Source of the DNA: Spirochaetota bacterium
GTDB lineage: Bacteria; Spirochaetota; UBA4802; UBA5550
Assembly (NCBI GenBank): GCA_017999915.1
Contig: JAGNKX010000006.1
Coordinates: 128,077 to 192,076, forward strand
Direction of reading: 5' to 3'
Length of the DNA: 64,000 nucleotides
The notes beneath the pieces were generated by a model that did no database searches, was not told the origin of the DNA, and saw only the letters and a list, made by a program, of their open reading frames with translations. This document shows positions 1 through 64,000 of this stretch, one piece after another. Every line of letters starts with the position of its first letter. The first letter of the stretch is position 1. The position numbers and the translations under genes are program-made.

Positions 1-3000
1 CGGCGCCCTCCAGGAGCTCTATGGCCACCTGCTGGTTCAAGTCGTTGTCCTCGGCCAGGAGGATCCTGGCCCCGCGGATGCCCTGCACGATCTCCGCGGG
101 GTCCTCGCGGAGATCCCGTACGGCGGCGCGGCTCTCCTCTGCGCCGCTGTCGTGGAAAATGCGGATGATCGTGTCCACGATCGTCGAGGGGCTCACCGGC
201 TTCACGAGAAATCCGTCGATGGCCGCTTCCCCGGCGCGGTTCATGAGGTCCGCCGAGCCGTAGGCGGTGACCATGATGATCCTCGGGGGCTTCGATATGT
301 CCGGGTCGGACCTGATCCTCCGGCTGGCCTCCAGGCCGTCCATGCCGGGCATCTTCCAGTCCATGAGCGCCAGGGAGTAATCGTCGCCGGCCTTCGACGC
401 CTGCCTGAGCTCGCTGATGGCTTCCTTCCCGGAGGCGCACACGGACACTCGGAAGGCGAGGCGCTCCATCATGTCCATCAGTATCTGCCGCGAGCTCTGG
501 TTGTCGTCGATGATGAGAACCCTCATCCCTCTCAGCTCGCCTATCCTTTCGTTTATCGATATTTCGGGGCCTTTCTGCAGCTGGAACAGCGCGTCGAAGC
601 GGAACGCGCTCCCCTCGCCGAAGGAGCTTTCCACCTTGATGGAGCCGCCCATCATTTCAACCAGGCGGCGTGATATCGAGAGGCCCAGGCCCGTGCCTCC
701 GTATTTTCTCGTGGTGGAGCTGTCGGCCTGAGAAAAGGAGTGGAACAGTTTTTTCATCTGCTCGGGGGTCATGCCGATGCCGGTATCCGTGACGCTGAAT
801 TCGATTTTCGCCTTGCCGTTGACCGCCCCCGCCAGCCTGGAGCGCACGACGATCTCCCCCTTTTCGGTGAACTTGACGGCGTTGCTGCAGAGGTTCACCA
901 GCACCTGGTTGAGGCGCAGGGGGTCGCCGACCAGGCGGTTGGGAATGTCGGCCCCGGTGTCAAAGATGAGCTCCAGGCCTTTCTCCTGGGCCTTGACGCC
1001 CACGACCGTGGAGAGGTTTGCCAGCACTTCGTCGAGCTGAAAGGGCACGCGCTCCATGTCCAGCTTGCCCGCCTCGATCTTGGAGAAGTCGAGTATGTCG
1101 TTGATGATCTGGAGCAGGTTGTGGGCCGCGCGGTCGATCTTCCCCAGGTAGTCCCGCTGTCGCGGATCGAGGCCGGTCTTCATCGCCAGGTGCGTCATGC
1201 CGATGATGGCGTTCATCGGCGTCCGGATCTCGTGGGACATGTTGGCCAGGAACTCGCTCTTCATGCGGTTGGCCTCCTCGGCGGCCTCCTTCGCCTCCGT
1301 GAGGGCCTTCTCGGCGCGCCTGCGCTCGGTGATGTCGCGGGAGAGGCATAAGAATTCGGTGCCCGCGCCTGGGATCTCCACGGTCTTGGTCAGCACACCC
1401 AGCCACATGAGATCGCCGCCCTTCAGGTTGATCGGGAATTCGTAGTAGGTCTGCGGGATCTTCCTGACCGCCATGTCCAGGTAAAAATCCTTTGCCGCCT
1501 GCCGGTGTTCCGCGTCGATGATGTCCCAGAAATGATGCTTTTTCACGTCGTTGGCCGAAAAGCCGAGTATCCTTTCGGCCGCGGGATTGAGAAACGTGTA
1601 ATAGCCCCTGTAGTCGACCCGGTAGATGAAGTCGGAGGCGTTCTCCACGATCTGGCGGAATTTCTCCTCGCTCTCCAGCAGGGCCGTTTCCGCTTTTCGC
1701 CGGTCTGAGATGTCGCGGGAAGCGCCGAGGAAGCCGATCAGGCGGCCGGCATCATCCCGCATTGTTTTAATGTTGACCTCGACCCATAATGTGGAGCCGT
1801 CTTTCCGGTACTGCAGGATGTCCCTGCGCAATGCGGGGTTGTCTCCCTTCTCGATGGCCGGCAGCAGGCGCGTATATTCGCCGATTATCACGTTCAGCGA
1901 TTCCGGCGTCATGCAGTCCTGAAGGCTTTCCTGCAGCGCCTCCTCCACGGTCAAGCCGCGCAATTTCGTGATGGAAGGACTCATGTAGGTGAATTTCAGA
2001 TTGGCGTCCGTGGTCCAGATCACGTCGTCGCTGTTTTCGGCCAGGAGCCGGTACTTCGCCTCTCCTTCGCGAAGGGCCTCTTCAGCCCGCTTTCGCTCCG
2101 AGATGTCGCGGGTGACTCCGAGGTAGCCGATGAGGCGCCCCCCGGCGTCCCGCATGGTCTGGATCGACGCCTCCACCCAAACGGTGGATCCGTCCTTGCG
2201 GCATTCTTCGAGGTCTATGCGAAGGGTTGGGTTTTCCCCCCTCTCGACCGCGGGGAGCATGCGCGTATACTCGGCGATGATCCTGTTCAACGAGTCGGGC
2301 GTCATGACCTGATCCAGGGTCTCATTCATGGTCTCCTCGGGGGTCAGGCCGCGCAGTTTCATGTTGGAGGGACTTACATAATTGAATTTCAGATTGGCGT
2401 CCGTGGTCCAGATCACGTCATCGCTGTTCTCGGCCAGGAGCCGGTACTTCGCCTCGCTCTCGCGGAGGGCTCTTTCCTTGGCCGAGAGCTCTTCAACCGT
2501 GGCCATAAGCTCCTCATTGGCCGCCTCGAATTCCTCGTTTGACGCCACGAGCTCTTCGTTTATGGTTTGCAGATTCTCATCCTGCCTTTTTATGGTGGTG
2601 GTTTGCATGAAACTCTTCCTGTATCCCAGGAACATCATCCGGGAGAAAACCCATGCCATTGAGATCATTATCAGAATATTGATCTTCAAACCCTCTATTA
2701 ACATGGCATCTATTTGAGTATAATCCAGCATGATGATAAAGGCCAGATAAGAAAGTGAATACATGACAAGGCTTTCCCGGTGGCCCATGATTATCAGGGC
2801 CCCCAGGCCAAATGCGATAATCACATGGGCTATTATCTGCTTGGCGATGGGGAATGCCAGCAGCGTGGTCGAAACGCCCACCAGGAGCATGACGAACACA
2901 AATATAATAACCGTGAAGCGGTGCAGGAGCGTGATCTCTTGAGCGGTCCGGGGCGGCTTGAAATAAATCGGGACAAGCATCATTATTAGAAAGACGGCGG

Positions 3001-3229
3001 TAGCGATATGAATATAGAAGACCACTATTACGGTGCCGGAGGACAGGATCTTATCCCAGATCAATAATCGGTCAAAGGCAACCAGTGAAACATAGACCAG
3101 GAGGAGGATGGGGATCAGGATCCTGAGGCGGTTGAAATTTGTAAAACTGACATCCATGACGAAGGCGCGCCGCGTCTCGGCATTCATGCCATGGGACCGG
3201 TATAGTGATCTGAGTTTGTCGAAAATCAT
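1..3229 (-). CDS. Membrane hybrid histidine kinase with three PAS domains (C-terminus beyond window)
   Basis: The reading frame is open from the ATG at 3229 to the left edge, so about 1076 residues are present and the C-terminus is missing. The order is: about six membrane segments (residues ~20-210), a Glu-rich coiled coil (~220-260), PAS1 and PAS2 (~260-500), PAS3 (~510-630), HisKA with [10 protein letters not shown] and phospho-acceptor His666, an HATPase with a GIGMT motif and GGTGLGLSI lid, and a receiver with [11 protein letters not shown] (Asp957). A second receiver starts near 1055 and runs off the edge. PAS1 and PAS2 are near copies of each other. The start is preceded by a GAGGCGG ribosome site. 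It should autophosphorylate and relay phosphate through its receivers; the ligand is unknown. From the HisKA on it is closely similar to the kinase at 4405-8046, so the two are paralogues. An HPt domain may follow outside the window. Confidence 0.93.
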
Positions 3230-3295
3230 TGCCGCCTCTGCAGTGCTAGTGTGGTATTGCTTCCCGCCGCTATCTACCTTTTCCGCCTTCGGGTG

Positions 3296-4408
3296 TTATT
3301 CCAGCGATTTTTTCAATTCCGCGTCAGCGTCGAGGTGCTGCTGGGCGATCCGCCTGAACTCCTCATTAAGCTCTATGAACGCGTCTACAACAACGGGATC
3401 GAAGTGGCTCCCTTTGCTTTCGTTTATGATCTGGATCGCCTTCTCGTGGGGCATTTCCTTCTTGTATACGCGGCAGGAAATCATGGCGTCGTAGACGTCG
3501 GCCAGGGCCATGAGGCGCGCCGCGACCGGGATGTCGGCGCCGGCGAGCCCGTCGGGGTAGCCGCTCCCGTCCCACTTCTCGTGATGATAGAGGATGATCT
3601 CCTTGGCGATTCTTAAAAACTCCACGGCCAGGCCGAGGGTATGCTCGGCATGCTCGATCGCTTCCCGGCCGAGGATGGTGTGCTTCTTCATGATCTCGAA
3701 TTCTTCCGGATCCAGGCGGCCGGGCTTCAGCAGAATCCGATCCGGAATCCCAACCTTTCCGATGTCGTGGAGCGGCGCCGACTTGAACATCATGGTTATG
3801 AAGGAATCATTGAGGAATCCCTCGAAGCGGGGATGGGATCTCAGCTTCCCGGCGAGAAGCTGCACGTAGAGCTGGGTCCTTCGGAGGTGGTTGCCGGTGT
3901 CGTTGTCGCGGGTCTCGGCCAGGGACGCCAGGGCGAGGATGGTCACCTCCTGCAGCGTCTGCACCTCCGACGTGCGCCGCTCGACTTCCTTCTCGAGAAA
4001 CAGGTTCTTGTCCCGGAGAAAGTCCGAGGCCATCTTGAGCTTCAGGTGGGTCTCGATCCGGGCCATGACAATGGGAGGGCTGATCGGCTTGGTGATGTAG
4101 TCCACGGCCCCCAGCTCGAGGCCCTGCTTCTCGTCCTCGATGGCGGTCTGGCCGGTGAGGAAAATGACGGGAATATCGCGGGTCGCGGGATCGGCCTTGA
4201 GGCGGCGGCACACGTCAAAGCCGTCCATCCCGGTCATGAGCACGTCGAGGAGCACCAGGTCCGGCAGGGAATCGCCTGAGCAGATCTGCAGCGCCTTCTC
4301 GCCGTTGGTCGCCGCTTTCACCCTGTAGGTCCCGCTCAGGGATGCCGTGAGAATCCGGATTATTTCGGGCGTGTCGTCCACGACCAGGATAGTTTTCTTG
4401 TCGTTCAT
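3296..4408 (-). CDS. Two-component response regulator with HD-GYP domain (predicted c-di-GMP phosphodiesterase)
   Basis: The protein has 370 residues. Residues 1-125 form a receiver with the acidic pair near 11-12, [13 protein letters not shown] (Asp55) and the conserved Lys in the ITKP motif. After a short helical linker, residues ~160-355 form an HD-GYP domain: [10 protein letters not shown] (His214-Asp215), then [13 protein letters not shown] near 275-287. HD-GYP proteins hydrolyse cyclic di-GMP, so this is the likely output of the adjoining kinases. Its ATG overlaps the stop of the upstream hybrid kinase by 4 bp, which indicates translational coupling. The next kinase downstream starts 67 bp after its stop. 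All key residues look intact. Its partner could be either kinase. Confidence 0.95.
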
Positions 4409-7400
4409 GGGTTTTCCCGTCCTTGATCTGTCATCGCGTCGATTATTGAAAGGGCCCCGTCGAAATCATAACCGGAGAGGGCCTTGTGAATTTCCTCCAA
4501 GCGCTCCCTGACCGCCCGGGGCGCCCGCTCAATGATCTTCTCGCAGGCCTCGTGGGAAAAGGCGTCGTTGTCCGCAATGAGGGCCCGCAGCTCCCTGAGC
4601 GCGCCGGACCACGCGGCGCCGTCCGGCTCGATCCCGGGATCGCCCGGTTGTCCGGCACCGCTCGAAAGCCATTGCCGGAGACCCTTCATGACGATATCAT
4701 GATCCGCTTTCAGCGCTTCAAGTATCTCCGTGGTCTCCGATTCGTTCTTCAGCGTGCGCTCCGCGGCGGCGCTCGCGTTGTACAGCTCCCTGGCGCCGAG
4801 GTTTCCCGCCACGGACTTGAGGGAATGGGCGGCCCGGGCGGCGGCCTGGCGGTCCCGCGCTTCCAGCGCCATAAACACATCATCCAGCATCCGGCTGTTC
4901 CGGGCAAAATGCGCCAGGAGCCTCCGGTAGGCCCCGCGGTTGCCGGCGAGATGGCCGAGGCCTTCGGCGATGTCGATCCCCGGGAGGACGGCCGGCAGTT
5001 CCGCCTGCGCGGCCGCTGCGTCTACCGCCGGTTCCCTGTCGGGGATGATATCGAAGGGCTTTGCCGGATCTTGCCTGATGTGTTCCGCAAGGGTGCGGTA
5101 AAGCTTTTCCGGGTCCACCGGCTTGGCCACGTGGGACACCATGCCGGCCTCACGGGCCTTTTTCAGGTCCTGCTCCATGGCGTTTGCGGTCATGGCGATG
5201 ACCGGGATACCGTCGAACTCGCGTTTCGAACGGATGATCCGGGTCGCCTCATACCCGTCCATGACCGGCATCTGCACGTCCATCAGCACGGCGTGGAAAT
5301 CGGCCGTCATCTTTTCCGTGGCGTCCTTTCCGTCGCCGGCCAGGGTGACGGAGAACCCGGCTCCCTCCAGGAGCTCGATGGCCACCTGCTGGTTCAGATC
5401 ATTGTCCTCCACCAGGAGTATCCGCGCGCCCCGGATGTTCCTCACTATGTCCGCCGGATCGCCGCCCCTGCGGCTTTGCCGGGGCGCCGGGCTTTCCTCG
5501 TCGGCGCGCGGCAGGATGTTCATGAGGGTGTCGATGACGGCGGAGGGGCTCACCGGCTTCAGGAGGAACCCGTCCAGGCCGATGTCGTCGGCGCTCTTCA
5601 TGAGCCTCTCCGAGCCGTAGGCGGTCACCATGATGATCTTCGGCGCCGGCGCGAGCTTCGGATCGCCCTTGATCCTCCGCCCGGCCTCCAGGCCGTCCAT
5701 GCCGGGCATGTTCCAGTCCATCAGCACCGCGTCGTACCGCTCCCCGGCGCCCGAGGCCCGTTCCAGCTCGCGCAGCGCCTCTTCGCCGGAGGCGCACGAG
5801 GAGACGGCGAACTGAAGCCGCTCCATCATGTCGGTCAGTATCATCCGGGAGCTCTGGGTGTCGTCCACGACAAGGACCTTCATCCCCTGGAGCTCTTTGA
5901 TCTTCCTTGCCGGTGATATGTCCGGACCTTCCTGCACCTTGAAGAAGGCGTCGAACCTGAAGACGCTCCCAGCGCCGTATTCGCTTTCAACGCGGATGGC
6001 GCCGCCCATCATCTCGACGAGGCGCCGCGAGATCGAGAGGCCCAGTCCCGTGCCCCCGTACCGCCTCGTGGTGGAGCTGTCGGCCTGGGAGAAGGACTGG
6101 AACAGCTTTTCCATCTGCTCCGGCGTCATGCCGATGCCGGTATCCGAAATGGCGAATTCGATCCTGGCGGCGCCGCCGGCCTTTTCCAGCAGCCGGGACC
6201 TGACGACGATCTCGCCCTTTTCCGTGAACTTGACGGCGTTGCTGCAGAGGTTCACCAGCACCTGGTTGAGGCGCAGGGGGTCGCCGATCAGACGGTTGGG
6301 AATATCCGCGCCCGTGTCGAAGATCAGCTCGAGGCGCTTCTCCTGGGCCCTGACGCCGATGATCGTGGAGAGGTTCGCCATGACATCGTCAAGATGGAAG
6401 GGGATCGATTCCATGTCGAGCTTGCCTGCCTCTATCTTGGAGAAGTCCAGTATGTCGTTGATGATCTGCAGCAGGCTGTGGGCGGCCCGGTCGATTTTCA
6501 CCAGGTAGTCCCGCTGCCGCGGGTCGAGGTCGGTCTTCATCGCCAGGTGGGACATGCCGATGATGGCGTTCATCGGGGTCCGTATCTCGTGGGACATGTT
6601 GGCCAGGAACGCGCTCTTGGATATGTTGGCGGCGTCCGCGGCGTCCTTGGCCTCCTTGAGCGCCGTGATGTCGCGCGCCGTCCCGCGGAACCCGACGATC
6701 TCGCCGCGGCTGTTCGTGATCGGATAGGCCGAGGCGGCCGAGTGGGCCGCCTTTCGCCCCTCCCGGGTATACTGCCAGTAGAAATCGCCGGAAGAATTTC
6801 CGGTTTTATAGAGGTCGTGGAATATCTGGAACACGCGGGGCGCCTCATCGGGATCCATGAAGTCGCGGAAGTTCACGCCCTCTATCTCATGCTCGTTGTA
6901 GCCGAGAAAATTCCTCAGGGCGGGGTTGCAGAAGAGAATGTTTCCCTCCAGGTCGACCTCGTAGTAGCCGCTGTCCATGCTTTCGAGGATGGTCCTGTAT
7001 TTTTCCTCCGCTTCCCGGAGCGCCAGCTCGGACCGCCTGCGCCCCGTAATGTCCTCGATGGTTCCCTCGACAAAGACCGGCGCGCCCGTCTCGTCGTAAA
7101 TCATGGTGCCGCTGATGGAGGCGGGAAGGATGGAACCGTCGGAGCGGGCAAAATCCGTCTCGAAACCGGCCACCGGAGCCTCTGAGATTTTCTTCCATAG
7201 ACGCTCCCTGTCGGCCGGGATCGCGTACAGGGCGGAGAGACCCGCGCTGTTCATGTCGTCGATGGAATTGAACCCGAGCATGCCCAGCAGGGCCCGGTTC
7301 GCGGCGAGCACCGTGCCGTCGGTCGAGATCCTGAAAACGCCGATGGGCGAGTTCTCGAAGAGGCGCTGATACTCGATCTCCGAGAGGCGGATCTTTTCGT

Positions 7401-8046
7401 CCTGCCTCTTGATCGTCTGACGGGCGATGAAATTCTTCCTGTGGCCCCTGTAGATGACCTGGGAAAGGAACCACCCGATCACGATCACCGTTGAGCCGTT
7501 GATGTAATGCGTGGACGCCACGCTGGGGTTGTTCTGGGAATAGCCTATGGCTATGAAGAACAGGATCAGCGAAGCGGCATACAGCAAGGTGCGTGAGATC
7601 AGCGGCATCAGGACGATGGCCCCCAGGCCGATGGCCATGCTGACAAAGGGAGATATCTGCCCGCTCAGGTGCTGGTCCACCATGGTTGTCAGGATCTGCG
7701 TGAGGACGGTGATGACAACGATGGCCATGACGCCGATCCTGTGCCGTACCGTGACGTTGTCGGGGTCGGCGGGCTTTGAAATGAAAATGGAAAGGATGGC
7801 CAGTAGGTATACTATGACCGACGCAAGGTGAATATAGAAGAGGTTGAGATACCACTGGTTGCTCCATAATCCCCGGGCCCTGTTGACCAGGTCAAGGGCA
7901 AGGAGGATGATAAAAATAACCAGGAGCACCAGGGAGAATATCCTTGAGCGCCTGTAGTTGATAAAGATGATTTCCCTGACAAAGGCCGAGCTGGTGTCGT
8001 GGTCAAGCTTTTGCGAGCGAAATGATTCTTTTATCCTATCAAGCAT
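4405..8046 (-). CDS. Membrane hybrid histidine kinase with two PAS, two receivers and HPt
   Basis: The protein has 1213 residues. It starts with about six membrane segments (residues ~30-200), then PAS1 (~225-335), PAS2 (~345-465), HisKA with [10 protein letters not shown] (His486), and an HATPase (~595-715). Receiver 1 carries [11 protein letters not shown] (Asp777), receiver 2 carries [11 protein letters not shown] (Asp923), and a C-terminal HPt has [11 protein letters not shown] (His1074). This is a complete phosphorelay in one chain; the HPt would pass phosphate to the HD-GYP regulator whose gene overlaps the 3' end by 4 bp. The N-terminal membrane region has no large periplasmic loop, so the signal is probably sensed in the membrane or by the PAS domains. 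The paralogue at 1-3229 shares the HisKA-to-receiver part almost word for word but has one more PAS. Confidence 0.95.
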
Positions 8047-8565
8047 AATTACCCCGCCGCTTGATATCTGGTCCGGATGCGTGAAAGAGATTTGGCGCCA
8101 TGCCGCATCGGCCGTTGAAATGAAGGGTGTTGCTGGAAATTGAATGACGCCCCCATGACGTTACGCGTTTCATGTTCATCATGTTGCTGCAGTATATTCC
8201 AGATGGGGCGGCGATATCCTTCTAAGCTTGGCCGCAGGTTGGAATCTGAAACGCGGATTGCACACGTGGAAGACCGGCTGGCACGGGAAAATTTCAGAAA
8301 GTTGAATAAGACTCTATTGTTTTTAAATTGATCGGAATTCAACGGTTGTGTACCCTTTCGTGATCATACCCCTCCCCACAACAACACATCCCGAATTTTC
8401 TATTTATTCAAGCGACTCTGTACGAAACGCTTTAAATTAATATGGGCATATCAGTTCGTCAAGTTTAATTTGCCGGTGGGACGTGGCGTAGCAACTCCGG
8501 AGGAGCTGGGCTCCTCCGGAAGGGAGGTAGGGTGCGCCGTTTAAGGAAGAGGACGGGATATAGCT
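8047..8565. other. Intergenic region upstream of the kinase-regulator operon
   Basis: These 519 bases lie between the kinase start and the 3' end of the helicase gene. Open frames here are short, lack ribosome sites and have no recognisable product. The kinase promoter should lie near 8050-8200 on the minus strand, but I see no clear -35/-10 pair. The only structure I can support is the inverted repeat at 8496-8520. Confidence 0.6.
8496..8520. repeat. Perfect 10-bp inverted repeat (stem-loop)
   Basis: TCCGGAGGAG and its exact complement are separated by CTGGG. The element lies 45 bp after the helicase stop, so it is placed to act as a 3' hairpin of that transcript. There is no T-run on either strand, so it is not a canonical intrinsic terminator. 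Confidence 0.6.
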
Positions 8566-9882
8566 CTATTCCTCATTTCTCGGTTGATATACTCCGGTAT
8601 ATCTTTTTATGGCAGGCCGGGGTGAAGGGGCCCGGTCCTTCCTGGCGGTATAGCTTTTCGCGCGGGGCTTCCGGTTTGCCGGGGCCCCTGTTTTTCTGAC
8701 GGAGGAATTATTCCCCCCGTCCTGGCGCGCGGATGGCCCCCTTTCGATCAAGGGATACGGGTGGCCTTCGACGACCGGGATCTTCCGCGCGATCAATTTC
8801 TGTATATCCGCCAGGAACGGTTTTTCTTCCTCATCGCAGAACGACAGGGCGACGCCGCTCAGTCCCGCCCTGCCGGTGCGCCCGATGCGGTGGACATAGG
8901 TTTCAGGGATGTTGGGCAATTCGAAGTTGATGACGTGGGATAGCTCTTCAATGTCCAGGCCCCTCGCGGCGATGTCCGTGGCGACCAGCACCCGCGTATC
9001 ACCTTTTTTAAAATTGCCCAGTGCCCGCTGCCGCGCTCCCTGGGACTTGTTGCCGTGGATCGCCTCGGCGCGGATGCCGGCTTTGACCAGGCCTTCGGCC
9101 ACCTTGTTGGCCCCGTGCTTGGTGCGCGTGAAGACCAGGGCCGATTCAACGGATGCGTCCTCCAGGAGCCGCACGAGGAGCTTTGTCTTGTCTTTGCCCC
9201 CGACGAAATAGACCGACTGATCGATGGCCTCCACCGGTGATGAAACCGGCGTCACCGCGACCTTTTCAGGATTTACCAGGATCGTCTCGGCGAGCTTTGA
9301 TATCGCCGGCGGCATGGTCGCGGAAAAAAAGAGCGACTGTCTCCGGGCGGGCAGCTTCGCGATTATTTTTTTAACATCGTGGATGAATCCCATGTCTAGC
9401 ATCCGGTCGGCTTCGTCAAGGACGAACTGCTCTATCCGGTTAAGGCTGACCTGGTTCTGGTTCATGAGGTCGAGAAGCCTGCCGGGGGTCGCCACCAGTA
9501 TGTGCACTCCCGCCCGCAGGGCGTCGGTCTGCGATTTCTGCGACACGCCGCCGAAAATAACAGTGTGTTTGAGTCCCGTGTGCCGTCCGTAACTGGCGAT
9601 GCTTTCGCCGATTTGAATGGCCAGCTCCCTGGTCGGGGTCAGTATCAGGGTCTTGATGGCACGGGGCCCCTTGGATTTGGCCAGGTCCCCGTGCAGCAGC
9701 TGCAGCAGAGGTATGGCGAAAGCCGCCGTTTTGCCCGTCCCGGTCTGGGCGCAGCCGAGGAGGTCTTTCCTTTTCAGTATGATGGGGATCGCCTGGCGCT
9801 GGATAGGCGTCGGTGTCGTGTATCCTTCGGTTTGTAATGCCTTCATGATAGGCGCGATGAGATGTAAGTCTTCAAATGACAT
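8566..9882 (-). CDS. DEAD-box ATP-dependent RNA helicase
   Basis: The protein has 438 residues from the ATG at 9882, chosen because AAAGGAG sits just upstream; a longer in-frame start at 9963 lacks a ribosome site. It has the Q motif near PTPIQ (25-29), Walker A AQTGTGKT (45-52), PTREL, TPGR, DEAD (156-159), SAT (187-189), and in domain 2 ARGLD and [10 protein letters not shown]. The last ~70 residues are basic and low in complexity (many Lys, Arg, Pro), which probably helps RNA binding. This fits the RhlE-type cold-shock and ribosome-assembly helicases that unwind short RNA duplexes. It looks like a single-gene unit. Confidence 0.95.
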
Positions 9883-10040
9883 GTTATAATTTTCTCCTTT
9901 GATAAAAGCCGGCTGAAACGTAAGAGGGGTTGAAACAGCGGGATAATATACAGTTTTAGACATTATGCGCCGCTCATCTCTTTTGTCAATGATTATATGA
10001 TGAGTGGTCGCGCTGCGATCAATTGCCTGTAATAACTGCT

Positions 10041-10808
10041 TTACCGTTCGAGAAAGGCGATGACCTGTTCGGCGAGCTCTTCCTTTTCAAGGTCGGCGGT
10101 GATGGCGTGATTGCTCTTCTTTAATAAAAGCTTTTCTTTTTTTGTGGCCGCCATGCGGGAATAGATGTGCTCCATCGAGTCCGGGGGTATCACCTGGTCC
10201 CCTGCCGACTGGACGACAAGGGCCTCCGCCTCGATGAGGGGAAGGGCCTTCATGGCTCTTTTTATGAGCCTGAAAAGGTGCCACGACTGCTTGATGGGCG
10301 TTCCCTGGCTGTAGCACTCGTGAACGCGCCGGGCCTCTTCCGACGCGAGGCCCCTGGTGACGTCTTCCTGCCACAGTATTTTCACGAAGGTTCCTATGAG
10401 CGGCGCCAGGTAGATGCTTTTTTCCTTCAGCGTCCGGGGCACTGAGAGGAGGACGATTTTTTTCACGGGATGGTCCCGGGCGAGGAGGAGGGTCAGGATT
10501 CCGCCCATGGAGAGGCCCACGACGGAGACCTCGCGGCAATGGCTTGAAAGCTCCACCAGGGCTTCCCGGGCGGCGGTGAGCCAGTCCCTTCCCGTGACGC
10601 GGGTCAGGTCCTTGATCACGGTGCCATGGCCGGGGAGACGCGGGATGCTGATGGAATAGCCCCGGGCGGAGATCCGCTCTCCCAGGTATTTCATTTCAGA
10701 GGGGGAGCCCTTGAAGCCGTGGAGGAGCAGGACGCCCCGGTCGGGGCTGGTGATCCTCACCAGGGCCCGGGAGTTTTTCATGATGGGAGGTATGGTTTTC
10801 TCTTTCAT
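10041..10808 (-). CDS. Alpha/beta hydrolase (carboxylesterase / monoacylglycerol-lipase type)
   Basis: The protein has 255 residues. It has an alpha/beta-hydrolase fold with the oxyanion strand [14 protein letters not shown] (~26-39), nucleophile elbow GLSMGG (Ser100), acid in [11 protein letters not shown] (Asp204) and base in SNHAIT (His234). Spacing and length match the Est30 and monoacylglycerol-lipase group, which cleave short-to-medium acyl esters. There is no signal peptide, so it is cytosolic. I chose the ATG at 10808; the longer open frame reaching 11078 reads antisense-like arginine/proline-rich sequence inside the next gene and is unlikely to be translated. It lies 23 bp downstream of the small exporter and may be co-transcribed with it and with the GH5 gene. 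Confidence 0.9.
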
Positions 10809-10831
10809 GAGGTGCCTGCCTGACCGGATGG

Positions 10832-11278
10832 TCACATATTCAGGAACAATCCGACGTATTCCATGCCGAGAAGGAGCCCCATGGTCACGATGAGCGCCCA
10901 TAGAACGATGCCGGCCGTGACCCAGAGGAGGATCTTCCCGGGCCGCGCGCTCAGGGCCAGGCCGATGAGGGCGGCCTGGGGTGCCCCGGGCATGACCGGG
11001 GCGATGAGGCCCAGGCCGGCCATGCCGTATTTCTGGAATATGGCGCCGGCCTTTCCGCTCCTGGTCTTCTCGAGCCACGCGGGATATTTGCGCAGCAGGT
11101 AATCCTGGATCGGCTTGCCCATGAGGAGGACCAGTACCACGGCGATCTCAGCTCCCGCGGCGGTGATGAGGCCCGCCGCCACCGCGTGGTATTTGAAGGC
11201 CAGGGCCGCTGGAAATCCCCCCCAGAAAAAAACCGCGCCGAGGGACATGATGGAGATTATCTGCGCCGCGGTTTTCAT
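10832..11278 (-). CDS. Small multidrug export family membrane protein
   Basis: The protein has 148 residues with about four hydrophobic segments. The central region with GLGLIAPVMPGAPQAALIGLAL resembles the small multidrug-export (Sm_multidrug_ex) family, whose members are short polytopic proteins of poorly defined substrate. The start overlaps the stop of the GH5 gene by 4 bp, so the two are translationally coupled, and the hydrolase gene follows after 23 bp. No substrate can be inferred from sequence. Confidence 0.7.
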   Translation of the reverse strand: MKTAAQIISIMSLGAVFFWGGFPAALAFKYHAVAAGLITAAGAEIAVVLVLLMGKPIQDYLLRKYPAWLEKTRSGKAGAIFQKYGMAGLGLIAPVMPGAPQAALIGLALSARPGKILLWVTAGIVLWALIVTMGLLLGMEYVGLFLNM

Positions 11279-12702
11279 TTATAGTTCTCCGAGCTCAGGG
11301 TGATGCTTTTCCGTCCCGCCGCTGTGGATTCGCAGGCCAGGTACAGTTCGTCGTTATCGTAGCCGCATTCAAGGGAATCCCCGGTGGAGGAGGCGTTATA
11401 TCCGCCGGTTCCGATAAGGGCTTCCCGGGGCAGGAATATCCTTGTTTCACCCTTCGCCGGGTCGTGGTCCCATTCGATGCGCACCTGGATCGCGCCGGTA
11501 TCCTTCCTCGACACCGTGAAGGAGACCGGCGTTCCGGCGATCCTCTGCGCGTAGGGCCTGATCCGGTAGTTGGCCCGCAGGGCGCCAAGGTTGTCCACGA
11601 CGCTCAGGTTCTCGTCGTTGAATCCGTCAAAGGTGTCCGGCTTCCAGCCGGGGGTGTAGTTCCACTGGGTGCCGGAGGCGTGGTTGGCGTCCAGCCAGGC
11701 ATAGAAGAGGTCCATGTATTTCGCGCCGCCGCCGGCCGTGGCGTTGACGCCGAATTCCCCCCACAGTATGGGCACGTTCCACGCGTCGGATTTTTTCTTT
11801 TGCTTGTTGAGGGCGCTGTCCGGCGAAGTGCCGAACCACGCGTTGAAGACGATGATGCTCCCGTCGTAGTAATGGGGCGCGTAGGCGTAGTTGCCGAAGG
11901 ACATCTTCGGCAGCTCCGAGGCGTTGCCCGCGCTGATGAGGGCGTGGGGGCAGAGGAAGAGCACCGAGTCGGGATCGTTCTTCCGGATGATCTTCGCGGC
12001 GTCTTCGTACAGGACGGCGATCTCCTTGACCTCGTCGCCCCACGGCTCGTTGAGAATATCATAGCCGAGCACCGCCGGGTTGCTCCCGAAATGGGCGCTC
12101 ACGGCGTCCATCATCTTTAAAAACCTGGTGCGCACGCCGTACTTGTCCCTGTAGAAGCGGTTCCAGCAGGTGTGCATGTCGAAATCCCAGATCATCTGGG
12201 CCCCCCAGATCTTGCAGCTGCTGTCGTTGCGGGGGGTGTCCTTCGATACTTCTGCGGGAACGGCCCATTCGGGGAAGCCCTCGCCGCAGCCGTTGACCTG
12301 GTAGCGCGAGAACGCGTCCTGGTGAAAGTCGATGATGACCTTGATGCCCCGCTCCCCGGCCCAGGACACCACCCGGGTGATATAATCGAGGTATTCGCTG
12401 TTGTACGATCCCATGACCGGCTCAAAGGCCTCCCAGGTGAACAGGAGCCTGATGACGTTGACGCCCCAGCCGGGCAGGGGATCAAGGAGTTTCGCTTCCT
12501 TTATTGGCATGAAGTCCGGCACCTTGGCGTCGCCGGCCACGTTGAGGCCGCGGTAGAGGACGACACCGCCGCGGTCATCGACAAAATATTTCCCGCTGGC
12601 CTTGACGGTCTGGCTTGTCACGGTTGTCGTGTCGCATGAGAGGTAGGCTGCCATGGACAGCGATAAGGAAAAAAGAATAAGTCGGCGTATCTGTTTTTTC
12701 AT
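11275..12702 (-). CDS. GH5-type glycoside hydrolase lipoprotein (cellulase / endoglycoceramidase-like)
   Basis: The protein has 475 residues. It starts with a lipoprotein signal peptide whose lipobox ends at Cys23 (YLSC), then a TIM barrel. Conserved points are GVNVIRLLFTWEAFEP (~80-95), VIIDFHQD (~122-129), DILNEPWG with acid/base Glu219, HYYDG near 277-281, and PILWGEFG with nucleophile Glu316. A beta-sandwich-like C-terminal part (~390-475) follows. The HQD and NEP motifs are those of the cellulase/endoglycoceramidase branch of GH5, which act on glucans or glycolipids. Asp follows the lipid Cys; in E. coli that favours the inner membrane, but the rule differs among phyla. With GH1, symporter and PfkB nearby, a role in glucoside use is likely. 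Confidence 0.9.
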   Translation of the reverse strand: MKKQIRRLILFSLSLSMAAYLSCDTTTVTSQTVKASGKYFVDDRGGVVLYRGLNVAGDAKVPDFMPIKEAKLLDPLPGWGVNVIRLLFTWEAFEPVMGSYNSEYLDYITRVVSWAGERGIKVIIDFHQDAFSRYQVNGCGEGFPEWAVPAEVSKDTPRNDSSCKIWGAQMIWDFDMHTCWNRFYRDKYGVRTRFLKMMDAVSAHFGSNPAVLGYDILNEPWGDEVKEIAVLYEDAAKIIRKNDPDSVLFLCPHALISAGNASELPKMSFGNYAYAPHYYDGSIIVFNAWFGTSPDSALNKQKKKSDAWNVPILWGEFGVNATAGGGAKYMDLFYAWLDANHASGTQWNYTPGWKPDTFDGFNDENLSVVDNLGALRANYRIRPYAQRIAGTPVSFTVSRKDTGAIQVRIEWDHDPAKGETRIFLPREALIGTGGYNASSTGDSLECGYDNDELYLACESTAAGRKSITLSSENYK

Positions 12703-12829
12703 GGCTGATTCTCCAGGATGATTTCAAATGGCGCGGCATAGCCATCAATCGGATCATGAATCAATGGATACCATGAGTATCACTTTAAATCGACTTATCC
12801 GCTGAGTTGAGACTCTTTTTTTCGGGATG

Positions 12830-13855
12830 CTACAGCTTCTTCCTGTATTGCGTCGGGGTCAGGCCGGTAAATTCCTTGAATATCCTGTTGAAGGTCGCCT
12901 TTGAATTGAAGCCGGTATCAAAGGCTATGCGCAATACGGTCTTTTCCCTGCTGGCTTCATCAGCCATCATCCGCCGGGCCTCCTCTATCCTGAATCCATT
13001 GACGTACATGAAAAAGTTCTGGTTGTATTTTTCGCTCAAAATCTGGGTCAGGTGATGACGCTTGATCTGGAGGGCCCGGGCGACGTCGTCAATGCGGAGC
13101 TCCGGGTCAAGGTACGGTTTCTTATCGTCCATGTAGGCCTCCAGCATCGCCGAATACTCGTCGACGCTCGATTGCTTCAATCCCGACCGGTCATATTTTC
13201 TCCTCAGCAGGTTCAGAATAAATATCCTTCTGCTGTCGGCGTCGGTGCTGTAACTGGAAAAGAGGAGCATGATGATGATGAAGCTGAAAAAGAGGACGTT
13301 GCGGAGTATGTTCCCGATGCCGAGGCCGGTGAAGAGAGCCAGGCCGGCCACCTGGGTGAGCATCATCAGGCCTATGACGCCCAGCGATATCCAGAAGGGG
13401 AAGCGGATGAGGGTCGACGAGAAGATGATCACGAAGAGCGATCCCAGGGGCAGGTCATAGCCCGCCGCGTTGACCCCGATGACGTCGATGGCCACGACAG
13501 AGGCGTTCACGATGATCATCGACGCTGAAACCATGGCGTAGGTCATCCGCACGTCGCCGGCGCGCCTGGCCAGGAAGACAAGGGGAACGATGACTGCGGC
13601 GGTCAGGGCCCGCACGATCCAAGCCCGCACGGCCGCGGGGAAGGGGAAGGCGATATAATCAAGGATGGTAAAGAGGAGAAACGCGGACATGCCGATGATG
13701 AGCACCCTGTTTGACACGATCAGGCGCGTGCTCGCGTGGTGCAGGATGTACCGCTTTTCAAGCTCGTCGGGGAATTTTAAAACCGGCGAGTCATTGTCCA
13801 GCCTGGCTGCGAGCTGTTGCAGATCATGGTCGTCCATAGGGTCCCATCGGGTCAT
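12830..13855 (-). CDS. AraC-family regulator with N-terminal membrane domain
   Basis: The protein has 341 residues. After a soluble head there are about six membrane segments (~45-205), a linker (~206-245), and a C-terminal AraC/XylS double helix-turn-helix (~245-341). The last part carries the family signature of the second helix: LRIAFDTGFNSKATFNRIFK and LTPTQYRKKL. Membrane-anchored AraC proteins sense in or through the membrane and bind DNA directly. It sits between the GH5 gene (same strand, 127 bp downstream) and the divergent GH1 gene, so it probably controls this sugar cluster through the 13856-14033 spacer. Confidence 0.9.
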   Translation of the reverse strand: MTRWDPMDDHDLQQLAARLDNDSPVLKFPDELEKRYILHHASTRLIVSNRVLIIGMSAFLLFTILDYIAFPFPAAVRAWIVRALTAAVIVPLVFLARRAGDVRMTYAMVSASMIIVNASVVAIDVIGVNAAGYDLPLGSLFVIIFSSTLIRFPFWISLGVIGLMMLTQVAGLALFTGLGIGNILRNVLFFSFIIIMLLFSSYSTDADSRRIFILNLLRRKYDRSGLKQSSVDEYSAMLEAYMDDKKPYLDPELRIDDVARALQIKRHHLTQILSEKYNQNFFMYVNGFRIEEARRMMADEASREKTVLRIAFDTGFNSKATFNRIFKEFTGLTPTQYRKKL

Positions 13856-14033
13856 GCCGTATCGTGTATATAGAGAATCCCCCTGACCGTGGAAGTGTCA
13901 AGTTATTTTGAAGGTGCCTCCGATCCCGGCTGCAGGGGAAACCTTTTCCCGGTCCCGGGAAATAATAATTGCCATTATCACGGGATTGCTATATATGAAG
14001 ATTCGTGGCTTATCATGTCCCGGGGGTGCCTGC
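13856..14033. promoter_or_regulatory. Divergent promoter region between AraC regulator and GH1 gene
   Basis: This 178-bp spacer separates the two divergent starts and must hold both promoters and probably the AraC site. I see no high-scoring -35/-10 pair. An open frame entering from 13908 in the GH1 frame crosses it, but the CCGGGGGTG ribosome site supports translation from 14034. Confidence 0.5.
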
Positions 14034-15464
14034 ATGATTGTAACTGTCCTGATCGGAATTGCCATACTCGCCGCCGCTTTATTCATCATCGCAATCGTCT
14101 ACGGCAATGTCCGCAAGCTCCCGCCTTCACGGAAAGCCGTGGTGAAGGGCGACGCCTTCCCCGAAGGGTTCCTCTGGGCCACGGGGGAGGACGCCTACCA
14201 GCATGAGGGCGGCAATTGCAACAACGACTGGTTCCAATGGGAGTCCGGGACGCCGTCTCCCATCGAGAACGGCGATACCTGCGGCGCCTCCGTCGATTTC
14301 TTCAACCGCTACGAGGAGGATTTTTCCCGCGCGAAAAGCGACGGCCAGAACGCGCACCGCATCGGCATCGAGTGGAGCCGCGTCGAGCCGGAGCGGGGAC
14401 GCTACGATGAAAAAGCGTGGGACCATTACGGCGCCATGCTGGCCTCTCTTAAGGAGAAGGGCTTCACCGTGTTCCTGAATCTCTGGCACTTCACCCTGCC
14501 CCTCTGGGCGGCGGACCTGGGCGGGTGGGAGAGCGGGGCGGTCATGGAACGCTGGCGCGCCTACGTGAGGGAGTGCGCCCTCCGCTTCGGCCGTTACGTC
14601 GACTTCTGGAGCACCATGATCGACGCCCAGATCTACGCCCTGGCGGGGTACGGCCTCGGCGAGATCCCGCCGAACAGAGCGGACATCGCCCTGGCGGTAA
14701 AAATATACGGCATCCTTATCCATGCCCACGCCGAGGCCTATCACATCATCAAGGAGCATGCCGAAACGCCGCCGGGAGGAAACGCGGCTGGGCCCCGCGT
14801 CGGCATGATCTACTTTTTCTTCCATTATCGGGCCAAGAGCTTTTTCCTCGACCGGGTCGTGGCCGGACAGACCGACCGGATCTTCAACTGGAATTTCCTC
14901 GACGCGATCCACTCCGGCGTCATCGACATCGGTATCCTGTTGGGCCCCTCCCTCAGGGAGAAGGATGATCGCCTGAAGGGGACCCTGGACTGGCTCGGCG
15001 TGAACTACTACACCCGCGAGATCCTGTCCTTCAATCCCTTCAAGCCCGGCATGGTGAACCGCACCTCCTATCCGCACTACCCGGTCACGGACATGGGCTG
15101 GGAGATCTACCCCGAGGGACTCTACCATGTGTGCAGGGAGGCCGCGCGGCGATACCCCGGCGTGCCGATGATGATCACCGAGTGCGGCCTGGCCGACGCG
15201 AAGGACGACCGGAGGCCCGGCTATATCCTGGATCACCTGGCGTGGACGCTGCGGCTCATCGAAGAGGGATGCCCCGTCATCGGCTTCACCTACTGGAGCC
15301 TCACTGATAACTGGGAATGGGCGAAGGGCTTCGGCCCGAAGTTCGGCCTCTACCGCGTGGATATGAAGAGCTTCGCGAGAGAGGAGACACGGTCAGCCCG
15401 GATCTACCGCTTTATCGCTGACAACAACCGCCTGCCGGACAACGAAGAGCTGCGGGCTCTGTAG
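14034..15464 (+). CDS. GH1 family glycoside hydrolase, membrane-anchored, with altered acid/base motif
   Basis: The protein has 476 residues from the ATG at 14034, which has CGGGGGTG seven bases before it. Residues 1-23 form a hydrophobic anchor or uncleaved signal. The GH1 barrel then starts with FPEGFLWATGEDAYQHEG (~42-59). Other family marks are IGIEWSRVEPERG (~110-122), NLWHFTLPLW (149-158), nucleophile Glu383 in ITECGLAD, and the substrate loop GFTYWSLTDNWEWAKGFGPKFGLY. The acid/base motif, normally TFNEP, reads STMIDAQ here: Glu is replaced by Asp197, and Asn and Pro are lost. Activity may be reduced, altered or dependent on an outside acid. The gene belongs to the sugar cluster (GH5, GPH symporter, PfkB). 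Confidence 0.9.
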   Translation: MIVTVLIGIAILAAALFIIAIVYGNVRKLPPSRKAVVKGDAFPEGFLWATGEDAYQHEGGNCNNDWFQWESGTPSPIENGDTCGASVDFFNRYEEDFSRAKSDGQNAHRIGIEWSRVEPERGRYDEKAWDHYGAMLASLKEKGFTVFLNLWHFTLPLWAADLGGWESGAVMERWRAYVRECALRFGRYVDFWSTMIDAQIYALAGYGLGEIPPNRADIALAVKIYGILIHAHAEAYHIIKEHAETPPGGNAAGPRVGMIYFFFHYRAKSFFLDRVVAGQTDRIFNWNFLDAIHSGVIDIGILLGPSLREKDDRLKGTLDWLGVNYYTREILSFNPFKPGMVNRTSYPHYPVTDMGWEIYPEGLYHVCREAARRYPGVPMMITECGLADAKDDRRPGYILDHLAWTLRLIEEGCPVIGFTYWSLTDNWEWAKGFGPKFGLYRVDMKSFAREETRSARIYRFIADNNRLPDNEELRAL

Positions 15465-15478
15465 CGCAGCGCCCGGTT

Positions 15479-16801
15479 TCAATCCTTTATATAGGCCTTG
15501 CCGTCCTTTTCCCGTATCGGGTAGCGGAGGAAGACGGCGAAGGCGATGAGTGACGATAACCCCGCGGCCGCCGCGATGAGCTTCAGGCCGAGCTCCGTGG
15601 GCCTGGCGTCGCCGCCGAAATACATGAGGGCCGTGGCGACCGCTATGGAGACGCCGATGGCGATCTTCTGGAAGATGGCCTGCACCCCCACATATATTCC
15701 CTCCCGCTGCTTGCCCGTCAGGGTCTCGTCGTGGTCGATGACGTCGGAGAGGATCGCGTAGGGGAGGATCATGATGCCCGCCACGGGCATGCCGATGCAC
15801 GCCATGACGATCTGCGTGTGGAGCATCGCGTCTGCGCCCGGGGCGGTGCTGACGAGCCAGAGGAGCGGCATGGTGAAGGCGGCGAGGATGAAGGTAAGGA
15901 GCATCACGGGGTACTTGCCGAAGCGCTTCGAAAGGTAATTGAAGACGAAAAAGAAGATGATGTTGGTCGCCAGGAGCGGCGCCATCAGCAGCACCACGTC
16001 GCGGTCGCTCCTGCCGAGGACGTACTGGGTCCAGAAGGGGATGATCAGGATGATCATGTTCAGGCCGAACCAGAACACGGCGGTGGCCCCGAGGAGGTAG
16101 CGGAAGGGCCTGTTGTGGAAGGTGGTCCGCGCCCACTGGAATATCATGGAGAAGCGCATCTTTTCCGCCGCCGTCGCGCTGCCGGTATCGGAGGGCTTTT
16201 CCCGTATGGCCAGCATCGTGGGGACGAATGAGGCGACGGTGAGACAGCCGGTCACCAGGCCGAGGCCGGCCCATCCCAGGGCGTCCTTGATGGGGCCCAT
16301 GACGCCGAAGACGAGGGTCCCGACCATGAGGAACACCGCCTGGTAGGTCGAAATGTTCACCCTCTCTCCGAGATCGGAGGTTATCTCCGGGAGGAGCGCC
16401 ATGTAGGGGTTCGCCAGGAGGGACCAGCAGATGAAGAAGAGCTGCACCAGCGCGAAGACCCACACGGCGTTGGCCCAATGCATGGCACCGGGCACGGGCG
16501 GGACCCAGAGGAGGAAGGTGATGATTGCGGCCGGCAGGGTCATGGCCATGATGAAGGGAATCCTGCGGCCCCGCCGGGAGCGGTGATGGTCGCTCACGAA
16601 CCCGGCAATGGGCTCGGTGACGCCGTCCACCACCCTACCGACGAGAAAAATAGCGGCGAAGAGAAACCCGGGCACCAGGGCCTCCTCCTTGTTGGGCACG
16701 TACAGCTTGAGGAGCCACTGCGAAATGACCAGGTTCGCCAGGTTCAGGGAGAGGCCGCCCATGGCGTAGGATAGCTTCTGCTTCATCTTCAGCTGGTTCA
16801 T
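15479..16801 (-). CDS. GPH-family (glycoside-pentoside-hexuronide) MFS cation symporter
   Basis: The protein has 440 residues with about twelve membrane segments. The N-terminal KLSYAMGGLSLNLANLV, VGRVVDGVTEPIAGFVSD and the RRGRRIPFI loop match the GPH (MelB-like) symporters, which import sugars or glycosides with Na+ or H+. The start at 16801 follows GGAGGAAT. It ends only 14 bp from the end of the convergent GH1 gene, and the PfkB gene lies 31 bp upstream on the same strand, so symporter and kinase probably form an operon. The substrate is not fixed by sequence; context suggests a glucoside or related hexose. Confidence 0.9.
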   Translation of the reverse strand: MNQLKMKQKLSYAMGGLSLNLANLVISQWLLKLYVPNKEEALVPGFLFAAIFLVGRVVDGVTEPIAGFVSDHHRSRRGRRIPFIMAMTLPAAIITFLLWVPPVPGAMHWANAVWVFALVQLFFICWSLLANPYMALLPEITSDLGERVNISTYQAVFLMVGTLVFGVMGPIKDALGWAGLGLVTGCLTVASFVPTMLAIREKPSDTGSATAAEKMRFSMIFQWARTTFHNRPFRYLLGATAVFWFGLNMIILIIPFWTQYVLGRSDRDVVLLMAPLLATNIIFFFVFNYLSKRFGKYPVMLLTFILAAFTMPLLWLVSTAPGADAMLHTQIVMACIGMPVAGIMILPYAILSDVIDHDETLTGKQREGIYVGVQAIFQKIAIGVSIAVATALMYFGGDARPTELGLKLIAAAAGLSSLIAFAVFLRYPIREKDGKAYIKD

Positions 16802-16832
16802 GGATTCCTCCGTCGGTATAACCGTGTAAGTA

Positions 16833-17729
16833 TTATCCTGCCATGGTATTCACGAGCCTTTGAATCTCTTCCGAGTATTCCGGCACCGCGCCGCTCCGGG
16901 ACGCCACAAAGGCCCCCACCCTGACGGCGAAGCGCGCCGCCTCTCCGGCGGTATGGCCGCCAAGGAACGACCTGAGGAAGGCCGCGCCGAAGGCGTCGCC
17001 GGCGCCGACCGTGTCAGCCACCGCTACCTCGATGCCGGGCGCTTCAATGAAGGCACCGTCGTGGAGCACGGCGGCCCCGCGGGCGCCGCGGGTGACGCAC
17101 AGGGTCGTGATATTGTAGCGCTCCGCCGCGGACCGGGCGAATTCCTCGTCGTCAAGGCCGCGGGCGAAGAGGAGCCTTCCCAGCAGCGAGGCCTCGTCGT
17201 CATTGCACTTCATGATGGTGCAGGCGCGGAGGGACCACTCGATCCATTCCGCCGCGTAATAGTCCTGGCGGATATTCACATCGTAGAAGACGATCCGGGG
17301 GGCGACGCAGTCGAGGAGCAATTCGAGGCTTGCCCGGTTGACGGCGCTCCGCTGCGCCAGGGTGCCGAAGCAGAGCGCGTCTACGACGCCGGACCCGAGG
17401 GCCCGGGCCTCTTCGGATGTAACAGTTATCTCGTCCCAGGCGACGTTGTCATGGATGGCGAAGTCATGGGACCCGTCACCCTTGAGGGTAATCTCCACGG
17501 TCCCCGTGGGAAGACGGCGGTTCACGGCGACGGCCCCGGTATCGATGCCGCATTTCTTCGCCTCTGCCCGCGCCTTCCTGCCGAGGCTGTCATTGCCGAC
17601 CGACGATACCAGCGCGGCCCGGGCCCCCATCCTCGCGCAATGGGCCGCGAAATTAAAGGGGGCGCCGCCAATATGCCAGCCGTCGCCTATATGGTCCCAG
17701 AGGATTTCCCCGAACGAAAGTATCTTCAT
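16833..17729 (-). CDS. PfkB-family sugar kinase (fructokinase-like)
   Basis: The protein has 298 residues, the usual size for ribokinase/fructokinase proteins. The N-terminus has the substrate region GGAPFNFAAHCARMG (~21-35), the middle has FYDVNIRQDYY, and the C-terminal signature DTVGAGDAFGAAFL holds the catalytic Asp near residue 245. The GDGWHIGGAPFN opening matches bacterial fructokinases more than adenosine or ribose kinases. It should phosphorylate a free hexose imported by the adjacent symporter. It is first in a likely two-gene operon with the GPH symporter. Confidence 0.9.
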   Translation of the reverse strand: MKILSFGEILWDHIGDGWHIGGAPFNFAAHCARMGARAALVSSVGNDSLGRKARAEAKKCGIDTGAVAVNRRLPTGTVEITLKGDGSHDFAIHDNVAWDEITVTSEEARALGSGVVDALCFGTLAQRSAVNRASLELLLDCVAPRIVFYDVNIRQDYYAAEWIEWSLRACTIMKCNDDEASLLGRLLFARGLDDEEFARSAAERYNITTLCVTRGARGAAVLHDGAFIEAPGIEVAVADTVGAGDAFGAAFLRSFLGGHTAGEAARFAVRVGAFVASRSGAVPEYSEEIQRLVNTMAG

Positions 17730-17971
17730 GGCTCAGCACCGCCAGCACTATAATCCGGGGCGCGCGGAATGTAAAGGTTTTTATGATGGCGGTTTTCTGA
17801 AAACGCCATCCATGGAGCTTGTCAGCGAATCGCCGGGGAACGGCGGATGGCTCTATTTTGTTATGCAACAAATGTAACATAATTGACATCTGTAATTTAA
17901 TCAGTCATCCTGCCGCCGACAGGGGATGATTCGTTCGGTCCGTGTTATAAGTGACAGATCGGAGGGGAGTG

Positions 17972-18538
17972 ATGCAGATGAAGTCCGTCGATATCAGGAT
18001 CGTGAAATCCAGGGCGCTGATCCTCGACGCCCTCCTGGAGCTCATGAAGGACAAGGCCTATGCCGAAATCAGCATCACGGAGCTGGCCGAGGAGGCCTGC
18101 GTGGCCCGGCAGACCATCTATCGCAACTTCAGCGGCAAGGACGAGATCCTGCTCCATTACATGGACGGGGTCTTCGACGGATATTTCAGGGATATCGTTG
18201 ACATGATGCACCGGAAAGAGTATATCGGCGATATGTCGATGAGCCTGCTCCGGATATGGAAAGAGAACAAGAAGCTGTTCCTGGCGCTGCAGGGAGCGGG
18301 CCTGATACACAAGACCCTGGAGCGGTTTTCCCAGTACGCCCTCATGCTTCAGAAGCACCTCGATACAAGGAGCGGCAAAAAGTCGGTGCATCACGCCTAT
18401 GCCGCGCATTTCATCGCCGGCGGGACCTACATGGTTCTGAGCAAGTGGTTCCAGGACAACATGAAGGTGCCCGTTGAGGAGATGGGGGACCTTTTCAGCG
18501 AGATCGGCAGGTTCGCCCTTGAGATTATCAGGCGCTGA
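17972..18538 (+). CDS. TetR/AcrR-family transcriptional regulator
   Basis: The protein has 188 residues from the ATG at 17972; a second ATG two codons on (17978) is equally well placed after GGAGGGG. The helix-turn-helix spans ~12-58 and ends with the recognition part VARQTIYRNFSGKDEIL. The C-terminal ligand domain (~70-188) has no assignable ligand; LSKWFQDNMKVPVEEM is the kind of dimer-helix tail seen in many TetR_C proteins. It lies 5 bp before the small Fe-S protein gene, so the two may share a transcript. The upstream spacer 17730-17971 has TTGACA at 17882. Confidence 0.9.
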   Translation: MQMKSVDIRIVKSRALILDALLELMKDKAYAEISITELAEEACVARQTIYRNFSGKDEILLHYMDGVFDGYFRDIVDMMHRKEYIGDMSMSLLRIWKENKKLFLALQGAGLIHKTLERFSQYALMLQKHLDTRSGKKSVHHAYAAHFIAGGTYMVLSKWFQDNMKVPVEEMGDLFSEIGRFALEIIRR

Positions 18539-18543
18539 CGATC

Positions 18544-18744
18544 ATGATTAAGACCATTGTATCATATATCAGGATACGCCGGGTCGAATCAATGCTCCCC
18601 GGCGCCAATTGCGCGGCCTGCGGGGCCGATGACTGCAGGGGCTTTGCGCGGATGATCGTGCGGGAACGGGCCGACGCGGCGCGCTGTTCCGTGTGCGACA
18701 GGGCCATGATCGACCGCATTCGGCATTATCTGAAATTGAAGTGA
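18544..18744 (+). CDS. Small [4Fe-4S]-domain protein (RnfB/FeS-type cluster motif)
   Basis: The protein has 66 residues. The centre reads LPGANCAACGADDCRGFARMIV, then RCSVCDR: a CxxCxxxxC pattern followed by two more Cys, as in the FeS domain of RnfB, CdhD-type and related proteins (PGxNCGxCGxxxC). A helical N-terminus and a basic C-terminus flank it. It is a stand-alone version of a domain usually fused to larger redox proteins. It lies 5 bp after a TetR gene and 75 bp before another, so a redox partner or sensor role is possible but unproven. The start at 18544 lacks a strong ribosome site and may be coupled to the TetR stop. Confidence 0.75.
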   Translation: MIKTIVSYIRIRRVESMLPGANCAACGADDCRGFARMIVRERADAARCSVCDRAMIDRIRHYLKLK

Positions 18745-18770
18745 CGCCGGGTCGCCGATGATTTTTCTTG

Positions 18771-18799
18771 TTGACAATCGGGATTCCACCCGGTGTTAC
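18771..18799 (+). promoter_or_regulatory. Possible sigma70 promoter of the second TetR gene
   Basis: TTGACA at 18771-18776 is followed after 17 bases by TGTTAC at 18794-18799, 20 bp before the TetR start. The -35 is perfect and the -10 is weak. Confidence 0.45.
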
Positions 18800-18819
18800 A
18801 TACGGACATTGGAGAGGTT

Positions 18820-19410
18820 ATGGCACAGAAAAAAAGGCGGGTCCCCACGGCCCAGAGGCAGGAGCAGATAATCAGGGCGGCGACGAGTCTCATAGCTGAG
18901 CAGGGCCTGTCGGGCGCCTCCATGGGCCGCATCGCGGAGATCGTCGGCATCAGCGAGCCGGCGATATACCGACACTTCGAGAACAGGCGGGAGATTCTCC
19001 TGGCCGTGCTGGACGGCGTGAGCATGCGCCTCATTACAATATACAATCCCGAGGGAGACGCGATTAATCGCATCAAGCGCACCAGCGAGGCCTTTTACAA
19101 TTTCGTCATGACCCACCCGGAGGACGCGCGGGTCCTCCTGGAATTCGTCTGCTCCTCCCCGTCGGAAGGCCTCAGGGAGAATGTCCGGGAAAAGATGCTC
19201 CTGATCATAGGAATGGCCCGGGGATTGCTCGACGAGGGCGTCCGCCAGGGATCCCTGAAGAAAAACCTTGATATCGACACCAAGGCCTGGGAGATCTTCT
19301 CCCACGGCTTCACCCTGAATTTTGCCTCTCTCCTCGGTTTCGGCGATTATCTTACCAGGGACAAGGCGATGAGCATCATAGAATCCATCATCGCGCAGAT
19401 CAAGAAATAG
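18820..19410 (+). CDS. TetR/AcrR-family transcriptional regulator
   Basis: The protein has 196 residues from the ATG at 18820, chosen for GGAGAGG just before it. The helix-turn-helix (~8-58) includes GASMGRIAEIVGISEPAIYRHF. The C-terminal domain (~75-196) is all helical with no recognised ligand motif. It is the nearest upstream regulator to the FAD/START operon that starts at 19770, which carries two palindromic sites at its promoter, so it is the main candidate to bind them. The TetR at 25441, just after that operon, is the alternative. Confidence 0.9.
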   Translation: MAQKKRRVPTAQRQEQIIRAATSLIAEQGLSGASMGRIAEIVGISEPAIYRHFENRREILLAVLDGVSMRLITIYNPEGDAINRIKRTSEAFYNFVMTHPEDARVLLEFVCSSPSEGLRENVREKMLLIIGMARGLLDEGVRQGSLKKNLDIDTKAWEIFSHGFTLNFASLLGFGDYLTRDKAMSIIESIIAQIKK

Positions 19411-19446
19411 GCGCCCCCTTGTCATCCGCAGGGGATGTCGCCGAAA

Positions 19447-19466
19447 GCGCGGTCACGTGACCGCGC
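19447..19466. repeat. 20-bp perfect palindrome, REP-like
   Basis: GCGCGGTCACGTGACCGCGC is fully self-complementary and lies 37 bp after the TetR stop. The element at 52576-52595 has the same skeleton, so this may be a dispersed repeat family of this genome. Confidence 0.7.
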
Positions 19467-19541
19467 CTACATGATATTTGCGCCCTTTCTATATGAAGGA
19501 CCCACAATGGGGTTGACCCGATCAGACCTCACCCCCTCGGT

Positions 19542-19566
19542 CCCCCTCTCCTCTGAGGAGAGGGGG
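19542..19566. repeat. 12-bp perfect inverted repeat with 1-base centre
   Basis: CCCCCTCTCCTC, one T, then GAGGAGAGGGGG. A strong stem with no T-run. A cruder CCCTCCCC/GGGGAGGG hairpin occurs at 56831-56862. Confidence 0.7.
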
Positions 19567-19622
19567 AGGATCAAAGAAACACCGTCTATCCCAAAAATTC
19601 CGAAAAAATAAATATTAATATA

Positions 19623-19652
19623 TTGACAAATATTTATGTTAGTTATTTATAA
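19623..19652 (+). promoter_or_regulatory. Promoter of the FAD/START operon
   Basis: TTGACA (19623-19628) is followed by TTTATA at 19646 (17-bp spacer) or TATAAC at 19648 (19-bp spacer). The -10 region lies inside the first palindrome, so a repressor bound there would block RNA polymerase. Confidence 0.6.
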
Positions 19653-19664
19653 CCAACATAAATA
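19631..19664. promoter_or_regulatory. 34-bp near-perfect palindrome, predicted repressor operator 1
   Basis: Arms TATTTATGTTAGTTAT and ATAACCAACATAAATA differ at one pair, with TT in the centre. It covers the spacer and -10 of the promoter. Size and symmetry fit a TetR operator. Confidence 0.7.
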
Positions 19665-19694
19665 AAAATAAGTTATTGGAAACTAACTTATTTT
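19665..19694. promoter_or_regulatory. Perfect 11-bp inverted repeat, predicted repressor operator 2
   Basis: AAAATAAGTTA and TAACTTATTTT are separated by eight bases. It abuts operator 1 and shares its GTTA/TAAC half-site core, which suggests two dimers bound side by side. Confidence 0.65.
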
Positions 19695-19769
19695 AAACAG
19701 CGACAACTCAAGGGTGACGCATTGACGCATAACCCGTTGAGAATATCAACACAACGGCGGAGGATTTTT

Positions 19770-21299
19770 ATGAAAGCATTGATTATGGGCGGCGGCATGG
19801 CTGGTCTTGCCACCGCGGTCAACCTGATCGACCAGGGCATAGAAGTGGAGCTGATCGAGTCCGACGAGATCTTCGGCGGCCGCGCCAACTCGTGGCTCGA
19901 CAAGGACGGCGACATGATAGACAACGCGCTCCATGTCTTTTTTCCGTACTATGTGAACCTTCTCAACTTTTTCAAAAAGATGGGCATCGAGAAGAATATC
20001 GTCTGGAAGAGCCAGGACTTCTACTACGCGCAGGAGAACGGCAACCAGCCGGTCCTGCATATCCCCAACCTGCCGGCGCCGCTCCACGCGGGCATGGCCT
20101 TTTTCTACCTCATGAAATCCTACAAGGGGATCCCGAAGCTCGACATGATCAGGGCCATGATAACCTGCGCGGGCATGATGGGCATCTCGAAGAAAAAGCT
20201 CGACGAGCTCGACAGGCTCTCCTGGGCGGAATGGACCATCAAGAACGGCCCCGAGGGCGCCTTCAAGATGTTCGAGCCTGCGATCTACGGCCTGACCTTT
20301 ACTGACCGGTACGCCATATCTGTCAAGGTGATGCTCAACTGGCTTCTGAAAGTCGCGGCATCGGCCAAGTCGTCCCGCGTGGGCTTCGCCAACGGCGGCC
20401 TCGGCGAGATCTGGGTGCAGAGCTGCGTTGACTACATCAGGAGCAAGGGCGGGAAATGCGAGATTAAAAAGGAAGTCACCGCCATCGACGTGAAGGACGG
20501 AAAGATCGAGAGCGTTACGGTGAACGGCAAGGAGAAGAAGAGCGCCGACATCTACGTGTCGGCCATGAGCCCCTACGCGCTGCGGAAGATCATGCCGGCC
20601 GAATCGTACCGGCTGCAATATTTCGAGGACCTGACCCATTTCGAGGAGGCGGCCTCCATGTCGATCCAGATCTGGTACGACCGGAAGATCACCGACGTCG
20701 ACGTGACCTTCTTCTCCAGCGACGTGACCTTCAACACCTACGCGGACCTCTCCAACGTGCTGCCCCATATCTTCAAGGGCGGCTCCATGATGGAGATGGT
20801 CATCGCCCCGGCGGAGCAGCTGCGCCACCTCCCGGACGAGATCATTTTCGAGAAATGCCGGGATGACATCAAGAAGCTCTTCCCCAAGGCCCGGGAGGCA
20901 ACGATCAAGAAGTGGGTGCTGGTGCGGCAGCGTCAGAACGTGTACAAGCCCACGCCGGGAATGGAGTCGCACCGACCCTTCCAGCGCTCGCCCTATCCGA
21001 ACTTCTACCTCACCGGCGACTGGACCAAGACGCACGTCAGCTCCGGCGGCATGGAGGCGACGATCTGGAACGCCAACAAGTGCTCCGAGCTGGTCATCCA
21101 GGACAAGCTGGGAAAGACGATCCCGCTCAACACGGAGTTCAAGCCAGGCAAGGGACTTCTGCCCCTGGTGCGGCCGATGATGTTCGCCGCGAAGTGGGGC
21201 ATCAGGGCCGCGGCCGTGATCGCCCTTGTGTGGCTTTCCCTCAAGGCCTTCGGCTTTTCGGCCGGCCTGGGCACCCTCGTGGGCATGCTTGGATTATAA
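19770..21299 (+). CDS. FAD-dependent oxidoreductase, phytoene/zeta-carotene desaturase-like
   Basis: The protein has 509 residues from the ATG at 19770, preceded by GGCGGAGG. The N-terminus is an FAD-binding Rossmann fold: GGGMAGLATAVNL (~7-19) and the GR motif FGGRANSWLDKDG (~35-47). The end of the catalytic part has NFYLTGDWTKTHVSSGGMEATIWNANK, the typical FAD-site motif of amine-oxidase/phytoene-desaturase proteins. A hydrophobic C-terminal anchor follows (~467-495). Plant-type carotene desaturases and HpnE squalene-related enzymes share this layout. No carotenoid or hopanoid synthase is in the window, so the substrate is open; two START-type proteins in the same operon point to a hydrophobic one. 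Confidence 0.88.
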   Translation: MKALIMGGGMAGLATAVNLIDQGIEVELIESDEIFGGRANSWLDKDGDMIDNALHVFFPYYVNLLNFFKKMGIEKNIVWKSQDFYYAQENGNQPVLHIPNLPAPLHAGMAFFYLMKSYKGIPKLDMIRAMITCAGMMGISKKKLDELDRLSWAEWTIKNGPEGAFKMFEPAIYGLTFTDRYAISVKVMLNWLLKVAASAKSSRVGFANGGLGEIWVQSCVDYIRSKGGKCEIKKEVTAIDVKDGKIESVTVNGKEKKSADIYVSAMSPYALRKIMPAESYRLQYFEDLTHFEEAASMSIQIWYDRKITDVDVTFFSSDVTFNTYADLSNVLPHIFKGGSMMEMVIAPAEQLRHLPDEIIFEKCRDDIKKLFPKAREATIKKWVLVRQRQNVYKPTPGMESHRPFQRSPYPNFYLTGDWTKTHVSSGGMEATIWNANKCSELVIQDKLGKTIPLNTEFKPGKGLLPLVRPMMFAAKWGIRAAAVIALVWLSLKAFGFSAGLGTLVGMLGL

Positions 21300-21327
21300 T
21301 TGCGATAAAACAAGTCAGGAGCTATAT

Positions 21328-22032
21328 ATGAAACGCAGAATTAGCGCAACGATCATGATGCTTCCGGTGCTGGTATTCCTGGGCCTTCCGGTCTACAGCG
21401 CAGAAGCGACGGCAACCGCGACCCAAACCGAGGAGTGGGTCAAGGTGAAGGAAGGAAAAGGAATAGTGAGCTACGGCAAGCCGGGCTCGAAGAACCCCGT
21501 AAAGACGGTCTATGCCGTAGGCATCGTCAACGCGTCGGTCCCGGTCATAGAATCGCTCCTCAGGGACGTGGAGTGCCACAACAAGTACGTGCACATGGTG
21601 TCCGAGGCGAAAAAGATAGACCTGCCCGGAAAAAGGAACACGATCGACCTGTTCTACGAGTACTGCAGACTGGGCATGCCGTGGCCCGCATGGGACCGGG
21701 ACGCCATCGGCTCCGCGCAGTTCCTCTACAACAAGGCCTCGGGCGAGCTCAGGGTGATCATCAAGGGCGTCAAGGCCGATGATGTGAAGCCTAACCCGAA
21801 AACGATCCGCATGCCCGTGACGAACCTTTCCTTCAAGCTCGTTCCCAAGGGCCCCCAGGAAACCGAGGTGACCTATGCGATCGAGGCGGACCCCGCCATA
21901 GCGCTGGCGCCCTTCATCCTCGACATGCTTTTCAAGACGCTGGCTTACAACACGATCGTGAACATGCGGGAGATGGTGAAGCAGGAGAAGTACAGCAAGG
22001 CCACCTCCGTCATAACCACGACCCCCTTTTAA
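21328..22032 (+). CDS. Exported START/SRPBCC lipid-binding-type protein 1
   Basis: The protein has 234 residues from the ATG at 21328, with CAGGAG upstream. Residues 1-25 form a signal peptide cut near VYSAEA. The rest is a START-like (StAR/PctP-type) helix-grip domain: VKTVYAVGIVNASVPVIESLLRD, the DLFYEYCRLGMPWPAWDRDAIG strand pair, and FKLVPKGPQETEVTYAIEADP. Such domains bind lipids or other hydrophobic molecules in a closed cavity. It lies 28 bp after the desaturase-like gene and 37 bp before the next oxidoreductase. A periplasmic role as carrier of the oxidoreductase substrate is an inference from context. Confidence 0.82.
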   Translation: MKRRISATIMMLPVLVFLGLPVYSAEATATATQTEEWVKVKEGKGIVSYGKPGSKNPVKTVYAVGIVNASVPVIESLLRDVECHNKYVHMVSEAKKIDLPGKRNTIDLFYEYCRLGMPWPAWDRDAIGSAQFLYNKASGELRVIIKGVKADDVKPNPKTIRMPVTNLSFKLVPKGPQETEVTYAIEADPAIALAPFILDMLFKTLAYNTIVNMREMVKQEKYSKATSVITTTPF

Positions 22033-22069
22033 GCCGCAGGGGCAGGAGAGGCGACAGGAGCGTATCGAT

Positions 22070-23404
22070 ATGAAAACCATAATCATAGGAGCGGGGGTTT
22101 CGGGACTGGCGGCTCTGCACACCCTGCGCAAGGCCGGGGTTGACGCGGTCTGCCTCGAGGCCACGAACAAGGCCGGGGGCCGGGTCGCCACGGTGCGGCG
22201 GGACGGGTTCATCATGGACGTGGGCGCGCAGTTCTTCTTCCGCTACTATGATACGTGCTTTGGCCTCTGCCGCGAGATGGGACTGGGCGATGACATCGTC
22301 CGGTTCCCCTTCAAGGCGGCGCTCCCGGACATGGGCCATGGCAACAGGCTCACGCCGATCCTCGCCTCGATCAGGCCGATGGATATTCCCCGGGTGCTCT
22401 GCGACCTTGTCCGCTTCAGGGGCGTCTCCCTTCGCTCGATACGGGAGCTCCTTCCCCTGGTGCCGACCCTGGCCGCGCGGAACAGGAGCTTCCGATTCAT
22501 CAGGCCGGAGGATACCCTTGACCTGGACAACGAGTCCCTGGCGGAGTACGTGATCCGGAAAGGCGGGGTCGAGGCCCTGGAGAGGATCCTGCAGCCGGTG
22601 GCGTCCTGCATGACCCTGGGAGAGCCGGAAGAGCTGGGAGCCGGATACGGCCTGGGTCTCTTCTGGTACATGATCAACGGTCTCTGGACCCTCAGGAACG
22701 GCATCGGGTCCCTGAGCGAGCGCCTCCATGAGAGGTATCGCGACCATATACGCTGCTCCATGGCGGTGTCCAGGGTCGTCATAGAAAAGGGAAAGGTGAA
22801 GGGCGTGGAGACGCCGGCGGGCTTCATGGACGCCGACGCCGTGATCTGCGCCACCACCGCCACGAAGGCCCTGGAGATAATTCCGGACCTTCCGCCGGCG
22901 ATGGCTGGCCCCCTGAGCACCGCCACGTACAGCAAGTGCTGCCACGTGATGTTCGCCCTGGAGAAGCGGCTTCTTCCATTCGGGTGGTACGCTGTGGCCC
23001 TTCCCCGGCGGACGGGCTCTCCCATGGCGGGCTTTGCCGACAGTTCCATCAAGTCCCCCCTGTACGCGCCCCCCTGGGGAGGGATGGTGAACTGCTTCAC
23101 CTACGGCAAACACGCGGAGGAAATGAACAGGATGCCGGACGAGAAGGTGATACGGTTGATAACCGATGATATCAAAAGATTCGTGCCGTCGATGCCGTCA
23201 AAGCCGCTCTTCACCGAGATCTACCGGTATGACGAGGCGGTCTGCACCGCCGGCGCGGGCATGGTCACGGCCATGCATAATATGAAGACCCATCACTACA
23301 GGGACGTGCCGGGCCTCGCCCTGGCGGGCGAATACCTGTACATGCCCTCCGTGGACGGGGCGATCCGTAGCGGCATTGACGCGGCGGAATCATTGCTGAA
23401 ATGA
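22070..23404 (+). CDS. FAD-dependent oxidoreductase, protoporphyrinogen-oxidase/amine-oxidase-like
   Basis: The protein has 444 residues. It has the FAD dinucleotide motif GAGVSGLAALHTLRKAG (~7-23), the GGR motif KAGGRVATVRRDGF (~35-48), VGAQFFF, and the C-terminal GEYLYMPSVDGAIRSGIDAA that closes over FAD. This matches HemG/HemY-like and other flavin amine-oxidase fold proteins. No other heme gene is near, so a housekeeping PPO role is unlikely. It is the third gene of the operon, 37 bp after START protein 1 and 20 bp before the next flavoprotein. Substrate unknown; probably a hydrophobic or isoprenoid-like molecule. Confidence 0.86.
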   Translation: MKTIIIGAGVSGLAALHTLRKAGVDAVCLEATNKAGGRVATVRRDGFIMDVGAQFFFRYYDTCFGLCREMGLGDDIVRFPFKAALPDMGHGNRLTPILASIRPMDIPRVLCDLVRFRGVSLRSIRELLPLVPTLAARNRSFRFIRPEDTLDLDNESLAEYVIRKGGVEALERILQPVASCMTLGEPEELGAGYGLGLFWYMINGLWTLRNGIGSLSERLHERYRDHIRCSMAVSRVVIEKGKVKGVETPAGFMDADAVICATTATKALEIIPDLPPAMAGPLSTATYSKCCHVMFALEKRLLPFGWYAVALPRRTGSPMAGFADSSIKSPLYAPPWGGMVNCFTYGKHAEEMNRMPDEKVIRLITDDIKRFVPSMPSKPLFTEIYRYDEAVCTAGAGMVTAMHNMKTHHYRDVPGLALAGEYLYMPSVDGAIRSGIDAAESLLK

Positions 23405-23424
23405 ACAGGGAGCAGGGATAGGAT

Positions 23425-24507
23425 ATGAAACAGAGAAAAGAGATCACCATATACGGCTGCGGCATGTCGGGACTGGTGGCCGCCATCAACCTCGCCCGGG
23501 ATGGATATTCCGTCCTGGTGAAGGATAAGGAAAAGGGCTACGGCGGGGACACGATGTACAATCCATCTACCCACTGCACCCCCATCGACCGGAAGCGCAC
23601 CTCCGATTACATCGGCATAGACATTTCCACGGTCTTTTATCCCCTCATCGCCTGCCCCTTCTATCTCCATGACACGAGGTCGGACGCGCCCCACAGCGGC
23701 CTCTACTCGGTGGAGCGGGGCAACCGGCCCACGAGCCTGGACACCCTGCTGTACGGGATCGCCCGGAAGGAGGGAGTGTCCTTCGAGTTCAACGCGCCGC
23801 TGAAAAAGGGCGACCTGGGCAGCCTCCCGTCAGACACCGTCATCGCCTGCGGCCTCACGCCGGAAGCGTACACGACCCTGGGGATACCGAGCCTGGCCTG
23901 GTACGGCTGGGTCTCCCGGGGAGAGGCCGGGTTCAGCGATTATTCCCGGATCTGGTGGGACGAGTGCATCACCGAGTACGGGTACCTGAGCTCGGCCAAC
24001 AATTACTATTTCGACCTTCTCTTTTCCATCAGGCCCGTAACAAAGGAGGCCCTTGAGAAGTACAAGACCTTCATCCGGAGAAACGAGGGCCTCGAGTACG
24101 ATAACTGGCAGTACGTGAAAGGGGCGGTGCCCGTGGCGAAAAGCTCCAATCCGCGCCTGATCCACAACGGCATGATCATGTGCGGCACCATCAGCGGGTA
24201 CATGGACCCCTTCGGGTGGTTCGGCATAGCCGGCGCGTTGATCTCCGGGAAGATCGCGGCCATGGCCGTCACGGACAGGGCAGCCGCGCAGAGGGAGTTC
24301 GACCGGTTCATCCGCTATTACCGGCGGGTCTTCTATTTCAAGAAATATCTCTGGTACACGCTGCTCCGTCCCAGGGTGGAGCTGCTGGAAAACCTTCTCA
24401 TATGGTTCGGTCCCGAGAAGTTCAGCAGGCTCGTGAGCGCCCGGGTCAATGAAGAACATCATCTGCCTTTCTCGATTCCCGCCTTTGCGCACCTCGGGGC
24501 GGAATAA
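23425..24507 (+). CDS. FAD/NAD(P)-binding oxidoreductase (geranylgeranyl-reductase-like)
   Basis: The protein has 360 residues. The N-terminal motif YGCGMSGLVAAINLARDG (~10-27) is a Rossmann dinucleotide site with an unusual GCGMSG. YGGDTMYNPSTHC follows where the GGR motif would be. GYMDPFGWFGIAGALISGKIAA (~255-276) matches the FAD-contact helix of geranylgeranyl-reductase-type flavoproteins. The C-terminal ~80 residues carry two helices that may contact the membrane. It is 20 bp downstream of the PPO-like gene and 20 bp upstream of START protein 2. It is less conserved than its two neighbours, so its chemistry is the least certain of the three. Confidence 0.8.
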   Translation: MKQRKEITIYGCGMSGLVAAINLARDGYSVLVKDKEKGYGGDTMYNPSTHCTPIDRKRTSDYIGIDISTVFYPLIACPFYLHDTRSDAPHSGLYSVERGNRPTSLDTLLYGIARKEGVSFEFNAPLKKGDLGSLPSDTVIACGLTPEAYTTLGIPSLAWYGWVSRGEAGFSDYSRIWWDECITEYGYLSSANNYYFDLLFSIRPVTKEALEKYKTFIRRNEGLEYDNWQYVKGAVPVAKSSNPRLIHNGMIMCGTISGYMDPFGWFGIAGALISGKIAAMAVTDRAAAQREFDRFIRYYRRVFYFKKYLWYTLLRPRVELLENLLIWFGPEKFSRLVSARVNEEHHLPFSIPAFAHLGAE

Positions 24508-24527
24508 TATGATAGCGGAGGCCTCCC

Positions 24528-24655
24528 ATGGTACATGCCGTGAGCGAAGTGATGGAATACTGTAAGATACCGATGGCCCATGCCGTGAGTAAGTTAATGG
24601 ATTACCGGAAGCTTCCGGCGGTCCAGGCCGTGAGCAGGCAGCTATGCGTCCCCCT
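24528..24655 (+). repeat. 45-bp tandem repeat in the START protein 2 leader
   Basis: Units begin at 24528, 24573 and 24618 (the third incomplete). They encode HAVSEVMEYCKIP, HAVSKLMDYRKLP and QAVSRQL in frame. The first two units have diverged at roughly a quarter of bases, so the duplication is not recent. Confidence 0.75.
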
Positions 24656-25238
24656 CTGCATGCTGGTGGCGCTGCCGGTGCTGGGCGGCGATGAGTGGAC
24701 CCTGGAGCGGTCGTCCGGCGATGTGAAGGTTTTCTCGAAGCGCACGGAGGGATTTCCCCTGAAGGAGTTCAGGGGGGAATGCGAGGTGCCGGCGTCCCTG
24801 GGAACCCTGAAGTCCCTGATGATGGATTACAATAATTACCAGAAGTGGTTCGCCCTGTCCAGGCGCATCACCCTCCTGAGCAGCGCTTCCCCGACGGGCT
24901 TCACGGTGAACTATGTCGTGGCCTCGCCGTGGCCCATTGCGGACAGGGAGGCCGATGTGGCGGTCACCGTCAATTTCGACGAGGGCGCGGGCAGGGGAAC
25001 CGTGACGCTCGATGCCATACAGTCCGGCGAAAAGACCGGGAGGAACGGCCTTGTCAGGATCACCGACATGCACGGGACGTTCCGGTTCACCCGCGTTGAC
25101 AGCGGCCGCACGAAAGTGGTCCTCACCATGAGGGTCGACCCGAGAATCGACATGGCGGCCCGCTTCCAGAATGATTTTTTGAGGAGCTATCCCCTTGACA
25201 CGCTCCGGTGTTTGCGAAAAGCCGTCCTGTCCCATTAG
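24528..25238 (+). CDS. Exported START/SRPBCC protein 2 with tandem-repeat leader
   Basis: The protein has 236 residues. Residues ~48-230 form a START-like domain: LERSSGDVKVFSKRTEGFPLKEFRGE, NNYQKWFALSRRITLL, SPWPIADREADVAV and RVDPRIDMAARFQNDFLRSYP. Before it lies a hydrophobic signal segment (~40-55). Before that are two and a half copies of a 15-residue unit beginning V/A-HAVS, encoded by 45-bp repeats at 24528-24662, so the leader looks tandemly duplicated. The start has GCGGAGG upstream. It closes the five-gene operon and is a distant paralogue of the START gene at 21328. Whether the long leader is translated or an internal start is used is open. Confidence 0.8.
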   Translation: MVHAVSEVMEYCKIPMAHAVSKLMDYRKLPAVQAVSRQLCVPLCMLVALPVLGGDEWTLERSSGDVKVFSKRTEGFPLKEFRGECEVPASLGTLKSLMMDYNNYQKWFALSRRITLLSSASPTGFTVNYVVASPWPIADREADVAVTVNFDEGAGRGTVTLDAIQSGEKTGRNGLVRITDMHGTFRFTRVDSGRTKVVLTMRVDPRIDMAARFQNDFLRSYPLDTLRCLRKAVLSH

Positions 25239-25440
25239 AGCCTCCACCATCCTTTTCCAGAAAATCCGCCTCGTGCCTCGGCTCCGCTCGGCAACCGGGG
25301 CGCACGGATGCCTGAGAGCGGTCTCGCCGGGATGACTCCATACCCCCTAAAATATACCGCACTAATTCATGACGATCGCCGGTACCGATTTTGAGTTGAC
25401 CGGCAGGGCCATGGCGTTGTTATGTATCCGGACAGGAACT

Positions 25441-26055
25441 ATGAAGAAAAAAGAGGACATCACCAGGATCTACCGGGCGGCCCTTTCCATGTTCGCGAAA
25501 TACGGCTTCAGGAAGGCCACCATGGACGATGTGGCCGGTGAGCTGGGCATGACCAAGGGGAACCTCTACCTCTACGCGAAGGACAAGCGGGACCTCTACG
25601 ACCGGGCCGTGGCCCACGCCCTGCGGGAATGGCAGGGGAGGGTGCTCCAGGCCGTGCTGGCGGAAGAAGACCCGAGGAAGCAGTTCGAGGTCATGTCCCT
25701 CAAGGCGATGGAATACCTCGCCCATGACGACCATCTGCGGAACATCCTGGCCATGGACCCCGAGATCTTTCCCATGTTCACCGACAACGATCCCTACGGC
25801 GAGATAAACAGGAACTCGGTCGCCATCATCACCCGCATACTCAAGGATGGCATGAAGGCCGGGGTCTTCAGGCCGGTGAACCTCGCCACGCTTCCGCAGA
25901 TCCTGTTCATGATCTACAAGATGTTCATCATCGGGAGCTATATCAGTTCCGAGGGGGGAATGCGCCAGAAAATGTATCGCGAGACCCTCGATCTCATCAC
26001 GAAGGGCATTTTTCGCGGCACTGAATGGGATGTTCCCCGGAAAAAAGGTAAATGA
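25441..26055 (+). CDS. TetR/AcrR-family transcriptional regulator
   Basis: The protein has 204 residues from the ATG at 25441, after ACAGGAAC; a longer in-frame start at 25369 has no ribosome site. Helix-turn-helix ~8-55: FRKATMDDVAGELGMTKGNLYLYAKDKRDLY. The C-terminal domain has no ligand motif I recognise. It is 202 bp after the FAD/START operon on the same strand and may control it, an alternative to the regulator at 18820. Confidence 0.9.
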   Translation: MKKKEDITRIYRAALSMFAKYGFRKATMDDVAGELGMTKGNLYLYAKDKRDLYDRAVAHALREWQGRVLQAVLAEEDPRKQFEVMSLKAMEYLAHDDHLRNILAMDPEIFPMFTDNDPYGEINRNSVAIITRILKDGMKAGVFRPVNLATLPQILFMIYKMFIIGSYISSEGGMRQKMYRETLDLITKGIFRGTEWDVPRKKGK

Positions 26056-26151
26056 ATATCCCGCGGACAGCAACGATTGCGCCCCGGGAACATGGGATGA
26101 ACCGGAAGCGGGCATATCGGCGCCACCGAACCCGGCCGAAGTGAATTATTA

Positions 26152-26180
26152 TTGACAGCCGATTATGGCGATGGTATCAT
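26152..26180 (+). promoter_or_regulatory. Sigma70-type promoter of the chemoreceptor gene
   Basis: TTGACA (26152-26157), 17-bp spacer, TATCAT (26175-26180), 66 bp before the ATG at 26247. Confidence 0.7.
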
Positions 26181-26246
26181 CAAGCCGTTGTTAGCCAATG
26201 CTACTTATAATTCACGTCGCGCGCCAGTTGGCACCGGGGAACATAA

Positions 26247-28433
26247 ATGAAACGATTCCTTCTATTTTCCTTGCTGATGCCGCTCGTTGTAACAGGTCAT
26301 AGTGCGTTTTCCGCCAATGCCGCCGCAACCGAACCGGTGATCATAGATGAGTCACTGGAGCAGTATTCATTCTGCAGCCATGTGGATTATCTCGAGGACC
26401 CCGGAAAGAAGCTCTCCATAGAAGATGTCTCCGGCAACCGGCAGAAGTGGACCCGGGAGACAAAGAAGGCCTTTAACTTCGGCTTCAATACGTCCGCCTA
26501 CTGGTTCAGGTTCTCCGTAACGAATCGTACCGAGGCTCCGGTCAGCTGGCTCCTCGAAATCGATTATCCGATGCTGGATTCGGTAGGGCTGTACATACCG
26601 AAAGAGGGGGGCGGCTATGCCCTGAAGGAGACCGGAGACCATCTCCCGTTCTCCCGCCGGGACGTTAACGATAAGAATTTCATGTTTCTCCTGACCGAGG
26701 AGCCCGGGACCCGCACCTACTACATGCGCGTCGATTCAACGAGCTCAAAGGCCTTCTCGATGATCATGTGGTCCATGAAGGCCGACCGGAACAGGCTGAC
26801 GACGGAGCTGCCGCCGCTCTGGATCTATTACGGCCTCATGCTGATAATGGTCGTTTACAACCTGTTCATTTTCTTTTCGGCGAAAGATATCAGCTATATT
26901 TACTACGTGCTCTTCATTTCATCGTGGATACTGATGCAGCTGGGGCTGAACGGCCTCTCCTTCCAGTACCTCTGGCCCGACCAGATATGGTGGACCAATA
27001 ACAACCTCCCGTTCTTCACGGGAAACGTCGACCTCTGGTCGGCCTTTTACCTTCGCGCGTATCTGCAGACGAAGGAAAAATTCAAGATCATAGACAGGAT
27101 CGCGCTGTTCGCCATGGTCATTCCGTCCGCCATCCTGATCGTCCTGTCCCTGGCGGCCCCCTACCGGCTGGCGATGATAGGGACCACGGTAAATTCGCTC
27201 TTCATAACCGTCATGCATTTCGCCATCGGCATCACCCTGGTGCTGCGCGGCTACAGGCCGGCGCGGTTTTATCTGATAGGTTTTTTCATAATGATGATCG
27301 GCATCGTGGCCTACACGCTCAAGACCCTGGGAGTGCTGCCCTCGGTTTTCGTCACGAACTGGGGGATGCAGATAGGATCCGCTGCCATGGTGGTGCTCTT
27401 CTCCCTTGGCCTCGCCGATAAGATCACGGTCATGCGGAAGAACCTTGAGAAGCTCTTCGGCGATCAGCGGGAAAGCGAAAAGAAAGCGATCGAGCACGCG
27501 GAATTCCTCGAGGGGATCGTGAGGACCGTGAACGTCATCTCCAATGAATTCATGCAGGTGAGCCTGAAGCTGGACGAGGTGAGCGGGGCCCTGGCCGATC
27601 TTTCCAACGAGCAGGCGTCCAGCAGCGAGCAGTTCTCCGCCACCTTCGAGGAGATGACCGCCTCCACCGAAAATATACATAAATCGTCCCTGCGGCAGAA
27701 GAAGGAGGGGGACAGGTCCCGGGAGATGATAGATCAGCTCAATGCCGCCCAGAAGAACATGGTGCGGGAAAGCCTGAAGGTGGCGGAGGGCATAGGCGAG
27801 ATCTCGAACTCGGCCACCAGCACCGAGGCGAGTCTCGGCCGGATGAACGAAAAGATGACGATGATCAACGCCGGCGGCAATGAGATCAGCGAGTTCGTCA
27901 CGATCATCGACGACATCTCCGACAGGATAAACCTCCTCAGCTTGAACGCGGCGATCGAGGCCGCCCGGGCCGGCGAGTACGGCCGGGGATTTGCGGTCGT
28001 CGCCGACGAGATCGGGAAGCTGGCCCAGGCGACTTCGGACAACTCGAGGCAGATAGCCGACAAGATCAAGAAGATCATCGGGGATATCGAAGAGGGGACG
28101 AGGATCGTGGGCGACACGAAACAGGCGACCGATGTTATCTTCAGAATGCTGGGCGATATCAGCGGCCGGATCGACGAGGTCAAGAAAAGCATGGAGATCC
28201 AGACGCGGGGCGTCAATAGCGTCGTCACCCAGGCCTCCGTCATCGATCGGTTCACGCAGGACATAGCGACGGCCACGACTGAGCAGCTGAGCTCGATGAA
28301 CCAGTCTCTCAAGACGATCGAACGCCTGTCGGAGATGGCCATTGAAGTGACCCGGGTGAACGAGAGGATAGTCGAAATGACGAAGACTATAATGAGGAAA
28401 TCCGAGGAGCTTTCGGTCCTGGTTAACTCATAG
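26247..28433 (+). CDS. Methyl-accepting chemotaxis protein with 7TM-DISM sensor
   Basis: The protein has 728 residues. A signal peptide (~1-26) leads to an extracytoplasmic 7TMR-DISM type-2 domain (~30-180: [45 protein letters not shown]). Seven membrane segments follow (~188-400), then a helical linker and an MCP signalling domain (~430-725). The hairpin tip carries [32 protein letters not shown] (~557-588). DISM receptors sense carbohydrates or other ligands outside the membrane. The pairing of a 7TM-DISM sensor with an MCP output in place of a kinase or GGDEF is known but less common. No che genes are in the window. Confidence 0.93.
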
Positions 28434-28503
28434 GGGCCCCGGTAGCGCATTCAATCTGTTTGGTTAATTTTATTCATATAGCGCCCAAGATACGGAAAAT
28501 ATA

Positions 28504-28532
28504 TTGACTAATGATCTAATTCATGATATAAT
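28504..28532 (+). promoter_or_regulatory. Strong sigma70 promoter of the HAMP-type protein gene
   Basis: TTGACT (28504-28509), 17-bp spacer, perfect TATAAT (28527-28532), 31 bp before the ATG at 28564. Confidence 0.8.
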
Positions 28533-28563
28533 TAAGTATCATGGTACAAGGAGAGGTGCTGGT

Positions 28564-29100
28564 ATGCAACGTAGAAAACAGATGATAATCAACAAACAGT
28601 TTCAGATCAAAACCACCTTTTCCATCATCGGGATCGTGACCCTGCTGGCCGTCGCCATAATCACGGCGATAGCGATCAGCGTGTGGCATAACAACCGTAA
28701 GATCGAGCAGATCAACGTCATGGAGGACAATATCGTGCAGTACCTCCAGGTGAAAAGCCTCTCCGCCGCCAATGTCGAGGTTGACCAGAAAGCGATGAAG
28801 GAGATAGCGGTCAACCACAGCAAAAACATGACCGACATGGCGGCCATGATACGATTGAACAGGGTGCTCCTGCTGGTGCTGATCGTGATCATGATAGTTC
28901 AGGGTGTCGTTCTTTACATGCTGCTGATAAGAAAGACCCACCGTATCGCCGGCCCTATTTTCGTCATGTCCCGATACATGCAGGAGATCATTGACGGGAA
29001 ACACCCTTCATTGAGGCAGCTGCGGAAGAATGACGAATTCAAGGAGTTTTATTCGCTTTTCTCCACCATGGTCGAATCGATCAAAAACCGCGGGAAATAA
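28564..29100 (+). CDS. Two-helix membrane protein with C-terminal HAMP-like domain
   Basis: The protein has 178 residues from the ATG at 28564, preceded by AAGGAGAGG. There are two membrane segments (~15-38 and ~98-122) around an 60-residue extracytoplasmic helical loop. The cytoplasmic end (~123-178) has RKTHRIAGPIFVMSRYMQEIIDGKHPSLRQLRKNDEFKEFYSLFSTM, which resembles a HAMP linker (P near the start, an E/D-rich second helix). It ends right after the HAMP, so there is no output domain; it would be a sensor stub that acts through a partner. It follows the chemoreceptor by 130 bp but has its own strong promoter. Confidence 0.78.
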   Translation: MQRRKQMIINKQFQIKTTFSIIGIVTLLAVAIITAIAISVWHNNRKIEQINVMEDNIVQYLQVKSLSAANVEVDQKAMKEIAVNHSKNMTDMAAMIRLNRVLLLVLIVIMIVQGVVLYMLLIRKTHRIAGPIFVMSRYMQEIIDGKHPSLRQLRKNDEFKEFYSLFSTMVESIKNRGK

Positions 29101-29120
29101 AACTGCCAACCATTATTACA

Positions 29121-29144
29121 AAGCGGCGCCGGGCGGCGCCGCTT
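29121..29144. terminator. Bidirectional intrinsic-terminator-like hairpin
   Basis: AAGCGGCGCC and GGCGCCGCTT form a perfect 10-bp stem with GGGC loop, placed between two convergent genes and flanked by T-rich or A-rich sequence on both sides. Confidence 0.75.
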
Positions 29145-29151
29145 TACGTCA

Positions 29152-29847
29152 TTATTTTGCAACATCTTTGAGAAGCTTCTCCACTGTTTCTGCCACAATC
29201 GGATCCTTTGAATTCCTGCAGTATACCGAATAGGGCGGAGTCGGGTGTATTTCGAGCCGGAAAATCTTGTAGTAGTTGGTCTTGAACTGGAGGTCGTACC
29301 GGTTGTTTTCCTTCCTGAAATAGAATTCGGCCATGGACATGGTCTTCGTGTCAGGATCGATGAATTTGGCGATGTATCCCCTGTCTGACGTGTACAGGTT
29401 CAAGTCGGCGCTTATCACGTAGCTCAGCGTTTCCATCGATTTCATCTGGTAGGTGTACGTATTCTGGTATATCGATCCTGAAATGATGTCGCGTTTCATC
29501 TTCCCTATATCTGAGGAAAAATATTGCGATATGGATGAGTCTTTCCGCACCCGCAGCTTCTTCGATTTCGGGAAATATTCATAGACTGCGTCGATGGTGT
29601 TATCGCTGTTTTGATCGATGATCTGGATGATCATTTCCTGCTGTCCGGAGAAGTCGCCGATAAGGATCGACGTGGAATCGTCGAGGGATTGGAGGAAAAA
29701 ATAGTTCCGGAAGTCACGCGTTTCCGGCAGGACCCTCATGACGTCCTTGGTTATCGTATTGGTCCACCAGGTCCCGTCGCTCATGAGCGTTATCGGCATG
29801 AGAAGAATAAATGTAACAAGGAGTGCGAGAATAGACATTTTTTTCAT
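29152..29847 (-). CDS. Exported protein of unknown function
   Basis: The protein has 231 residues. A signal peptide (~1-22, MKKMSILALLVTFILLMPIT) is followed by a soluble domain rich in beta strands and aromatic residues, with a short EF-hand-like stretch DQNSDNTIDAVYEYF (~77-91). Its function is not recognised. No conserved catalytic motif is visible. It ends at a terminator hairpin shared with the convergent HAMP-type gene. The Asp-rich loop could bind calcium, but a full EF-hand pair is not present. Confidence 0.75.
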   Translation of the reverse strand: MKKMSILALLVTFILLMPITLMSDGTWWTNTITKDVMRVLPETRDFRNYFFLQSLDDSTSILIGDFSGQQEMIIQIIDQNSDNTIDAVYEYFPKSKKLRVRKDSSISQYFSSDIGKMKRDIISGSIYQNTYTYQMKSMETLSYVISADLNLYTSDRGYIAKFIDPDTKTMSMAEFYFRKENNRYDLQFKTNYYKIFRLEIHPTPPYSVYCRNSKDPIVAETVEKLLKDVAK

Positions 29848-30209
29848 GGTCCCACCTCGTTATTGAATATCATGTTTCTAAAGGCACCCCGCATGATTAT
29901 ATAAAATAATCAAAAAAAAGGGATCAATCAACAATAATTTAGTTAAATGTGCTGTTATATGTTACATTGGTCTCCCCGGCTCCGCATACTATCATAGCGT
30001 ACTATGTCGCCTCGATATGGCCACAATATTATTTAGCATAACCGCTGTAATAATGCAACTACTTTCTTTGATGCCGGTTCCGGGGTTGAACGGTGAAGGC
30101 AATTCATTTGGGAAAATATCCTCAAATATTCTTATTGGGATGAAAATCGGAATAAATGCTGGTCGAAGATCGCCATTATGTTCAGGAAAAATGGTGCAAC
30201 TTCATGGAT
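29848..30209. other. Intergenic region, AT-rich
   Basis: This 362-bp spacer lies upstream of the exported protein (minus) and downstream of the EFR1-type gene (minus). It is AT-rich, with no credible gene, repeat or clear terminator. A frame at 30017-30259 lacks a ribosome site and runs into the neighbouring gene. Confidence 0.55.
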
Positions 30210-31292
30210 TCAGGATTTTTCACCACGACCACCGGGCCTGTCGGAGCGATAATCCCTGAGGGTTATACCGGGGGCCCTGTAGCGGCGCCAGTACCGGGTG
30301 AGGGACGTAAAGGTGAACAGGGCGTTGACCGGTTTTAACCGGAGGAGCATCTGCAATAATCCGTACAGGAAAAAGACGATGAGGAGCACGATGTATGCGT
30401 TCAGGAACGAGACGATCCACCGGTGATTGATGACTGAAAGAAGGGGCATGGCGGTGAAAAGGTACGCGGTAAAGGGTATCTGGCTGATAAGGACTATAAT
30501 CAGAAAAAACAGGTGCGACGCCTGGATCGCCTGCTGCGGGCAGTTGTCGATACAGCGCATGCAGCTTTCGCAGGTGAGCTTCCAGTAGGGTTTGCCGTGA
30601 CGTATCTCGATGGCGCCCACCGGGCAGTTGTTAACGCAGATCATGCAGTCGTTGCAATTGCTTGAATAGATGAAGGTCTTGGCCAGCATGAAGCGGCCTA
30701 TGAGGAAATAGATGACGGCAACGGGCGCGATGGCGAGGTCGATGGGAAGCGTGATCAGGGACCGGAAAAACCTGCGGTGACCCGAAAGGATCGCGCCGGC
30801 GAAATCCATCGTTATCTCCTCGCAGCGCCTGACGATGAAGGATATCCACCGGTCGCTATACCCCGGATGAAGCGAGATCCAGTTCGACGGCATGTCCAGG
30901 GGAAGGCCGCCCCGGACGCTGAAGCCCTTAATGGCGAGGATGGCCATCGGAAGGACCTGGGCCAGGCCGGACAGGCCAGGCCCCAGGAAGCGGAAAATCT
31001 TGCTTCCCGCCCTGGTGTTGAGAACAAAGGCATGGCCCCCCCTGATCCTGGGGAATTTCAACAGGAAATAGATCATGGAAGGGGCGGCGTTAAAGCCATG
31101 GGTAGGATAGAGGAAACCCACGAGGGTGGAGCTGTCCAGTGTTGAGATATCGGGCCTGTATCCGCGGTCTATGGCATGGAGCTCCGCGTCCATGGCCATG
31201 GAGGATGCTTTTTCTAAAATCCACCGGGCCGCCCTGAGGGCGTTTCCAGTGCCGGTAAAATAGTAAAGAACAACTTTTTTATATTTAGCCAT
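30210..31292 (-). CDS. EFR1-type flavodoxin/ferredoxin membrane protein
   Basis: The protein has 360 residues from the ATG at 31292; an ATG two codons earlier touches the AAGGAG site, so the second fits better. Residues 1-~165 resemble a flavodoxin with the FMN phosphate loop YYFTGTGNALRAA. A membrane segment follows (~170-195), then two [4Fe-4S] motifs, CNDCMICVNNCP (~206) and CESCMRCIDNCP (~235), then two more hydrophobic helices (~255-320). EFR1-type proteins couple a flavin fold with a dicluster ferredoxin; here membrane helices suggest electron transfer at the membrane. It faces the etfBA operon across a shared promoter region, so the two probably serve linked electron flow. Confidence 0.85.
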   Translation of the reverse strand: MAKYKKVVLYYFTGTGNALRAARWILEKASSMAMDAELHAIDRGYRPDISTLDSSTLVGFLYPTHGFNAAPSMIYFLLKFPRIRGGHAFVLNTRAGSKIFRFLGPGLSGLAQVLPMAILAIKGFSVRGGLPLDMPSNWISLHPGYSDRWISFIVRRCEEITMDFAGAILSGHRRFFRSLITLPIDLAIAPVAVIYFLIGRFMLAKTFIYSSNCNDCMICVNNCPVGAIEIRHGKPYWKLTCESCMRCIDNCPQQAIQASHLFFLIIVLISQIPFTAYLFTAMPLLSVINHRWIVSFLNAYIVLLIVFFLYGLLQMLLRLKPVNALFTFTSLTRYWRRYRAPGITLRDYRSDRPGGRGEKS

Positions 31293-31314
31293 CGTCATCT
31301 CCTTTTAAAATACC

Positions 31315-31325
31315 TACCGTCGGTA
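31315..31325. promoter_or_regulatory. Operator-like palindrome at the EFR1-type promoter
   Basis: TACCGTCGGTA is an 11-bp palindrome directly downstream of the -10 of the minus-strand promoter. ACCGACGGT-type sites are common TetR-family operators; the cognate regulator is not identified. Confidence 0.5.
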
Positions 31326-31327
31326 TA

Positions 31328-31356
31328 AATATATAATTATTATTAATATTCGTCAA
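31328..31356 (-). promoter_or_regulatory. Promoter of the EFR1-type gene
   Basis: Read on the minus strand: TTGACG (31356-31351), 17-bp spacer, TATATT (31333-31328). Confidence 0.7.
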
Positions 31357-31401
31357 TAAAATAATAATAAATATGAATGATAATTAATGCTTAATGATCC
31401 C

Positions 31402-31430
31402 TTGACTTTCTGTATGACAAATATTATATT
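31402..31430 (+). promoter_or_regulatory. Promoter of the RHH-etfBA operon
   Basis: TTGACT (31402-31407), 17-bp spacer, TATATT (31425-31430), 58 bp before the ATG at 31489. Confidence 0.7.
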
Positions 31431-31475
31431 ATTAATGTCATACTGGATGACGTGATTAATAAAAAAATGTCATAC
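31412..31475. promoter_or_regulatory. Three operator half-sites for likely autoregulation of the RHH operon
   Basis: GTATGACA (31412-31419) lies in the promoter spacer. Its exact complement TGTCATAC occurs at 31436-31443 and again at 31468-31475. Repeated 8-bp half-sites are typical for ribbon-helix-helix repressors, and the first downstream gene encodes one. Confidence 0.65.
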
Positions 31476-31488
31476 ATAAAAGGATAGC

Positions 31489-31974
31489 ATGATGATAAAG
31501 GATGATACAAAGGACAGGCGCATCAATTTACGCCTCGATGAAGAAACATATCTGGCAATAAAAAAGACCGTGGAGAAGGATCTGAAAACCGATATTTCTT
31601 CCTACTGCAGATCGCTGCTCCTGATAAGCACGCTCCACGACGCCACTGTTTTTCGGATAAAGAACGCCGTTGAAAGGTTCGGGAAAGAGACCAATACGGA
31701 TAACATGGAATATATGATAAAGATAAAAGATGAAATTCTTTTTATAGAGAAATTTCTGATCAAGATGAAAGAGGATCGAAAAAAATATGATGAGTTCATT
31801 TCCATGATGGAAAAATGGCATGAAACCGTAAGGGATGAGGCGCGGCGGTATTTCAAGAAGCATAATGATGTAATAGACTACTGGGAAAAGGAATACAAGG
31901 AATACTGGGATGAAGAGCATGAAAAGAATCCGACCATTGCCAAATGGTCTATGAATGAAAAGATAGATATTTGA
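31489..31974 (+). CDS. Ribbon-helix-helix regulator with long helical C-terminus
   Basis: The protein has 161 residues. Residues ~9-50 match a CopG/MetJ-like ribbon-helix-helix: DRRINLRLDEETYLAIKKTVEK then ISSYCRSLLL. The rest (~55-161) is a highly charged, mostly helical region, rich in Lys, Glu, Tyr and Trp (YWEKEYKEYWDEEHEKN), probably for oligomerisation or partner binding; I do not recognise it. AT-rich codon use sets it apart from neighbours. It is 25 bp upstream of etfB and 58 bp from a promoter with three repeated half-sites, so it probably autoregulates the etf operon. It is not a plain antitoxin: no toxin gene is adjacent. Confidence 0.75.
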   Translation: MMIKDDTKDRRINLRLDEETYLAIKKTVEKDLKTDISSYCRSLLLISTLHDATVFRIKNAVERFGKETNTDNMEYMIKIKDEILFIEKFLIKMKEDRKKYDEFISMMEKWHETVRDEARRYFKKHNDVIDYWEKEYKEYWDEEHEKNPTIAKWSMNEKIDI

Positions 31975-31999
31975 CTCTGGCGAGAGGCGGGAGGGTGTC

Positions 32000-32788
32000 A
32001 TGAATATCGTGGTCTTTATCAAACAAACGGTCAACGTCGATCAGAAAATAAGGGTAAAAGAAAACGGCAGGATTCTTGAGAACGGCCTGGAATACGTTAT
32101 CAGCGCCTGCGATGAGTGCGCCATTGAAGAAGCCGTCCGGATCAAGGAAAGGAATAAGGATGTGGATATAACCCTGGTATGCATGGGACCGGCAGGTGCG
32201 AAGAGGGCGATCCGCAGGGGGTTGTCACTCGGCGCCGACAGGGCGATCCACCTCCACAACGGCGCCTTCAATTCCTGCGATGCAACGGCGAACGCCAGGA
32301 TATTCGCCGCCGTGCTGAAGGCCATTCCCCATGACCTGGTGCTCCTCGGCAGGCAGGCCCAGGACACCGACATGCAGGCCACGGCCGAGATCCTTTCGGA
32401 AATGCTCGGGCTCCCCATGGCCTCCAACTGCGTGAAGGCGGACATCGGGCCGGACAGGGCCGTTGTGCACCGCCAGGCCGACAGGCACCTAGAGGTCATC
32501 GAGCTCGCGAGGCCCTGCGTTATCAGCGTCAATAACGATATCAACAACCCGCGCTATCCGAGCCTGAGAAGCATACTGTCCGCCAGGATCAAGCCCATTG
32601 TCGCGAAGAAGCCCACTGATTTCGGCCTCGGAGAAGATGAGATCGGCAGGGCGGGGTCCCTGGTCGAAAGAATAAAGTATGAGACGCCCCGGCAGAGGGC
32701 CGCAGGGAAACTATTCGAGGGCGATGCCGCTGAAATCACCGCTACGGTCATCGAGCTTCTGGCGAATGAAGCCAGGGTGATAGGATAA
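32000..32788 (+). CDS. etfB: Electron transfer flavoprotein subunit beta
   Basis: The protein has 262 residues, the normal length. The N-terminus MNIVVFIKQTVNVDQKIRVKENG, the central LSLGADRAIHLHN, the adenine-site part DLVLLGRQAQDTDMQATAEILSEMLGLP and CVISVNNDINNPRYPSL match EtfB. It forms a heterodimer with EtfA that passes electrons from flavin dehydrogenases to a quinone oxidoreductase, or in anaerobes takes part in bifurcation. GGGAGGG precedes the start. It lies 25 bp after the RHH gene and 11 bp before etfA. Confidence 0.96.
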   Translation: MNIVVFIKQTVNVDQKIRVKENGRILENGLEYVISACDECAIEEAVRIKERNKDVDITLVCMGPAGAKRAIRRGLSLGADRAIHLHNGAFNSCDATANARIFAAVLKAIPHDLVLLGRQAQDTDMQATAEILSEMLGLPMASNCVKADIGPDRAVVHRQADRHLEVIELARPCVISVNNDINNPRYPSLRSILSARIKPIVAKKPTDFGLGEDEIGRAGSLVERIKYETPRQRAAGKLFEGDAAEITATVIELLANEARVIG

Positions 32789-32799
32789 GGAGGCGCGTT

Positions 32800-33756
32800 A
32801 TGGCGAAAATACTGGTTGTTGCTGATATTGAGAAAGGCGCAGTGGGACGGTCAACCCTTGAACAGCTGGCCTTCGCCAGGAAGTCGGGAATTCCGGCGGA
32901 CGCGGTCCTCATCGGGAACGGCGTGGGACAGCTGGCCGACCTGTGCGCGGGCCACGGCGCGGAAAGGGTTTTCGTCTGCGACCATTCAAGCGTTGAAAAA
33001 TTCCTCAACGCGTCCTGGTCCGCCCTGATCGTGGAGGCACGGAAACAGAGCGGCGCCGACATCGTGCTGATGAAAGCCTCGGAATTAGGGAAGGCCCTCG
33101 CGCCGAAGGTCGCGGGCAAGCTGGGCGCGGGAATCGCCAATGACTGCGGCAGGATTGTCATTGACGGCGACACCGTCACCGTGTCAAGGCCGGCCATGGG
33201 CACGAGAGTCATGGAGACATTGAAGTTCAAGTCGTCCCTCAAAGTAATATCGGTCAAACAGGGACTGGCGGAGATTGATCCGGCCGCGAGGCCCCGGGCC
33301 GCCCGCAGGATCGACATAGCCGTGCCCGCCCCGGAACCGCGTAACATCCTCAGGGAGATAATCGTTAAAAAGACCGAGCGGGTCGACCTGGGAGAGGCGC
33401 GCATAGTCATCTCTATCGGCAGGGGCGCGCAGAGGAATCTGGATGATGTCAACAAGCTCGCCGATTCAATGGGCGCGGCAGTGGGAGCGACACGCCCCGT
33501 CATCGATGCCGGCCTTCTTCCCTACAACCTCCAGGTGGGGCAAACAGGGCGCAAGGTCAGTCCCGACCTTTACATCGCACTGGGCATATCCGGATCGATC
33601 CTCCATGTCTCGGGAATGGTGGAATCGAAGTGCATAGTCGCGGTGAACAGGGACCCGCAGGCGCCCATCTTCGCCGTTGCGGATTACGGTATTGTCGGCG
33701 ATGTCAATGCGGTTCTGCCGGTCTTTAAAAAAAATATCGCAGGATTCTTTAAATAA
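32800..33756 (+). CDS. etfA: Electron transfer flavoprotein subunit alpha
   Basis: The protein has 318 residues with a good AAGGAGG site. The N-terminal half is an ETF fold (QLAFARKSGIPADAVLIGNG). The C-terminal FAD domain has SIGRGAQ, GAAVGATRPVIDAGLLPYNLQVGQTGRKVSPDLYIALGISGSI, then VAVNRDPQAPIFAVADYGIVGDVNAVLP. All FAD contacts expected for EtfA are visible. There is no N-terminal ferredoxin extension. Whether this pair is bifurcating cannot be told from sequence alone, but the divergent ferredoxin-type gene suggests ferredoxin-linked electron flow. Confidence 0.96.
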   Translation: MAKILVVADIEKGAVGRSTLEQLAFARKSGIPADAVLIGNGVGQLADLCAGHGAERVFVCDHSSVEKFLNASWSALIVEARKQSGADIVLMKASELGKALAPKVAGKLGAGIANDCGRIVIDGDTVTVSRPAMGTRVMETLKFKSSLKVISVKQGLAEIDPAARPRAARRIDIAVPAPEPRNILREIIVKKTERVDLGEARIVISIGRGAQRNLDDVNKLADSMGAAVGATRPVIDAGLLPYNLQVGQTGRKVSPDLYIALGISGSILHVSGMVESKCIVAVNRDPQAPIFAVADYGIVGDVNAVLPVFKKNIAGFFK

Positions 33757-33913
33757 AAAATGAAGAGACTTGTTGGCGCCGTCTTCGGGAAATGCGAATG
33801 CAGCAATATTTATTTATTGAAATATTCGAAAGTTAATCATTAATGTTACCGTGCATCCGTATCAGTATCGGATGTAGAATACTTTATAATCATGATAACC
33901 GGGCGGTAACTCT

Positions 33914-34276
33914 ATGGCAAATATAATACTTCTTATTGTCCTCGGCGTCACGGCCGGGATCCTGAGCGGACTGATCGGCATCGGGGGCGGCATCATCATC
34001 ATTCCGGCCCTGATCTTTATTTTCGGGTTCTCTCAGCACCAGGCCCAGGGCACGACCCTGGCCCTGATGGTCCCGCCCATAGGGATCCTCGCGGCCTGGA
34101 CCTATTACCGGCAGGGCCTTGTGGACCTGCACGCGGCCCTGTTCATATGCATCGGCTTTGTCGCGGGCAGTTTTCTCGGGGCCAAGGTGGCGACGGTCGT
34201 CTCCAGCGCTGTTATGGAAAAAATATTCGGCGTCGCCCTGCTGCTACTCTCGTTAAAAATGATATTCGCCAAATGA
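33914..34276 (+). CDS. Half-size TSUP (TauE/SafE) family membrane protein
   Basis: The protein has 120 residues with four hydrophobic segments. GVTAGILSGLIGIGGGIIIIPALIFIFGFSQHQAQGTTLA is the N-terminal repeat signature of TauE/SafE/YfcA proteins, which export sulfite, sulfonates or other organic anions. Typical members have ~250 residues with two such repeats; this one has a single repeat, so it probably dimerises. Such single-repeat forms are known. The start lacks a strong ribosome site (GGGCGG upstream). It stands alone between etfA and the sigma-factor gene. Confidence 0.8.
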   Translation: MANIILLIVLGVTAGILSGLIGIGGGIIIIPALIFIFGFSQHQAQGTTLALMVPPIGILAAWTYYRQGLVDLHAALFICIGFVAGSFLGAKVATVVSSAVMEKIFGVALLLLSLKMIFAK

Positions 34277-34415
34277 AACGGGCTAAATTCTTGACGAACG
34301 GTGCGGTTGTTGTAAGACTTGATAACCGTAAACCATGTCATGGCTTTATAATCCCATTTTTGATTTATATAGTAAGCTGATAAATATATTGAATAATAAT
34401 AATCCCCGCTGATCC

Positions 34416-34976
34416 ATGATAGACAGGAAACTTGTACAAGACATATATTACAGGCATGGAAAGGAACTCCTGGTCTATATCTGCGGTTTCGTGAAGATAC
34501 GTGAAACCGCCGAAGACCTTCTTCATGATGCGTTTGTGCGGCTCATACGCCATTCCCTCGATCATCAGATCGATGAAAGCAACCTCCGCGCGTTTCTCTA
34601 CCGGATCGCGCGAAATACCTGCATTGACTACCTGAGGAAAAACCGCAAAAAGCATGAAACGGAGCTCCATGAATATATGGAATATGCCCGGTCCGCGTCG
34701 GTCCAGGAGGATGTCGAATACGGCGAGCTGAAGCAAAAGGTTGACGAGCTTGTTGATTCGAAAGACCCGGTCTCCCGGTCGGTATTCATAATGAGGACGG
34801 AGCTCAATATGACCTATGATGATATAGCGGGCAATCTCGGTATCTCCGAACGAACGGCGCAGAGAAAAATGAAGGACATGCTGGAATTCCTGACGGAATC
34901 CCTGGAAAAGGGCGGTTTTACGCTTTTATTTCTGATTATGCTGGCGGTTTTGCTTATGAAAATCGTTTTATATTAA
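34416..34976 (+). CDS. ECF sigma factor with C-terminal transmembrane anchor
   Basis: The protein has 186 residues. Region 2 (~5-75) has ELLVYICGFVKIRETAEDLLHDAFVRLIR and LRAFLYRIARNTCIDYLRK. Region 4 (~100-155) has SRSVFIMRTELNMTYDDIAGNLGISERTAQRKMKDMLEFL. The last ~20 residues, GFTLLFLIMLAVLLMKIVLY, are a clear membrane helix, which is unusual for a sigma factor and would tether it to the membrane. The anti-sigma-like gene follows 17 bp later. Release by anti-sigma loss or cleavage is the simplest model. It is transcribed from a spacer with TTGACG at 34294. Confidence 0.88.
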   Translation: MIDRKLVQDIYYRHGKELLVYICGFVKIRETAEDLLHDAFVRLIRHSLDHQIDESNLRAFLYRIARNTCIDYLRKNRKKHETELHEYMEYARSASVQEDVEYGELKQKVDELVDSKDPVSRSVFIMRTELNMTYDDIAGNLGISERTAQRKMKDMLEFLTESLEKGGFTLLFLIMLAVLLMKIVLY

Positions 34977-34993
34977 TGAAGGGATGATACCCA

Positions 34994-36166
34994 GTGAACG
35001 ACCATGTGACACATGATGAAATGGCATCCTATCTTGCAGATACCCTGCTCCCCGGGGAGCGTGATCGTTTCGACAGCCATATCCGTGAATGCGAAACATG
35101 CCGCGACAAGCTTGATAAGATCAAAATAGCGCTGACGCCCCGCTTCCGGTCGGTGGAATTGCGCGATGAGACCGTCGCGAGAATATTGAGATCGTGGGAC
35201 GCCATACAGGTTGAGGCGGCCCGGGGCGGCATGATCGCATTTCTCAGGAAGCATCCGAGGGCCGCGGTCGCATCGGCGCTGGCGGCAGCGGCGGCGACAA
35301 TCATTGTCGTGTCGGCCCTCATGAACGCGCCCCGGGAGCCGGCCGGCGCCCATTTAACCCTGGGACGCGTCGAGGGGGGTGTTGCTGTCAACGAAGAGCA
35401 GGTCCATGCGGGCGGTAACGTTTTTGGCGGAAGCAGGATAACATTGCCGGATAAGGCGCTGGCGCGCCTTGTCTACGGGGAGATCATGAAAATTGATCTT
35501 ATCTCCAGGTGCGATCTTTCTGTTGATGCCTTTGGATTTGACAGGGCTGATACCATCCGGCTGGAAAACAGCCTCCGCGACGGCATTATCATTTCTTCGA
35601 TACACGACAGCGGAAAGAACGTGAGCTATGTCTATACGACGCCGAACGCCCGTATTGAGTCACAAGGCACCGAGTTCCTGCTTCAGGCCGAGGGAGGAAA
35701 GACCCTGCTGATAATGAAAACTGACGCGGTGCGGGCTATCCACGCGCGATCGGGCAAGAGCGAGATTGTCCCGGCAGGGATGAAGTGCGTCATTTCTGAT
35801 TCGCTTGAGATCATGGCCGCAACGGATGAGGATATGCGAATTTTTGAAAACATCGAGGGACTGCGAAAGGGAGATTTCGGACGCCTCCTTTTACCCGCGT
35901 TCCATGACAGGAAATCCGGCACACAGGGAAAGTCGCCGGCCCCGGGCGATCCAGGCGTGAAAAATGGCGGTTCGATGATGGATAAAGGGAACGGCGCCGC
36001 TGAAAAGGTCCGGGAAGGAGATACGGACGGGCGGGACGCCCGGAGAGAACGGGACAGGGAAATGCGTCAACAGAGAATGGAACAGAAGAAGCTCCATATG
36101 AATGAGATGCGGAGGAGCAGAGGGACCAGCGCGAACCAGCAGATGCAGATGAGAAGGGGGCGTTAG
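34994..36166 (+). CDS. FecR-type anti-sigma factor with zinc-finger N-terminus
   Basis: The protein has 390 residues from a GTG at 34994, 17 bp after the sigma gene. The N-terminus has an anti-sigma zinc finger: HDEMASYLADTLLPGERDRFDSHIRECETCRDKL (HxxxCxxC, ~5-40). One membrane helix follows (~92-112). A periplasmic FecR domain (~120-290) has LTLGRVEGGVAVN, GSRITLPDKALARLVYG, VYTTPNARIESQGTEFLLQAEGGKT. The last ~85 residues are low in complexity and full of Arg, Gln, Met and Lys. It should hold the ECF factor at the membrane and respond to an outer-membrane or periplasmic signal. Confidence 0.9.
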   Translation: MNDHVTHDEMASYLADTLLPGERDRFDSHIRECETCRDKLDKIKIALTPRFRSVELRDETVARILRSWDAIQVEAARGGMIAFLRKHPRAAVASALAAAAATIIVVSALMNAPREPAGAHLTLGRVEGGVAVNEEQVHAGGNVFGGSRITLPDKALARLVYGEIMKIDLISRCDLSVDAFGFDRADTIRLENSLRDGIIISSIHDSGKNVSYVYTTPNARIESQGTEFLLQAEGGKTLLIMKTDAVRAIHARSGKSEIVPAGMKCVISDSLEIMAATDEDMRIFENIEGLRKGDFGRLLLPAFHDRKSGTQGKSPAPGDPGVKNGGSMMDKGNGAAEKVREGDTDGRDARRERDREMRQQRMEQKKLHMNEMRRSRGTSANQQMQMRRGR

Positions 36167-36200
36167 TCCGTCGATCGCGGGGGACTAACGTGCCGGGCTT

Positions 36201-37328
36201 TCAATACCTGTAGTTTACGTTAAAGGAGACGCCCTGATTGAAAAATGATTTTCCCACCAATGATGACTGCAGATACGGATTGGCGCTGATATTATAATTG
36301 TAAACATAGAGAACGTACAATTCCATGAATTGTTGCAGGGCGCTGTTTGATTTCGGCGCCAGGTAATAGCTTGGCAGATAAGAAGCCGACAGGGTTACAT
36401 ATCCGAGGATATTGAACGTGACGCCGATATCCCCCCCCGCTATAAGATATTTTTCACTGTCAATTCCGAGGCTTACGCCGCCGTGAAGCGACAGATACTT
36501 CCAGACCTCGGAATACGCCCCGATCCGGGGCGTGTGAATATAATATGAATCCCTCGGATACTTGAACATGCTGTAAAGATAAAAATAGGTCGCGTCAATA
36601 CCGGTAGTATCCGTGACATTCCATGTGACATTGATCGTCGTCGAAATGTCATCAAGGTATTTCATATCATTCAGGTCGATGATGTAATACTGGTTCGTCT
36701 GGCTTTGACTATTGATGTCGCTGTACAGGAAGGTGATCTTTTGCGCCCAGTTTATCGATTTAAAACGGTACTCGGTAGTCCTTTTGTTCAAGGAAACGTC
36801 AATTATAACCTTGTCGAAATCGAGGAGAAAACCGGCGGTCCCCTCATGGCCCCGGTAGTAATGGGAATAGTCCCCTGTTGAATAACGGTATTCTCCATAC
36901 AGCTCAACGACTTTGTGGGGATAGATGGAGAGTGCCGCCTTTGGCTGGGTGAAATTGATGTTTTCAAACTTTCCTTCCCCGTCGGTAACGAGGTAATTCT
37001 GGCATCGTGCCATGCCGGCGGTGAATTTTACATATTCATGTTTCAGGTGGATGTTGCCATAGGGCTTGTACATGAAGTTGCTCACCGAGGCTCCTTTTGA
37101 ATAACCGCCGGATATGCCCATGTCGAAACCGAAGATTTTCGGTTTATTGTCCTGCTTCACATCTTCCCTGTCATCGCCTCCCGCCGTAGTTTCAAGGGAG
37201 GGATCGCTATCCGGCTCATTGCTTTCATTGTCCCTGGATATCGCGGCAGTGGAGATCATGCAGAGAAATGCGAGGAACGACAAGGTGATCACGATGCCTC
37301 TTCGCAGTTTAAGATTTGATAAGATCAT
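36201..37328 (-). CDS. Predicted outer-membrane beta-barrel protein
   Basis: The protein has 375 residues from the ATG at 37328 (a TTG start at 37367 is possible but poor). A signal peptide (~1-27) precedes an acidic linker, then about 300 residues of alternating aromatic/polar strands (for example YVKFTAGMARCQNY, VVELYGEYRYSTGDYSHYYR, YVTLSASYLPSYYLA). It ends in VNYRY, the aromatic C-terminus typical of OM barrels. Length suggests 12-16 strands. It is convergent to the anti-sigma gene (34 bp between stops). Function is unknown; the FecR context suggests a sigma-regulated envelope protein. Confidence 0.75.
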   Translation of the reverse strand: MILSNLKLRRGIVITLSFLAFLCMISTAAISRDNESNEPDSDPSLETTAGGDDREDVKQDNKPKIFGFDMGISGGYSKGASVSNFMYKPYGNIHLKHEYVKFTAGMARCQNYLVTDGEGKFENINFTQPKAALSIYPHKVVELYGEYRYSTGDYSHYYRGHEGTAGFLLDFDKVIIDVSLNKRTTEYRFKSINWAQKITFLYSDINSQSQTNQYYIIDLNDMKYLDDISTTINVTWNVTDTTGIDATYFYLYSMFKYPRDSYYIHTPRIGAYSEVWKYLSLHGGVSLGIDSEKYLIAGGDIGVTFNILGYVTLSASYLPSYYLAPKSNSALQQFMELYVLYVYNYNISANPYLQSSLVGKSFFNQGVSFNVNYRY

Positions 37329-37435
37329 TGCCGTATCCGTGCGGTATGATGAAATGTGCCGTATCAATTAAGACAGACCGGAAGGAAGCATCCATCCGGT
37401 CTGCCACCATTATGTCCGGGCATCCAGGTCCCGTA

Positions 37436-38020
37436 TTACCTTCCCCCGCGATTGCCGCCGGTGCCGGTTGTGCCGCCGGCAGTGCCGGTGCTGCCGCGGT
37501 TTATCCTGACCATCTCGCGGCTGACGGCCCGCTGTTGCGTCTGGTTCTTAATCTGCTCTCTTTTGGCTTCCTGGCTCGCCTTGCGATCTTCCCGGCGCTC
37601 CCTTGTTTGTTCTCTTTTGTTTTCCCTTATCCGGTCACGGTCCTGTTTCTTGGTCCTTACCTGATTCTTCTTGGCGTCGCCTTTTTGGGTCTGATCCTGT
37701 TTTCTTTCCCTCACCCGGTCTTTTTCAGTTTTCCGCATCCTCTCGCGGTCCTGTTTCTTCTCTTTCAACTGATCCTTCTGCGCGTCTTTTTTCTGGACAC
37801 GGTCCTGCTTCCTTTCCCTGACCTGGTCTTTCTGGGCGTCGCGCTCCCTGATACGGTCCTGCTTCATTTCCTTGACCTGGTCTTTTTTCGCCTCTTTTTT
37901 CTCAATTTTTTCCTCTGCCCTGGTTTTTATCTGTTTTTTATCCATTTCCTTTTCCTGGGCAACGATCAGCACCGGCAGGGCCAGCACCAATGACGTGAAA
38001 AGCATTACTAATTTTTTCAT
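37436..38020 (-). CDS. Exported protein of charged 18-residue tandem repeats
   Basis: The protein has 194 residues. A signal peptide (~1-21, cut near VLIVAQ) is followed by five imperfect 18-residue repeats of the type KDQVRERKQDRVQKKDAQ (~45-135). A second Arg/Lys/Glu-rich part follows, then a short Ser/Gly/Thr tail (GSTGTAGGTTGTGGNRGGR). Heptad-free, evenly charged sequence of this kind forms single alpha-helices or coiled rods in the periplasm. It is not recognised as a known family. The tail of the anti-sigma protein at 36166 has a similar Arg/Gln/Met/Lys bias. The start has AAGGAGATG upstream. Confidence 0.75.
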   Translation of the reverse strand: MKKLVMLFTSLVLALPVLIVAQEKEMDKKQIKTRAEEKIEKKEAKKDQVKEMKQDRIRERDAQKDQVRERKQDRVQKKDAQKDQLKEKKQDRERMRKTEKDRVRERKQDQTQKGDAKKNQVRTKKQDRDRIRENKREQTRERREDRKASQEAKREQIKNQTQQRAVSREMVRINRGSTGTAGGTTGTGGNRGGR

Positions 38021-38182
38021 AAAACTTCATCTCCTTTGTTAAGTTTTATTATCACAGATATAACGGAAAAATGCCATAAAGAACGACATGAATTTTAAAA
38101 AAAAATCAAAAAACTTGACGATTGTAAAATAAGTAAGTATTTTAGATAATACTAAAATTACATATTAAGGAGGTCATAAAAA

Positions 38183-38620
38183 ATGAAAACTAAAAGAATT
38201 ATGGGATCAATATTTTTTCTCTCATTATTGGTTGGAGCAATGGCAATCTATGCACAGAGAATGCATGGGGCGGGTTATTATTATGATCCATCTAAGGTAA
38301 TCACTGTATCCGGGATTATTACATCGGTAGAAACCGTGGAACGGGCGCGGGGCTATAACAGCGGCACGCACCTGGAGATCAAAACCGACGGTGGGATTCT
38401 ATCGGTCTATGCCGGTCCATCTTCCTTTCTGTATAATAAAATAACTTTTGTAAAGGGAGATGCCGTTGAAGTGACCGGCGCGCGTGTTGCCGATGACGGC
38501 AAACCGGGCATAGTTGCCAGGGAGATTCGAAAAGGCGATAAGAGGATCGTTTTAAGGAATAATGATGGAACGCCTCTCTGGGCCGGCCATGGTGAAAGAA
38601 GAGGAAGGCATCGATGGTAA
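38183..38620 (+). CDS. Exported small OB-fold-type protein
   Basis: The protein has 145 residues with AAGGAGG upstream. After a signal peptide (~1-24, ending AIYAQ) there is one beta-rich domain (~35-130): ITVSGIITSVETVE, THLEIKTDGGILSVYAGPSSFL, FVKGDAVEVTGARV, IVAREIRKGDKRIVLRNNDGTPLW. This resembles bacterial OB-fold (BOF-like) periplasmic proteins that bind small ligands or metal. The His/Arg tail (GERRGRHRW) is basic. The promoter region 38115-38143 (TTGACG, 17, TATTTT) overlaps an AGTATT/AATACT inverted repeat. The ligand is unknown. Confidence 0.75.
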   Translation: MKTKRIMGSIFFLSLLVGAMAIYAQRMHGAGYYYDPSKVITVSGIITSVETVERARGYNSGTHLEIKTDGGILSVYAGPSSFLYNKITFVKGDAVEVTGARVADDGKPGIVAREIRKGDKRIVLRNNDGTPLWAGHGERRGRHRW

Positions 38621-38786
38621 TAGTGCATTCAGGGGTTAATCATGGATTGCAATGATTGATCCCTGAATTATTAAGAAATAATTAACAAGGAATGAAACGG
38701 CGCATTAAATATCCATTTTATTTGCTTATGCCATTGGTAGTTTATATTATTAAAGAATTAGATGTAACACATAACAGGAGGCGGCC

Positions 38787-38996
38787 ATGAAAAAGAACAT
38801 GGGATTGATAGACAGAATTATCCGGGTCGTGCTTGCCGCGGTTGTGGCGGTATTGTATTTCACGGGACAAATAACCGGCGTCGCGGCCATTATTCTCGGA
38901 ATATTCGCCGTCATATTTGTGGTTACGAGCGCCATCGGTTTTTGCCCGCTCTATGTTCCATTCAAGCTTTCGACCATGAAAAAAGAGTCGAAGTAG
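38787..38996 (+). CDS. DUF2892 family inner-membrane protein
   Basis: The protein has 69 residues with AGGAGGCGG upstream. It has two hydrophobic segments and the family signature MGLIDRIIRVVLAAVVAVLYF then IGFCPLYVPF, as in the C-terminal domain of YgaP. Such proteins often accompany rhodanese or sulfur/thiol-stress genes. The conserved Cys near position 53 is present. A CMD-family gene follows 49 bp on. Confidence 0.88.
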   Translation: MKKNMGLIDRIIRVVLAAVVAVLYFTGQITGVAAIILGIFAVIFVVTSAIGFCPLYVPFKLSTMKKESK

Positions 38997-39045
38997 CATG
39001 AAAGGATCCGGACGAATTCCATTGTAACGCCGGAGGCCATACCGG

Positions 39046-39624
39046 ATGTTTTTTGAACCTCCTCCACGGTTTCCTTGGTGGCTGAGACTTCTGGTCTGGA
39101 TAGGGGACTGGGCCGCAGGGAGAAAAATGATGCCCTCGCGGCTTCTTTCCTGGTATCCCAGGGCTTTGATCAGCTCGGGAATATTTGAAGGTCTGGTAAC
39201 CCATAAGGACCGGACAGTCAGCGGGAGAATACTGAAGCTTGTCCGAATGCAGGTCTCGTTTGTCGTTTCATGCGCCTTCTGTATCGACATGAATTCCTTT
39301 GGTTATGAGAAGGAGCATATAACAAATGAAGAAATCGAAGCTCTCCAGGGAATTCATAATCCTGATGGGGTGCCGACTTTTTCAGAACGGGAAAGGGTCG
39401 CTGTTGAATATGCCAGATCCATCTGTAAAACTCCAATCTCTTTTGAAAATGATTTAATCGAGAGGTTAAAACATAACTTCACGGAGCGTGAGATCGTTAT
39501 TTTGGCTTCCACAGCCGCTCAGGTAAATTACTGGACACGTCTTATACAGGCTCTTGGCATAATGCCTGCCGGATTCACCGATAACTGTCCCATATTAAAG
39601 CTCGATTCATATAAAACAAAGTGA
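39046..39624 (+). CDS. Carboxymuconolactone-decarboxylase (AhpD-like) family protein
   Basis: The protein has 192 residues. The CMD/AhpD fold is marked by SCAFCIDMNSFGY (Cys76, Cys79). The His usually found four residues after the second Cys is Asn83 here. ERVAVEYARSICKTP and REIVILASTAAQVNYWTRLIQALGI match the family helices. Such proteins are thiol peroxidase-type reductases or decarboxylases; the missing His suggests a changed or weaker peroxidatic function. The N-terminus is Pro/Trp-rich with one amphipathic or membrane-contacting helix. It follows the DUF2892 gene on the same strand. Confidence 0.82.
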   Translation: MFFEPPPRFPWWLRLLVWIGDWAAGRKMMPSRLLSWYPRALISSGIFEGLVTHKDRTVSGRILKLVRMQVSFVVSCAFCIDMNSFGYEKEHITNEEIEALQGIHNPDGVPTFSERERVAVEYARSICKTPISFENDLIERLKHNFTEREIVILASTAAQVNYWTRLIQALGIMPAGFTDNCPILKLDSYKTK

Positions 39625-39740
39625 TGCAGGATAAAATTGGTTCGGATCATTATCATTATACAGTGGATTTAATAATTTTTTTACTATATCGGTACTATAC
39701 AAGGTAGATGCCTGTAATTGACCGTGAAAAAAATCACGTA

Positions 39741-40526
39741 TCAGCCTCGGGGATTCCGGGGAAACTTCAATTCATCCGGGATGAGGTCCAGCATCGATGC
39801 GATGCTCCTCCTCATGTACTCGTACCCGGCATTCTCCCCCTCGATGCCATAGAAATGGAGGCGTCGTATCAGATGTACCAGCTTGATCTTGTCATCCTCT
39901 TCGGCCGGCTTCCGCACCATCCAGAGGGTGCGCCAGGTCCGAACGGGCCTTTTCCCGCTGAGATAATCCAGGACGGCCGCGGTAAATCGTTCCGGTTCTT
40001 CCCGTGACGATCGATCCAGTTCGATCATCCTGCATGCGTCGTCGTAGCATTCCCCGAAGTCAGTTTTTATTTTTCGCCCGATGCCTGACTGGAACTTGCT
40101 GGAGCCGGTAAGGAAAGGATATTTCTCGAAGATGTCCTCCTTCGGCTTCACGTTAAGGCCCTTTCTCAGGCTCCTGATTTTCGCGTATTCAAGGAAGTTG
40201 TCCGGAGTCACGCTGATCCCGGACCTGGCCGCTTCAATCAGCTCCCTGCCGGCCGAATCGTTCAGGCCATAGGGGCCCGCTCCCCTCCTGTCATGGGCCG
40301 CCACGGCGTCCTGTTCCGATTCGGTCCGCTGGAATCCGGTGTCCTTTGATATGACAATTGATTCAATCTGGACTTCGCGGGACGCTTCCAGCAGGGATTT
40401 CTTTTTTGCATAAAGATAATTGATATAGGTTATTGAGAGCATTATAACAGCAAACAAGGCGTGTATGATTATGGAAAGTAAGTATGGCGAGAATAGGGGC
40501 AGGTCATTGCGGATTGATTTTTCCAT
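39741..40526 (-). CDS. Single-pass membrane protein of unknown function
   Basis: The protein has 261 residues. One membrane helix lies near the N-terminus (~13-36). The rest is a large hydrophilic domain, mostly helical and charged, with no motif I recognise. The layout resembles a TonB- or GspC-like periplasmic protein (short cytosolic head, one helix, large outer part), but there is no TonB signature. It lies alone between the CMD gene and another unknown exported gene on the same strand. Confidence 0.65.
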   Translation of the reverse strand: MEKSIRNDLPLFSPYLLSIIIHALFAVIMLSITYINYLYAKKKSLLEASREVQIESIVISKDTGFQRTESEQDAVAAHDRRGAGPYGLNDSAGRELIEAARSGISVTPDNFLEYAKIRSLRKGLNVKPKEDIFEKYPFLTGSSKFQSGIGRKIKTDFGECYDDACRMIELDRSSREEPERFTAAVLDYLSGKRPVRTWRTLWMVRKPAEEDDKIKLVHLIRRLHFYGIEGENAGYEYMRRSIASMLDLIPDELKFPRNPRG

Positions 40527-40709
40527 GGTGGCTATTATTAATAATTGATGCCGCCGCGGAGATAATGTTACCGATAAAAATGAATTAAATTATCATTGAG
40601 ATTGCGGACTGTTCAGGTCTTCGGGGGCGTTTTCAGGGGTATAGGTTCGTCGCCATCCCCCTTGCTATGGCGGGCTGAATCCCGGGATTGCTATTCCAAT
40701 CCGAACATG

Positions 40710-41456
40710 CTACCGGAGGCGGAGGGCGGGACACCTCTTCTTTAAGAATTTTTCCATGTCTTCGTTGGTCTTGTATTTCAGGATCACCTCGTCTGGGTCT
40801 TTGGGGTCCTGCACGGCCAGGTCGCTGTTCTTTATCTGGCACTTGTTCCCCATGCCGTCATAAACGACCGGGGAGGACCAGATCTTGGCATGGGCCGATG
40901 ATCCGGTCATCCATCCGTAATCTATCAGGAGGAAGCCTTTTTCCGGCTTGATCTCGACGCCGCCTTTCTTCTTCACCATTTCGTCAAAGTGCTCCAGGGG
41001 GGTCGTGGTGACCGTGAACCCTTCAATGGCCGAGACGTCGCCCGATTCCGCCGAAAAGGTGACCTTGTACCCGTAGGGTGACATCCCTTCGATCGTGTTG
41101 TCGTCCACCCTGGTGAATGTCGGCTGTACGCTCTCCCGGAAAGGCAGCAGCCGGTAGGTGTGGGACCCGGTCGATTTGGACATCCTGTCGTAATCATTGG
41201 AGCCGACGAACACCATCACCATGCCTTCCTTGTTAAATGAGAAGGACCGGTTCCTGCTTTTATTCTTCATCTGCAGCCGGTATGATGAGTTGGAGGAGAG
41301 GCGCCATTCTCCGGCCCTCATTTCCTGGATCGTGATCTCGATGTTGTTGAACGTGGATTGCTTGAATCCCAGGTTGTCTCTTGCCGCAATCCCGCCGGAC
41401 ATGATGGAATAAAAAACAGCTGTCAGGATAATCGACGCAAGGATCATCTTTTTCAT
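40710..41456 (-). CDS. Exported protein of unknown function
   Basis: The protein has 248 residues. A signal peptide (~1-25, MKKMILASIILTAVFYSIMSGGIAA) precedes a soluble beta-rich domain (FNNIEITIQEMRAGEWRLSSNSSYRLQMKNKS, TIEGMSPYGYKVTFSAESGDVSAIEGFTVTTTP). It ends with a basic Cys-containing tail. No family is recognised. It resembles the exported gene at 29152 only in size and signal type. Start supported by GGAGAG upstream. Confidence 0.7.
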   Translation of the reverse strand: MKKMILASIILTAVFYSIMSGGIAARDNLGFKQSTFNNIEITIQEMRAGEWRLSSNSSYRLQMKNKSRNRSFSFNKEGMVMVFVGSNDYDRMSKSTGSHTYRLLPFRESVQPTFTRVDDNTIEGMSPYGYKVTFSAESGDVSAIEGFTVTTTPLEHFDEMVKKKGGVEIKPEKGFLLIDYGWMTGSSAHAKIWSSPVVYDGMGNKCQIKNSDLAVQDPKDPDEVILKYKTNEDMEKFLKKRCPALRLR

Positions 41457-41847
41457 GGGTGTTTACTCTCCTGGCTTTATGGCTGGGTAATGCTTTTTCC
41501 TGACAATACACCCCGGGTGCTCCCTGTCAATGATTATGAACAGGCCGGATGGTCTTTTTTGCCGCATGAACATATGCAAATTAAATGAGAGGCCGGACCT
41601 GGTGAATTCATTGAATTGTCGGTGGCGCTAAATTTCCATCCGCATAAATTAATCAAGAACATGAAAAAATATCTCGCCATTCCGGAAATCCGGTGTATTA
41701 TTAATACTAACAACCTTGGGTGTTTCCTGACGACGCGACTATCGTAATGGAATGAAGTCGCTTCCGCAACCAGCTTCGACCTGATCTGTGAATGCAAACG
41801 ACGCACCTCATGTTAAGTGACCCATTCCTACAAAGCCGGGAGGCGAT
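41457..41847. other. Intergenic region
   Basis: This 391-bp gap lies between divergent genes (exported protein, minus; PilZ, plus). I find no credible gene, RNA or repeat. Open frames here lack ribosome sites. Confidence 0.55.
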
Positions 41848-42135
41848 ATGGAACTAAGAAAGTATCCCCGCAAAGAAGTAATGCAGAATGCCCTCTGTCT
41901 TTTGAGCGACAGGACCATAGCCTGCAACGTGCAGAACCTGTCGTGCGCCGGAGCCTACATCAGGGTTGAAGAGAGCCCGCCGAACTCCATCCCGAAAATC
42001 GATATCGGCGTTGACGTTGAAGTGATTTTCCATCCGGAAGAGCCTGGCGTTAAGGGAAAAATTCTTCGTCTCATCAATGAAGCGGATGCCATCTATTTCG
42101 CGATCTATTTTCTGCGGCAGTACAACTTCGAATAA
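41848..42135 (+). CDS. Single-domain PilZ protein (predicted c-di-GMP binder)
   Basis: The protein has 95 residues and is a whole PilZ domain: RKYPRKEV supplies the RxxxR motif (Arg4/Arg8), and QNLSCAGAYIRV gives the second motif with Asn30 in place of the usual Asp (NxSxxG). Both parts contact cyclic di-GMP in characterised PilZ domains. The Asp-to-Asn change may weaken but not abolish binding. GGGAGGCG precedes the start. It links to the HD-GYP phosphodiesterase at 3296 only by second messenger, not by neighbourhood. Confidence 0.85.
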   Translation: MELRKYPRKEVMQNALCLLSDRTIACNVQNLSCAGAYIRVEESPPNSIPKIDIGVDVEVIFHPEEPGVKGKILRLINEADAIYFAIYFLRQYNFE

Positions 42136-42202
42136 TACGCGGGCCGTCCCCGCTCTTTCCCCGATCCGTTGCGGTGATTGTCCTTATATGTTCGCTGCTG
42201 AA

Positions 42203-43075
42203 TTAAAGTGTTATCTCGTCACCCTGGGCGATGGCGCTGCACGCCATCGCGCTATGACGCGACTTTAACGCCGCGACGCATTCATCCACCATCGCATCGA
42301 CTTCCGCATCGGAACGGTCCTGGTTGATGTGAAAAAGCCCCAGCCGCTTGACCCCCGCGTCCATTGCCAGGTCTATCACGTCCCGCGAGCAGCTGTGTCC
42401 CCAGGACATGCGGTTCCTGTGATACTCCTCATGGGTGAATTCCCCATCATGAACGAGGAGGTCGGCGCCCTTAGAAAACGAAACATAATCCCCATAATCC
42501 ATGCCGGTGGGATGACGGAATGCCAGCTTTTTGCTCCCGGATTCTTTAAAACCGATTTCATTGTCGGTCAGATAAACAAAGGTTTTGCCGTCTTCGATGA
42601 ATTTATAGCCGATGGCATTGTTGGGATGGTTGAGATTGATGGGGAATATTTTAATGGAATCTATCGTTATGGATTCCTGGCAGGTCCCGGCGAAATGTAC
42701 GGCGCTTTTCAATTCAGCGAGTTTTACCGGAAAAAAGGGCGGTTCCATCACGTTCGAAATGATATTGTTGATGGCGATCTGAGAATCAGAGCAGCCGGCG
42801 ATGACGATCCGGGTGCCGGTCACATACAATGGCTTAAAAAAGGGAAAGCCGATGATATGGTCCCAGTGGGCATGGGTAAATATGATATGGATTCTCTTTT
42901 TCTTTTCGTCGATGAGCCTGTTACCCAATTCCCTGACGCCGGTGCCGGTATCAACGATGATCACCTCGTCGTTTTTCGTCCGTATTTCCACGCAGGCGGT
43001 GTCCCCTCCATATTTTATGAACTGAGGGCCTGATACGGGAATCGAGCCGCGGGAACCCCAGAACTTTATGTTCAT
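42203..43075 (-). CDS. Metallo-beta-lactamase-fold hydrolase
   Basis: The protein has 290 residues. MNIKFWGSRGSIPVSGPQF and the metal motif THAHWDH (His68, His70, Asp72, His73) mark an MBL-fold enzyme of the RNase Z/phosphodiesterase-like branch; later ligands lie in LVHDGEFTHEEY and WGHSCSRD. These proteins hydrolyse phosphodiesters or other esters with two metal ions. The N-terminal GSRGSIPVSG is typical of a widespread bacterial subgroup without a settled substrate. No operon partner. Confidence 0.9.
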   Translation of the reverse strand: MNIKFWGSRGSIPVSGPQFIKYGGDTACVEIRTKNDEVIIVDTGTGVRELGNRLIDEKKKRIHIIFTHAHWDHIIGFPFFKPLYVTGTRIVIAGCSDSQIAINNIISNVMEPPFFPVKLAELKSAVHFAGTCQESITIDSIKIFPINLNHPNNAIGYKFIEDGKTFVYLTDNEIGFKESGSKKLAFRHPTGMDYGDYVSFSKGADLLVHDGEFTHEEYHRNRMSWGHSCSRDVIDLAMDAGVKRLGLFHINQDRSDAEVDAMVDECVAALKSRHSAMACSAIAQGDEITL

Positions 43076-43379
43076 GATATTGGTCCTGTTTTATTGTTTG
43101 CTTCTTATCATGAATGTATTGGATTATGGTGGATAATTCAAGCATAATAAATTGACTTGTCGCGAAACTGCGTCTCGCCCTCGCGGCAATACCGCCGCAG
43201 CGTCTGATAAATATAGGCTCCAGTCTTCGGGTGAATATCAGAAAAACATTATCTTGATTCCTCTCTATCGATCGTATGCACCAATTTTCCATTCAATGAA
43301 ACATTGAATATGGCAGATCCTTCTTCTGTGTTGAACAGGGCTCGAACTCAAAAAAAACTCAAAAAATGTATCGACCCTA

Positions 43380-43408
43380 TTGACTTTTTCCCAATGATTC
43401 ATTATATA
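43380..43408 (+). promoter_or_regulatory. Promoter of the ArsR/Met-rich operon
   Basis: TTGACT (43380-43385), 17-bp spacer, TATATA (43403-43408), 32 bp before the ArsR start. Confidence 0.7.
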
Positions 43409-43426
43409 TAAGTTATCATTTATATA
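43405..43426. promoter_or_regulatory. ArsR-type operator
   Basis: Arms TATATAA (43405-43411) and TTATATA (43420-43426) flank an eight-base centre. It overlaps the -10, as is usual for ArsR/SmtB repression. Confidence 0.6.
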
Positions 43427-43439
43427 AACGGATATTTAT

Positions 43440-43784
43440 ATGAGTAAGAAAGTATATGCCGACATCGGCGTATTGCAGCTGATTTTCCAGACCCTGTCCG
43501 ATGCCAACAGGCTGACAATAATCAAATATATCAATGACAGCGAATGTTCGGTCAGCCAGATCGTGGAAGAGACGGGATTGTCCCAACCTCTCGTATCGCA
43601 TCACTTGAAAACATTGAGGGAACGGCAGATCCTTGAGACCGCCAGGAATGGTCCTTTTATATATTACCGCTTAAAAGATAAAAAATTACTGAAAATCTTC
43701 GATTCGATTTTAGAGGTTGTCGGTCCCATCGATGAAAGCAAGCTCGGCAAGCCATTCAGATGCGGACCAATGTCGTGTCGATGA
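43440..43784 (+). CDS. ArsR/SmtB-family metalloregulator
   Basis: The protein has 114 residues. Winged helix-turn-helix ~12-85: LQLIFQTLSDANRLTIIKYI, VSQIVEETGLSQPLVSHHLKTLRERQILETARNGPFIYYRL. Cys36 sits in the helix before the recognition helix; Cys108 and Cys113 lie in a C-terminal tail CGPMSC. This pattern could build a thiol metal site across the dimer, but the classic CVC of arsenic sensors is absent, so the metal may be other than As(III), such as Cu(I) or Ag(I). It heads an operon with a Met-rich protein 12 bp downstream. Confidence 0.9.
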   Translation: MSKKVYADIGVLQLIFQTLSDANRLTIIKYINDSECSVSQIVEETGLSQPLVSHHLKTLRERQILETARNGPFIYYRLKDKKLLKIFDSILEVVGPIDESKLGKPFRCGPMSCR

Positions 43785-43796
43785 CAGGGAGGAGAA

Positions 43797-44396
43797 ATGA
43801 GCATAAAAGATAAAATGATGGATTCAATGATGGGGAAGATGAGCGCCGAAGAAAAACGGCAGATGATGGAAGCGATGATGAGCAGGTTTTTTGATACTAT
43901 GACGAAGGAGGAAAAACAGAACATGATGCAGGCAATGATGGATAAATTCTTCGGGACCATGTCGGCTGAAGAGAAAAGGGAGATGATGAGCGGCATGATG
44001 CCGAAGATGATGGCGGGCATGATGGGCGGAGGCGGATCCCCCATGATGGGCATGATGAAAAACATGATGGGAAAAATGATGGGCGGAAAAAAGGAAGGCG
44101 ATGAGAAGGAAAGCGGCCCCATGGGATTCAATCCGATGGAAATGTGCCAGAAGATGATGATGAACATGGGAAAAACGAGCGAGATGGCGAGCTATGCCAC
44201 CCCGGAAGTGCGCGCGCTGTTTGAAGAATGGTCGGAACAAATAGAAAATGAGATCTACAATTACCTGAAGGAAACCGGGACGGTTGATCCTGATAACCTT
44301 GCCGAGCATTTCAAGCTTTCAAAAGACAGCATCAATTTCTTTTTGTCCAAGCTTGCGCAAAAGGGAAAAATCAAGCTGAAAGCCGAGAAAGCATAA
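43797..44396 (+). CDS. Methionine-rich protein with C-terminal winged-helix-like domain
   Basis: The protein has 199 residues, of which about 40 are Met, almost all in residues 1-140. The N-terminal half has three near-repeats of the form SAEEKRQMMEAMMSRFFDTM, then runs such as MMPKMMAGMMGGGGSPMMGMMKNMMGKMM. The last ~55 residues (NEIYNYLKETGTVDPDNLAEHFKLSKDSINFFLSKLAQKGKIKLKAE) look like a small winged helix. There is no signal peptide, so it is cytosolic. Met clusters bind Cu(I) or Ag(I) in known copper proteins; the ArsR neighbour supports a metal role. The middle resembles no family I know. Starts after GGAGG, 12 bp after the ArsR stop. Confidence 0.85.
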   Translation: MSIKDKMMDSMMGKMSAEEKRQMMEAMMSRFFDTMTKEEKQNMMQAMMDKFFGTMSAEEKREMMSGMMPKMMAGMMGGGGSPMMGMMKNMMGKMMGGKKEGDEKESGPMGFNPMEMCQKMMMNMGKTSEMASYATPEVRALFEEWSEQIENEIYNYLKETGTVDPDNLAEHFKLSKDSINFFLSKLAQKGKIKLKAEKA

Positions 44397-44398
44397 TG

Positions 44399-44467
44399 AG
44401 GGCTTCGCCCTAAACCCAATAGGCGCAGGGGAACCCTGCGGGGCTCATTAAGGGGCTCCGCCCCTTA
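44399..44467. repeat. Cluster of three short stem-loops after the Met-rich gene
   Basis: GGGCTTCGCCC, GCAGGGGAACCCTGC and AAGGGGCTCCGCCCCTT follow each other within 70 bp. The last can form a GC-rich stem with TTAGATTCC after it. Together they probably terminate the ArsR/Met-rich transcript; the style is that of REP-like intergenic repeats. Confidence 0.65.
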
Positions 44468-44566
44468 GATTCCGTAAAAAAGTTTTCACTAAAGACACAA
44501 AAAGTATAGGGTGATACTTTTAAATTATTTGCAAAGATGATTAATCGCCTCATGGAGGATTAGTTT

Positions 44567-44953
44567 ATGAACGCCCGGAAGATATTCGTTATTTTTGTTC
44601 ATATGTTTATCGGCTGGTTAGTTTGTTCGGCCATAATGGGAATAGGCCGGCAGTTCATTCCAATTGATACGCTGCTGATAGCTCATCTCATCGCGGTGCC
44701 CGTGGTGTTTTCTCTCATCTCAATTGTATACTTCTCGAAGTATAATTACTCCACTCCTGTTGTCACTGCCCTGATTTTTACATCGTTCATAATAGTGATG
44801 GATTTCCTGATTTGGGCAGTGCTGTTGTTAAAGAGTATGGAGATGTTCCAGAGTATATTGGGAACATGGATCCCGTTTCTGTTGATCTTTCTTTCTACTT
44901 TTACTACGGGCCTAATAATAAAAAGGCGAAATCAACGGAATAATATCAATTGA
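44567..44953 (+). CDS. Four-helix membrane protein of unknown function
   Basis: The protein has 128 residues with four hydrophobic segments and short loops (MFIGWLVCSAIMGIG, LIAHLIAVPVVFSLISIVYF, VVTALIFTSFIIVMDFLIW, FLLIFLSTFTTGLIIKRRN). It is not recognised. It lies 10 bp before an isoprenylcysteine-methyltransferase-like gene, so the two are likely co-transcribed. The start has GGAGGATTA upstream. Confidence 0.75.
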   Translation: MNARKIFVIFVHMFIGWLVCSAIMGIGRQFIPIDTLLIAHLIAVPVVFSLISIVYFSKYNYSTPVVTALIFTSFIIVMDFLIWAVLLLKSMEMFQSILGTWIPFLLIFLSTFTTGLIIKRRNQRNNIN

Positions 44954-44963
44954 ATGAAAGCAT

Positions 44964-45680
44964 ATGAATAATTTCGGGAAAAAAATAATAATCTATGCTG
45001 CATTTGTCCTGGGGGCCGGATCATTGATTATGTTTTATATGTTCCTGTTCCTGGGTTCATTCACTCTTGTCAATTTGAATATGGGATTGCTCCCGGCGCT
45101 GGCCCTTGACGCCTTTCTTTCCATTCTTTTCTTTCTACAGCACAGCTTGTTGATAAGAAGGAATGTCCGTAATAGACTATCAAAAATAGTACCTGATCCC
45201 TACTATGGCGCGTTCTATGCGATAACATCCGGAGCAGCCTTGCTCATCATGATTCTGTTCTGGCAGCGTACGGCTGCCATCGCAAGCGCAGAAGGACTGA
45301 TCTACTGGCTGCTGCGATTATCATTTATCCTGTCCATGGCAGGGTTTTATTGGGGTGTAAAAGCCCTTGGCGCGTTTGATCCATTTGGTGTTGTGAAAAT
45401 AAAGCTCTCCATGAGGAACAGGGAGCTGAAAATTGTCCCTCTCGCCATAAGGGGGCCCTACCGGTGGGTGCGACACCCATTATATTTTTTCTCGCTTATA
45501 ATGATATGGGCCTGTCCCGATCTTGCGTTTGACAAACTGCTCTTCAATGTCATGTGGTCCCTGTGGATTTTTATTGCTACAATGCTTGAGGAGCGGGACC
45601 TGGTTCGTGAGTTTGGAAATGGATACCGTGAATATCAGAAAAAGGTGCCGATGCTGATCCCCTATAAGAAACCGTTATAA
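44964..45680 (+). CDS. Isoprenylcysteine carboxyl methyltransferase / NnrU-like membrane protein
   Basis: The protein has 238 residues with about six membrane segments. The C-terminal signature RGPYRWVRHPLYFFSLIMIW and EERDLVREFGNGYREYQKKVPMLIP is that of ICMT/PEMT-type membrane methyltransferases (SAM binding by the RHP and EE motifs) and NnrU relatives. The substrate, whether a lipid, thiol or quinone head, is unknown. A second gene of this superfamily lies at 47460-48029. It forms a two-gene unit with the membrane gene just upstream. Confidence 0.82.
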   Translation: MNNFGKKIIIYAAFVLGAGSLIMFYMFLFLGSFTLVNLNMGLLPALALDAFLSILFFLQHSLLIRRNVRNRLSKIVPDPYYGAFYAITSGAALLIMILFWQRTAAIASAEGLIYWLLRLSFILSMAGFYWGVKALGAFDPFGVVKIKLSMRNRELKIVPLAIRGPYRWVRHPLYFFSLIMIWACPDLAFDKLLFNVMWSLWIFIATMLEERDLVREFGNGYREYQKKVPMLIPYKKPL

Positions 45681-45804
45681 CACTCCAGAGTCGATAAATT
45701 TTCATTGACCTTTCATATTTTTACAATAATAATTGCTACTATCCATCTATAACAGTATTATAAATATATATAATATTTCGCAGCCGATTACACCAGATTT
45801 GGAC

Positions 45805-45896
45805 GTCACCGGGAAGGGGCGAAACGGCCTGCGGAACTCGGACAAAAAAATGAAAACTCAGACAGTCCTCGGCTCGTTCCGCCCCTTCCCGGTGAC
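45805..45896. repeat. Long hairpin element with 22-bp near-perfect inverted arms
   Basis: The left arm (45805-45826) reads GTCACCGGGAAGGGGCG then AAACG. The right arm (45875-45896) is its complement with one mismatch, GTCACCGGGAAGGGGCG reversed. The 48 bp between includes an A-run and partly complementary flanks. It lies 58 bp upstream of an ECF sigma gene. It could be a transcript hairpin, a small MITE-like insertion or a terminator of the previous operon; no target-site duplication is obvious. Confidence 0.7.
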
Positions 45897-45953
45897 ATAT
45901 GTACGCATGTTTAGCAACCAGTTTTTTCTGAAACGGATATAGAAGGTCAGTAC

Positions 45954-46544
45954 ATGCTCAGCTACAATGAAATACATGACAGCTATTATCAAAAAATATT
46001 GAGGTACCTGTCCCGTATCGTGGGGCAGGATGAGGCTGAGGATATTTCCCAGGAAGTATTCATAAAAATCAATAAAAGCCTCGATACGCTTCAGGATGAA
46101 AATAAGCTTACCTATTGGATTTATCGCGTTGCCCTCAACGCCGCCCGGGACCATATCAGAACGAAGAAATCGAAAGTACCCGTTGTCTCTATTGAGGACC
46201 TTGCAGGTTCGATGGACTCCGGATGCCACTCCAGGCTGAAAGAGTTTGCCGATAGCCGCGCCAAAACTCCTGAGGAAAAGCTGATAAAGGATGAAATGCT
46301 GCAGTGCTACATCGATTACGTTGAAAAACTGCCGGAAAAATATTACCAAATATATGTCCTCGATGAATTCGAGGGCTTTTCCAACCAGGAAATCGCCGAC
46401 AAGCTTTCAATAAGCCTGGATACCGTTAAGATCAGGCTCCACCGGGCCAGAAACGAGCTCAATGAGCTGCTGAGGAAAAACTGCAGTTGTTATTCCGATA
46501 AAAACGGCAATATCATGTGCGAGCCGTGCGAACCTAAAGAATAA
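45954..46544 (+). CDS. ECF sigma factor with cysteine-rich C-terminal tail
   Basis: The protein has 196 residues. Region 2 (~5-80): YYQKILRYLSRIVGQDEAEDISQEVFIKINKSL and LTYWIYRVALNAARDHIRTKK. Region 4 (~125-175): LPEKYYQIYVLDEFEGFSNQEIADKLSISLDTVKIRLHRARNEL. The last ~20 residues, KNCSCYSDKNGNIMCEPCEPKE, hold four Cys in CSC...CEPC form, a likely metal or thiol sensing tail of the kind that lets a sigma factor act without an anti-sigma partner. No anti-sigma gene is adjacent. It is followed by a run of tiny Cys proteins (46752-47429), which are its probable targets. Confidence 0.88.
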   Translation: MLSYNEIHDSYYQKILRYLSRIVGQDEAEDISQEVFIKINKSLDTLQDENKLTYWIYRVALNAARDHIRTKKSKVPVVSIEDLAGSMDSGCHSRLKEFADSRAKTPEEKLIKDEMLQCYIDYVEKLPEKYYQIYVLDEFEGFSNQEIADKLSISLDTVKIRLHRARNELNELLRKNCSCYSDKNGNIMCEPCEPKE

Positions 46545-46751
46545 GACACACCAATATACATAGACCCCCCTCGTGGCCCTGGCCGGAAGTCTGGCGGGCA
46601 TAGAGTCTATCCGAAGTAATCCTTTAAAAAATCAAAAAAATCATCTCCTTCCGTATCCTTCGCGTTGCCGTATCCGTCATTTGAAATAGATGGCTGATAC
46701 AACACGAAATGGCGAAGCCACGAATCGGTATTAATATTTTGGAGGTATGAA
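46545..46751. other. Spacer between sigma gene and the mini-protein cassette
   Basis: 207 bp, AT-rich toward its right end. A minus-strand frame here (ending GDDFFDFLKDYFG) is open but has no ribosome site. A promoter for the downstream cassette is expected near 46690-46740 and may be the target of the ECF factor, but no -35/-10 of its type can be proposed. Confidence 0.45.
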
Positions 46752-46934
46752 ATGGTTGAATCCATAATGAACTTACACAAATGTGCCGACTGCTCTATCC
46801 GGTGCAGGGCACAGGCGAGGCCGCGGTCGCTTTTTGCACGCATTCATCGGTGGCATATGAAATGGTGGCCCGGCTGGAGGATCTACCAGGAGGAGCTGCG
46901 CGCCGATGGCGCCAAGGCAATGACGTGCATTTGA
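46752..46934 (+). CDS. Tiny Cys/Trp protein A (CxxC ... W-x2-W-x2-WxxYQxEL)
   Basis: The protein has 60 residues with GGAGG six bases before the ATG. After HKCADCSIRC (two CxxC-like pairs) it reads IHRWHMKWWPGWRIYQEELRADG and ends AMTCI. It is clearly homologous to the protein at 47253-47429: both share C..C, R-I-x-x-W-H-x-x-W-x-P-G-W-x-x-Y-Q-x-E-L-R and MTC. The invariant Cys, His and Trp suggest a metal or Fe-S site and membrane-surface contact. I know of similar unnamed ~60-residue proteins in anaerobes but no function. Confidence 0.75.
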   Translation: MVESIMNLHKCADCSIRCRAQARPRSLFARIHRWHMKWWPGWRIYQEELRADGAKAMTCI

Positions 46935-47023
46935 GAATGGACGGCAGGATGGTTTCCGGGCATACTTGGCAGCGGAAACCATCCTGCACAGCTGCATCTA
47001 ATTTAAAATCGGAGGACATAATA

Positions 47024-47266
47024 ATGAGAGAAAAACGGGAACATGTCGAAAGCAGGTTCTTTTCCGCTGCTTTTGGCGTAATAATCATCGCGGTAGGGCT
47101 GGGTTGGTTGTTGCAGACAATCGGAGTCCTGCCTGAAGGGTTTGAAATTTTAAACTACGTTTGTCCTGTCTGTATCGTTCTTTTGGGTATGCGGATACTG
47201 ATAGGGCATACCACGAAAGGAAATAATAATCAAAAAATTATGGAGAATACCAATGTCAAAATGTGA
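47024..47266 (+). CDS. Small two-helix membrane protein (DUF5668-like)
   Basis: The protein has 80 residues from the ATG at 47024, after CGGAGGAC. Two hydrophobic segments (~13-31 and ~43-62) are joined by a short loop: FSAAFGVIIIAVGLGWLL and EILNYVCPVCIVLLGMRILI. The CPVC pair inside the second helix may bind metal. This matches small LiaI/DUF5668-type membrane proteins. Its 3' end overlaps the start of mini-protein B by 14 bp (47253), so the two are translationally coupled. Confidence 0.75.
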   Translation: MREKREHVESRFFSAAFGVIIIAVGLGWLLQTIGVLPEGFEILNYVCPVCIVLLGMRILIGHTTKGNNNQKIMENTNVKM

Positions 47267-47429
47267 ACATTGCAAATTCAGGAATTATTCGGAGAAAAAC
47301 CCGGAAAAACTGATCAGCAGGATCTGGAAATGGCACACCACCTGGTGCCCGGGATGGAAAAAATACCAGCGGGAGCTCAGGAAAAGTGAATTTTCCTGCT
47401 GCCAGGGCATGACTTGTGCTGAGAAGTAA
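47253..47429 (+). CDS. Tiny Cys/Trp protein B (paralogue of A)
   Basis: The protein has 58 residues: it starts MSKCEHCKFR, continues ISRIWKWHTTWCPGWKKYQR and ends FSCCQGMTCAEK. It overlaps the preceding gene by 14 bp in another frame. Compared with protein A it has one more Cys in WCPGW and a CC pair before MTC. The frame was too short for usual ORF lists but the paralogy to A, the clean start and the stop at 47427-47429 support it. The next gene starts 30 bp later. Confidence 0.75.
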   Translation: MSKCEHCKFRNYSEKNPEKLISRIWKWHTTWCPGWKKYQRELRKSEFSCCQGMTCAEK

Positions 47430-47459
47430 CATTAAATAAATCGAGGAGAGGTGCGTGAG

Positions 47460-48029
47460 ATGTTACAGTATGGTATGCTGGCCGGTTTTATTTCATTCTC
47501 GATCGTTCTGGCGCTGTTCGTGATACGGATCGTTTCGAGGGGCATCAGCATTGTTGCCAGGCCGCCTATCAATCCGCTGGCATTTGTAACAGCCAAACTA
47601 TGCGCCTTTTCTTCATGCTTTTTCATCCCGGCCGGTATTATCCGGCCGGAGCTGAAATGGTATGAGGCGCCGGAATGGCTGGGCCTGACCGCATTGCTGC
47701 CGTTTTTCTCCGGGATAGTTATCGCGGCTGTGGCAATGAAAAAGCTGGGCGATGATCTTATCTTCGGACTTCCTGAAGGCTCTATAAGCTCCCTTAAAAC
47801 CGATGGGATCTTCAGGTTCAGCAGAAATCCTCTCTACCTCGGATTCATCCTGCTCATCCTGTCATCGTGCCTGATTACGCCGAATCCCTTCAATTTTGCG
47901 GCGGCAATCATTGCGATTCTCATTCATCACAGGATAATCCTGCAGGAGGAGAATTATCTGTTGTCCAGGCTCGGGGATAGGTATAAGGATTATATGAAAG
48001 CGACAGGGAGATATTTATTACGCATATAG
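47460..48029 (+). CDS. Isoprenylcysteine methyltransferase-like membrane protein (PEMT fold)
   Basis: The protein has 189 residues from the ATG at 47460, nine bases after GAGGAG; a GTG at 47451 is too close to the ribosome site. About five membrane segments. The C-terminal part TDGIFRFSRNPLYLGFILLILSS and LQEENYLLSRLGDRYKDYMKATGRYL carries the RNP/RHP-like and EE..YxxY motifs of ICMT/PEMT methyltransferases. Second member of this superfamily within 3 kb. It probably ends the operon of the mini-proteins. Substrate unknown; modification of a thiol or lipid is a plain guess. Confidence 0.82.
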   Translation: MLQYGMLAGFISFSIVLALFVIRIVSRGISIVARPPINPLAFVTAKLCAFSSCFFIPAGIIRPELKWYEAPEWLGLTALLPFFSGIVIAAVAMKKLGDDLIFGLPEGSISSLKTDGIFRFSRNPLYLGFILLILSSCLITPNPFNFAAAIIAILIHHRIILQEENYLLSRLGDRYKDYMKATGRYLLRI

Positions 48030-48085
48030 TGGAATTGGTATAATCAGCAGGAAGCGCAGGTCATAAATAATTATTCTTTATTTGC

Positions 48086-48119
48086 TTGACAATTATTGCA
48101 ATATTGGCAAAATTGTCAA
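48086..48119. promoter_or_regulatory. Operator of the arsenic-island ArsR
   Basis: TTGACAATT (48086-48094) and its exact complement AATTGTCAA (48111-48119) form a 9-bp inverted repeat. The first arm is also a perfect -35. TTGTCAAATTGTCA at 48508-48521, before the thioredoxin gene, repeats the half-site, so ArsR may also bind there. Confidence 0.7.
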
Positions 48120-48141
48120 ATATTCATTAAAGGATAATCAG

Positions 48142-48477
48142 ATGGATCCGAAAGTCTGGTCATTGTGCGAAGCCCGAGCCAATATAATCAAAGCAGTCTC
48201 TCATCCGGCGAGGCTATTTATAGTAGAGGAGCTGCAAAAGGGAGAGAGGTGCGTGTGTGAATTGACCGAAATGCTGGATTTCGATACATCCACTATATCG
48301 AAGCACCTGTCCATATTGAAAAATGCCGGCATCCTCGGCGACAGGAGAGATGGAACCAAAAGCATTTATTTTTTAAAGGTTCCCTGCATACTCAACTTCT
48401 TCGGGTGTATTGAGGAAGTGATGGAATCGAATCTTAAACAGCAGAATGAGATTCTCATGACCTGCAAGAAAAGGTAA
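48142..48477 (+). CDS. arsR: ArsR-family arsenic-responsive repressor
   Basis: The protein has 111 residues from the ATG at 48142. Winged helix ~10-85. GERCVCELTEMLDFDTSTISKHLSIL places Cys37 and Cys39 in the alpha3 CVC motif, the As(III)/Sb(III) site of ArsR proteins. Further Cys residues follow in PCILNFFGC and MTCKK. It heads the arsenic island and has a palindromic site at its promoter. Gap to the thioredoxin gene is 65 bp with a second half-site pair. Confidence 0.92.
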   Translation: MDPKVWSLCEARANIIKAVSHPARLFIVEELQKGERCVCELTEMLDFDTSTISKHLSILKNAGILGDRRDGTKSIYFLKVPCILNFFGCIEEVMESNLKQQNEILMTCKKR

Positions 48478-48542
48478 GTAAATTTTTTTAAAGTATTTAT
48501 GGCGATTTTGTCAAATTGTCATAATTAAGCTTTAGGAGGAAC

Positions 48543-48782
48543 ATGATGTTGCTGGAAATACTCGGAAGCGGCTGCGCCAAGTGCAAAAAACTCGAGGAGT
48601 TGACGAAAGAGGCGGTTGGTGAAATGGGAGTCGATGCTTTTGTAAATCATGTCACAGACATCAAGGTAATAATGAACTATGGCGTCATGACCACGCCAGC
48701 CCTGGTAGTTGACGGAGTGGTGAAGGTCGCCGGTAAAGTGCCGTCTAAAGATGAAATTAAAAAATTGATAAGCACTAAATAG
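48543..48782 (+). CDS. Small thioredoxin-fold protein (redox-active disulfide family)
   Basis: The protein has 79 residues. The CxxC motif GSGCAKC (Cys11/Cys14) opens the fold, and GVMTTPALVVDGVVKVAGKVPS holds the cis-Pro loop. This matches the MTH895-type mini-thioredoxins often found next to DUF318 permeases. It could reduce ArsC or feed electrons to the ArsF-like protein. Start after AGGAGGAAC. 11 bp before the permease. Confidence 0.88.
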   Translation: MMLLEILGSGCAKCKKLEELTKEAVGEMGVDAFVNHVTDIKVIMNYGVMTTPALVVDGVVKVAGKVPSKDEIKKLISTK

Positions 48783-48793
48783 AGGATAGATTC

Positions 48794-49873
48794 ATGAGCG
48801 AGTGCTGTACCGGGAATAATACGAGTCCAACCATTGACTCTCAAAACAATGAGAGAAAAATAAAGCTGACGGCCCTATTGCCGTTATTGCTCATCCCTGT
48901 TGGTATCGTTCTGTATATTTTTCTTGAAAGCGGTGTAAATTACATTGTCTATTCCTTGCTTGGATTGGACAAGACCTCGCATCTTACCGAAGCGATACGC
49001 TTTTTTCTGTTTGAAGTGCCCAAGGTCCTGCTGCTTCTGACATTCATCGTTTTTGTCGTTGGCATTATCCGTTCCTTTTTTTCACCGGAAAAAACACGCA
49101 AAGCCCTGGAAGGGAAGCCCCTCTTTGTTGGAAACATCATGGGAGCCACCCTCGGTATTGTAACGCCATTTTGTACCTGCTCCGCGATCCCGCTTTTTCT
49201 CGGATTCATGGAGGGCGGCATCCCCCTGGGTGTCACATTCTCCTTTCTGGTGGCGGCTCCCATGATCAATGAAGTCGCGCTCGTGCTCCTCTTCGGTCTG
49301 TTTGGATGGAAGACGGCTGTTTTATACGCCTCCACCGGCCTTATTATCGCGATACTGTCCGGCTGGATCATCGGTAAACTGAAAGTTCAGCGTTTTGTCG
49401 AGGATTGGGTTTATGAAATAAAGGCGGGGAAAATCGAGATCGAAGAAAGAAAAATAACATTCATTGAAAGAATACAGGCGGGATATCTTGCCGTAATAGA
49501 TATCGTCTCAAAGGTGTGGGTATATATCGTGATCGGGATTGCCGTGGGAGCGGGAATACACGGTTACGTTCCGGAGAATTTCATGGCGTCCATCATGGGA
49601 AAATCGGCATGGTGGTCTATACCGGTGGCTGTTCTCATCGGCGTGCCCATGTATTCGAACGCAGCCGGCATTATCCCGATAGTCCAGGCCCTTCTCGAAA
49701 AGGGCGCGTCCCTCGGGACCACGCTTGCCTTCATGATGTCGGTCATCGGGCTTTCGCTTCCGGAGATGATTATTTTAAAAAAGGTCCTTAAGCTGCCGCT
49801 GATCTTCATATTTGTCGGCATCGTTGCGGTGGGCATTATGATCGTTGGATATGTTTTCAATCTGATATATTAA
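48794..49873 (+). CDS. DUF318 family permease (ArsP-like organoarsenical exporter)
   Basis: The protein has 359 residues with about eight membrane helices. The hallmark GIVTPFCTCSAIPLFLGF (Cys127 and Cys129) and VAAPMINEVALVLLFGLFGW repeat with IGVPMYSNAAGIIPIVQALLEKG later. Characterised ArsP proteins of this family export trivalent methyl- and aromatic arsenicals. The N-terminal SECCTG adds two Cys. Co-transcribed with the mini-thioredoxin 11 bp upstream and the DGC protein 28 bp downstream. Confidence 0.88.
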   Translation: MSECCTGNNTSPTIDSQNNERKIKLTALLPLLLIPVGIVLYIFLESGVNYIVYSLLGLDKTSHLTEAIRFFLFEVPKVLLLLTFIVFVVGIIRSFFSPEKTRKALEGKPLFVGNIMGATLGIVTPFCTCSAIPLFLGFMEGGIPLGVTFSFLVAAPMINEVALVLLFGLFGWKTAVLYASTGLIIAILSGWIIGKLKVQRFVEDWVYEIKAGKIEIEERKITFIERIQAGYLAVIDIVSKVWVYIVIGIAVGAGIHGYVPENFMASIMGKSAWWSIPVAVLIGVPMYSNAAGIIPIVQALLEKGASLGTTLAFMMSVIGLSLPEMIILKKVLKLPLIFIFVGIVAVGIMIVGYVFNLIY

Positions 49874-49901
49874 ACTATATAGCAAAAAGGGGAGGATTAT
49901 T

Positions 49902-50300
49902 ATGGCTGATTGTTGTTCTGGCGGCGTAAAACTATTGTATTCATGCTCCGGCGCGGCCGATGTTGGCCAGATTGCGGACCAGGTTTCTCGAAAGCTCCGT
50001 GATAAGGGATTCGCGCGCCTTACCTGTCTTGCCGGTGTCGGAGCGGACCTTTCGGGCTTTGTTGAATCCGCCCGCGGCGCTGATCTGAACATTACCATTG
50101 ACGGCTGCGGGACCATGTGCGCGAAAAAAGCGCTCGAACGAGTCGGTGTTTCTGCTACCTCATATGTTCTGACTGATTTTGGCATTGAGAAGGGTAAAAC
50201 CCCTTTTACCGAGAAGATTGTGGCTGAATTGAGCGACAGGATCATGGGGCAGGGTGCGCCGATATCTGAAGCAAAGGCTTCGGGTTGCTCGTGCAGTTAG
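49902..50300 (+). CDS. DGC-domain putative zinc-binding protein
   Basis: The protein has 132 residues. It starts MADCCSGGVKLLYSCSGAADVGQIADQVSRKL, continues ITIDGCGTMCAKKALERVG (the DGC motif) and ends in SGCSCS. Three Cys clusters would make a thiolate metal site. Proteins of this family occur next to arsenic and thiol-stress genes; function is not established. It could be the partner that pairs with the ArsF-like protein in organoarsenical reduction, but this is inferred from position only. Confidence 0.82.
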   Translation: MADCCSGGVKLLYSCSGAADVGQIADQVSRKLRDKGFARLTCLAGVGADLSGFVESARGADLNITIDGCGTMCAKKALERVGVSATSYVLTDFGIEKGKTPFTEKIVAELSDRIMGQGAPISEAKASGCSCS

Positions 50301-50334
50301 ATCTTCTGATATGACATTATAAAAGGATTGCTTC

Positions 50335-50817
50335 ATGAAAATAAGAAGGATAGTGACTATTGTATTATCGATTTTTGTAGCTACTAGTATTGTCTACCTT
50401 GTCGCAACAGAAGTGCGAAAGCCGGATAAAACCGAAACAGCATCGGAAGGAACGCAACAAAATGCCGCGGCCATGGAAAACCATGCGATCACGGTCTATT
50501 ATTTTCATACAACGTTCCGGTGTCCAACCTGCCGGAAAATTGAGGCATTGACCGAATCGACGGTTAAGAACTTTTTTTCTGCGGAATTGGCGGAAAAGAA
50601 AATCATATGGAAGCCGGTAAATATTGAGCTGCCTGAAAACAGGCATTTTGCCGACGATTACAAGCTGTTCACAAAATCAGTGGTTATCGTTGATTCGGCT
50701 AGCGGCAAGCAGATACGATGGAAGAACCTGGATAAAATCTGGGAGCTGGTGCGGGATGAATCGGCTTTTACTTGTTATATTAAAAACGAGATAACAGGAT
50801 ATTTAAAGGGCATATGA
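50335..50817 (+). CDS. arsF: Membrane-anchored thioredoxin-like ArsF-family protein
   Basis: The protein has 160 residues. An N-terminal anchor (~5-25) and a Gln/Ala/Glu linker lead to a thioredoxin-like domain with YYFHTTFRCPTCRKIEALTE (Cys63/Cys66) and FTKSVVIVDSASGKQI. It matches the ArsF family named from the organoarsenical ArsEFG system, in which ArsE and ArsF reduce nitroaryl arsenicals and ArsG exports the amines. The stop overlaps the next start by 4 bp, so it is coupled to the ArsG-like permease. Confidence 0.82.
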   Translation: MKIRRIVTIVLSIFVATSIVYLVATEVRKPDKTETASEGTQQNAAAMENHAITVYYFHTTFRCPTCRKIEALTESTVKNFFSAELAEKKIIWKPVNIELPENRHFADDYKLFTKSVVIVDSASGKQIRWKNLDKIWELVRDESAFTCYIKNEITGYLKGI

Positions 50818-51512
50818 GCGAAGGAATATCATCCGGCTTGATTGCCGCCATCTGGCTGGGCATTCTCACGTCAATAAGCCCCTGTCCCCTTGCGACAAAC
50901 ATCGCCGCTGTCTCTTTTATCGGAAAAAACGCCGCTGAAGCAAAAAAGGTCTTTATCACCGGAACATTGTATCTGCTGGGAAGGGCGACCGCCTATGCCG
51001 CGCTTGCGGCGTTAATTGTCGCGAGCCTGCTTTCTATTCCGGCGGTGTCAAACTTTTTGCAGAGTTATATAAACAAGATACTCGGTCCGGTTCTCATCAT
51101 TGCCGGTATGCTTCTCATGGAGCTTGTAAGCCTTCCGGCCGGCAGAGGGACCGATACATCAAGGCTCCAGCGCCTTGCGGAAAAGAACCTTTTTGCCGCT
51201 TCCTTCGCGATGGGAATTATATTCGCTCTCGCCTTTTGTCCGGTATCAGCGGCATTGTTTTTCGGGAGTCTTATCCCTGTCGCTGTCCAACAACAATCGC
51301 CGGTCCTTCTCCCCGCTATTTATGGCGCCGGCACGGCCTTGCCGGTTTTATTCTTTGCGCTGGTGCTGGCTTTCGGTGCCAACTATCTATCAAAGGTTTT
51401 CAATGCCGTTTCCCGCGTCGAAGTGTGGGCGCGGAGAATTACCGGTGTGTTATTTATTTTGATAGGCGTATATTTCTGCCTCACCTACATCTTTAAAATA
51501 CAAATGTGGTAA
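50814..51512 (+). CDS. arsG: ArsG-family (CcdA-like) arsenical efflux permease
   Basis: The protein has 232 residues, about six membrane segments. The N-terminal GILTSISPCPLATNIAAVSFIG has the PCP of the CcdA/DsbD fold, and GIIFALAFCPVSAALFFGSLIP the second Cys. The ArsG family exports trivalent aminobenzyl arsenicals. Coupled by a 4-bp overlap to the ArsF-like gene, 14 bp before acr3. A plain CcdA role is less likely as no cytochrome-c maturation genes are near. Confidence 0.85.
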   Translation: MSEGISSGLIAAIWLGILTSISPCPLATNIAAVSFIGKNAAEAKKVFITGTLYLLGRATAYAALAALIVASLLSIPAVSNFLQSYINKILGPVLIIAGMLLMELVSLPAGRGTDTSRLQRLAEKNLFAASFAMGIIFALAFCPVSAALFFGSLIPVAVQQQSPVLLPAIYGAGTALPVLFFALVLAFGANYLSKVFNAVSRVEVWARRITGVLFILIGVYFCLTYIFKIQMW

Positions 51513-51526
51513 TGGAAGGTTGAATC

Positions 51527-52573
51527 ATGACAGAACAAGTATCCAGGAAACTTTCTTTTCTCGATCGCTTTCTGACACTGTGGATATTCCTCGCGATGTT
51601 CGCGGGTGTTTTTACCGGATATTTCTTTCCCGGCATCGTCGATTTCTGGAATCGGTTCCAGTCGGGAACGACCAATATACCGATTGCCATCGGCCTGATA
51701 TTGATGATGTACCCGCCTTTAGCCAAGGTCAAATACGAGGAGTTGGGCGATGTGTTTACCAACTGGAAGGTGCTCGGCCTTTCGCTCGTCCAGAACTGGA
51801 TCATCGGACCGGTGCTCATGTTCCTGTTGGCCATCGCGCTGCTTAACGGATATCCGGAATACATGGTGGGCCTCATCATGATCGGTCTTGCCCGCTGCAT
51901 AGCCATGGTCATCGTGTGGAACGACCTGGCGAGCGGCGATACGGAATACGCGGCAGGCCTGGTCGCCTTCAACAGCATCTTCCAGGTCCTGTTTTTCAGC
52001 GTGTACGCCTGGTTCTTTATTACCATCCTGCCGCCGCTTTTCGGCCTGAAGGGCAGCATCGTCGATATCACCATAGGACAGATCGCTAAAAGCGTTTTTA
52101 TCTACCTGGGCATACCCTTTATCGCGGGGATCATTACCCGTTTCGTTCTTCTTAAAGTCAAAACCAAAGAATGGTATCAAACGAAATTCATACCCAAGAT
52201 AAGCCCGATAACGCTGATCGCCCTGTTGTTCACCATCTTTGTCATGTTCAGCATGAAGGGCGAGTATATTGTGAAGATACCGATGGATGTCGTGCGCATC
52301 GCCATTCCGCTTTTGATTTACTTTATAGTGATGTTCATGGTCAGTTTCTTTATGAGCAAAAAGATCGGGGCCGGATACCCGGTGGCTGCGACTCTTTCAT
52401 TTACAGCGGCGAGCAACAACTTTGAGCTGGCCATTGCCGTGGCCGTAGCGGTCTTTGGTATAGGCTCCGGTGTGGCCTTTGCCGCAGTCATTGGGCCCCT
52501 CATCGAGGTGCCGGTCATGATAGGGCTGGTGAACGTGGCTCTTTATTTCAGAAAGAAGTATTTTGTATCTTAA
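51527..52573 (+). CDS. acr3: ACR3-type arsenite efflux transporter
   Basis: The protein has 348 residues with about ten membrane helices. [19 protein letters not shown] holds the essential Cys124 of the ACR3 family. Other family marks are [14 protein letters not shown] and [23 protein letters not shown]. It exports As(III) (some also Sb(III)) by proton antiport. The start follows GGAAGGT. An RNA-hairpin-like palindrome (52576-52595) separates it from the MtrA-like gene. Confidence 0.95.
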
Positions 52574-52575
52574 AG

Positions 52576-52595
52576 GCGAGGTCTCGTGACCTCGC
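52576..52595. repeat. Palindromic hairpin related to the 19447 element
   Basis: GCGAGGTC, TCGT, GACCTCGC. No T-run follows. It shares GCG-GGTC...GACC-CGC with the palindrome at 19447-19466. Confidence 0.65.
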
Positions 52596-52613
52596 ATTCC
52601 TGGAGTGCAATAA

Positions 52614-53291
52614 TTGTTAAAAGTTAAGCCACATCCGGATTATCCCTGTGAACCAGGGCGATATATCCGTGGCAATGATTTTTCTCCGGCAGCGGTAGTC
52701 ATTATCCTTAACACTGATGAGGATAAAATCCCTCCGGAAATTGAGGCCCTGGTGCGGGCAGGGGCTGAAACCGGAGCCGCCCTGTCAGGCACGGTGCAGA
52801 CGCCGAACATAGGCTTCGAGAAAATGATATGCAACATAGTGGCAAATCCGAATATACGCTATATCGTGCTTGGAGGACCGGAATCTGACGGTCATCAGAC
52901 TGGATCCGCCTTGAAATCCCTGCTTGCAAATGGCATTGACGAGAAGAAGAAAATCATTGGCACAGAGGCTATGCATGCGTGCCTCTACAATATCCCCATG
53001 GAATTCATCGAGCGATTCAGAAAACAGATAGCCCTTATTGACCTTCAGTTTCAGGGAGACCCAAACCTTATTCGCAAAGCGGTATGGTCCTGTTTCCAGG
53101 AAACACCGGTGGATTTTATGGGACATGATGTGCATGATCCCGGCGCTTATCCTGAGGAACCTCTTGCCGGGAAATTGACCTGGCAGGTCACTCAGCCCTG
53201 GTCGGTTCCCTGTGATAAGGGGGAACAAGATGCTGTTAATAAAGCAAAAGAGCTTATGGAACGGCTCAGGAAGAGAAATACAAATGAGTGA
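52614..53291 (+). CDS. MtrA-like corrinoid-binding-domain protein in the arsenic island
   Basis: The protein has 225 residues from a TTG at 52614 with GGAGTG upstream; no better start exists. It follows the MtrA fold closely: PNIGFEKMICNIVANPNIRYIVLGGPESDGHQTGSALKSLLANGIDEKKKIIG is the cobamide-binding region of tetrahydromethanopterin S-methyltransferase subunit A, with His93 at the place of the cobalt-binding His. The C-terminal membrane helix of methanogen MtrA is absent, so it is soluble. It lies between acr3 and arsC, whose start overlaps its stop. A corrinoid methyl carrier for arsenic methylation or demethylation is a tempting but unproven role. Confidence 0.85.
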   Translation: MLKVKPHPDYPCEPGRYIRGNDFSPAAVVIILNTDEDKIPPEIEALVRAGAETGAALSGTVQTPNIGFEKMICNIVANPNIRYIVLGGPESDGHQTGSALKSLLANGIDEKKKIIGTEAMHACLYNIPMEFIERFRKQIALIDLQFQGDPNLIRKAVWSCFQETPVDFMGHDVHDPGAYPEEPLAGKLTWQVTQPWSVPCDKGEQDAVNKAKELMERLRKRNTNE

Positions 53292-53718
53292 AAATAAATT
53301 ACAGATTTTATTCCTCTGCACCGGCAACTCCTGCAGGAGCCAGATGGCCGAGGGGCTGGCGCGTCATTTCAAGGGCGCCATCATGGAAGCGTGCTCCGCA
53401 GGCACGGAGCCGAAAGGCCTTGACCCGCGCGCTGTTGCGGTCATGGCGGAAATCGGCATAGATATATCCCGGCAGCGATCCAAGCATGTAAATGAATTTG
53501 CCGGCCGGGAATTTGATTTTGTGATTACCCTGTGCGGCGGGGCGCAGGAAACCTGCCCTTTCTTCCCGGGAAAGACAAAGACAATGCACGCGGGTTTCGA
53601 TGATCCGCCCGAACTCGCCCGTAGCGCCGCATCTGAAGAAGAGGCCCTCGGTCATTACCGGCGCGTCCGTGACGAGATACGGGTGTTCATTATGAAGTTC
53701 GAAGAGTTGTCGGCTTGA
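53284..53718 (+). CDS. arsC: Arsenate reductase, thioredoxin-coupled LMW-phosphatase type
   Basis: The protein has 144 residues from the ATG at 53284, overlapping the upstream stop by 8 bp. The P-loop LCTGNSCRS gives Cys12 and Arg18, the redox pair is Cys84/Cys91 (TLCGGAQETCPFF), and the DDPPE loop (~106-110) supplies the acid. All residues of the pI258-type ArsC mechanism are present. It makes As(III) for ACR3. Possible reductants are the mini-thioredoxin and ArsF-like proteins of the same island. Convergent with the flavin-reductase gene. Confidence 0.95.
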   Translation: MSENKLQILFLCTGNSCRSQMAEGLARHFKGAIMEACSAGTEPKGLDPRAVAVMAEIGIDISRQRSKHVNEFAGREFDFVITLCGGAQETCPFFPGKTKTMHAGFDDPPELARSAASEEEALGHYRRVRDEIRVFIMKFEELSA

Positions 53719-53749
53719 GGAGCATCCCGCCGGCGATCGCAGGTCTCGT

Positions 53750-54328
53750 TCAACTTCGCTTTATCTCTTTCCCGACGGAAAAGGCGGCGCCGAGCTTTTC
53801 GCCGATGGTATAATAGGCCATGGTGCCGTAGGAGCCCCATACGATTGACCGCACTTTCTCAATGTCCGGGACATTGTTGGCGTTCACTACCTCGCTATCC
53901 GCCACCATGCCGACGATTTCGCCGATGAACATCGTGTGAAGGCCGCAGTCGACCTGCTTGAAAAGTTTGCATTCAAGCGCATAGGGGAATTCCATCACGA
54001 GCGGGGCGTTGACCAGCTTGCTTTTCTCAGCGGTGAGGCCGGTGTCCTTGAACTTGTCATGGTCCTTTCCGGACACGATGCCGACGTAGTCGGCCTCCTT
54101 GAAATACTTTTCGGAGGGAAAGTTCACCGTGAAGGCCCCCGTATCCTTGATGTTGTGATGGGTTAGCGTCGCCTCCCGGAGCGACACGCTTATGCAGGGC
54201 GGATTGCTTGAGGCTATGCCGCCCCAGGCCGCGTTCATGATGTTCGGCTTGCCGTCGGGGCAATAGGTCCCGATGATGAGCACCGGGGAGGGGAGCAGTA
54301 TGGTTTGGGGCGGAAGGGATAGTTTCAT
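53750..54328 (-). CDS. Flavin reductase / FMN-binding split-barrel protein
   Basis: The protein has 192 residues. The split-barrel FMN fold is seen in PSPVLIIGTYCPDGKPNIMNAAWGGIASSNPPCISVSLRE, FTVNFPSEKYFKEADYVGIVSGKDHDKF and ALECKLFKQVDCGLHTMFIGEIVGM. The GSYGTMAYYTIGE end is typical of the subgroup with rubredoxin-free flavoredoxins of anaerobes. It reduces FMN or FAD with NAD(P)H or passes electrons onward. It is convergent to arsC and divergent from the TetR at 54546. Confidence 0.9.
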   Translation of the reverse strand: MKLSLPPQTILLPSPVLIIGTYCPDGKPNIMNAAWGGIASSNPPCISVSLREATLTHHNIKDTGAFTVNFPSEKYFKEADYVGIVSGKDHDKFKDTGLTAEKSKLVNAPLVMEFPYALECKLFKQVDCGLHTMFIGEIVGMVADSEVVNANNVPDIEKVRSIVWGSYGTMAYYTIGEKLGAAFSVGKEIKRS

Positions 54329-54511
54329 TTTTTTCCTCTATTATATTTGATGATGGCTAATGTATCCTCAAATCGTAAAAAAATCCAGTTAAAAATAACA
54401 AAGGGCGGCTTTAGTTAAGGCCGGGTCCGTCGTAATAAAATTTCTAAAAACACGATAACAATCGTGGTTATCTGAATTTTTTATTGACAAAAACAGAGTG
54501 AAATGAGAAAT

Positions 54512-54533
54512 GGAGAGTGAACGTTCATTTTCT
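54512..54533. promoter_or_regulatory. TetR operator at the regulator's own leader
   Basis: TGAACGTTCA is a perfect core; the 20-bp envelope matches at 16 positions. It lies between TTGACA (54484) and the ATG at 54546 and resembles the larger site at 55201, so autoregulation is likely. Confidence 0.65.
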
Positions 54534-54545
54534 GGTCAATATTAT

Positions 54546-55187
54546 ATGAATGCAACATTTTTAAAACTAAGTAAAGAAAGACAAAACGAGATCCTTGATG
54601 CTGCGGCCACTGTTTTTGCCAACAATGGTTATCATGGGGCAAATATTCCCGATATATGCTCCCAGGCAGGCATATCCGTCGGAGCATTATATAAATACTT
54701 CAATAATAAAGAGGCTGTATTCATAGCGATATTACAGCGCATGGGCGATCTCCTCACCAATGAATTTTATGGGAAAATTCAGATCAACAGGGACTCATTG
54801 CTTGCCACCATTGGGGATATTTTAAAATCAATGACCTTTACCCAGGAATTTCAGCAGTACAGGCAGTATTTTATCCTGTATCTCGACATCGGGTCCTATT
54901 CCCTCAATGGCTTCGCTGAATCGATAACCGACAGCTTTGAAAACATAGGCCGGGAATTTTATTATAACCTGGTCGAGCATTTCAGGAAATCAGGGCAGCT
55001 GCGAAGTGATATCAATGTGGATCATGCGGCGTATTTTATCGACAGCTATGTGACCCTGTACGCCTATACCCTGGTGAGCAAGCATCATCTGATCCGCTTT
55101 GACAGGTTTTTCAAGAATGTCAGTGCTTCTCTATCCAATGAGCAGCGTATTGAAATCATTTTAGATTCTATAAAAATGATCCTTTAA
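54546..55187 (+). CDS. TetR/AcrR-family transcriptional regulator
   Basis: The protein has 213 residues from the ATG at 54546; an upstream ATG at 54510 would put an operator inside the coding part and gives an N-terminus unlike the family. HTH ~5-55: RQNEILDAAATVFANNGYHGANIPDICSQAGISVGALYKYFNNKEAVF. The C-terminal domain resembles the TetR_C of regulators that sense acyl or aromatic ligands but no contact is clear. Both its own leader and the spacer to the next gene hold matching palindromes, so it probably controls the decarboxylase-deacylase genes. Confidence 0.92.
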   Translation: MNATFLKLSKERQNEILDAAATVFANNGYHGANIPDICSQAGISVGALYKYFNNKEAVFIAILQRMGDLLTNEFYGKIQINRDSLLATIGDILKSMTFTQEFQQYRQYFILYLDIGSYSLNGFAESITDSFENIGREFYYNLVEHFRKSGQLRSDINVDHAAYFIDSYVTLYAYTLVSKHHLIRFDRFFKNVSASLSNEQRIEIILDSIKMIL

Positions 55188-55200
55188 AATTTTTTAATCA

Positions 55201-55228
55201 ATTAGAGAGCGAATATTCGTTCTCTAAT
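55201..55228. promoter_or_regulatory. 28-bp palindromic TetR operator before the decarboxylase gene
   Basis: The sequence is symmetrical around GAATATTC with only one mismatched pair in 14. It lies between the TetR stop and the next ATG (55273). Confidence 0.75.
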
Positions 55229-55272
55229 TTAAAAATATAAATTTATATTAAAAATTGAATAGGAGGTTCATT

Positions 55273-56808
55273 ATGGCATCAGGAATAATGAAGATCGATG
55301 ATTGTCTTTCAATTAGAAACGGCCATCTTTTTATGGAAGAATGTGACACGGTTAACCTGGTCAAAGAATATGGCTCGCCGATTTTTGCGGTGTCAGAGGA
55401 CCATCTCAGGCGAAACATCAGAAGGTACAAGCAGAGCTTCGAGGCCGGGTGGACCGACGGACCCGTAAAGGTGATGCCGGCAGCGAAGGCCAGCTGGTCC
55501 CACGCGATACAGAAGATAATCGCCGAGGAGGGGTGCGGGTGCGATACTTATTCTCCCGGTGAATTAGCCGTCGCGCTGGACTCGGGTTTTGATCCGCAGT
55601 ATATTTCAGTAAACGGCGTCCCCAAGGATGATGATCATATCGAGAATGCTATAAAAAAGGGCGCCCGCATCACCCTCGACGGGATCGAGGAGATCGATGT
55701 GGTCGAAAGGGCCGCCAACAAGCTGAACAAGACCGCGAGTGTACGGCTGCGTCTCAGGCCGACCATTTCCGGGTTCCGCAAGTTTTCCCACTTCAATCCC
55801 ACCGGGCCCGTCGCCACCGACATCGCGGCGATGTCCTACAAGGGAGGGATGATGTACCAGCAGGCCATCGAGATCGGCAAAAGAATTATGAAGATGAAGA
55901 ATGTCGAGCTCGTGGGATTCCATGAGCACCATGGCCGTCACCATCAATCGACGCGGTACTGGACGGAACAGATGAAATCCTATGCGAGGGAAATCGGTTA
56001 TGTATGCAAGGCCCTTGGCGGCTACCAGCCCAGGGAGATCAGCATCGGCGGCGGGTTCGCCGGTCACCGGGATCCCTTTAACGCGGAGACCCACTATTCC
56101 GAGCCCTACCAGCTGCTGGCGCTGCACGGGCTTTCAATCTTGTTGAAACCCTTTGGCTCCACGATCAGATACGCGGTGGTCAGGTTCATCGTAAACCTGA
56201 TGATGGAATACGTTCCCAACAAGAAGCTCGCGCCCACCATCGAGGACTATGCCGAGGCCTGCACAACGGCGCTGAAGAAATATCTTCCAAAGAACGGCAT
56301 ATCCACGAAAGGGCTGATGCTCCAGATGGAGCCGGGCCGCTCCCTCCACGGCGATACCGCCATACACCTGACCACGGTGAAGAACGCCAAGCCGATGGAC
56401 AGGCCCCTCAAGTGGAACAAATATATCGTGGACACCACGCAGTTCTGGTTCACGGGAGGGATTTACGAGCACCATCTCCATGACTACGTCGTAGCCAACA
56501 GGGCTGACGAGAAAAAAACAGAAAAGGCCGATATCGTCGGCAGGAGCTGTTACGGGGACCGCCTGCTCCCCTTTGTCCGCTTGCCGAAAAATTTCAAGGT
56601 CGGCGATCTTTTAGCGCTTCTCGACGTGGGCTCCTACCAGGAGGTGTCCATGAGCAATTTCAACGCGATGCCAAGGCCGGCGACGGTCCTGGTAACGGGC
56701 AAATCGACAAACCTGATCCGCAGACCGGAAACCCTCGAAGACGTTTTCAGCCGCGATCTGATGCCGGAGCATTTGAAGTCGCGTGTCAAGACGGCGGCGT
56801 CCAGTTAG
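55273..56808 (+). CDS. Fold-type III PLP-dependent decarboxylase (Orn/Lys/DAP family)
   Basis: The protein has 511 residues from the ATG at 55273, after AGGAGG. The alanine-racemase-like barrel carries the PLP Lys72 in VMPAAKASWSHAI, then GCGCDTYSPGELAVAL, HEHHGRHHQSTRYWTEQM, EISIGGGFAGHRDPF and the phosphate-site EPGRSLHGD (~356). The C-terminal beta domain has VGRSCYGDRLLPFVRLP, VGDLLALLDVGSYQE, as in DAP and arginine decarboxylases. The substrate Cys loop (CESSD-like) of DAP decarboxylase is altered to CYGDR. Length is ~90 residues more than LysA. Substrate may be an amino acid with an acyl or bulky side chain, given its neighbours. Confidence 0.88.
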   Translation: MASGIMKIDDCLSIRNGHLFMEECDTVNLVKEYGSPIFAVSEDHLRRNIRRYKQSFEAGWTDGPVKVMPAAKASWSHAIQKIIAEEGCGCDTYSPGELAVALDSGFDPQYISVNGVPKDDDHIENAIKKGARITLDGIEEIDVVERAANKLNKTASVRLRLRPTISGFRKFSHFNPTGPVATDIAAMSYKGGMMYQQAIEIGKRIMKMKNVELVGFHEHHGRHHQSTRYWTEQMKSYAREIGYVCKALGGYQPREISIGGGFAGHRDPFNAETHYSEPYQLLALHGLSILLKPFGSTIRYAVVRFIVNLMMEYVPNKKLAPTIEDYAEACTTALKKYLPKNGISTKGLMLQMEPGRSLHGDTAIHLTTVKNAKPMDRPLKWNKYIVDTTQFWFTGGIYEHHLHDYVVANRADEKKTEKADIVGRSCYGDRLLPFVRLPKNFKVGDLLALLDVGSYQEVSMSNFNAMPRPATVLVTGKSTNLIRRPETLEDVFSRDLMPEHLKSRVKTAASS

Positions 56809-56830
56809 TATAAGACCATAATGCTGCTAT

Positions 56831-56862
56831 CCCTCCCCTGTTGGATTCCCGGCGGGGGAGGG
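56831..56862. terminator. GC-rich hairpin after the decarboxylase gene
   Basis: CCCTCCCC (56831-56838) and GGGGAGGG (56855-56862). No long T-run follows, so termination would be partial. Confidence 0.5.
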
Positions 56863-56912
56863 GTAGATATACTCTGCGTATTGAACAATTACTCACACCG
56901 GGAGGATCAACC

Positions 56913-58637
56913 ATGGTGGATGTCCTGATTAAAAACGCGACGATCATTGACGGCACCGGCGCGAAGGCGCGCCAGGGCGACGTGGGAATCATTAATGACC
57001 GGATTGTAACCGGTGAGCGGCTCGGCGAGGAAAAGGCCTGGCGCTCGATCGATGCGACGGGGCTGGCGGTGTCCCCGGGGTTCATCGATGTCCATTCCCA
57101 CCACGATTTTTATATCGTGGACCAGGATCCGGTGAAGAGGTTCCAGTCTTTTGTGAGGCAGGGCGTGACCACCTGCGTTGTGGGTAACTGCGGCTGGTCC
57201 CTGGCTCCATGCCTTCCGGAAAACAAATCCAGGGTACTCGAGCTTATCCAGAGCATGAGCGTCCCGATCCAGGGACTCTACTGGAATTCCATGAAGGAAT
57301 ACCTTGTGTATATTGAGAACAGGGGTGTCATGTGCAATATCGCGCAGCTGGCGGGGCATGGGACCATCCGCATTTCGGTAATGGGCGATGACAACCGTTT
57401 CTGCACGGAGAAGGAGCTTGAGAGGATGAAATCCCTTCTCCGGGAAAGCCTTGATGCCGGCTGCGTCGGAGTATCCAGCGGGCTCATGTACTATCCGGGG
57501 ATGTATGCCCATACCGACGAGCTCGCGGAGATCGCCCGGGTCGCCGGGGACTACGGCCGCGTATACGCGACCCACCTTCGCGGTTATTGCACGACGCTGC
57601 CGCAGTCCGTAGCCGAAGCGATCGATATTGCCCGGAGGGGCCGTGTCTCATTGCAGATTTCCCACCTGCACTCGGTGCCGTTTCTTCCCGGCTGGCTCAG
57701 TGCGATCCTGCCCTATTTTTTCGATCTCTTCGAGGCCGTCAACGCGATACTCCCGCTCCCCGGTCTCCCGAATCCGGCGCTTGATAAGGGGCTGAAGGCC
57801 ATCCGGGACGCCATGGAGAGCGGCGTGGATATCGGCATGGACGCGGTTCCCTATACCCTCGGCAATACGACCGCCACGGTGCTGTTCCCTCCGTGGGCCA
57901 ACCGTGGTGGACGCGGCAGGCTGCTTGAAAGGATCCGGGACCCTGAATCGAGGGAACGGATGAGGCGTGAAATCGAAACAATCGTTCCGCGGTGGCCCCA
58001 CTGGGAGGAGGGGTCGTGGTCCGATCCCTATATCCGCGCAATCGGATGGAAGCCTATCCGCGTGCTTTCGGTAGGGAGTGATGACAACCGCTGGACGGAA
58101 GGAAAAACCTTTCTTGACATAGCCCGGGCATGGAAAACGGACCCCTTCAGCGCTCTCTGCCGGCTCACACTGGAGGAAGAGGGCGAGGTCGCCTTTACCT
58201 TCGGCTTTCCCGCGCGGCCCTGGATCGAAAAAATGTTCAATCCCATGCTTCTGGACCCGTCAATGGGAATCGGGGCGGATTCGATTCTCCCGGCCCATGA
58301 GACCGGTACGCCCCCGCCATCGGCGTACGGTTGCTTCCCGAGGATCATCGGGCACTATTCCCGGAAGATGGGCCTGTTCAGTCTCGAAGAGGCCGTGAGA
58401 AAGATAACCGGTTTGCCGGCGCGGCGCTACAGGCTGGAAAACCGCGGGGAAATCAGGAACAACGCCTTCGGTGACCTCGTTGTGTTCGATCCTTCTGAAA
58501 TAGATGAAAACTTCACGGACGACGGGAAGCCCGATTTCGCCAAAGGAATACGCCATGTTTTCATCAACGGCCAGATGATAGTCGACAACGGGGCCTTCAA
58601 TGGCGCGATGCTCCCCGGGAGGGTGCTCCGGGCTTAG
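56913..58637 (+). CDS. N-acyl-D-amino-acid deacylase family amidohydrolase
   Basis: The protein has 574 residues from the ATG at 56913, after GGGAGG. The amidohydrolase start VDVLIKNATIIDGTG and the metal motif GFIDVHSHHDF (His61, His63) are followed by GVTTCVVGNCGWSLAP (the Cys ligand of D-aminoacylases, Cys93). SSGLMYYPGMYAHTDELAEIARVAG and THLRGYCTTLPQSVAEAIDIAR are family landmarks. D-Aminoacylases remove acyl groups from N-acyl-D-amino acids. The C-terminal RLENRGEIRNNAFGDLVVFDPSEIDEN and related metal-barrel return strand is present. Placed behind the decarboxylase with 104 bp between. Confidence 0.92.
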   Translation: MVDVLIKNATIIDGTGAKARQGDVGIINDRIVTGERLGEEKAWRSIDATGLAVSPGFIDVHSHHDFYIVDQDPVKRFQSFVRQGVTTCVVGNCGWSLAPCLPENKSRVLELIQSMSVPIQGLYWNSMKEYLVYIENRGVMCNIAQLAGHGTIRISVMGDDNRFCTEKELERMKSLLRESLDAGCVGVSSGLMYYPGMYAHTDELAEIARVAGDYGRVYATHLRGYCTTLPQSVAEAIDIARRGRVSLQISHLHSVPFLPGWLSAILPYFFDLFEAVNAILPLPGLPNPALDKGLKAIRDAMESGVDIGMDAVPYTLGNTTATVLFPPWANRGGRGRLLERIRDPESRERMRREIETIVPRWPHWEEGSWSDPYIRAIGWKPIRVLSVGSDDNRWTEGKTFLDIARAWKTDPFSALCRLTLEEEGEVAFTFGFPARPWIEKMFNPMLLDPSMGIGADSILPAHETGTPPPSAYGCFPRIIGHYSRKMGLFSLEEAVRKITGLPARRYRLENRGEIRNNAFGDLVVFDPSEIDENFTDDGKPDFAKGIRHVFINGQMIVDNGAFNGAMLPGRVLRA

Positions 58638-58668
58638 ATAATGCTTGCCAACTCCCCGCGGATAATAT

Positions 58669-58698
58669 CAAATTAATCGAAAAATAATTTGATTTTTT
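58669..58698 (+). terminator. AT-rich hairpin followed by a T-run
   Basis: CAAATTA (58669-58675) pairs with TAATTTG (58685-58691), followed by ATTTTTTT. It lies 32 bp after the deacylase stop and 59 bp before the next gene. Confidence 0.6.
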
Positions 58699-58756
58699 TG
58701 CATTGCGGCGACTCAATTCGTCTAACATGGCAAAAATCATACGGAAGGATGTTATA

Positions 58757-61321
58757 ATGAAACACATGATCGGTCCAGGGCCGCACAACGGCGGAAGGTT
58801 GTTTTTCAGGATGTGCGGGATTATCGCGCTATGCCTGCAGCTGGGAGGCTGCGCCACGCTGGTGGACAGGCATTTCAAGGCAAAGCTTGACGCGCCTAAC
58901 GGGAGTATCGACATCGCCGGTCTCAAGGAAACGGTGGTGGTGCGCCGCGACGCCTACGGCATACCCTTCGTGGACGCGAAGAACAGGGAAGACATGGCCC
59001 TGGCCGTGGGTTACGTCCATGCCACGGACCGGCTCACCCAGATGATAAGCATGAAGATGCTCTCCGAAGGACGCCTTTCCGAGATGGGCGGACCGGTCAT
59101 GGTCGACCTGGATATTTACATGCGCGCCATGGATCTCTCGGGCGCGGCAGAAACCCTTTTCAAGAATGTAAGCGCCGAGAACCGCAAGCTCCTGGAGAGC
59201 TACAGCAGGGGCGTGAACGCCTATCTTGACTCGCACAAAGACAGGCTGCCGCCGGAGCTTGCCCTGGCGGGCTTCAAGCCGGAGCCGTGGCAGCCCATCG
59301 ATTCCCTTAAGGTGTTTACCCTGGTCAACCTGGGCCTGTCATCCAACATAGCGGAGGAAATCGCCTCTCTGAATATAGTCCAGGCCGTGGGCACGGAAAA
59401 AACGGCCTGGATGCTGCCGATATATCCTGACGAGCCGATCCCGCTGGATGAGGCGGCCAAGCTCAGGGGCATCGACCTGAAAAAGGCGGCCGAGAGCGTC
59501 AGGGACCTTGCCGGGCTTCATCCGATTTTGAATTCCCTCAGCCTGGGGGGCATTGCCGCGTCCAATAACTGGGCCATCTCAAAGCAGAGGACGAAAAACG
59601 GCGCCAGCATTTTCTGCAACGATATGCATCTTCCCCTGGGCATACCGTCATTATGGAACATGATCCATGTCCGGTGCGGCGACTATGACGCGGCCGGCAT
59701 GAGCATCGCCGGCGCCCCGGTCGTGGTCGCCGGGTATAACGGCTCCCTGGCCTGGGGCATGACCATGGTCATGGCCGATAACCAGGACCTGTTCCTGGAG
59801 CAGCTGAAGGAAGTGAACGGGAAGCTTCATTACCTGTACAAGGACGAGTGGCTCCCTGTGGCTGAACACCAGGAAACATTCAAGGTCAAGGGCAAAAAGC
59901 CCATTACCCTGACCTTCCATGAAACCGTGCACGGGCCGCTGTTGAACCGGGCCCTGAAAAGAGAGCCGGTCCACTTGCTTCATCCGGGCCCCCTCGATCT
60001 TCCCTACGGCGTGGCCCTGAGCAGAACGGTCCCCCTGGCGGACGACGAAAGCATGAACGCCTTCTTCCAGCTGAGCTCCGTCAAATCGGTGGAAGAGGCT
60101 ATCCCGGTCATCAAGCGGATCCGTTCGATACCGCTGAACATGGTATTCGCGGATAAAGACAATATCGCCTGGCAGGTGATCGGTTATTATCCTGTCCGCG
60201 CCAGGGGTCGCGGCCTCATGTCTTCCCCCGGCTGGACCGGCGAATATGACTGGAAGGGCGTGTTGAAAGTGGACGTATTGCCCAACGCCAAAAATCCCTC
60301 CGCCGGGTTCATCGGCACCGCCAATCACCGCACCGTGCCGAAGGATTTTCCCTATATTCTCTCATCGACATGGTACTGGCCGGAGCGGGCCGAGCGGATT
60401 GTCCAGATGGCGACGGCCACGGACAAGCACACGGCGGAGACCTGTATGACCATGCAGCTCGATGTCCGTTCGCTCTTCGTGCCGAAGCTCAAGAATGTGA
60501 TCTTCAAGGGGGAATTGGCCGAAGCCATCGGGAAAGAGATCGACGGCTGGAAGGACGAAAAAAAGAAGGCCGGCGCGCGCCTGTCCCTGGCGATACTGAA
60601 AGACTTTGACGGCGACATGAAGGCCGATTCGAAAGGGGCAGCCCTCACGGGGGCGTTCCTGGACGCGGCGACAAAGAATATCTTTCTGGATGAGCTGGGC
60701 CCGGCCGGGTCAAAGGCGTGGAAATCCTTCCTGATCGTCGATAATGAAAGCTACAACGCCACCTGCGATCATCTTATCGTCCGCGGCGACGAAAGCCCTC
60801 TGTGGGACAATATCGGCACGCCGGAAAAGGAGACCAGGGCGCAGGTCATAGCGCTCTCCCTGGCGGACGCGACCGCCTTTTGCGAGAAGACCTTCGGCGG
60901 CGACACCGGGAAATGGAAATGGGGCGCGCTCCATACCTACACCTGGGAAACGGACACCTCCAAGATGACGCCGCACCTTGAATCGTTTTCGCGCACGGCG
61001 ATAAAAATGCTCTGGCCCTACTTCAACCGCGGCCCCTATCCCGGGCAGGGGGACATGTTCACCCTCAATGTGTCAATGTACATGATGGGCCTGGATTTCA
61101 AGACCTGGCTGGTCCCTTCCATGCGCATGGTCGTCGATTTCAGCCGGGAGGAGCCGATGAGGGCGGTGAACAGCTCTGGCCAGTCGGACAATCCGTCAAG
61201 CCCTCACTACGATGACGGCATCAGGGCCTGGCGCGACGGCATATATTTTCCCTTTCCGTTCAGGAAACCGGCCATCGAAGCCCAGTATAAGGACGTGCTG
61301 CTGCTCAATCCTCAGCGGTGA
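58757..61321 (+). CDS. Penicillin-acylase family N-terminal-nucleophile hydrolase (lipoprotein)
   Basis: The protein has 854 residues from the ATG at 58757, after GGAAGGA. A lipoprotein signal ends at Cys32 (LQLGGC). The alpha part has VVVRRDAYGIPFVDAKNREDMALAVGYVHATDRLTQM. The beta part begins at the self-cleavage site, GIAASNNWAIS, where Ser269 becomes the N-terminal nucleophile. PLLNRA, TANHR and the GPYPGQGDMFTLN end match the family. These enzymes cleave amides of penicillins, acyl-homoserine lactones or N-acyl amino acids. With the deacylase and decarboxylase just upstream, a role in N-acyl amino-acid breakdown (or quorum-signal quenching) is plausible. Overlaps the convergent gene by 10 bp. 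Confidence 0.93.
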   Translation: MKHMIGPGPHNGGRLFFRMCGIIALCLQLGGCATLVDRHFKAKLDAPNGSIDIAGLKETVVVRRDAYGIPFVDAKNREDMALAVGYVHATDRLTQMISMKMLSEGRLSEMGGPVMVDLDIYMRAMDLSGAAETLFKNVSAENRKLLESYSRGVNAYLDSHKDRLPPELALAGFKPEPWQPIDSLKVFTLVNLGLSSNIAEEIASLNIVQAVGTEKTAWMLPIYPDEPIPLDEAAKLRGIDLKKAAESVRDLAGLHPILNSLSLGGIAASNNWAISKQRTKNGASIFCNDMHLPLGIPSLWNMIHVRCGDYDAAGMSIAGAPVVVAGYNGSLAWGMTMVMADNQDLFLEQLKEVNGKLHYLYKDEWLPVAEHQETFKVKGKKPITLTFHETVHGPLLNRALKREPVHLLHPGPLDLPYGVALSRTVPLADDESMNAFFQLSSVKSVEEAIPVIKRIRSIPLNMVFADKDNIAWQVIGYYPVRARGRGLMSSPGWTGEYDWKGVLKVDVLPNAKNPSAGFIGTANHRTVPKDFPYILSSTWYWPERAERIVQMATATDKHTAETCMTMQLDVRSLFVPKLKNVIFKGELAEAIGKEIDGWKDEKKKAGARLSLAILKDFDGDMKADSKGAALTGAFLDAATKNIFLDELGPAGSKAWKSFLIVDNESYNATCDHLIVRGDESPLWDNIGTPEKETRAQVIALSLADATAFCEKTFGGDTGKWKWGALHTYTWETDTSKMTPHLESFSRTAIKMLWPYFNRGPYPGQGDMFTLNVSMYMMGLDFKTWLVPSMRMVVDFSREEPMRAVNSSGQSDNPSSPHYDDGIRAWRDGIYFPFPFRKPAIEAQYKDVLLLNPQR

Positions 61322-63780
61322 GATGATTCCGGATCGGCATCCGGCTCCAGCGTGCCGCGGTCGCCGTCCAGGACCACGTAATCGCCGGTCTTGAAAATAC
61401 GCGTGGCGTTCGGAAGCCCCGCCACCGCCGGGATGCCGTACTCGCGGGCCACCACCGCGCCGTGGCTTACGATGGAGCCGACCTCCGTGGCAAGGCCGGC
61501 TATTATCGGAAAGTAGGGGGTCCAGGCCACGTCAAGGGCCGAGGCGATAAGAATCTCCCCGGCCTGAATCGAGGCTGCCTCGTCCGGCGTATGGGCCACC
61601 CGGGCCCGCCCGCGGACCCTGCCGCGGCAGACCGGCGTGCCCTGGAGCGCGCCGTTCCCATCGGCCGGCGCTTCACTTTTATCTTCAGGCGACAGAGGCT
61701 CGGGAAAACCGTGACAAGCCTCGGGAAGCTCCACCTGCATCTGGGCGGGCCAGGCCGCCCGCCGCTCAACGGCCAGGTTCGCGTAGGAGCCTTCGTTGCG
61801 GCAGAATTTTCCCAGCTCGTCATGGAATAGAAAAAAAACAGCGTCCCCATCGGGAAGCCTGCCGTTGACGGCCAGCCGCTCTCCCAGGTGCCGGTAGGCA
61901 TCCTTGAACCCGGCCACGATTGATATCAAAAGCGACTTGGTGCGCTCCCGCCGCCTCACTCCTGACTGTATTATCCGCACCAGCCGCCTCAGCAGGTAAG
62001 ACGGCGGCTGATTGTTATCGGTGTATCCTTCGCGCTGCCGGTCGGCCGTTTTGCGCAGCCGGGCGCGGCAGGCGGCCTGGAGCGAGCGCACCAGCGGCAG
62101 CGGGTCCGCGCGCCATTCGGGCTGGCGCAGCTCCAGCTCGCGATAGGCCCTGTGTCCGTGGCGGGCCAGGTAGTCCTGGAAGAGCCGCCCTCCCTCGGCG
62201 GAGTCGGCACCGGCGAGCCACTGAAGGGCCTTCTCAGTCTCGCAATCGACGAACCGGGACCTCAGGTCGCTATGGCCCATAAGGGCCGATGTCACCCGGT
62301 CGATCCCCTGGGCGATATCGGCGCTCTCCACGTCATGGTCGCTTTCATCGACCAGCATGGCGGAAAGACGGGCCGTTGCCTCCGCCAGGGTCATCCCCTG
62401 CCGCTTGAGGACCTCCATGACGATCGGCTCGACCGTCGCCGGGATAAAAGAAGTGACCAGATGATCGTCGAAGGTGTCCCAGAGGTCGTCGAGCCTTGCG
62501 TCGATGGCGCTCCACTGCGCCAGGGGGTCGTCATGCTTTTCAATGAAGAATTTTTTAACGCGCTCTTCGAGGCTGCGATGACGGGCCTTGCCCGACAGTC
62601 CGTAGGCGGTGTATTTCAGGGTATGATAGAGACGGAACAGGAAATGCTTTTTAATGCCGGGGTCTAGTCCCGGCACCGGTCGTCCGGTGATGGCGATGGC
62701 GATCCGGTCAGGATCGGCGCCGAGGACCGACGTGGCGGTGCGGGCGATCCGCGTCAGGTTGATGAGCACCTGCCCCAGGCGGAAGCCCATGATCTCGAAG
62801 TGGGGGCTCATCGCTTTCATGGCGCCGCAGCGGACCTGCATGACCTGCATGCCCAGGTCGAAGGCGCGCCAGATGGTGGAGGCGGAGAGGGGCGTGACCG
62901 CGCCGGGCGTGCACTCGCCGAGGTTGCCCCTTGTGTAATGGTCATTCGGGGACTGGAGGATGTCCCAGCTTCCGGGATCGGCGGGGAGCCGGGTGACGGG
63001 ACGGGCCTGGAGCCAGTAAAGAGCGCCGCTGCGATCTATGGCCCACTCCATGTCGAGGGGAAAGCCGAAGCCCCTCTCCGCCTCGAGGGCGCTGGAGCGG
63101 ATCGAATCGATCTCGGTTTGGCTGAGCACCTCCGTTGGACCTGCCGGCCTGTTCTGAATTACAGCGCCGCTCTTGGACAGGCGGTAGCGGTCGGGATGAG
63201 ACGTGCCGCCCACGAGGTTTTCGCCGAGGCCGGCCACCGCGTCGAGGATCAGGATATCGCGGCGCCCCGTGACAGGATCGGCGGTGAAGATCACGCCTGA
63301 GGCCCGGGCGTCGACCATCTTCTGCACTACCACCGCCATCTGCGATGCGCCGCCGTTTGCCTGATGATCGCGGTAGGCCGTGACGCTCTCCTGCGCGGCG
63401 GAGGCCAGGCAGGAGAGTATGGCCTCACGCGCCGCCTTTTTGCCCTGTACTCCCAGAATGGTATGGTACTGCCCGGCGAAAGACGCCGAAGCCGAGTCCT
63501 CGTCCATGGCCGATGAGCGTACCGCCACTGCTCCATCGCCCAGCTCTTCCAGGGCCTTTTCAAGCCCTTCAGGAAAATGTCCCGGGGCTGCGTCGATCAG
63601 GACGAATCCGTCTGGGATGGGAAGTCCCAGTCCGGCCAGCCGCGCCAGGCCCCGGGCCTTGCCGCCGGCAGGTTCAGTTCCCGCGTCCCGTAATGGTACG
63701 CAGCGGGGGCGCGGCTGTTTTGATTTATCAGGATCTTCCTGAATGTCTTCCCGTGACGGATAGGAAACGGTATTACCCAT
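61312..63780 (-). CDS. PEP-synthase/PPDK-like dikinase with rifampin-phosphotransferase architecture
   Basis: The protein has 822 residues from the ATG at 63780 (a start at 63843 lies inside the upstream frame). Residues ~35-310 are the ATP-grasp PPDK_N domain (GGKARGLARLAGLGLPIPDGFVL, AVRSSAMDEDSASASFAGQYHTILG, GVIFTADPVTGRR, WAIDRSGALYWLQARPVTRLP). The middle (~320-690) is helical. The C-terminus is the swivelling His domain, with GSIVSHGAVVAREYGIPAV (His773). There is no PEP-binding TIM barrel. This three-part order and ~820-860 residues match rifampin phosphotransferase and its uncharacterised relatives rather than PpsA or PpdK. Its substrate is likely a small molecule or alcohol, not pyruvate. 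Confidence 0.88.
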   Translation of the reverse strand: MGNTVSYPSREDIQEDPDKSKQPRPRCVPLRDAGTEPAGGKARGLARLAGLGLPIPDGFVLIDAAPGHFPEGLEKALEELGDGAVAVRSSAMDEDSASASFAGQYHTILGVQGKKAAREAILSCLASAAQESVTAYRDHQANGGASQMAVVVQKMVDARASGVIFTADPVTGRRDILILDAVAGLGENLVGGTSHPDRYRLSKSGAVIQNRPAGPTEVLSQTEIDSIRSSALEAERGFGFPLDMEWAIDRSGALYWLQARPVTRLPADPGSWDILQSPNDHYTRGNLGECTPGAVTPLSASTIWRAFDLGMQVMQVRCGAMKAMSPHFEIMGFRLGQVLINLTRIARTATSVLGADPDRIAIAITGRPVPGLDPGIKKHFLFRLYHTLKYTAYGLSGKARHRSLEERVKKFFIEKHDDPLAQWSAIDARLDDLWDTFDDHLVTSFIPATVEPIVMEVLKRQGMTLAEATARLSAMLVDESDHDVESADIAQGIDRVTSALMGHSDLRSRFVDCETEKALQWLAGADSAEGGRLFQDYLARHGHRAYRELELRQPEWRADPLPLVRSLQAACRARLRKTADRQREGYTDNNQPPSYLLRRLVRIIQSGVRRRERTKSLLISIVAGFKDAYRHLGERLAVNGRLPDGDAVFFLFHDELGKFCRNEGSYANLAVERRAAWPAQMQVELPEACHGFPEPLSPEDKSEAPADGNGALQGTPVCRGRVRGRARVAHTPDEAASIQAGEILIASALDVAWTPYFPIIAGLATEVGSIVSHGAVVAREYGIPAVAGLPNATRIFKTGDYVVLDGDRGTLEPDADPESSHR

Positions 63781-63781
63781 G

Positions 63782-64000
63782 TCAGTAGCTCTGGTACCCG
63801 TATTTTTCCACTTTCCCGAGATTGACCATCTCCAGCAGGCCATGGCCGGTGTCGGAGCCGCAGCGGGCGACGCAGATGGTCTCGCTCAGCATCCTCACCT
63901 TTCCGTACTCGGCCGGATCGTTGATATCGGTGACGAACCCGTCCATCCACGACGGGCCCTTCCACATGCCGGAGCAGTAGCCATTGTAGTTGTCGTAGCC
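63782..64000 (-). CDS. C-terminal part of an unknown gene cut by the window edge
   Basis: At least 72 residues are readable from the edge to the stop at 63782 (including NYNGYCSGMWKGPSWMDGF, GKVRMLSETICVARC and GKVEKYGYQSY). The region is compact, with two or three Cys and many Gly, Tyr and Trp, but I do not recognise the family. Its stop lies 1 bp from the start of the dikinase gene, so the two are in one operon. The N-terminus is outside the window. Confidence 0.7.
   Translation of the reverse strand, partial: GYDNYNGYCSGMWKGPSWMDGFVTDINDPAEYGKVRMLSETICVARCGSDTGHGLLEMVNLGKVEKYGYQSY

Follow-up and report, generated by a model that had tools for sequence, protein, structure and literature searches.

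The question raised by this locus is what a protein exceptionally rich in methionine might do directly downstream of an ArsR-type repressor gene. Both open reading frames were confirmed in the window (the whole 64-kb stretch of DNA that was analysed), and the features discussed below are the following, in window positions:

43380-43408, + strand: sigma-70-like promoter, TTGACT (43380-43385), 17-nt spacer, TATATA (43403-43408), by sequence inspection
43406-43425, + strand: candidate operator ATATAAGT-TATC-ATTTATAT, 0 mismatches to ATATNAGYNNNNRYTNATAT
43422-43441, + strand: second, overlapping operator copy ATATAAAC-GGAT-ATTTATAT, from half-site spacing and matches at Sec-type loci
43440-43784, + strand: ArsR/SmtB repressor, 114 aa, TsoR-like, C-terminal tail RCGPMSCR (PF01022, NF045707, alignment A3)
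43787-43794, + strand: ribosome-binding site GGGAGGAG of the Met-rich gene, by sequence inspection
43797-44396, + strand: Met-rich protein, 199 aa
43797-44081, + strand: Met-rich helical part, residues 1-95, repeats MMxxMM(S/D)(R/K)FFxxM(T/S)xEEK, low-confidence fold
44124-44171, + strand: GFNPMEMCQKMMMNMG, residues 110-125, P-x-x-M-C motif (HHalign, conservation)
44190-44393, + strand: winged-helix-like C-terminal domain, residues 132-199, Met-free (Pfam, NCBIfam, HHalign, AlphaFold, PDB matches)

The ArsR gene is followed after a gap of 12 bp by the Met-rich gene, as an earlier note on this DNA had stated, and this gap holds the strong ribosome-binding site. The note's view of a cytosolic Met-rich protein in one operon with ArsR is supported. 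In the interval 43782-43796 the two genes share a frame with a TGA alone between them, and the genome has a tRNA-Sec. A fusion of ArsR and the Met-rich protein via this TGA read as selenocysteine was rejected, since read-through is unlikely because of the strong ribosome-binding site and since other loci show TAA, TAG or a different frame at this point.

All 40 methionines of the Met-rich protein fall within residues 1-131 (30.5%) and none within residues 132-199, while the second-highest Met content among the window's 56 main ORFs is 6.7% (median 3.1%). The N-terminal part contains eight MMxxMM motifs, against a shuffle mean of 1.0 and with eight reached in 2 of 20,000 shuffles, so that the earlier description of about 40 methionines in clustered repeats was borne out. 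Met-Met spacings have maxima at 4, 8 and 20, which corresponds to one helix face within a 20-residue repeat. Helices were predicted at residues 3-13, 17-33, 37-53, 57-76 and 82-95, and AlphaFold returned helical hairpins over residues 3-95 with a pLDDT of about 50-84 (whole-protein pTM 0.39); modelled alone, the Met-rich part reached a pLDDT of 64 and a pTM of 0.28.

The C-terminal domain, in turn, matched Pfam FeoC (PF09012) with 25.3 bits (gathering cut-off 21) over residues 152-197 only, and was modelled by AlphaFold as a helical, winged-helix-like fold with a pLDDT of about 90. Matches in the PDB were confined to residues 141-199 and comprised Zalpha, FeoC, ArsR-like and many more winged helices, in keeping with the winged-helix-like C-terminus claimed earlier. 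Zalpha domains headed the fold list (Z 9.4), with FeoC (PDB 4awx) at Z 7.8; because the winged-helix fold is widespread, such matches carry little information on function. A Z-DNA role was rejected, as Tyr177, Pro-Pro and Trp195 of ADAR1 Zalpha have no counterpart in the window domain. By themselves, the Pfam and PDB sequence searches led to nothing beyond a FeoC-like label.

A closer relation emerged with TsoA, which together with TsoR is listed for Tso, a three-selenoprotein operon credited to Haft and Tolstoy 2025 (PMC13188914). Residues 110-189 of the window protein matched positions 64-143 of the NCBIfam TsoA profile (NF045695) with 77.2 bits (E 1.5e-21, cut-off 170), and HHalign of the window protein plus an Aminicenantes relative against 30 TsoA proteins gave, for the C-terminal part, a probability of 99% (E 2.2e-18, 35% identity over 85 columns). 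This alignment begins at GFNPMEMC in the window protein and GVDPTQMC in TsoA, and the P-x-x-M-C segment, in which the sole Cys of the window protein sits, is the equivalent of GVDPTQMCQ in TsoA, indicating homology between the C-terminal domains of the two proteins. In TsoA the same Met-Cys site is preceded by the selenocysteine motif LULAxC, and at this place the window protein has a Met cluster. The Met-rich N-terminal part and the TsoA N-terminus aligned with an HHalign probability of 4%, for which we claim no homology, and the replacement of Sec by Met is therefore positional. When Sec-type TsoA was sampled in the phylum of the genome that carries L020, matches were found in 45 of 395 genomes, 32 of them with a match above the cut-off; the above-cut-off matches, and most others, contain one in-frame TGA, and all 30 sampled Sec-type loci have an ArsR gene directly upstream on the same strand.

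The window ArsR itself scored 53.8 bits against PF01022 (cut-off 22) and 77.8 bits against NF033788 (cut-off 55), and reached 91.7 bits with the TsoR profile NF045707, under its cut-off of 115. Read by eye from the alignment, the position of the arsenic CVC motif is SVS, with Cys36 just ahead and two further cysteines, Cys108 and Cys113, in the tail, which agrees with the earlier claim of an ArsR without CVC that has Cys elsewhere. Candidate metal ligands are Cys36, Cys108, Cys113 and Met111. Tails of Met-type ArsRs mostly contain Cys and/or Met (CCPPWW, CPPM, SCG, CGPMSC), and the sampled Sec-type TsoR tails, unlike most of these, have no such Cys or Met.

Upstream of the pair, the promoter at 43380-43408 was left unreported by a consensus promoter scan because its final -10 base is A; relatives have TTGACA in the corresponding region, with a -10 box at the equivalent place after it. 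Just past the -35 box of Met-type ArsR genes lies a 20-bp palindrome, ATATNAGY-N4-RYTNATAT, a pattern derived from the window, L013, L016, L020 and L082-L086. Outside this derivation set it recurred with 0-1 mismatch in L022, L026, L031 and L080 and exactly in L081, and it was not seen upstream in L018 and L027. With at most 1 mismatch it was also present in 15 of 30 sampled Sec-type tsoR upstream regions, and it was matched by none of 60 shuffles per region; likewise, 0 of 2000 dinucleotide shuffles of the window promoter stretch held it. The half-sites in the window start at 43406, 43422 and 43438, 16 nt apart, and the two overlapping copies span the -10 box and the ArsR start, the second being of the type (ATATAAAC-N4-ATTTATAT) that forms the operators at the Sec-type tsoR loci L062 and L070. 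In the whole 5.46-Mb genome the exact operator has a single match, ahead of the window pair, and sites with at most 1 mismatch were at control level genome-wide (23 versus 28), giving no sign of a wider regulon. Because the exact operator occurs once in this genome, ArsR and the Met-rich gene seem to form a two-gene regulon, and because of the operator layout over its own promoter, ArsR may well repress itself.

Taken together, we favour, with a probability of about 0.6, the reading that the pair would be a selenium-free, Met-based counterpart of TsoR-TsoA, comprising a cytosolic soft-metal(loid) binding protein under ArsR control. ArsR on the operator over its own promoter would keep both genes off, and soft metal or metalloid ions entering the cell would make it release the DNA, probably via its Cys/Met tail. 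The Met-rich protein would then be made and would serve in the cytosol as a sponge or chaperone for soft metal(loid) ions, holding them by thioethers on its N-terminal helix faces and at its one Met-Cys site.

The same layout might instead accommodate a second regulator or co-repressor, whose winged-helix end would join ArsR on the operator, with metal sensing left to the Met part. Small second proteins in metal-controlled operons are represented by ArsD and MerD, in ArsR-ArsD and MerR-MerD pairs. Besides its winged-helix-like C-terminus, the Met-rich protein is strictly co-encoded with ArsR, two proteins would fit on the three half-sites at their 16-nt spacing, and, with sampled Sec-type TsoR proteins having no Cys tail, sensing could fall to the partner. 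However, the net charge of the C-terminal domain is 0 to -8 in every member examined (-2 in the window protein, mostly -3 to -8 in the Sec type), compared with +2 for the ArsR winged helix, its recognition-helix residues are variable, and the Met capacity seems beyond the needs of a sensor, so that we regard this explanation as unlikely. Being acidic or neutral, the domain, which is common to TsoA, most likely serves dimerisation or docking instead of DNA binding, and the possible DNA-binding end proposed by the earlier note is accordingly doubtful.

A scan of genome contigs with the single protein gave no match; an alignment-based genome scan yielded 17 loci, 16 with the C-terminal domain and one (L032) with the Met repeat only, and further loci came from genome searches plus one Thauera plasmid. 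Homologues occur in Aminicenantes, Acidobacteriota, Myxococcota/Desulfobacterota, Acidithiobacillus, Halomonas, Thauera and others. Met-type members have about 22-38% Met ahead of the C-terminal part versus 0-4% within it, and nearly all keep the Pro-x-x-Met-Cys motif (L081 is without the Cys). Over 15 sequences (alignment A2), M71, M84, M87, M90, M91, P113, M114, M116 and C117 are conserved at 90% or more. Met-richness persists across phyla, and with M84, M87, M90, M91, M114 and M116 among the conserved columns, the earlier note's first ground for refutation, Met positions that vary among homologues, does not apply. At 16 loci of the Met or hybrid type, an ArsR gene lies upstream within about 1.2 kb on the same strand. 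CadR takes the place of ArsR in the Thauera type, and at a few loci no ArsR turned up within the retrieved sequence.

The long EEK repeats of the window protein are also found in L016, L026 and L032, with 17 invariant columns, mostly Met, over the repeats of these four. In L026 they form a separate 86-aa gene immediately ahead of the homologue, as if the fusion seen in the window had been divided into two genes, and in L032 they belong to a Roseovarius protein with a different C-terminus. These stand-alone Met-repeat proteins (L026:5640-5900, L032:5998-6507; MMxxMM..FFxxMTxEEK), built from the same module as the window protein, have no match in Pfam or NCBIfam. Within the window's own family, L012 (1420-1752) encodes a 110-aa relative on a very long branch, with the domain present and no Met cluster or Cys, which adjoins an RnfB-like gene (by eye).

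Genes adjoining the relatives include a copper P-type ATPase (L029), Zn/Cd-type P-ATPases (L025, L083), CadR (L015), MerA with MerT/MerP-like proteins (L017), a MerR/CueR-like regulator (L086), an ArsM-like protein (L085), SO_0444/SaoE-type efflux-like proteins (L018, L020) and GDCCVxC-type proteins (L015 by profile, L027 and L029 by eye), besides further methyltransferases, CMD and SHOCT proteins and VTT-domain proteins. Their common theme is soft metals and metalloids, and the soft-metal context proposed earlier is hence supported; the Cu(I)/Ag(I) specificity proposed with it is not, as the neighbours indicate Cu, Cd/Zn/Pb, Hg and As alike, and with such mixed contexts no single ligand is indicated. 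On the Thauera plasmid pTX1, a secreted-looking Met-rich protein (L015:4719-5231; MMGGPMWG..., MMMDQMMQHQQWM) lies by a heavy-metal P-type ATPase and CadR. In the window, the closest resistance genes form an arsenic cluster (48082-53718) about 4 kb downstream of the pair and without its operator, consisting of an ArsR with CVC, a SaoE/SO_0444-like permease, a DGC-domain protein, ArsG (274.6 bits, cut-off 200), Acr3, ArsC and a thioredoxin-like protein (by eye). Between pair and cluster lie two membrane methyltransferase-like genes (44964-45680 and 47451-48029), one MddA-like (112 bits, cut-off 270) and one isoprenylcysteine-methyltransferase-like, with an ECF sigma factor gene (45954-46544) between them.

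These neighbourhoods also bear on whether the methionines are sacrificed to reactive oxidants (species of chlorine, bromine or selenium) and then repaired by methionine sulfoxide reductase, as in MrpX, a periplasmic Met-rich oxidant sink. The very high Met content would suit such a role, and MrpX is named alongside 'methionine-rich' in PMC4623255 and PMC8315932. However, inspection by eye showed no signal peptide on the window protein and no methionine sulfoxide reductase next to the listed relatives, their neighbours are ArsR, P-type ATPase and Mer/Cad genes and not oxidant systems, and both the MMxxMM face patterning and the conserved Cys argue against a sink, making this explanation quite improbable.

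At three loci in two genomes, a Met cluster and an in-frame UGA next to the Met-Cys motif seem to be combined, and each corresponds to a probable unannotated hybrid selenoprotein:

L084:3980-4348, minus strand: probable hybrid selenoprotein
L085:3903-4262: probable hybrid selenoprotein
L086:3736-4095: probable hybrid selenoprotein

With TGA read as Sec, they read MEEKGCGPGMGMEMMKKM..GGxMLPMVERU-MQMCEQM, followed by the domain, and they shrink to 86-aa ORFs if read only up to the TGA. A stem-loop lies about 20 nt past the UGA, at which Sec would presumably be incorporated. Their anatomy is a short Met-rich front, then UGA-MQMC, then the TsoA-type C-terminal domain, in an operon of the order ArsR, VTT-domain protein, hybrid gene, SHOCT protein and ArsM-like methyltransferase. 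In a rough tree (90 columns), Sec-type TsoA formed its own branch (100/100) and the hybrids fell within the Met-type branch. The predicted Met-rich amphipathic helices might also point to a chaperone that holds hydrophobic peptides in a Met-lined groove, as the Sgt2 C domain and the SRP M domain do (a Met-rich helical hand is described for such a chaperone type in PMC8010706). Such a chaperone is highly improbable in view of the ArsR/metal-resistance neighbourhoods, the Sec and Cys that relatives have at the same position, and the short Met stretch plus Sec of the hybrids, which is too little for a groove. A more far-reaching reading, somewhat less likely than not, places the protein in a family in which a common ArsR operator governs one soft-ligand site that is built in three interchangeable ways (selenocysteine/cysteine, Met clusters, or the two combined); if so, a cytosolic thioether-based metal(loid) store would stand in place of a selenoprotein.

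Overall, the Met-rich cytosolic protein, the ArsR operon and the winged-helix-like end of the earlier note stand, its possible DNA-binding end is doubtful and its Cu(I)/Ag(I) specificity is not supported; new with respect to it are the kinship with the selenoprotein pair TsoR-TsoA and the common operator.

Among known systems, FeoC shares the winged-helix-like fold, but other winged helices match the window domain equally well or better, and the window protein has an added Met-rich part, no feoAB context (its neighbours being ArsR and unrelated genes) and no FeoC-type Cys cluster (residues 118-199 are without Cys). The ArsR-ArsD and MerR-MerD pairs likewise place a regulator and a small partner protein together in an operon under metal control, but ArsD has Cys ligands where the window protein has Met, and no sequence relation was seen. 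Thioether-based metal-binding proteins are known mainly from the periplasm and membranes, and a cytosolic one would be added if our reading is true. In this proposed role the protein would resemble Csp3, a cytosolic copper storage protein (PMC5171941), as a soft-metal store in the cytosol whose helices carry their sulfur ligands along one face. Csp proteins, however, carry Cys lining a four-helix bundle, whereas the window protein has one Cys and would use Met, and the fold of its Met part is predicted with low confidence.

Compared with TsoR-TsoA, the window protein has a Met-rich repeat N-terminus and neither selenocysteine nor LULAxC (no UGA lies inside its ORF), the window ArsR has a Cys/Met tail, and no TsoB/TsoC partner was recognised beside the pair; because Sec is absent and both proteins score below the family cut-offs, we did not file the pair as TsoR-TsoA. 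Nevertheless, the two systems are alike in the C-terminal domain, the Met-Cys site (GxxPxxMC), the upstream ArsR/TsoR-like regulator, the operator type common to tsoR promoters and the small cytosolic protein, and the pair is probably a Met-type relative working much like TsoR-TsoA. Selenoproteins are usually compared with their cysteine forms; the widespread relative of the selenoprotein pair seen here has Met clusters ahead of the common domain, along with apparent hybrids and the same operator. This offers a testable route to Tso function: should the Met form prove to bind a defined metal, a related ion is probably what the Sec form deals with.

Follow-up and report, generated by a model that had tools for sequence, protein, structure and literature searches.

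Organization of the locus

All five ORFs of a sigma factor and mini-protein array were confirmed on the + strand at 45954-48029 of the window, by which we mean the whole 64,000-nucleotide stretch that was analyzed. The genes are as the sequence-only reading had described them, lying close together, with the mini2 ORF overlapping the gene for a small membrane protein. The array and its upstream features are as follows.

44964..45680, + strand: MddA/NnrU-like membrane methyltransferase, 5' of the sigma gene (NF045656, 112 bits, below the cut-off of 270)
45805..45896, no strand: 31-nt inverted repeat preceding the sigma gene (z -6.3)
45954..46544, + strand: SigZ-like ECF sigma factor with a 20-residue Cys tail, 196 aa (Pfam Sigma70_r2/r4_2, TIGR02937)
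46305..46307, + strand: codon of C118, where sigma region 4 begins; Cys in 18/18 homologues
46482..46541, + strand: Cys tail C177-S-C179...C189-E-P-C192, a predicted beta-hairpin (strands 179-181 and 187-189)
46752..46934, + strand: mini1, a CxxC/W/H microprotein of 60 aa without the fourth ligand Cys (WHMKWWPGW)
47024..47266, + strand: small membrane protein, LiaF-TM / LiaI-LiaF TM1-like (both matches below the Pfam cut-off)
47253..47429, + strand: mini2, 58 aa, with a complete C-x2-C-x20-H-x3-C-P-G-W core
47460..48029, + strand: PEMT/ICMT-type membrane methyltransferase (PF04191, 1.7e-10; PF04140, 5.1e-06)

Shine-Dalgarno-like sequences were read by eye 5' of mini1, the membrane gene and mini2. 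For the methyltransferase the likelier start is the ATG at 47460, shortly 3' of GAGGAGAGG, over the first-called 47451; the protein scored 45 bits against the isopcys_mtase model, below the cut-off of 160. The genome of the nearest sigma homologue by identity (G007) carries a relative of the MddA/NnrU-like methyltransferase in its sigma operon, and a homologue of the small membrane protein sits there between the sigma and methyltransferase genes. The CPVC motif that had been pointed out in the membrane protein is present here and is not kept in that homologue. The hairpin at 45805-45896 was rejected as a system-specific element, since segments of it are found again at four further sites in the genome.

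An arsenic operon adjoins the array

Directly downstream, starting ~110 nt after the methyltransferase gene, lies an arsenic operon that was absent from the earlier reading.

48086..48119, no strand: 17+17 palindrome with promoter-like hexamers, candidate ArsR operator
48142..48477, + strand: ArsR-type regulator (HTH_metalloreg, 81 bits, cut-off 55)
48543..48782, + strand: ArsE/MTH895-type thioredoxin-like protein (TIGR00412, 107.9 bits, cut-off 62)
48794..49873, + strand: ArsP_1-family permease (PF03773, 249.6 bits, cut-off 32.3)
49902..50300, + strand: DGC-domain protein (PF08859, 93.1 bits, cut-off 27)
50335..50817, + strand: ArsF-family protein (NF040494, 117.6 bits, cut-off 60)
50814..51512, + strand: ArsG-family permease (NF040495, 274.6 bits, cut-off 200)
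51527..52573, + strand: ACR3 arsenite efflux transporter (TIGR00832, 447.4 bits, cut-off 282.8)
52614..53291, + strand: MtrA-like protein
53284..53718, + strand: ArsC-like arsenate reductase, thioredoxin type (TIGR02691, 135.1, below the cut-off of 174.3; Pfam LMWPc)

An ArsR, an arsenite efflux pump and an arsenate reductase are found in one array, as in an ars operon, and the components of the arsEFG type (ArsE, ArsF, ArsG, ACR3, ArsR, ArsP_1 and an ArsC-like protein) are all present. Such an operon is itself of a known kind; the adjoining sigma factor and mini-proteins are the unusual part. The palindrome at 48086..48119 is likely to function as the ArsR operator.

The sigma factor and its cysteines

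The protein scored 86.5 bits against TIGR02937 (cut-off 42.9) and exceeded the Pfam cut-offs for regions 2 and 4_2. The SigZ models TIGR02959 and NF007215 were the best-scoring named ones, yet their scores, 114.8 against 168.65 and 116 against 212 bits, stayed below the cut-offs. Judged from its sequence, the sigma factor is a member of a patchy, SigZ-like ECF group.

We assembled 18 homologues, which form a collection and not a census, as E thresholds varied from 1e-20 to 1e-40 between searches. Two weaker matches (L144 and L145) were left out, and a plasmid-borne SigZ of Priestia megaterium (NZ_CP137803.1) was likewise uncounted. L178, with its aberrant tail, was omitted from the structure alignment (17 rows) and kept for the counts, which also include three near relatives that are not independent (L173-L175). 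A plasmid search with the sigma factor returned 93 records, every one below 60% identity, while a search run without a positive control gave no relatives beyond E 1e-40 in the 296 genomes covered from the phylum to which a Lentimicrobiaceae MAG belongs.

All 18 homologues have C118, with which region 4 opens, and C177, just past its end. A third Cys, in the tail, occurred at varying positions in 15 of the 18; it was missing in L147, L178 and L093, the last being the closest homologue by identity. Of the 13 further ECFs encoded in the window's genome, 12 lack the C118/C177 pair, the single exception (L190) being of a different type. The tail is an extension, given that solved ECF relatives such as SigW align no further than profile position ~174. 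Pfam detected no domain after region 4, and the protein ends ~20 residues later. The predicted hairpin would bring its Cys residues together, the confidence of the tail model being modest (mean pLDDT 64 in residues 181-190, then 44). No anti-sigma gene was found in the sigma operon, and a simple ECF promoter pattern revealed no shared motif upstream of the sigma operons. The CSC...CEPC tail had been proposed as the sensor in place of a nearby anti-sigma factor; since the tail Cys are conserved in homologues of several phyla and the operon has no detected anti-sigma gene, it is reasonable to read the tail as an on-board sensor.

The Priestia SigZ, the one SigZ compared, shares C118, C177 and a tail with a D-x-x-G-N-I turn, and no anti-sigma factor is annotated in the stretch examined there. 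Unlike the window sigma factor, it has neither a second tail Cys (the third Cys counted above) nor arsenic neighbors; the tree neither groups nor separates the two firmly. There is precedent for sensing by a Cys tail in OrbS of Burkholderia cenocepacia, where a C-terminal Cys cluster is an on-board anti-sigma element and iron sensor, but OrbS is an iron-starvation sigma factor (PMC9023288). CorE and CorE2 (ECF44, ECF238), of which CorE is a second precedent, have a metal-sensing, Cys-rich C-terminal extension and Cys near the sigma2-sigma4 linker (PMC8999054). The window sigma factor differs in having a 20-residue hairpin instead of a Cys-rich domain and the single C118 instead of a CXC linker motif; no CXC was present in its sequence before region 4. 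ECF41 factors (PMC3426412) likewise have no anti-sigma; they are marked by an adjacent carboxymuconolactone decarboxylase (CMD), oxidoreductase or epimerase gene and by a fused C-terminal regulatory domain. AhpD-like CxxC genes, of the CMD type, lie near 10 of our 18 sigma homologues, none was found in the window, and a short tail is all that the sigma factor described here carries beyond region 4.

Neighborhoods of the sigma homologues

Arsenic genes were present at four of the 18 sigma loci (the window, L146, L158 and L159), three of which fall in one subclade of the tree. L146 has an arsM-ahpD-sigma array facing arsR-arsP-arsE, L158 has the order arsM-sigma-ahpD, and at L159 an acr3-like gene lies beside the sigma gene. 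The same arsenic queries gave no match at 13 control ECF loci. A small AhpD-like CxxC gene was found at 10 of the 18 loci, within 0.4 kb in eight of these. None was detected in the window, nor in the 89 control loci, which total 829,254 bases and comprise 13 ECFs of one genome and 76 others (the mini loci plus the spurious L061). DGC-domain genes occurred at three of the 18 sigma loci and YgaP-like TM genes at L171 and L172; L171 also has an aminotransferase-V gene, which we take to be SufS-like.

These neighbor tables are incomplete: the simple gene caller, which translated GTG and TTG starts as M, overlooked short genes hidden beneath longer spurious ORFs, and several AhpD-like genes and the mini of L157 were recovered by profile search only. 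The contigs of L147 and L170 stop just after the sigma gene, leaving their downstream neighbors unseen.

The mini-proteins

Clear relatives of the minis were found at 55 loci in other genomes, far above chance; a 56th (L061) was dropped as a 9-residue match. The other mini loci counted below number 75 (L006-L060 and L095-L114). Among 76 aligned minis, whose core reads C-x2-C-x20-H-x3-C-P-G-W, the C-x2-C-x20-H-x3-C spacing was intact in 74, the exceptions being mini1 and one truncated row. C4 and C7 were present in 75 of the 76 (a contig end truncates the remaining row), H28 in all and C32 in 75. The invariant Cys and His of the sequence-only reading held for C4, C7 and H28, while mini1 has W in place of C32; the shared MTC end was seen in both window minis and in no other protein among those listed.

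None of the 76 minis had a significant Pfam or NCBIfam match (best E 0.01 and 0.016, scattered), and searches of the PDB by sequence and fold gave no match for mini2; the predicted mini model has a pLDDT of 71.9. The alignment indicates a widespread family of ~50 residues with a near-invariant W-x-W-H-x3-C-P-G-W, undescribed in Pfam and NCBIfam. The Fe-S device suggested earlier was rejected, having no support in the pattern; the spacing appears to fit a four-ligand zinc site better. Most likely the minis are C-C-H-C zinc-type microproteins with an accessory role in metal or thiol handling. By eye, an N-terminal segment resembling a lipoprotein signal was seen at 5 of the 20 mini loci from the window's order, and this speaks against a role in nucleic-acid binding alone. 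The minis occur as free proteins and, in the window's genus, apparently as lipoproteins. They were rejected as a phage trait because viral contigs contained no relatives.

Neighbors across the mini loci were mostly not shared and largely unrelated. Small sets that did recur, named by eye, were GPx and MarR beside minis at L109, L113 and L114, LiaF-like genes at six mini loci (L009 and L010 being near copies) and a cation-efflux gene at four.

A putative thiol switch in the sigma factor

Bacterial arsenic responses are usually credited to ArsR-type repressors. We propose, with a probability of slightly under one half, that the sigma factor carries an on-board thiol or metalloid switch and that the minis are accessory zinc-type microproteins. 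Its activity would depend on its own thiols: C118, C177 just behind the last helix, and one further Cys borne by the short beta-hairpin tail (C179 and C189 in the window protein). Either oxidation or a poison that binds thiols, the likeliest being trivalent arsenic in inorganic or organic form, would bridge or modify these residues and shift the placing of region 4, such that the sigma factor would work with RNA polymerase only under stress. It would then transcribe its own operon, encoding mini1, the LiaF-TM-like protein, mini2 and the membrane methyltransferase. The neighboring arsenic operon has an ArsR and a likely operator of its own. The minis would contribute to metal or thiol handling as C-C-H-C zinc-type proteins, mini1 having lost one ligand. 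What the sequences show are the genes, the conserved thiols, the arsenic and AhpD neighborhoods and the mini family with its core, whereas thiol sensing, its ligand, control of the operon (the regulon) and zinc binding are inferred. If true, such a switch would add a second layer of arsenic control beside ArsR and would represent a previously unstudied type of sensor carried by the sigma factor itself; its gene is linked to arsM, acr3-like and AhpD-like genes across several phyla. The putative sensor is small enough for testing in E. coli.

A more specific version, which we consider distinctly unlikely, holds that this ECF lineage senses trivalent arsenicals directly, being switched on through a three-thiol C118/C177/hairpin-Cys site, and controls arsenic detoxification beside ArsR. 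Its targets would be arsM, AhpD-like and acr3 genes and, in this genome, the mini-protein/methyltransferase operon, to which the minis, as a novel family of zinc-type microproteins found both in the cytosol and outside it, would have been recruited. It is somewhat unlikely that the sigma factor is instead a redox (disulfide or peroxide) switch, a general thiol-stress sigma factor traveling with stress islands to which the arsenic genes are secondary. AhpD-like CxxC genes are indeed commoner neighbors (10/18) than arsenic genes (4/18), and the YgaP-like TM genes at L171 and L172 and the aminotransferase-V gene at L171 point the same way, as does ECF41, also without anti-sigma, which targets carboxymuconolactone decarboxylase genes (PMC3426412). 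However, two separate arsM arrays, an acr3-like gene and the window's arsenic operon exceed a generic stress setting, and arsenic queries matched at 0/13 control ECF loci.

That the sigma Cys are structural, for instance a tail-stabilizing zinc site in a factor regulated at transcription only, we regard as quite improbable: the third Cys shifts position and is missing in 3/18, unlike a rigid zinc site, although the Priestia SigZ has C118 and C177 with no third tail Cys and no arsenic genes annotated nearby, and many surrounding genes are metal-related, such that expression alone could be metal-controlled. The least probable alternative, which the earlier cassette idea implies, makes the minis anti-sigma-like or adaptor signal receptors of the sigma factor. 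A sigma-mini pairing in an operon-like array recurs in another phylum (L157), and with three minis in the 5.46-Mb genome the probability of chance placement within 0.5 kb is ~5e-4. Yet a Cys-tailed sigma factor accompanied 0 of the 75 other mini loci, 16 of the 18 sigma loci had no mini, and G007 has the sigma factor with no mini found. On these counts a constant mini-sigma pair was rejected, and with it the idea of a sigma-controlled mini cassette as a general system; the Cys of the minis proved conserved, while their proximity to such sigma factors is rare, though present. The only ECF among the 75 other mini loci (L051) belongs to another type, has a zinc-finger-like anti-sigma factor of its own and lacks a Cys tail.

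Annotation of the five-gene group

We read the ORFs at 45954-48029 and confirmed the five genes that the sequence-only reading had placed there:

45954-46544, ECF sigma factor
46752-46934, mini1, a Cys/Trp microprotein of ~60 residues
47024-47266, membrane protein
47253-47429, mini2, a second such microprotein
47460-48029, PEMT/ICMT-type membrane methyltransferase

The sigma factor matched the Pfam models of regions 2 and 4 and an ECF superfamily model; SigZ models were its top named matches, yet their scores were under the cut-offs. The membrane protein resembled the LiaF-TM domain (24.4 bits versus a cut-off of 27), and the minis had no match with a meaningful E-value in Pfam, NCBIfam or the PDB. 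A long inverted repeat with a strong predicted fold (z -6.3) was found at 45805-45896, part of which recurs at four further places in the genome with 86-94% identity. The gap between mini1 and the membrane-protein gene contains a perfect 15-nt inverted repeat (46944-46987, z -4.7) with no T-run behind it. Elsewhere in the window (~34464-36166) lies a second ECF sigma gene; the protein encoded after it has a zinc-finger-like N-terminus and, judged by eye, looks like a canonical anti-sigma/FecR partner.

Association of the sigma factor with the minis

The sequence-only reading had asked whether a Cys-tailed ECF gene is a constant neighbour of the minis. When we checked L006-L060 and L095-L114, 75 mini loci besides those of the window (L111 is the third copy of this genome), the sole ECF gene, at L051, lacked a Cys tail and was accompanied by a zinc-finger-like anti-sigma. 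A relative of the sigma factor, at an E-value threshold of 1e-20, was present in 4 of 46 mini-bearing genomes, always on another contig than the mini, and a mini was present at only two of 18 sigma loci, the window and L157, the latter from a genome of the phylum of the Syntrophaceae MAG. The order at L157 was sigma, SHOCT membrane protein, mini-like protein and Met/Cys-rich protein; the mini-like protein (E 9.2e-10) retained CEHC and HADHC while PLW replaced PGW. These counts together with L157 indicate that the sigma-mini link is rare but occurs in two phyla. The Met/Cys-rich protein of L157 may be compared with a Met-rich protein in the window that weakly matches the selenoprotein TsoA (77 bits versus a cut-off of 170) and follows an ArsR-type regulator (TsoR model, 91.7 bits versus a cut-off of 115), the two genes lying at 43440-44396.

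In G007, a genome of the same family in which no mini was found, a sigma factor with 50% identity to that of the window is followed by a LiaF-TM-like protein and an MddA-like methyltransferase. Since the same pieces (LiaF-TM-like protein and membrane methyltransferase) surround the sigma gene of the window, we infer from these two loci that the three genes form an older core in this family, to which the minis were added later.

Conservation of the cysteine tail

Sigma homologues were collected from the phylum to which the window belongs (3 of 59 and 4 of 392 genomes, own genome included in both), from mini-bearing genomes, and from the phyla of the genomes G301 (3/247), G321 (2/301) and G299 (9/297); the phylum of the Lentimicrobiaceae MAG yielded none in 296 genomes. 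The set numbered 18 sequences, window counted. All 18, as well as the plasmid-borne SigZ of Priestia megaterium, had both C118, at the start of region 4, and C177, after it. A third, tail cysteine was present in 15, of the C189 type in 13 (the window's, which also has C179, among them) and as C179 alone in L171 and L172; it was absent from L093, L147 and L178. The tail reaches past the end of solved ECF relatives and was predicted to fold into a hairpin, its strands at residues 179-181 and 187-189. In the tree, the window grouped with L093, L171 and L172 (99/99) and eleven others formed a second group (95/96), a topology that neither demonstrates nor contradicts a single origin of the tail. 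Among the 13 other ECFs of the window's genome, one (L190, G000:C24:6357-6857) had Cys in both columns and a different tail, with a C-x8-CRC stretch and a long C-terminal extension; it is a different ECF type and may likewise be a thiol or zinc sensor.

Arsenic and AhpD-like neighbors

An arsenic operon adjoins the sigma-mini genes of the window:

48142-48477, ArsR, behind a palindrome
with ArsE, ArsP_1 permease, DGC, ArsF, ArsG, ACR3, MtrA-like and ArsC-like genes

At L146, arsM, an AhpD-like gene and sigma are co-directional, with arsR, arsP and arsE opposite, and at L158 arsM, sigma and an AhpD-like gene share one direction. An acr3-like gene (128 bits, under the ACR3 cut-off) adjoins sigma at L159, with an AhpD-like gene 1.6 kb off. 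In total, AhpD-like genes were found at 10 of 18 sigma loci (L094, L146, L158, L159, L171, L173, L174, L175, L177 and L178), eight of them <0.4 kb from sigma. The AhpD profile was built on five of the ten, which match by construction, while searching with it recovered the remaining five; it detected none in 89 control loci (829,254 bases, including 13 ECF controls). Arsenic queries had no match at the ECF control loci; at the other controls they gave two weak matches, one of them ArsR-like and one to a methyltransferase. DGC-domain genes were present at three sigma loci (window, L160 and L177).

Conserved thiols flanking region 4, the extra tail, the lack of an anti-sigma gene in the window's sigma operon and the thiol/arsenic neighbors together point to an on-board thiol switch in the sigma factor. 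As(III) favors three-thiol coordination, which fits the set of C118, C177 and a tail Cys that would form such a site. A redox switch is almost as good a fit, since AhpD-like proteins are the commonest sigma neighbors. In ECF41, a sigma factor without an anti-sigma, CMD/AhpD-type genes can be the targets (PMC3426412). That an ECF Cys tail can sense metal is shown by OrbS (PMC9023288) and, in a review, by CorE (PMC8999054). The sequence-only reading, in which the sigma factor regulated the minis and its tail might be the sensor, was partly supported, as to the kept tail and the missing anti-sigma gene and not as to the minis, which mostly occur apart from it. Judged by the papers listed from an open library, a Cys-tailed ECF linked to arsenic has no earlier description there, and we consider this sigma group with its arsenic/AhpD setting a more interesting object than the minis.

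The mini family

The minis make up a microprotein family of their own, which is widespread, is present in neither library searched (Pfam and NCBIfam) and joins the Cys-tailed sigma group only occasionally. All 76 aligned minis keep H28, P33, G34 and W35. C4 and C7 were present in 75, the remaining row ending at a contig edge, and C32 also in 75, the exception being mini1 of the window with W. The C-x2-C-x20-H-x3-C spacing was constant wherever all four residues exist. An AlphaFold2 model of mini2 had three helices (mean pLDDT 71.9), and a fold search with it gave no match.

Scanning genome contigs with mini2 identified 56 loci, 55 of them clear and 46 of these, by record title, in Chloroflexota; the others were in three Acidobacteriota, three deltaproteobacterial MAGs (one Syntrophaceae, one Desulfobacteraceae), and one each of Lentimicrobiaceae, Phycisphaerae and Chlorobiota. 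A match was found in 20 of 39 genomes of the window's relatives, own genome counted, and in 23 of 296 genomes of its phylum, every one from its own order. At three loci of this order (L109, L113 and L114) the mini lies just 5' of a glutathione-peroxidase-like and a MarR/OhrR-like gene (named by eye), a gene order that suggests a link to peroxide stress. Five members (L111 6862-7167, L100, L101, L106 and L112, from the window's genus and one related genus) have a lipoprotein-like N-terminus, recognized by eye as a hydrophobic segment with a lipobox-like Cys at its end, so the mini domain may act outside the cytoplasm. The window's genome has three clear copies, and the Syntrophaceae MAG carries three in tandem (L013, 1306-3256).

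Follow-up and report, generated by a model that had tools for sequence, protein, structure and literature searches.

The arsenic operon and its mtrA-like gene

Within the window, as the whole 64,000-nucleotide stretch analysed here is termed, nine co-directional genes occupy positions 48082-53718 in the order arsR, trx, arsP, DGC, arsF, arsG, acr3, mtrA and arsC, separated by intergenic gaps of no more than about 65 bases (Table 1). An earlier note, made from the DNA letters alone, had placed an MtrA-like corrinoid-domain protein between acr3 and arsC in an arsenic operon, and that placement holds: the mtrA-like gene, the eighth of the nine, begins 40 bases after the end of acr3, and its stop overlaps the start of arsC by eight bases, through which the two genes are likely, from the sequence, to be translationally coupled. 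The gene is tightly spaced and co-directional with core ars genes, and the arrangement recurs elsewhere. Control of the locus by a cobalamin riboswitch was considered and rejected, since Rfam gave no hit for the window or for any of the 33 related loci searched. About 50 bases before arsR lies the end of a gene for a membrane methyltransferase of the ICMT/PEMT type, which may share the transcript of the operon; a further window gene encodes a 199-residue protein that is unusually rich in methionine.

Table 1. Coordinates of the operon genes, of sites within the mtrA-like gene, and of associated genes in the window and at other loci (positions without a prefix are those of the window)
Feature	Position	Strand	Basis or remark
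ArsR/SmtB-family regulator, operon gene 1	48082..48477	+	PF01022; NF033788 81 bits, above cut-off
Small thioredoxin-like protein, 79 aa	48543..48782	+	clusters with Thioredoxin_3 protein of L077; HMM 129 bits
ArsP_1-family permease	48794..49873	+	PF03773 250 bits; reaches no specific NCBIfam model or equivalog
DGC-domain protein	49902..50300	+	PF08859 93 bits
arsF-family thiol protein	50335..50817	+	NF040494 118 bits, above cut-off
arsG-family permease	50814..51512	+	NF040495 275 bits, above cut-off
acr3, arsenite efflux permease	51527..52573	+	TIGR00832 447 bits, above cut-off
GGAG, probable ribosome-binding site of mtrA-like gene, 8 nt before TTG	52602..52605	+	read from sequence
mtrA-like gene, 225 aa, TTG start, stop at 53291	52614..53291	+	PF04208, NF002126, 5laa, AF2 model
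Pro64 codon, at the place of MtrA Glu54	52803..52805	+	alignments; Glu, Pro or Ala in family
His94 codon, counterpart of MtrA axial cobalt ligand His84 (in GHQTG)	52893..52895	+	alignments
ATGAGTGA, 8 bases shared by the end of the mtrA-like gene and the start of arsC	53284..53291	+	read from sequence
arsC, arsenate reductase, LMW-phosphatase/thioredoxin type	53284..53718	+	PF01451; TIGR02691 135 bits, below cut-off 174
ICMT/PEMT-type membrane methyltransferase	47451-48029		
Methionine-rich protein	43797-44396		
Radical-SAM genes	L107:5400-6485; L106:8050-9135; L026:6138-8370; L124:9095-10300		
HgcA genes	L124:7192-8385 (G000 contig C1); L028:2887-4128; L043:11124-12197; L046:6710-7762; L078:6997-8106		
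HgcB-like ferredoxin	L033:5823-6212		
AbrB/MazE-like small proteins	L043:10818-11114; L046:6409-6705; L089:227-550		
DUF166 proteins	L043:8256-8945; L094:9059-9781; L068:3199-3923		PF02593; also in L046, L069, L072, L084
Small proteins of methanogen ars loci	L083:6555-6848; L046:8574-8852; L075:10706-11026; L068:89-355		
mtrA-like C-terminal fragment (genome G003)	L121:4600-5300		
DUF4346 protein, Planococcus plasmid NZ_CP013660.2	L101:464-1840		

Family, fold and conserved residues

The mtrA-like protein scored 119.1 bits against PF04208 (MtrA; cut-off 25) and 187 bits against NF002126, 'tetrahydromethanopterin S-methyltransferase subunit A' (cut-off 161), and its best solved relatives are the MtrA proteins of Methanothermus and Methanocaldococcus (5laa, E 8e-31). 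An AlphaFold (AF2) model built from 53 family members (mean pLDDT 89) displays the MtrA Rossmann fold, with MtrA 5l8x as its top structural match (TM(target) 0.91, rmsd 1.8). The protein falls below the cut-off of TIGR01111, the equivalog for subunit A of the Na+-pumping Mtr complex (115.6 bits against 249), and gave no match to the HgcA model NF040863. Judged by sequence and model, the gene product is a soluble, MtrA-type corrinoid protein with the MtrA fold.

For MtrA the cobalamin-binding residues have been named, among them the axial ligand His84, to which Glu54 hydrogen-bonds and which it tunes (PMC4915002). The claim in the earlier note that the protein matches the cobamide domain of MtrA, down to the histidine of GHQTG, was borne out by alignment: His94 corresponds to His84 and shows no substitution among the 70 readable relatives; the same holds for Thr63, Asn65, Gly67 and Asn74 (Thr53, Asn55, Gly57 and Asn64 in MtrA), and Tyr17, the counterpart of Tyr18, is nearly invariant. 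Cobalamin would most likely be bound base-off/His-on through His94. Glu54 itself is replaced by Pro64 in the window protein and by Pro or Ala in 20/35 ars-linked and 7/35 unlinked members; an adaptation to the ars setting was nevertheless rejected, since independent tree pairs give it no support despite those raw counts. The conserved 109-GAIPF meander of MtrA is also not kept, the window protein having AMHACLYN there. Among the cysteines, Cys73 and Cys160 are nearly invariant in the family (three ars-linked members have Trp in place of Cys73, and one has Ser in place of Cys160), and Cys12, Cys123 and Cys200 are not conserved; a cysteine pair as an arsenite site was rejected because it is not kept across all ars-linked members.

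As the earlier note had observed, the membrane helix of MtrA is absent (best 19-residue Kyte-Doolittle mean past residue 165, -0.17), and the C-terminal helix is charged. About 55 conserved residues at the C-terminus (about 170-225) are specific to the mtrA-like group, which on a tree is set off from methanogen MtrA as a clade of its own with full support. The window protein resembles MtrA, the cobalamin subunit of the methyl-H4MPT:CoM methyltransferase (5l8x, 5laa), in fold, axial histidine, cobalamin-tail contacts and about 36% identity, and resembles the cytoplasmic MtrA homologues of methanogens in being soluble, but differs from MtrA in lacking the membrane helix, the Mtr partners, Glu54 and the GAIPF meander, and in having a C-terminal region, an ars context and a clade of its own. 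Some bacteria were already known to possess MtrA homologues with the conserved histidine (PMC4915002), so the protein type as such is not new. Part of a DUF4346 protein from Planococcus plasmids shares about 40% identity with the MtrA-like domain, and MtrA-type domains therefore occur also in aerobic bacteria, in another setting; spread of the mtrA-like gene on plasmids was rejected, the plasmid matches being only of the distant DUF4346 type.

Recurrence in arsenic loci of other genomes

In a sample of 393 Spirochaetota genomes, PF04208 was matched in 12, of which 11 carry a member of the mtrA-like group and the twelfth (G050) a different protein of 374 residues. A family set of 71 loci comprised 69 from a scan of GTDB genomes, the window and one additional locus (L014); linkage was defined as the presence of acr3, arsP, arsM or arsG within 7 kb, with neighbours labelled by HMM profiles built from them. 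A count of such neighbours, proposed as a check in the earlier note, found 35 of the 71 relatives to be ars-linked, in six named phyla and with varying gene order, the neighbours being acr3 (29 loci), arsP (25), arsG (14) and arsM (6). Linked members account for 12/18 loci in Spirochaetota, 13/16 in methanogens (listed as Methanobacteriota) and 4/9 in Actinomycetota, with one each in Myxococcota, Chloroflexota and Kiritimatiellota and three without a phylum assignment; an 'orphan' branch in Desulfobacterota has none in ten. Many contigs are short, and where the full 7-kb flanks are present the linkage is 14/25 loci.

An ars-type gene is directly adjacent on the same strand in 31 loci, and the placement of the mtrA-like gene varies, lying behind acr3, arsP, arsC, arsM or arsG or ahead of arsP, arsM or arsC; its end overlaps the start of arsM by 4 bases in L060, and it abuts arsM in L031, L032 and L068. 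In the window genome and in five relatives a single acr3 passes the cut-off; it is located in the mtrA-bearing cluster, and the mtrA-like gene found there is likewise the only one; the chance of such proximity is about 0.3% per genome (about 14 kb/4.4 Mb), the six being related genomes and not independent draws. Across the mtrA-like tree the linkage requires at least 16 changes of state, and the acr3 neighbours are in part divergent, sharing about 33% identity with the window copy. The association of mtrA-like genes with arsenic genes is real and broad, not local. Neither of the outcomes that the earlier note had named as refuting its idea, a failure of the histidine and cobamide-contact residues to align with MtrA and a lack of ars neighbours in other genomes, was obtained. 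A search of the open-access literature found no report connecting MtrA with ars genes.

Two further kinds of gene recur in the methanogen loci. Seven ars clusters have a DUF166 gene near acr3, and in some of these it is the gene that separates acr3 from the mtrA-like gene; small proteins of about 90-106 residues, of which two tested members have no Pfam match, are found repeatedly.

Arsenic loci without mtrA and candidate partners

As a control, 20 acr3 loci without an intact mtrA were examined from the same phylum, 10 of them from the same order. In the latter ten ArsP is present in seven, and ArsF and ArsG are common; all three are equally frequent in mtrA-less acr3 operons and therefore provide no specific pointer to an organoarsenic role of the mtrA-like gene. 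The earlier note had counted these genes as support for an organic-arsenic link, an argument that is not supported, and the PF03773 permease passes no organoarsenical-specific model; its naming of ArsF and ArsG stands, whereas that of ArsP reaches only the general family.

Beside mtrA-like genes there is no recurrent gene for a dedicated enzyme that would donate or accept the methyl group, which counts against a methyl carrier for arsenic. A URO-D methyltransferase was rejected as a dedicated partner, since it adjoins acr3 in L121 and in the mtrA-less L123 and nowhere else, and a radical-SAM protein was rejected as a recurrent partner, since it occurs both with and without mtrA. The radical-SAM family is found repeatedly beside acr3 in related genomes, and lies next to hgcA in the window genome. 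In L121 the C-terminal part of another mtrA-like gene lies near the second acr3 of genome G003, flanked by arsF on one side and by an assembly gap on the other; a URO-D-type gene lies immediately upstream of this fragment.

One-carbon metabolism and the HgcA connection

The window genome encodes CODH, the corrinoid protein CdhD, RACo, FTHFS and FolD, and therefore a Wood-Ljungdahl pathway with methyl-THF and a corrinoid pool. MtrH (PF02007) was absent from ten of ten genomes with an mtrA-like gene, the window genome included, under positive controls, and no ArsM above the cut-off was found in the window genome. The RACo activator gave no match in two genomes that carry an ars-linked mtrA (G122 and G127), a result that also counts against a methyl carrier.

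HgcA-type proteins surfaced in the search for CdhD, and were called true HgcA by the NCBIfam model (392-440 bits, cut-off 275). In four loci (L028, L043, L046 and L078, the last in the order hgcA-hgcB-arsC-acr3-mtrA) hgcA, ars genes and the mtrA-like gene belong to one cluster; hgcA also adjoins acr3 in L113 and L123, which lack mtrA, and in L121, in which mtrA is represented only by the end fragment before the assembly gap. Within Spirochaetota, HgcA exceeds the cut-off in 7/11 genomes with the mtrA-like gene versus 46/393 overall, a co-occurrence that is suggestive only, as both are concentrated in the same family. The window genome carries hgcA on another contig, as a gene separate from the mtrA-like one, and is a putative mercury methylator. 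The proximity of hgcAB to acr3, arsC and arsM was already known (PMC7438021), as was control of hgcAB by an ArsR-like regulator (PMC10349881). In L033 an HgcB-like ferredoxin is encoded 24 bases upstream of the mtrA-like gene and is a possible electron donor for the corrinoid. AbrB/MazE-like small proteins with cysteine-rich N-termini precede hgcA or arsM in three loci, and may correspond to the archaeal hgcAB regulator of PMC10349881.

A proposed corrinoid step in arsenic handling and its alternatives

The reading tentatively favoured here, at slightly less than an even chance, is that the mtrA-like product is a free-standing corrinoid methyl carrier, recruited to ars operons and acting on arsenic, with methylation as the favoured direction. 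Anaerobes would have brought an MtrA-fold carrier into their arsenic-resistance operons, where it would shuttle methyl groups between one-carbon metabolism and arsenic; ArsC would yield As(III), to which methyl-Co would donate its methyl group, and the resulting methylarsenical would then be exportable, by the same logic as that of HgcA with mercury. As(III) is methylated by methylcobalamin in the presence of thiols (PMC6950371), and MtaA methylates arsenic by methylcobalamin in methanogens (PMC13262295), so methyl donation is plausible without any further enzyme on the arsenic side. A cobalamin-linked methyl step would be the best explanation because of this chemistry and the HgcA parallel, although the sequence by itself would suit methylation and demethylation alike. 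Of the cobalamin-linked methylarsenic step proposed in the earlier note, the MtrA-type corrinoid protein and its recurrent ars context are retained, but a recurring partner enzyme did not appear. Several observations weigh against the favoured reading: (i) half of the family, including the entire Desulfobacterota branch, is not ars-linked; (ii) the tuner of the axial histidine, Glu54, is replaced in most ars-linked members; (iii) arsM is already present in some mtrA-bearing clusters; and (iv) ArsP, ArsF and ArsG are equally present without mtrA.

Comparison with known systems places the proposed carrier among several partial parallels. HgcA/HgcB likewise constitute a corrinoid methyl carrier in or beside the ars operons of anaerobes (PMC7438021, PMC10349881), but HgcA belongs to an unrelated fold family, of the CFeSP type, with a membrane domain and an NVWCAAGK motif; the ars operons of anaerobes would thus have taken up two unrelated corrinoid methyl carriers. 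ArsM, the arsenite SAM methyltransferase, would share its substrate with the mtrA-like protein, and the genes are adjacent in several clusters, but ArsM is a SAM-dependent Rossmann enzyme without a corrinoid. The MtaA case involves the same proposed chemistry (PMC13262295), but as a side reaction of a URO-D-type methyltransferase rather than through a dedicated carrier encoded in an operon. All other genes of the window operon are those of standard ars operons (arsR-acr3-arsC with arsP, arsF or arsG), which have no corrinoid carrier.

The opposite direction appears unlikely: the protein would be a component of an oxygen-independent demethylase, in which super-reduced Co(I) takes the methyl group from pentavalent methylarsenicals, As(III) passes to Acr3, and the methyl group passes to folate or a thiol. 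The position of acr3 as the commonest neighbour is consistent with that route, and the hosts look anaerobic while the known demethylase ArsI requires O2. Demethylation of dimethylarsenate by methanogens, which is thought to involve corrinoid proteins, offers a precedent (PMC10579292). The window genome has no ArsM above the cut-off, and the methylarsenicals would therefore come from outside. No substrate-specific methyltransferase is encoded nearby, however, Co(I) would need reductive activation for which G122 and G127 show no RACo, and ArsP-like permeases could simply export methylarsenicals.

It is likewise rather improbable that the protein serves as a general methyl carrier, or as an arsenic-insensitive stand-in, in one-carbon metabolism, its expression tied to arsenic stress and arsenic not being its substrate. 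The members outside ars loci, including all ten in Desulfobacterota, would be accommodated by such a role, and a supply of methyl groups from MtrAH to the Wood-Ljungdahl pathway, which the window genome possesses, has been proposed for bacteria (PMC9635834); the absence of MtrH from all ten genomes searched argues against it, and a closer association is suggested by the recurrence of the gene in ars operons of unrelated lineages, next to acr3 genes of different subfamilies.

A sensor, scavenger or sink, whose corrin cobalt or thiols would bind arsenite or methylarsenite without turnover, is very unlikely: the single domain without a fixed enzyme partner, the corrin ring exposed in MtrA (PMC4915002) and the two nearly invariant cysteines would suit it, but ArsR is already the sensor of the operon, and Cys73 and Cys160 are each replaced in some members, the other three cysteines not being conserved. 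Chance association, or the hitch-hiking of an unrelated gene on horizontally transferred ars genes, is extremely unlikely, since, for all the patchy spread over phyla and the many unlinked members, the linkage persists while gene order changes, is spread over the tree and involves divergent acr3 neighbours.

Under the favoured reading we infer that the protein binds cobalamin and would transfer methyl groups, with arsenic as the substrate and methylation as the direction. To our knowledge, the only well-defined routes of arsenic methylation and demethylation are those of SAM-dependent ArsM and O2-dependent ArsI, and both processes, in anoxic soils and sediments, affect rice, groundwater and gut exposure. 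The recurrence of the mtrA-like gene in ars operons of several phyla and of methanogens suggests that arsenic handling includes a B12-dependent step not described before. Anaerobic bacteria and methanogens might, as a possibility held somewhat more cautiously than an even chance would warrant, possess a dedicated ars-operon corrinoid methyltransferase system for arsenic, of the MtrA type, unrelated to ArsM and parallel to HgcA. If true, such a step would represent a missing route for anaerobes, and would connect arsenic with HgcA, a protein of the same clusters whose native role is unexplained.
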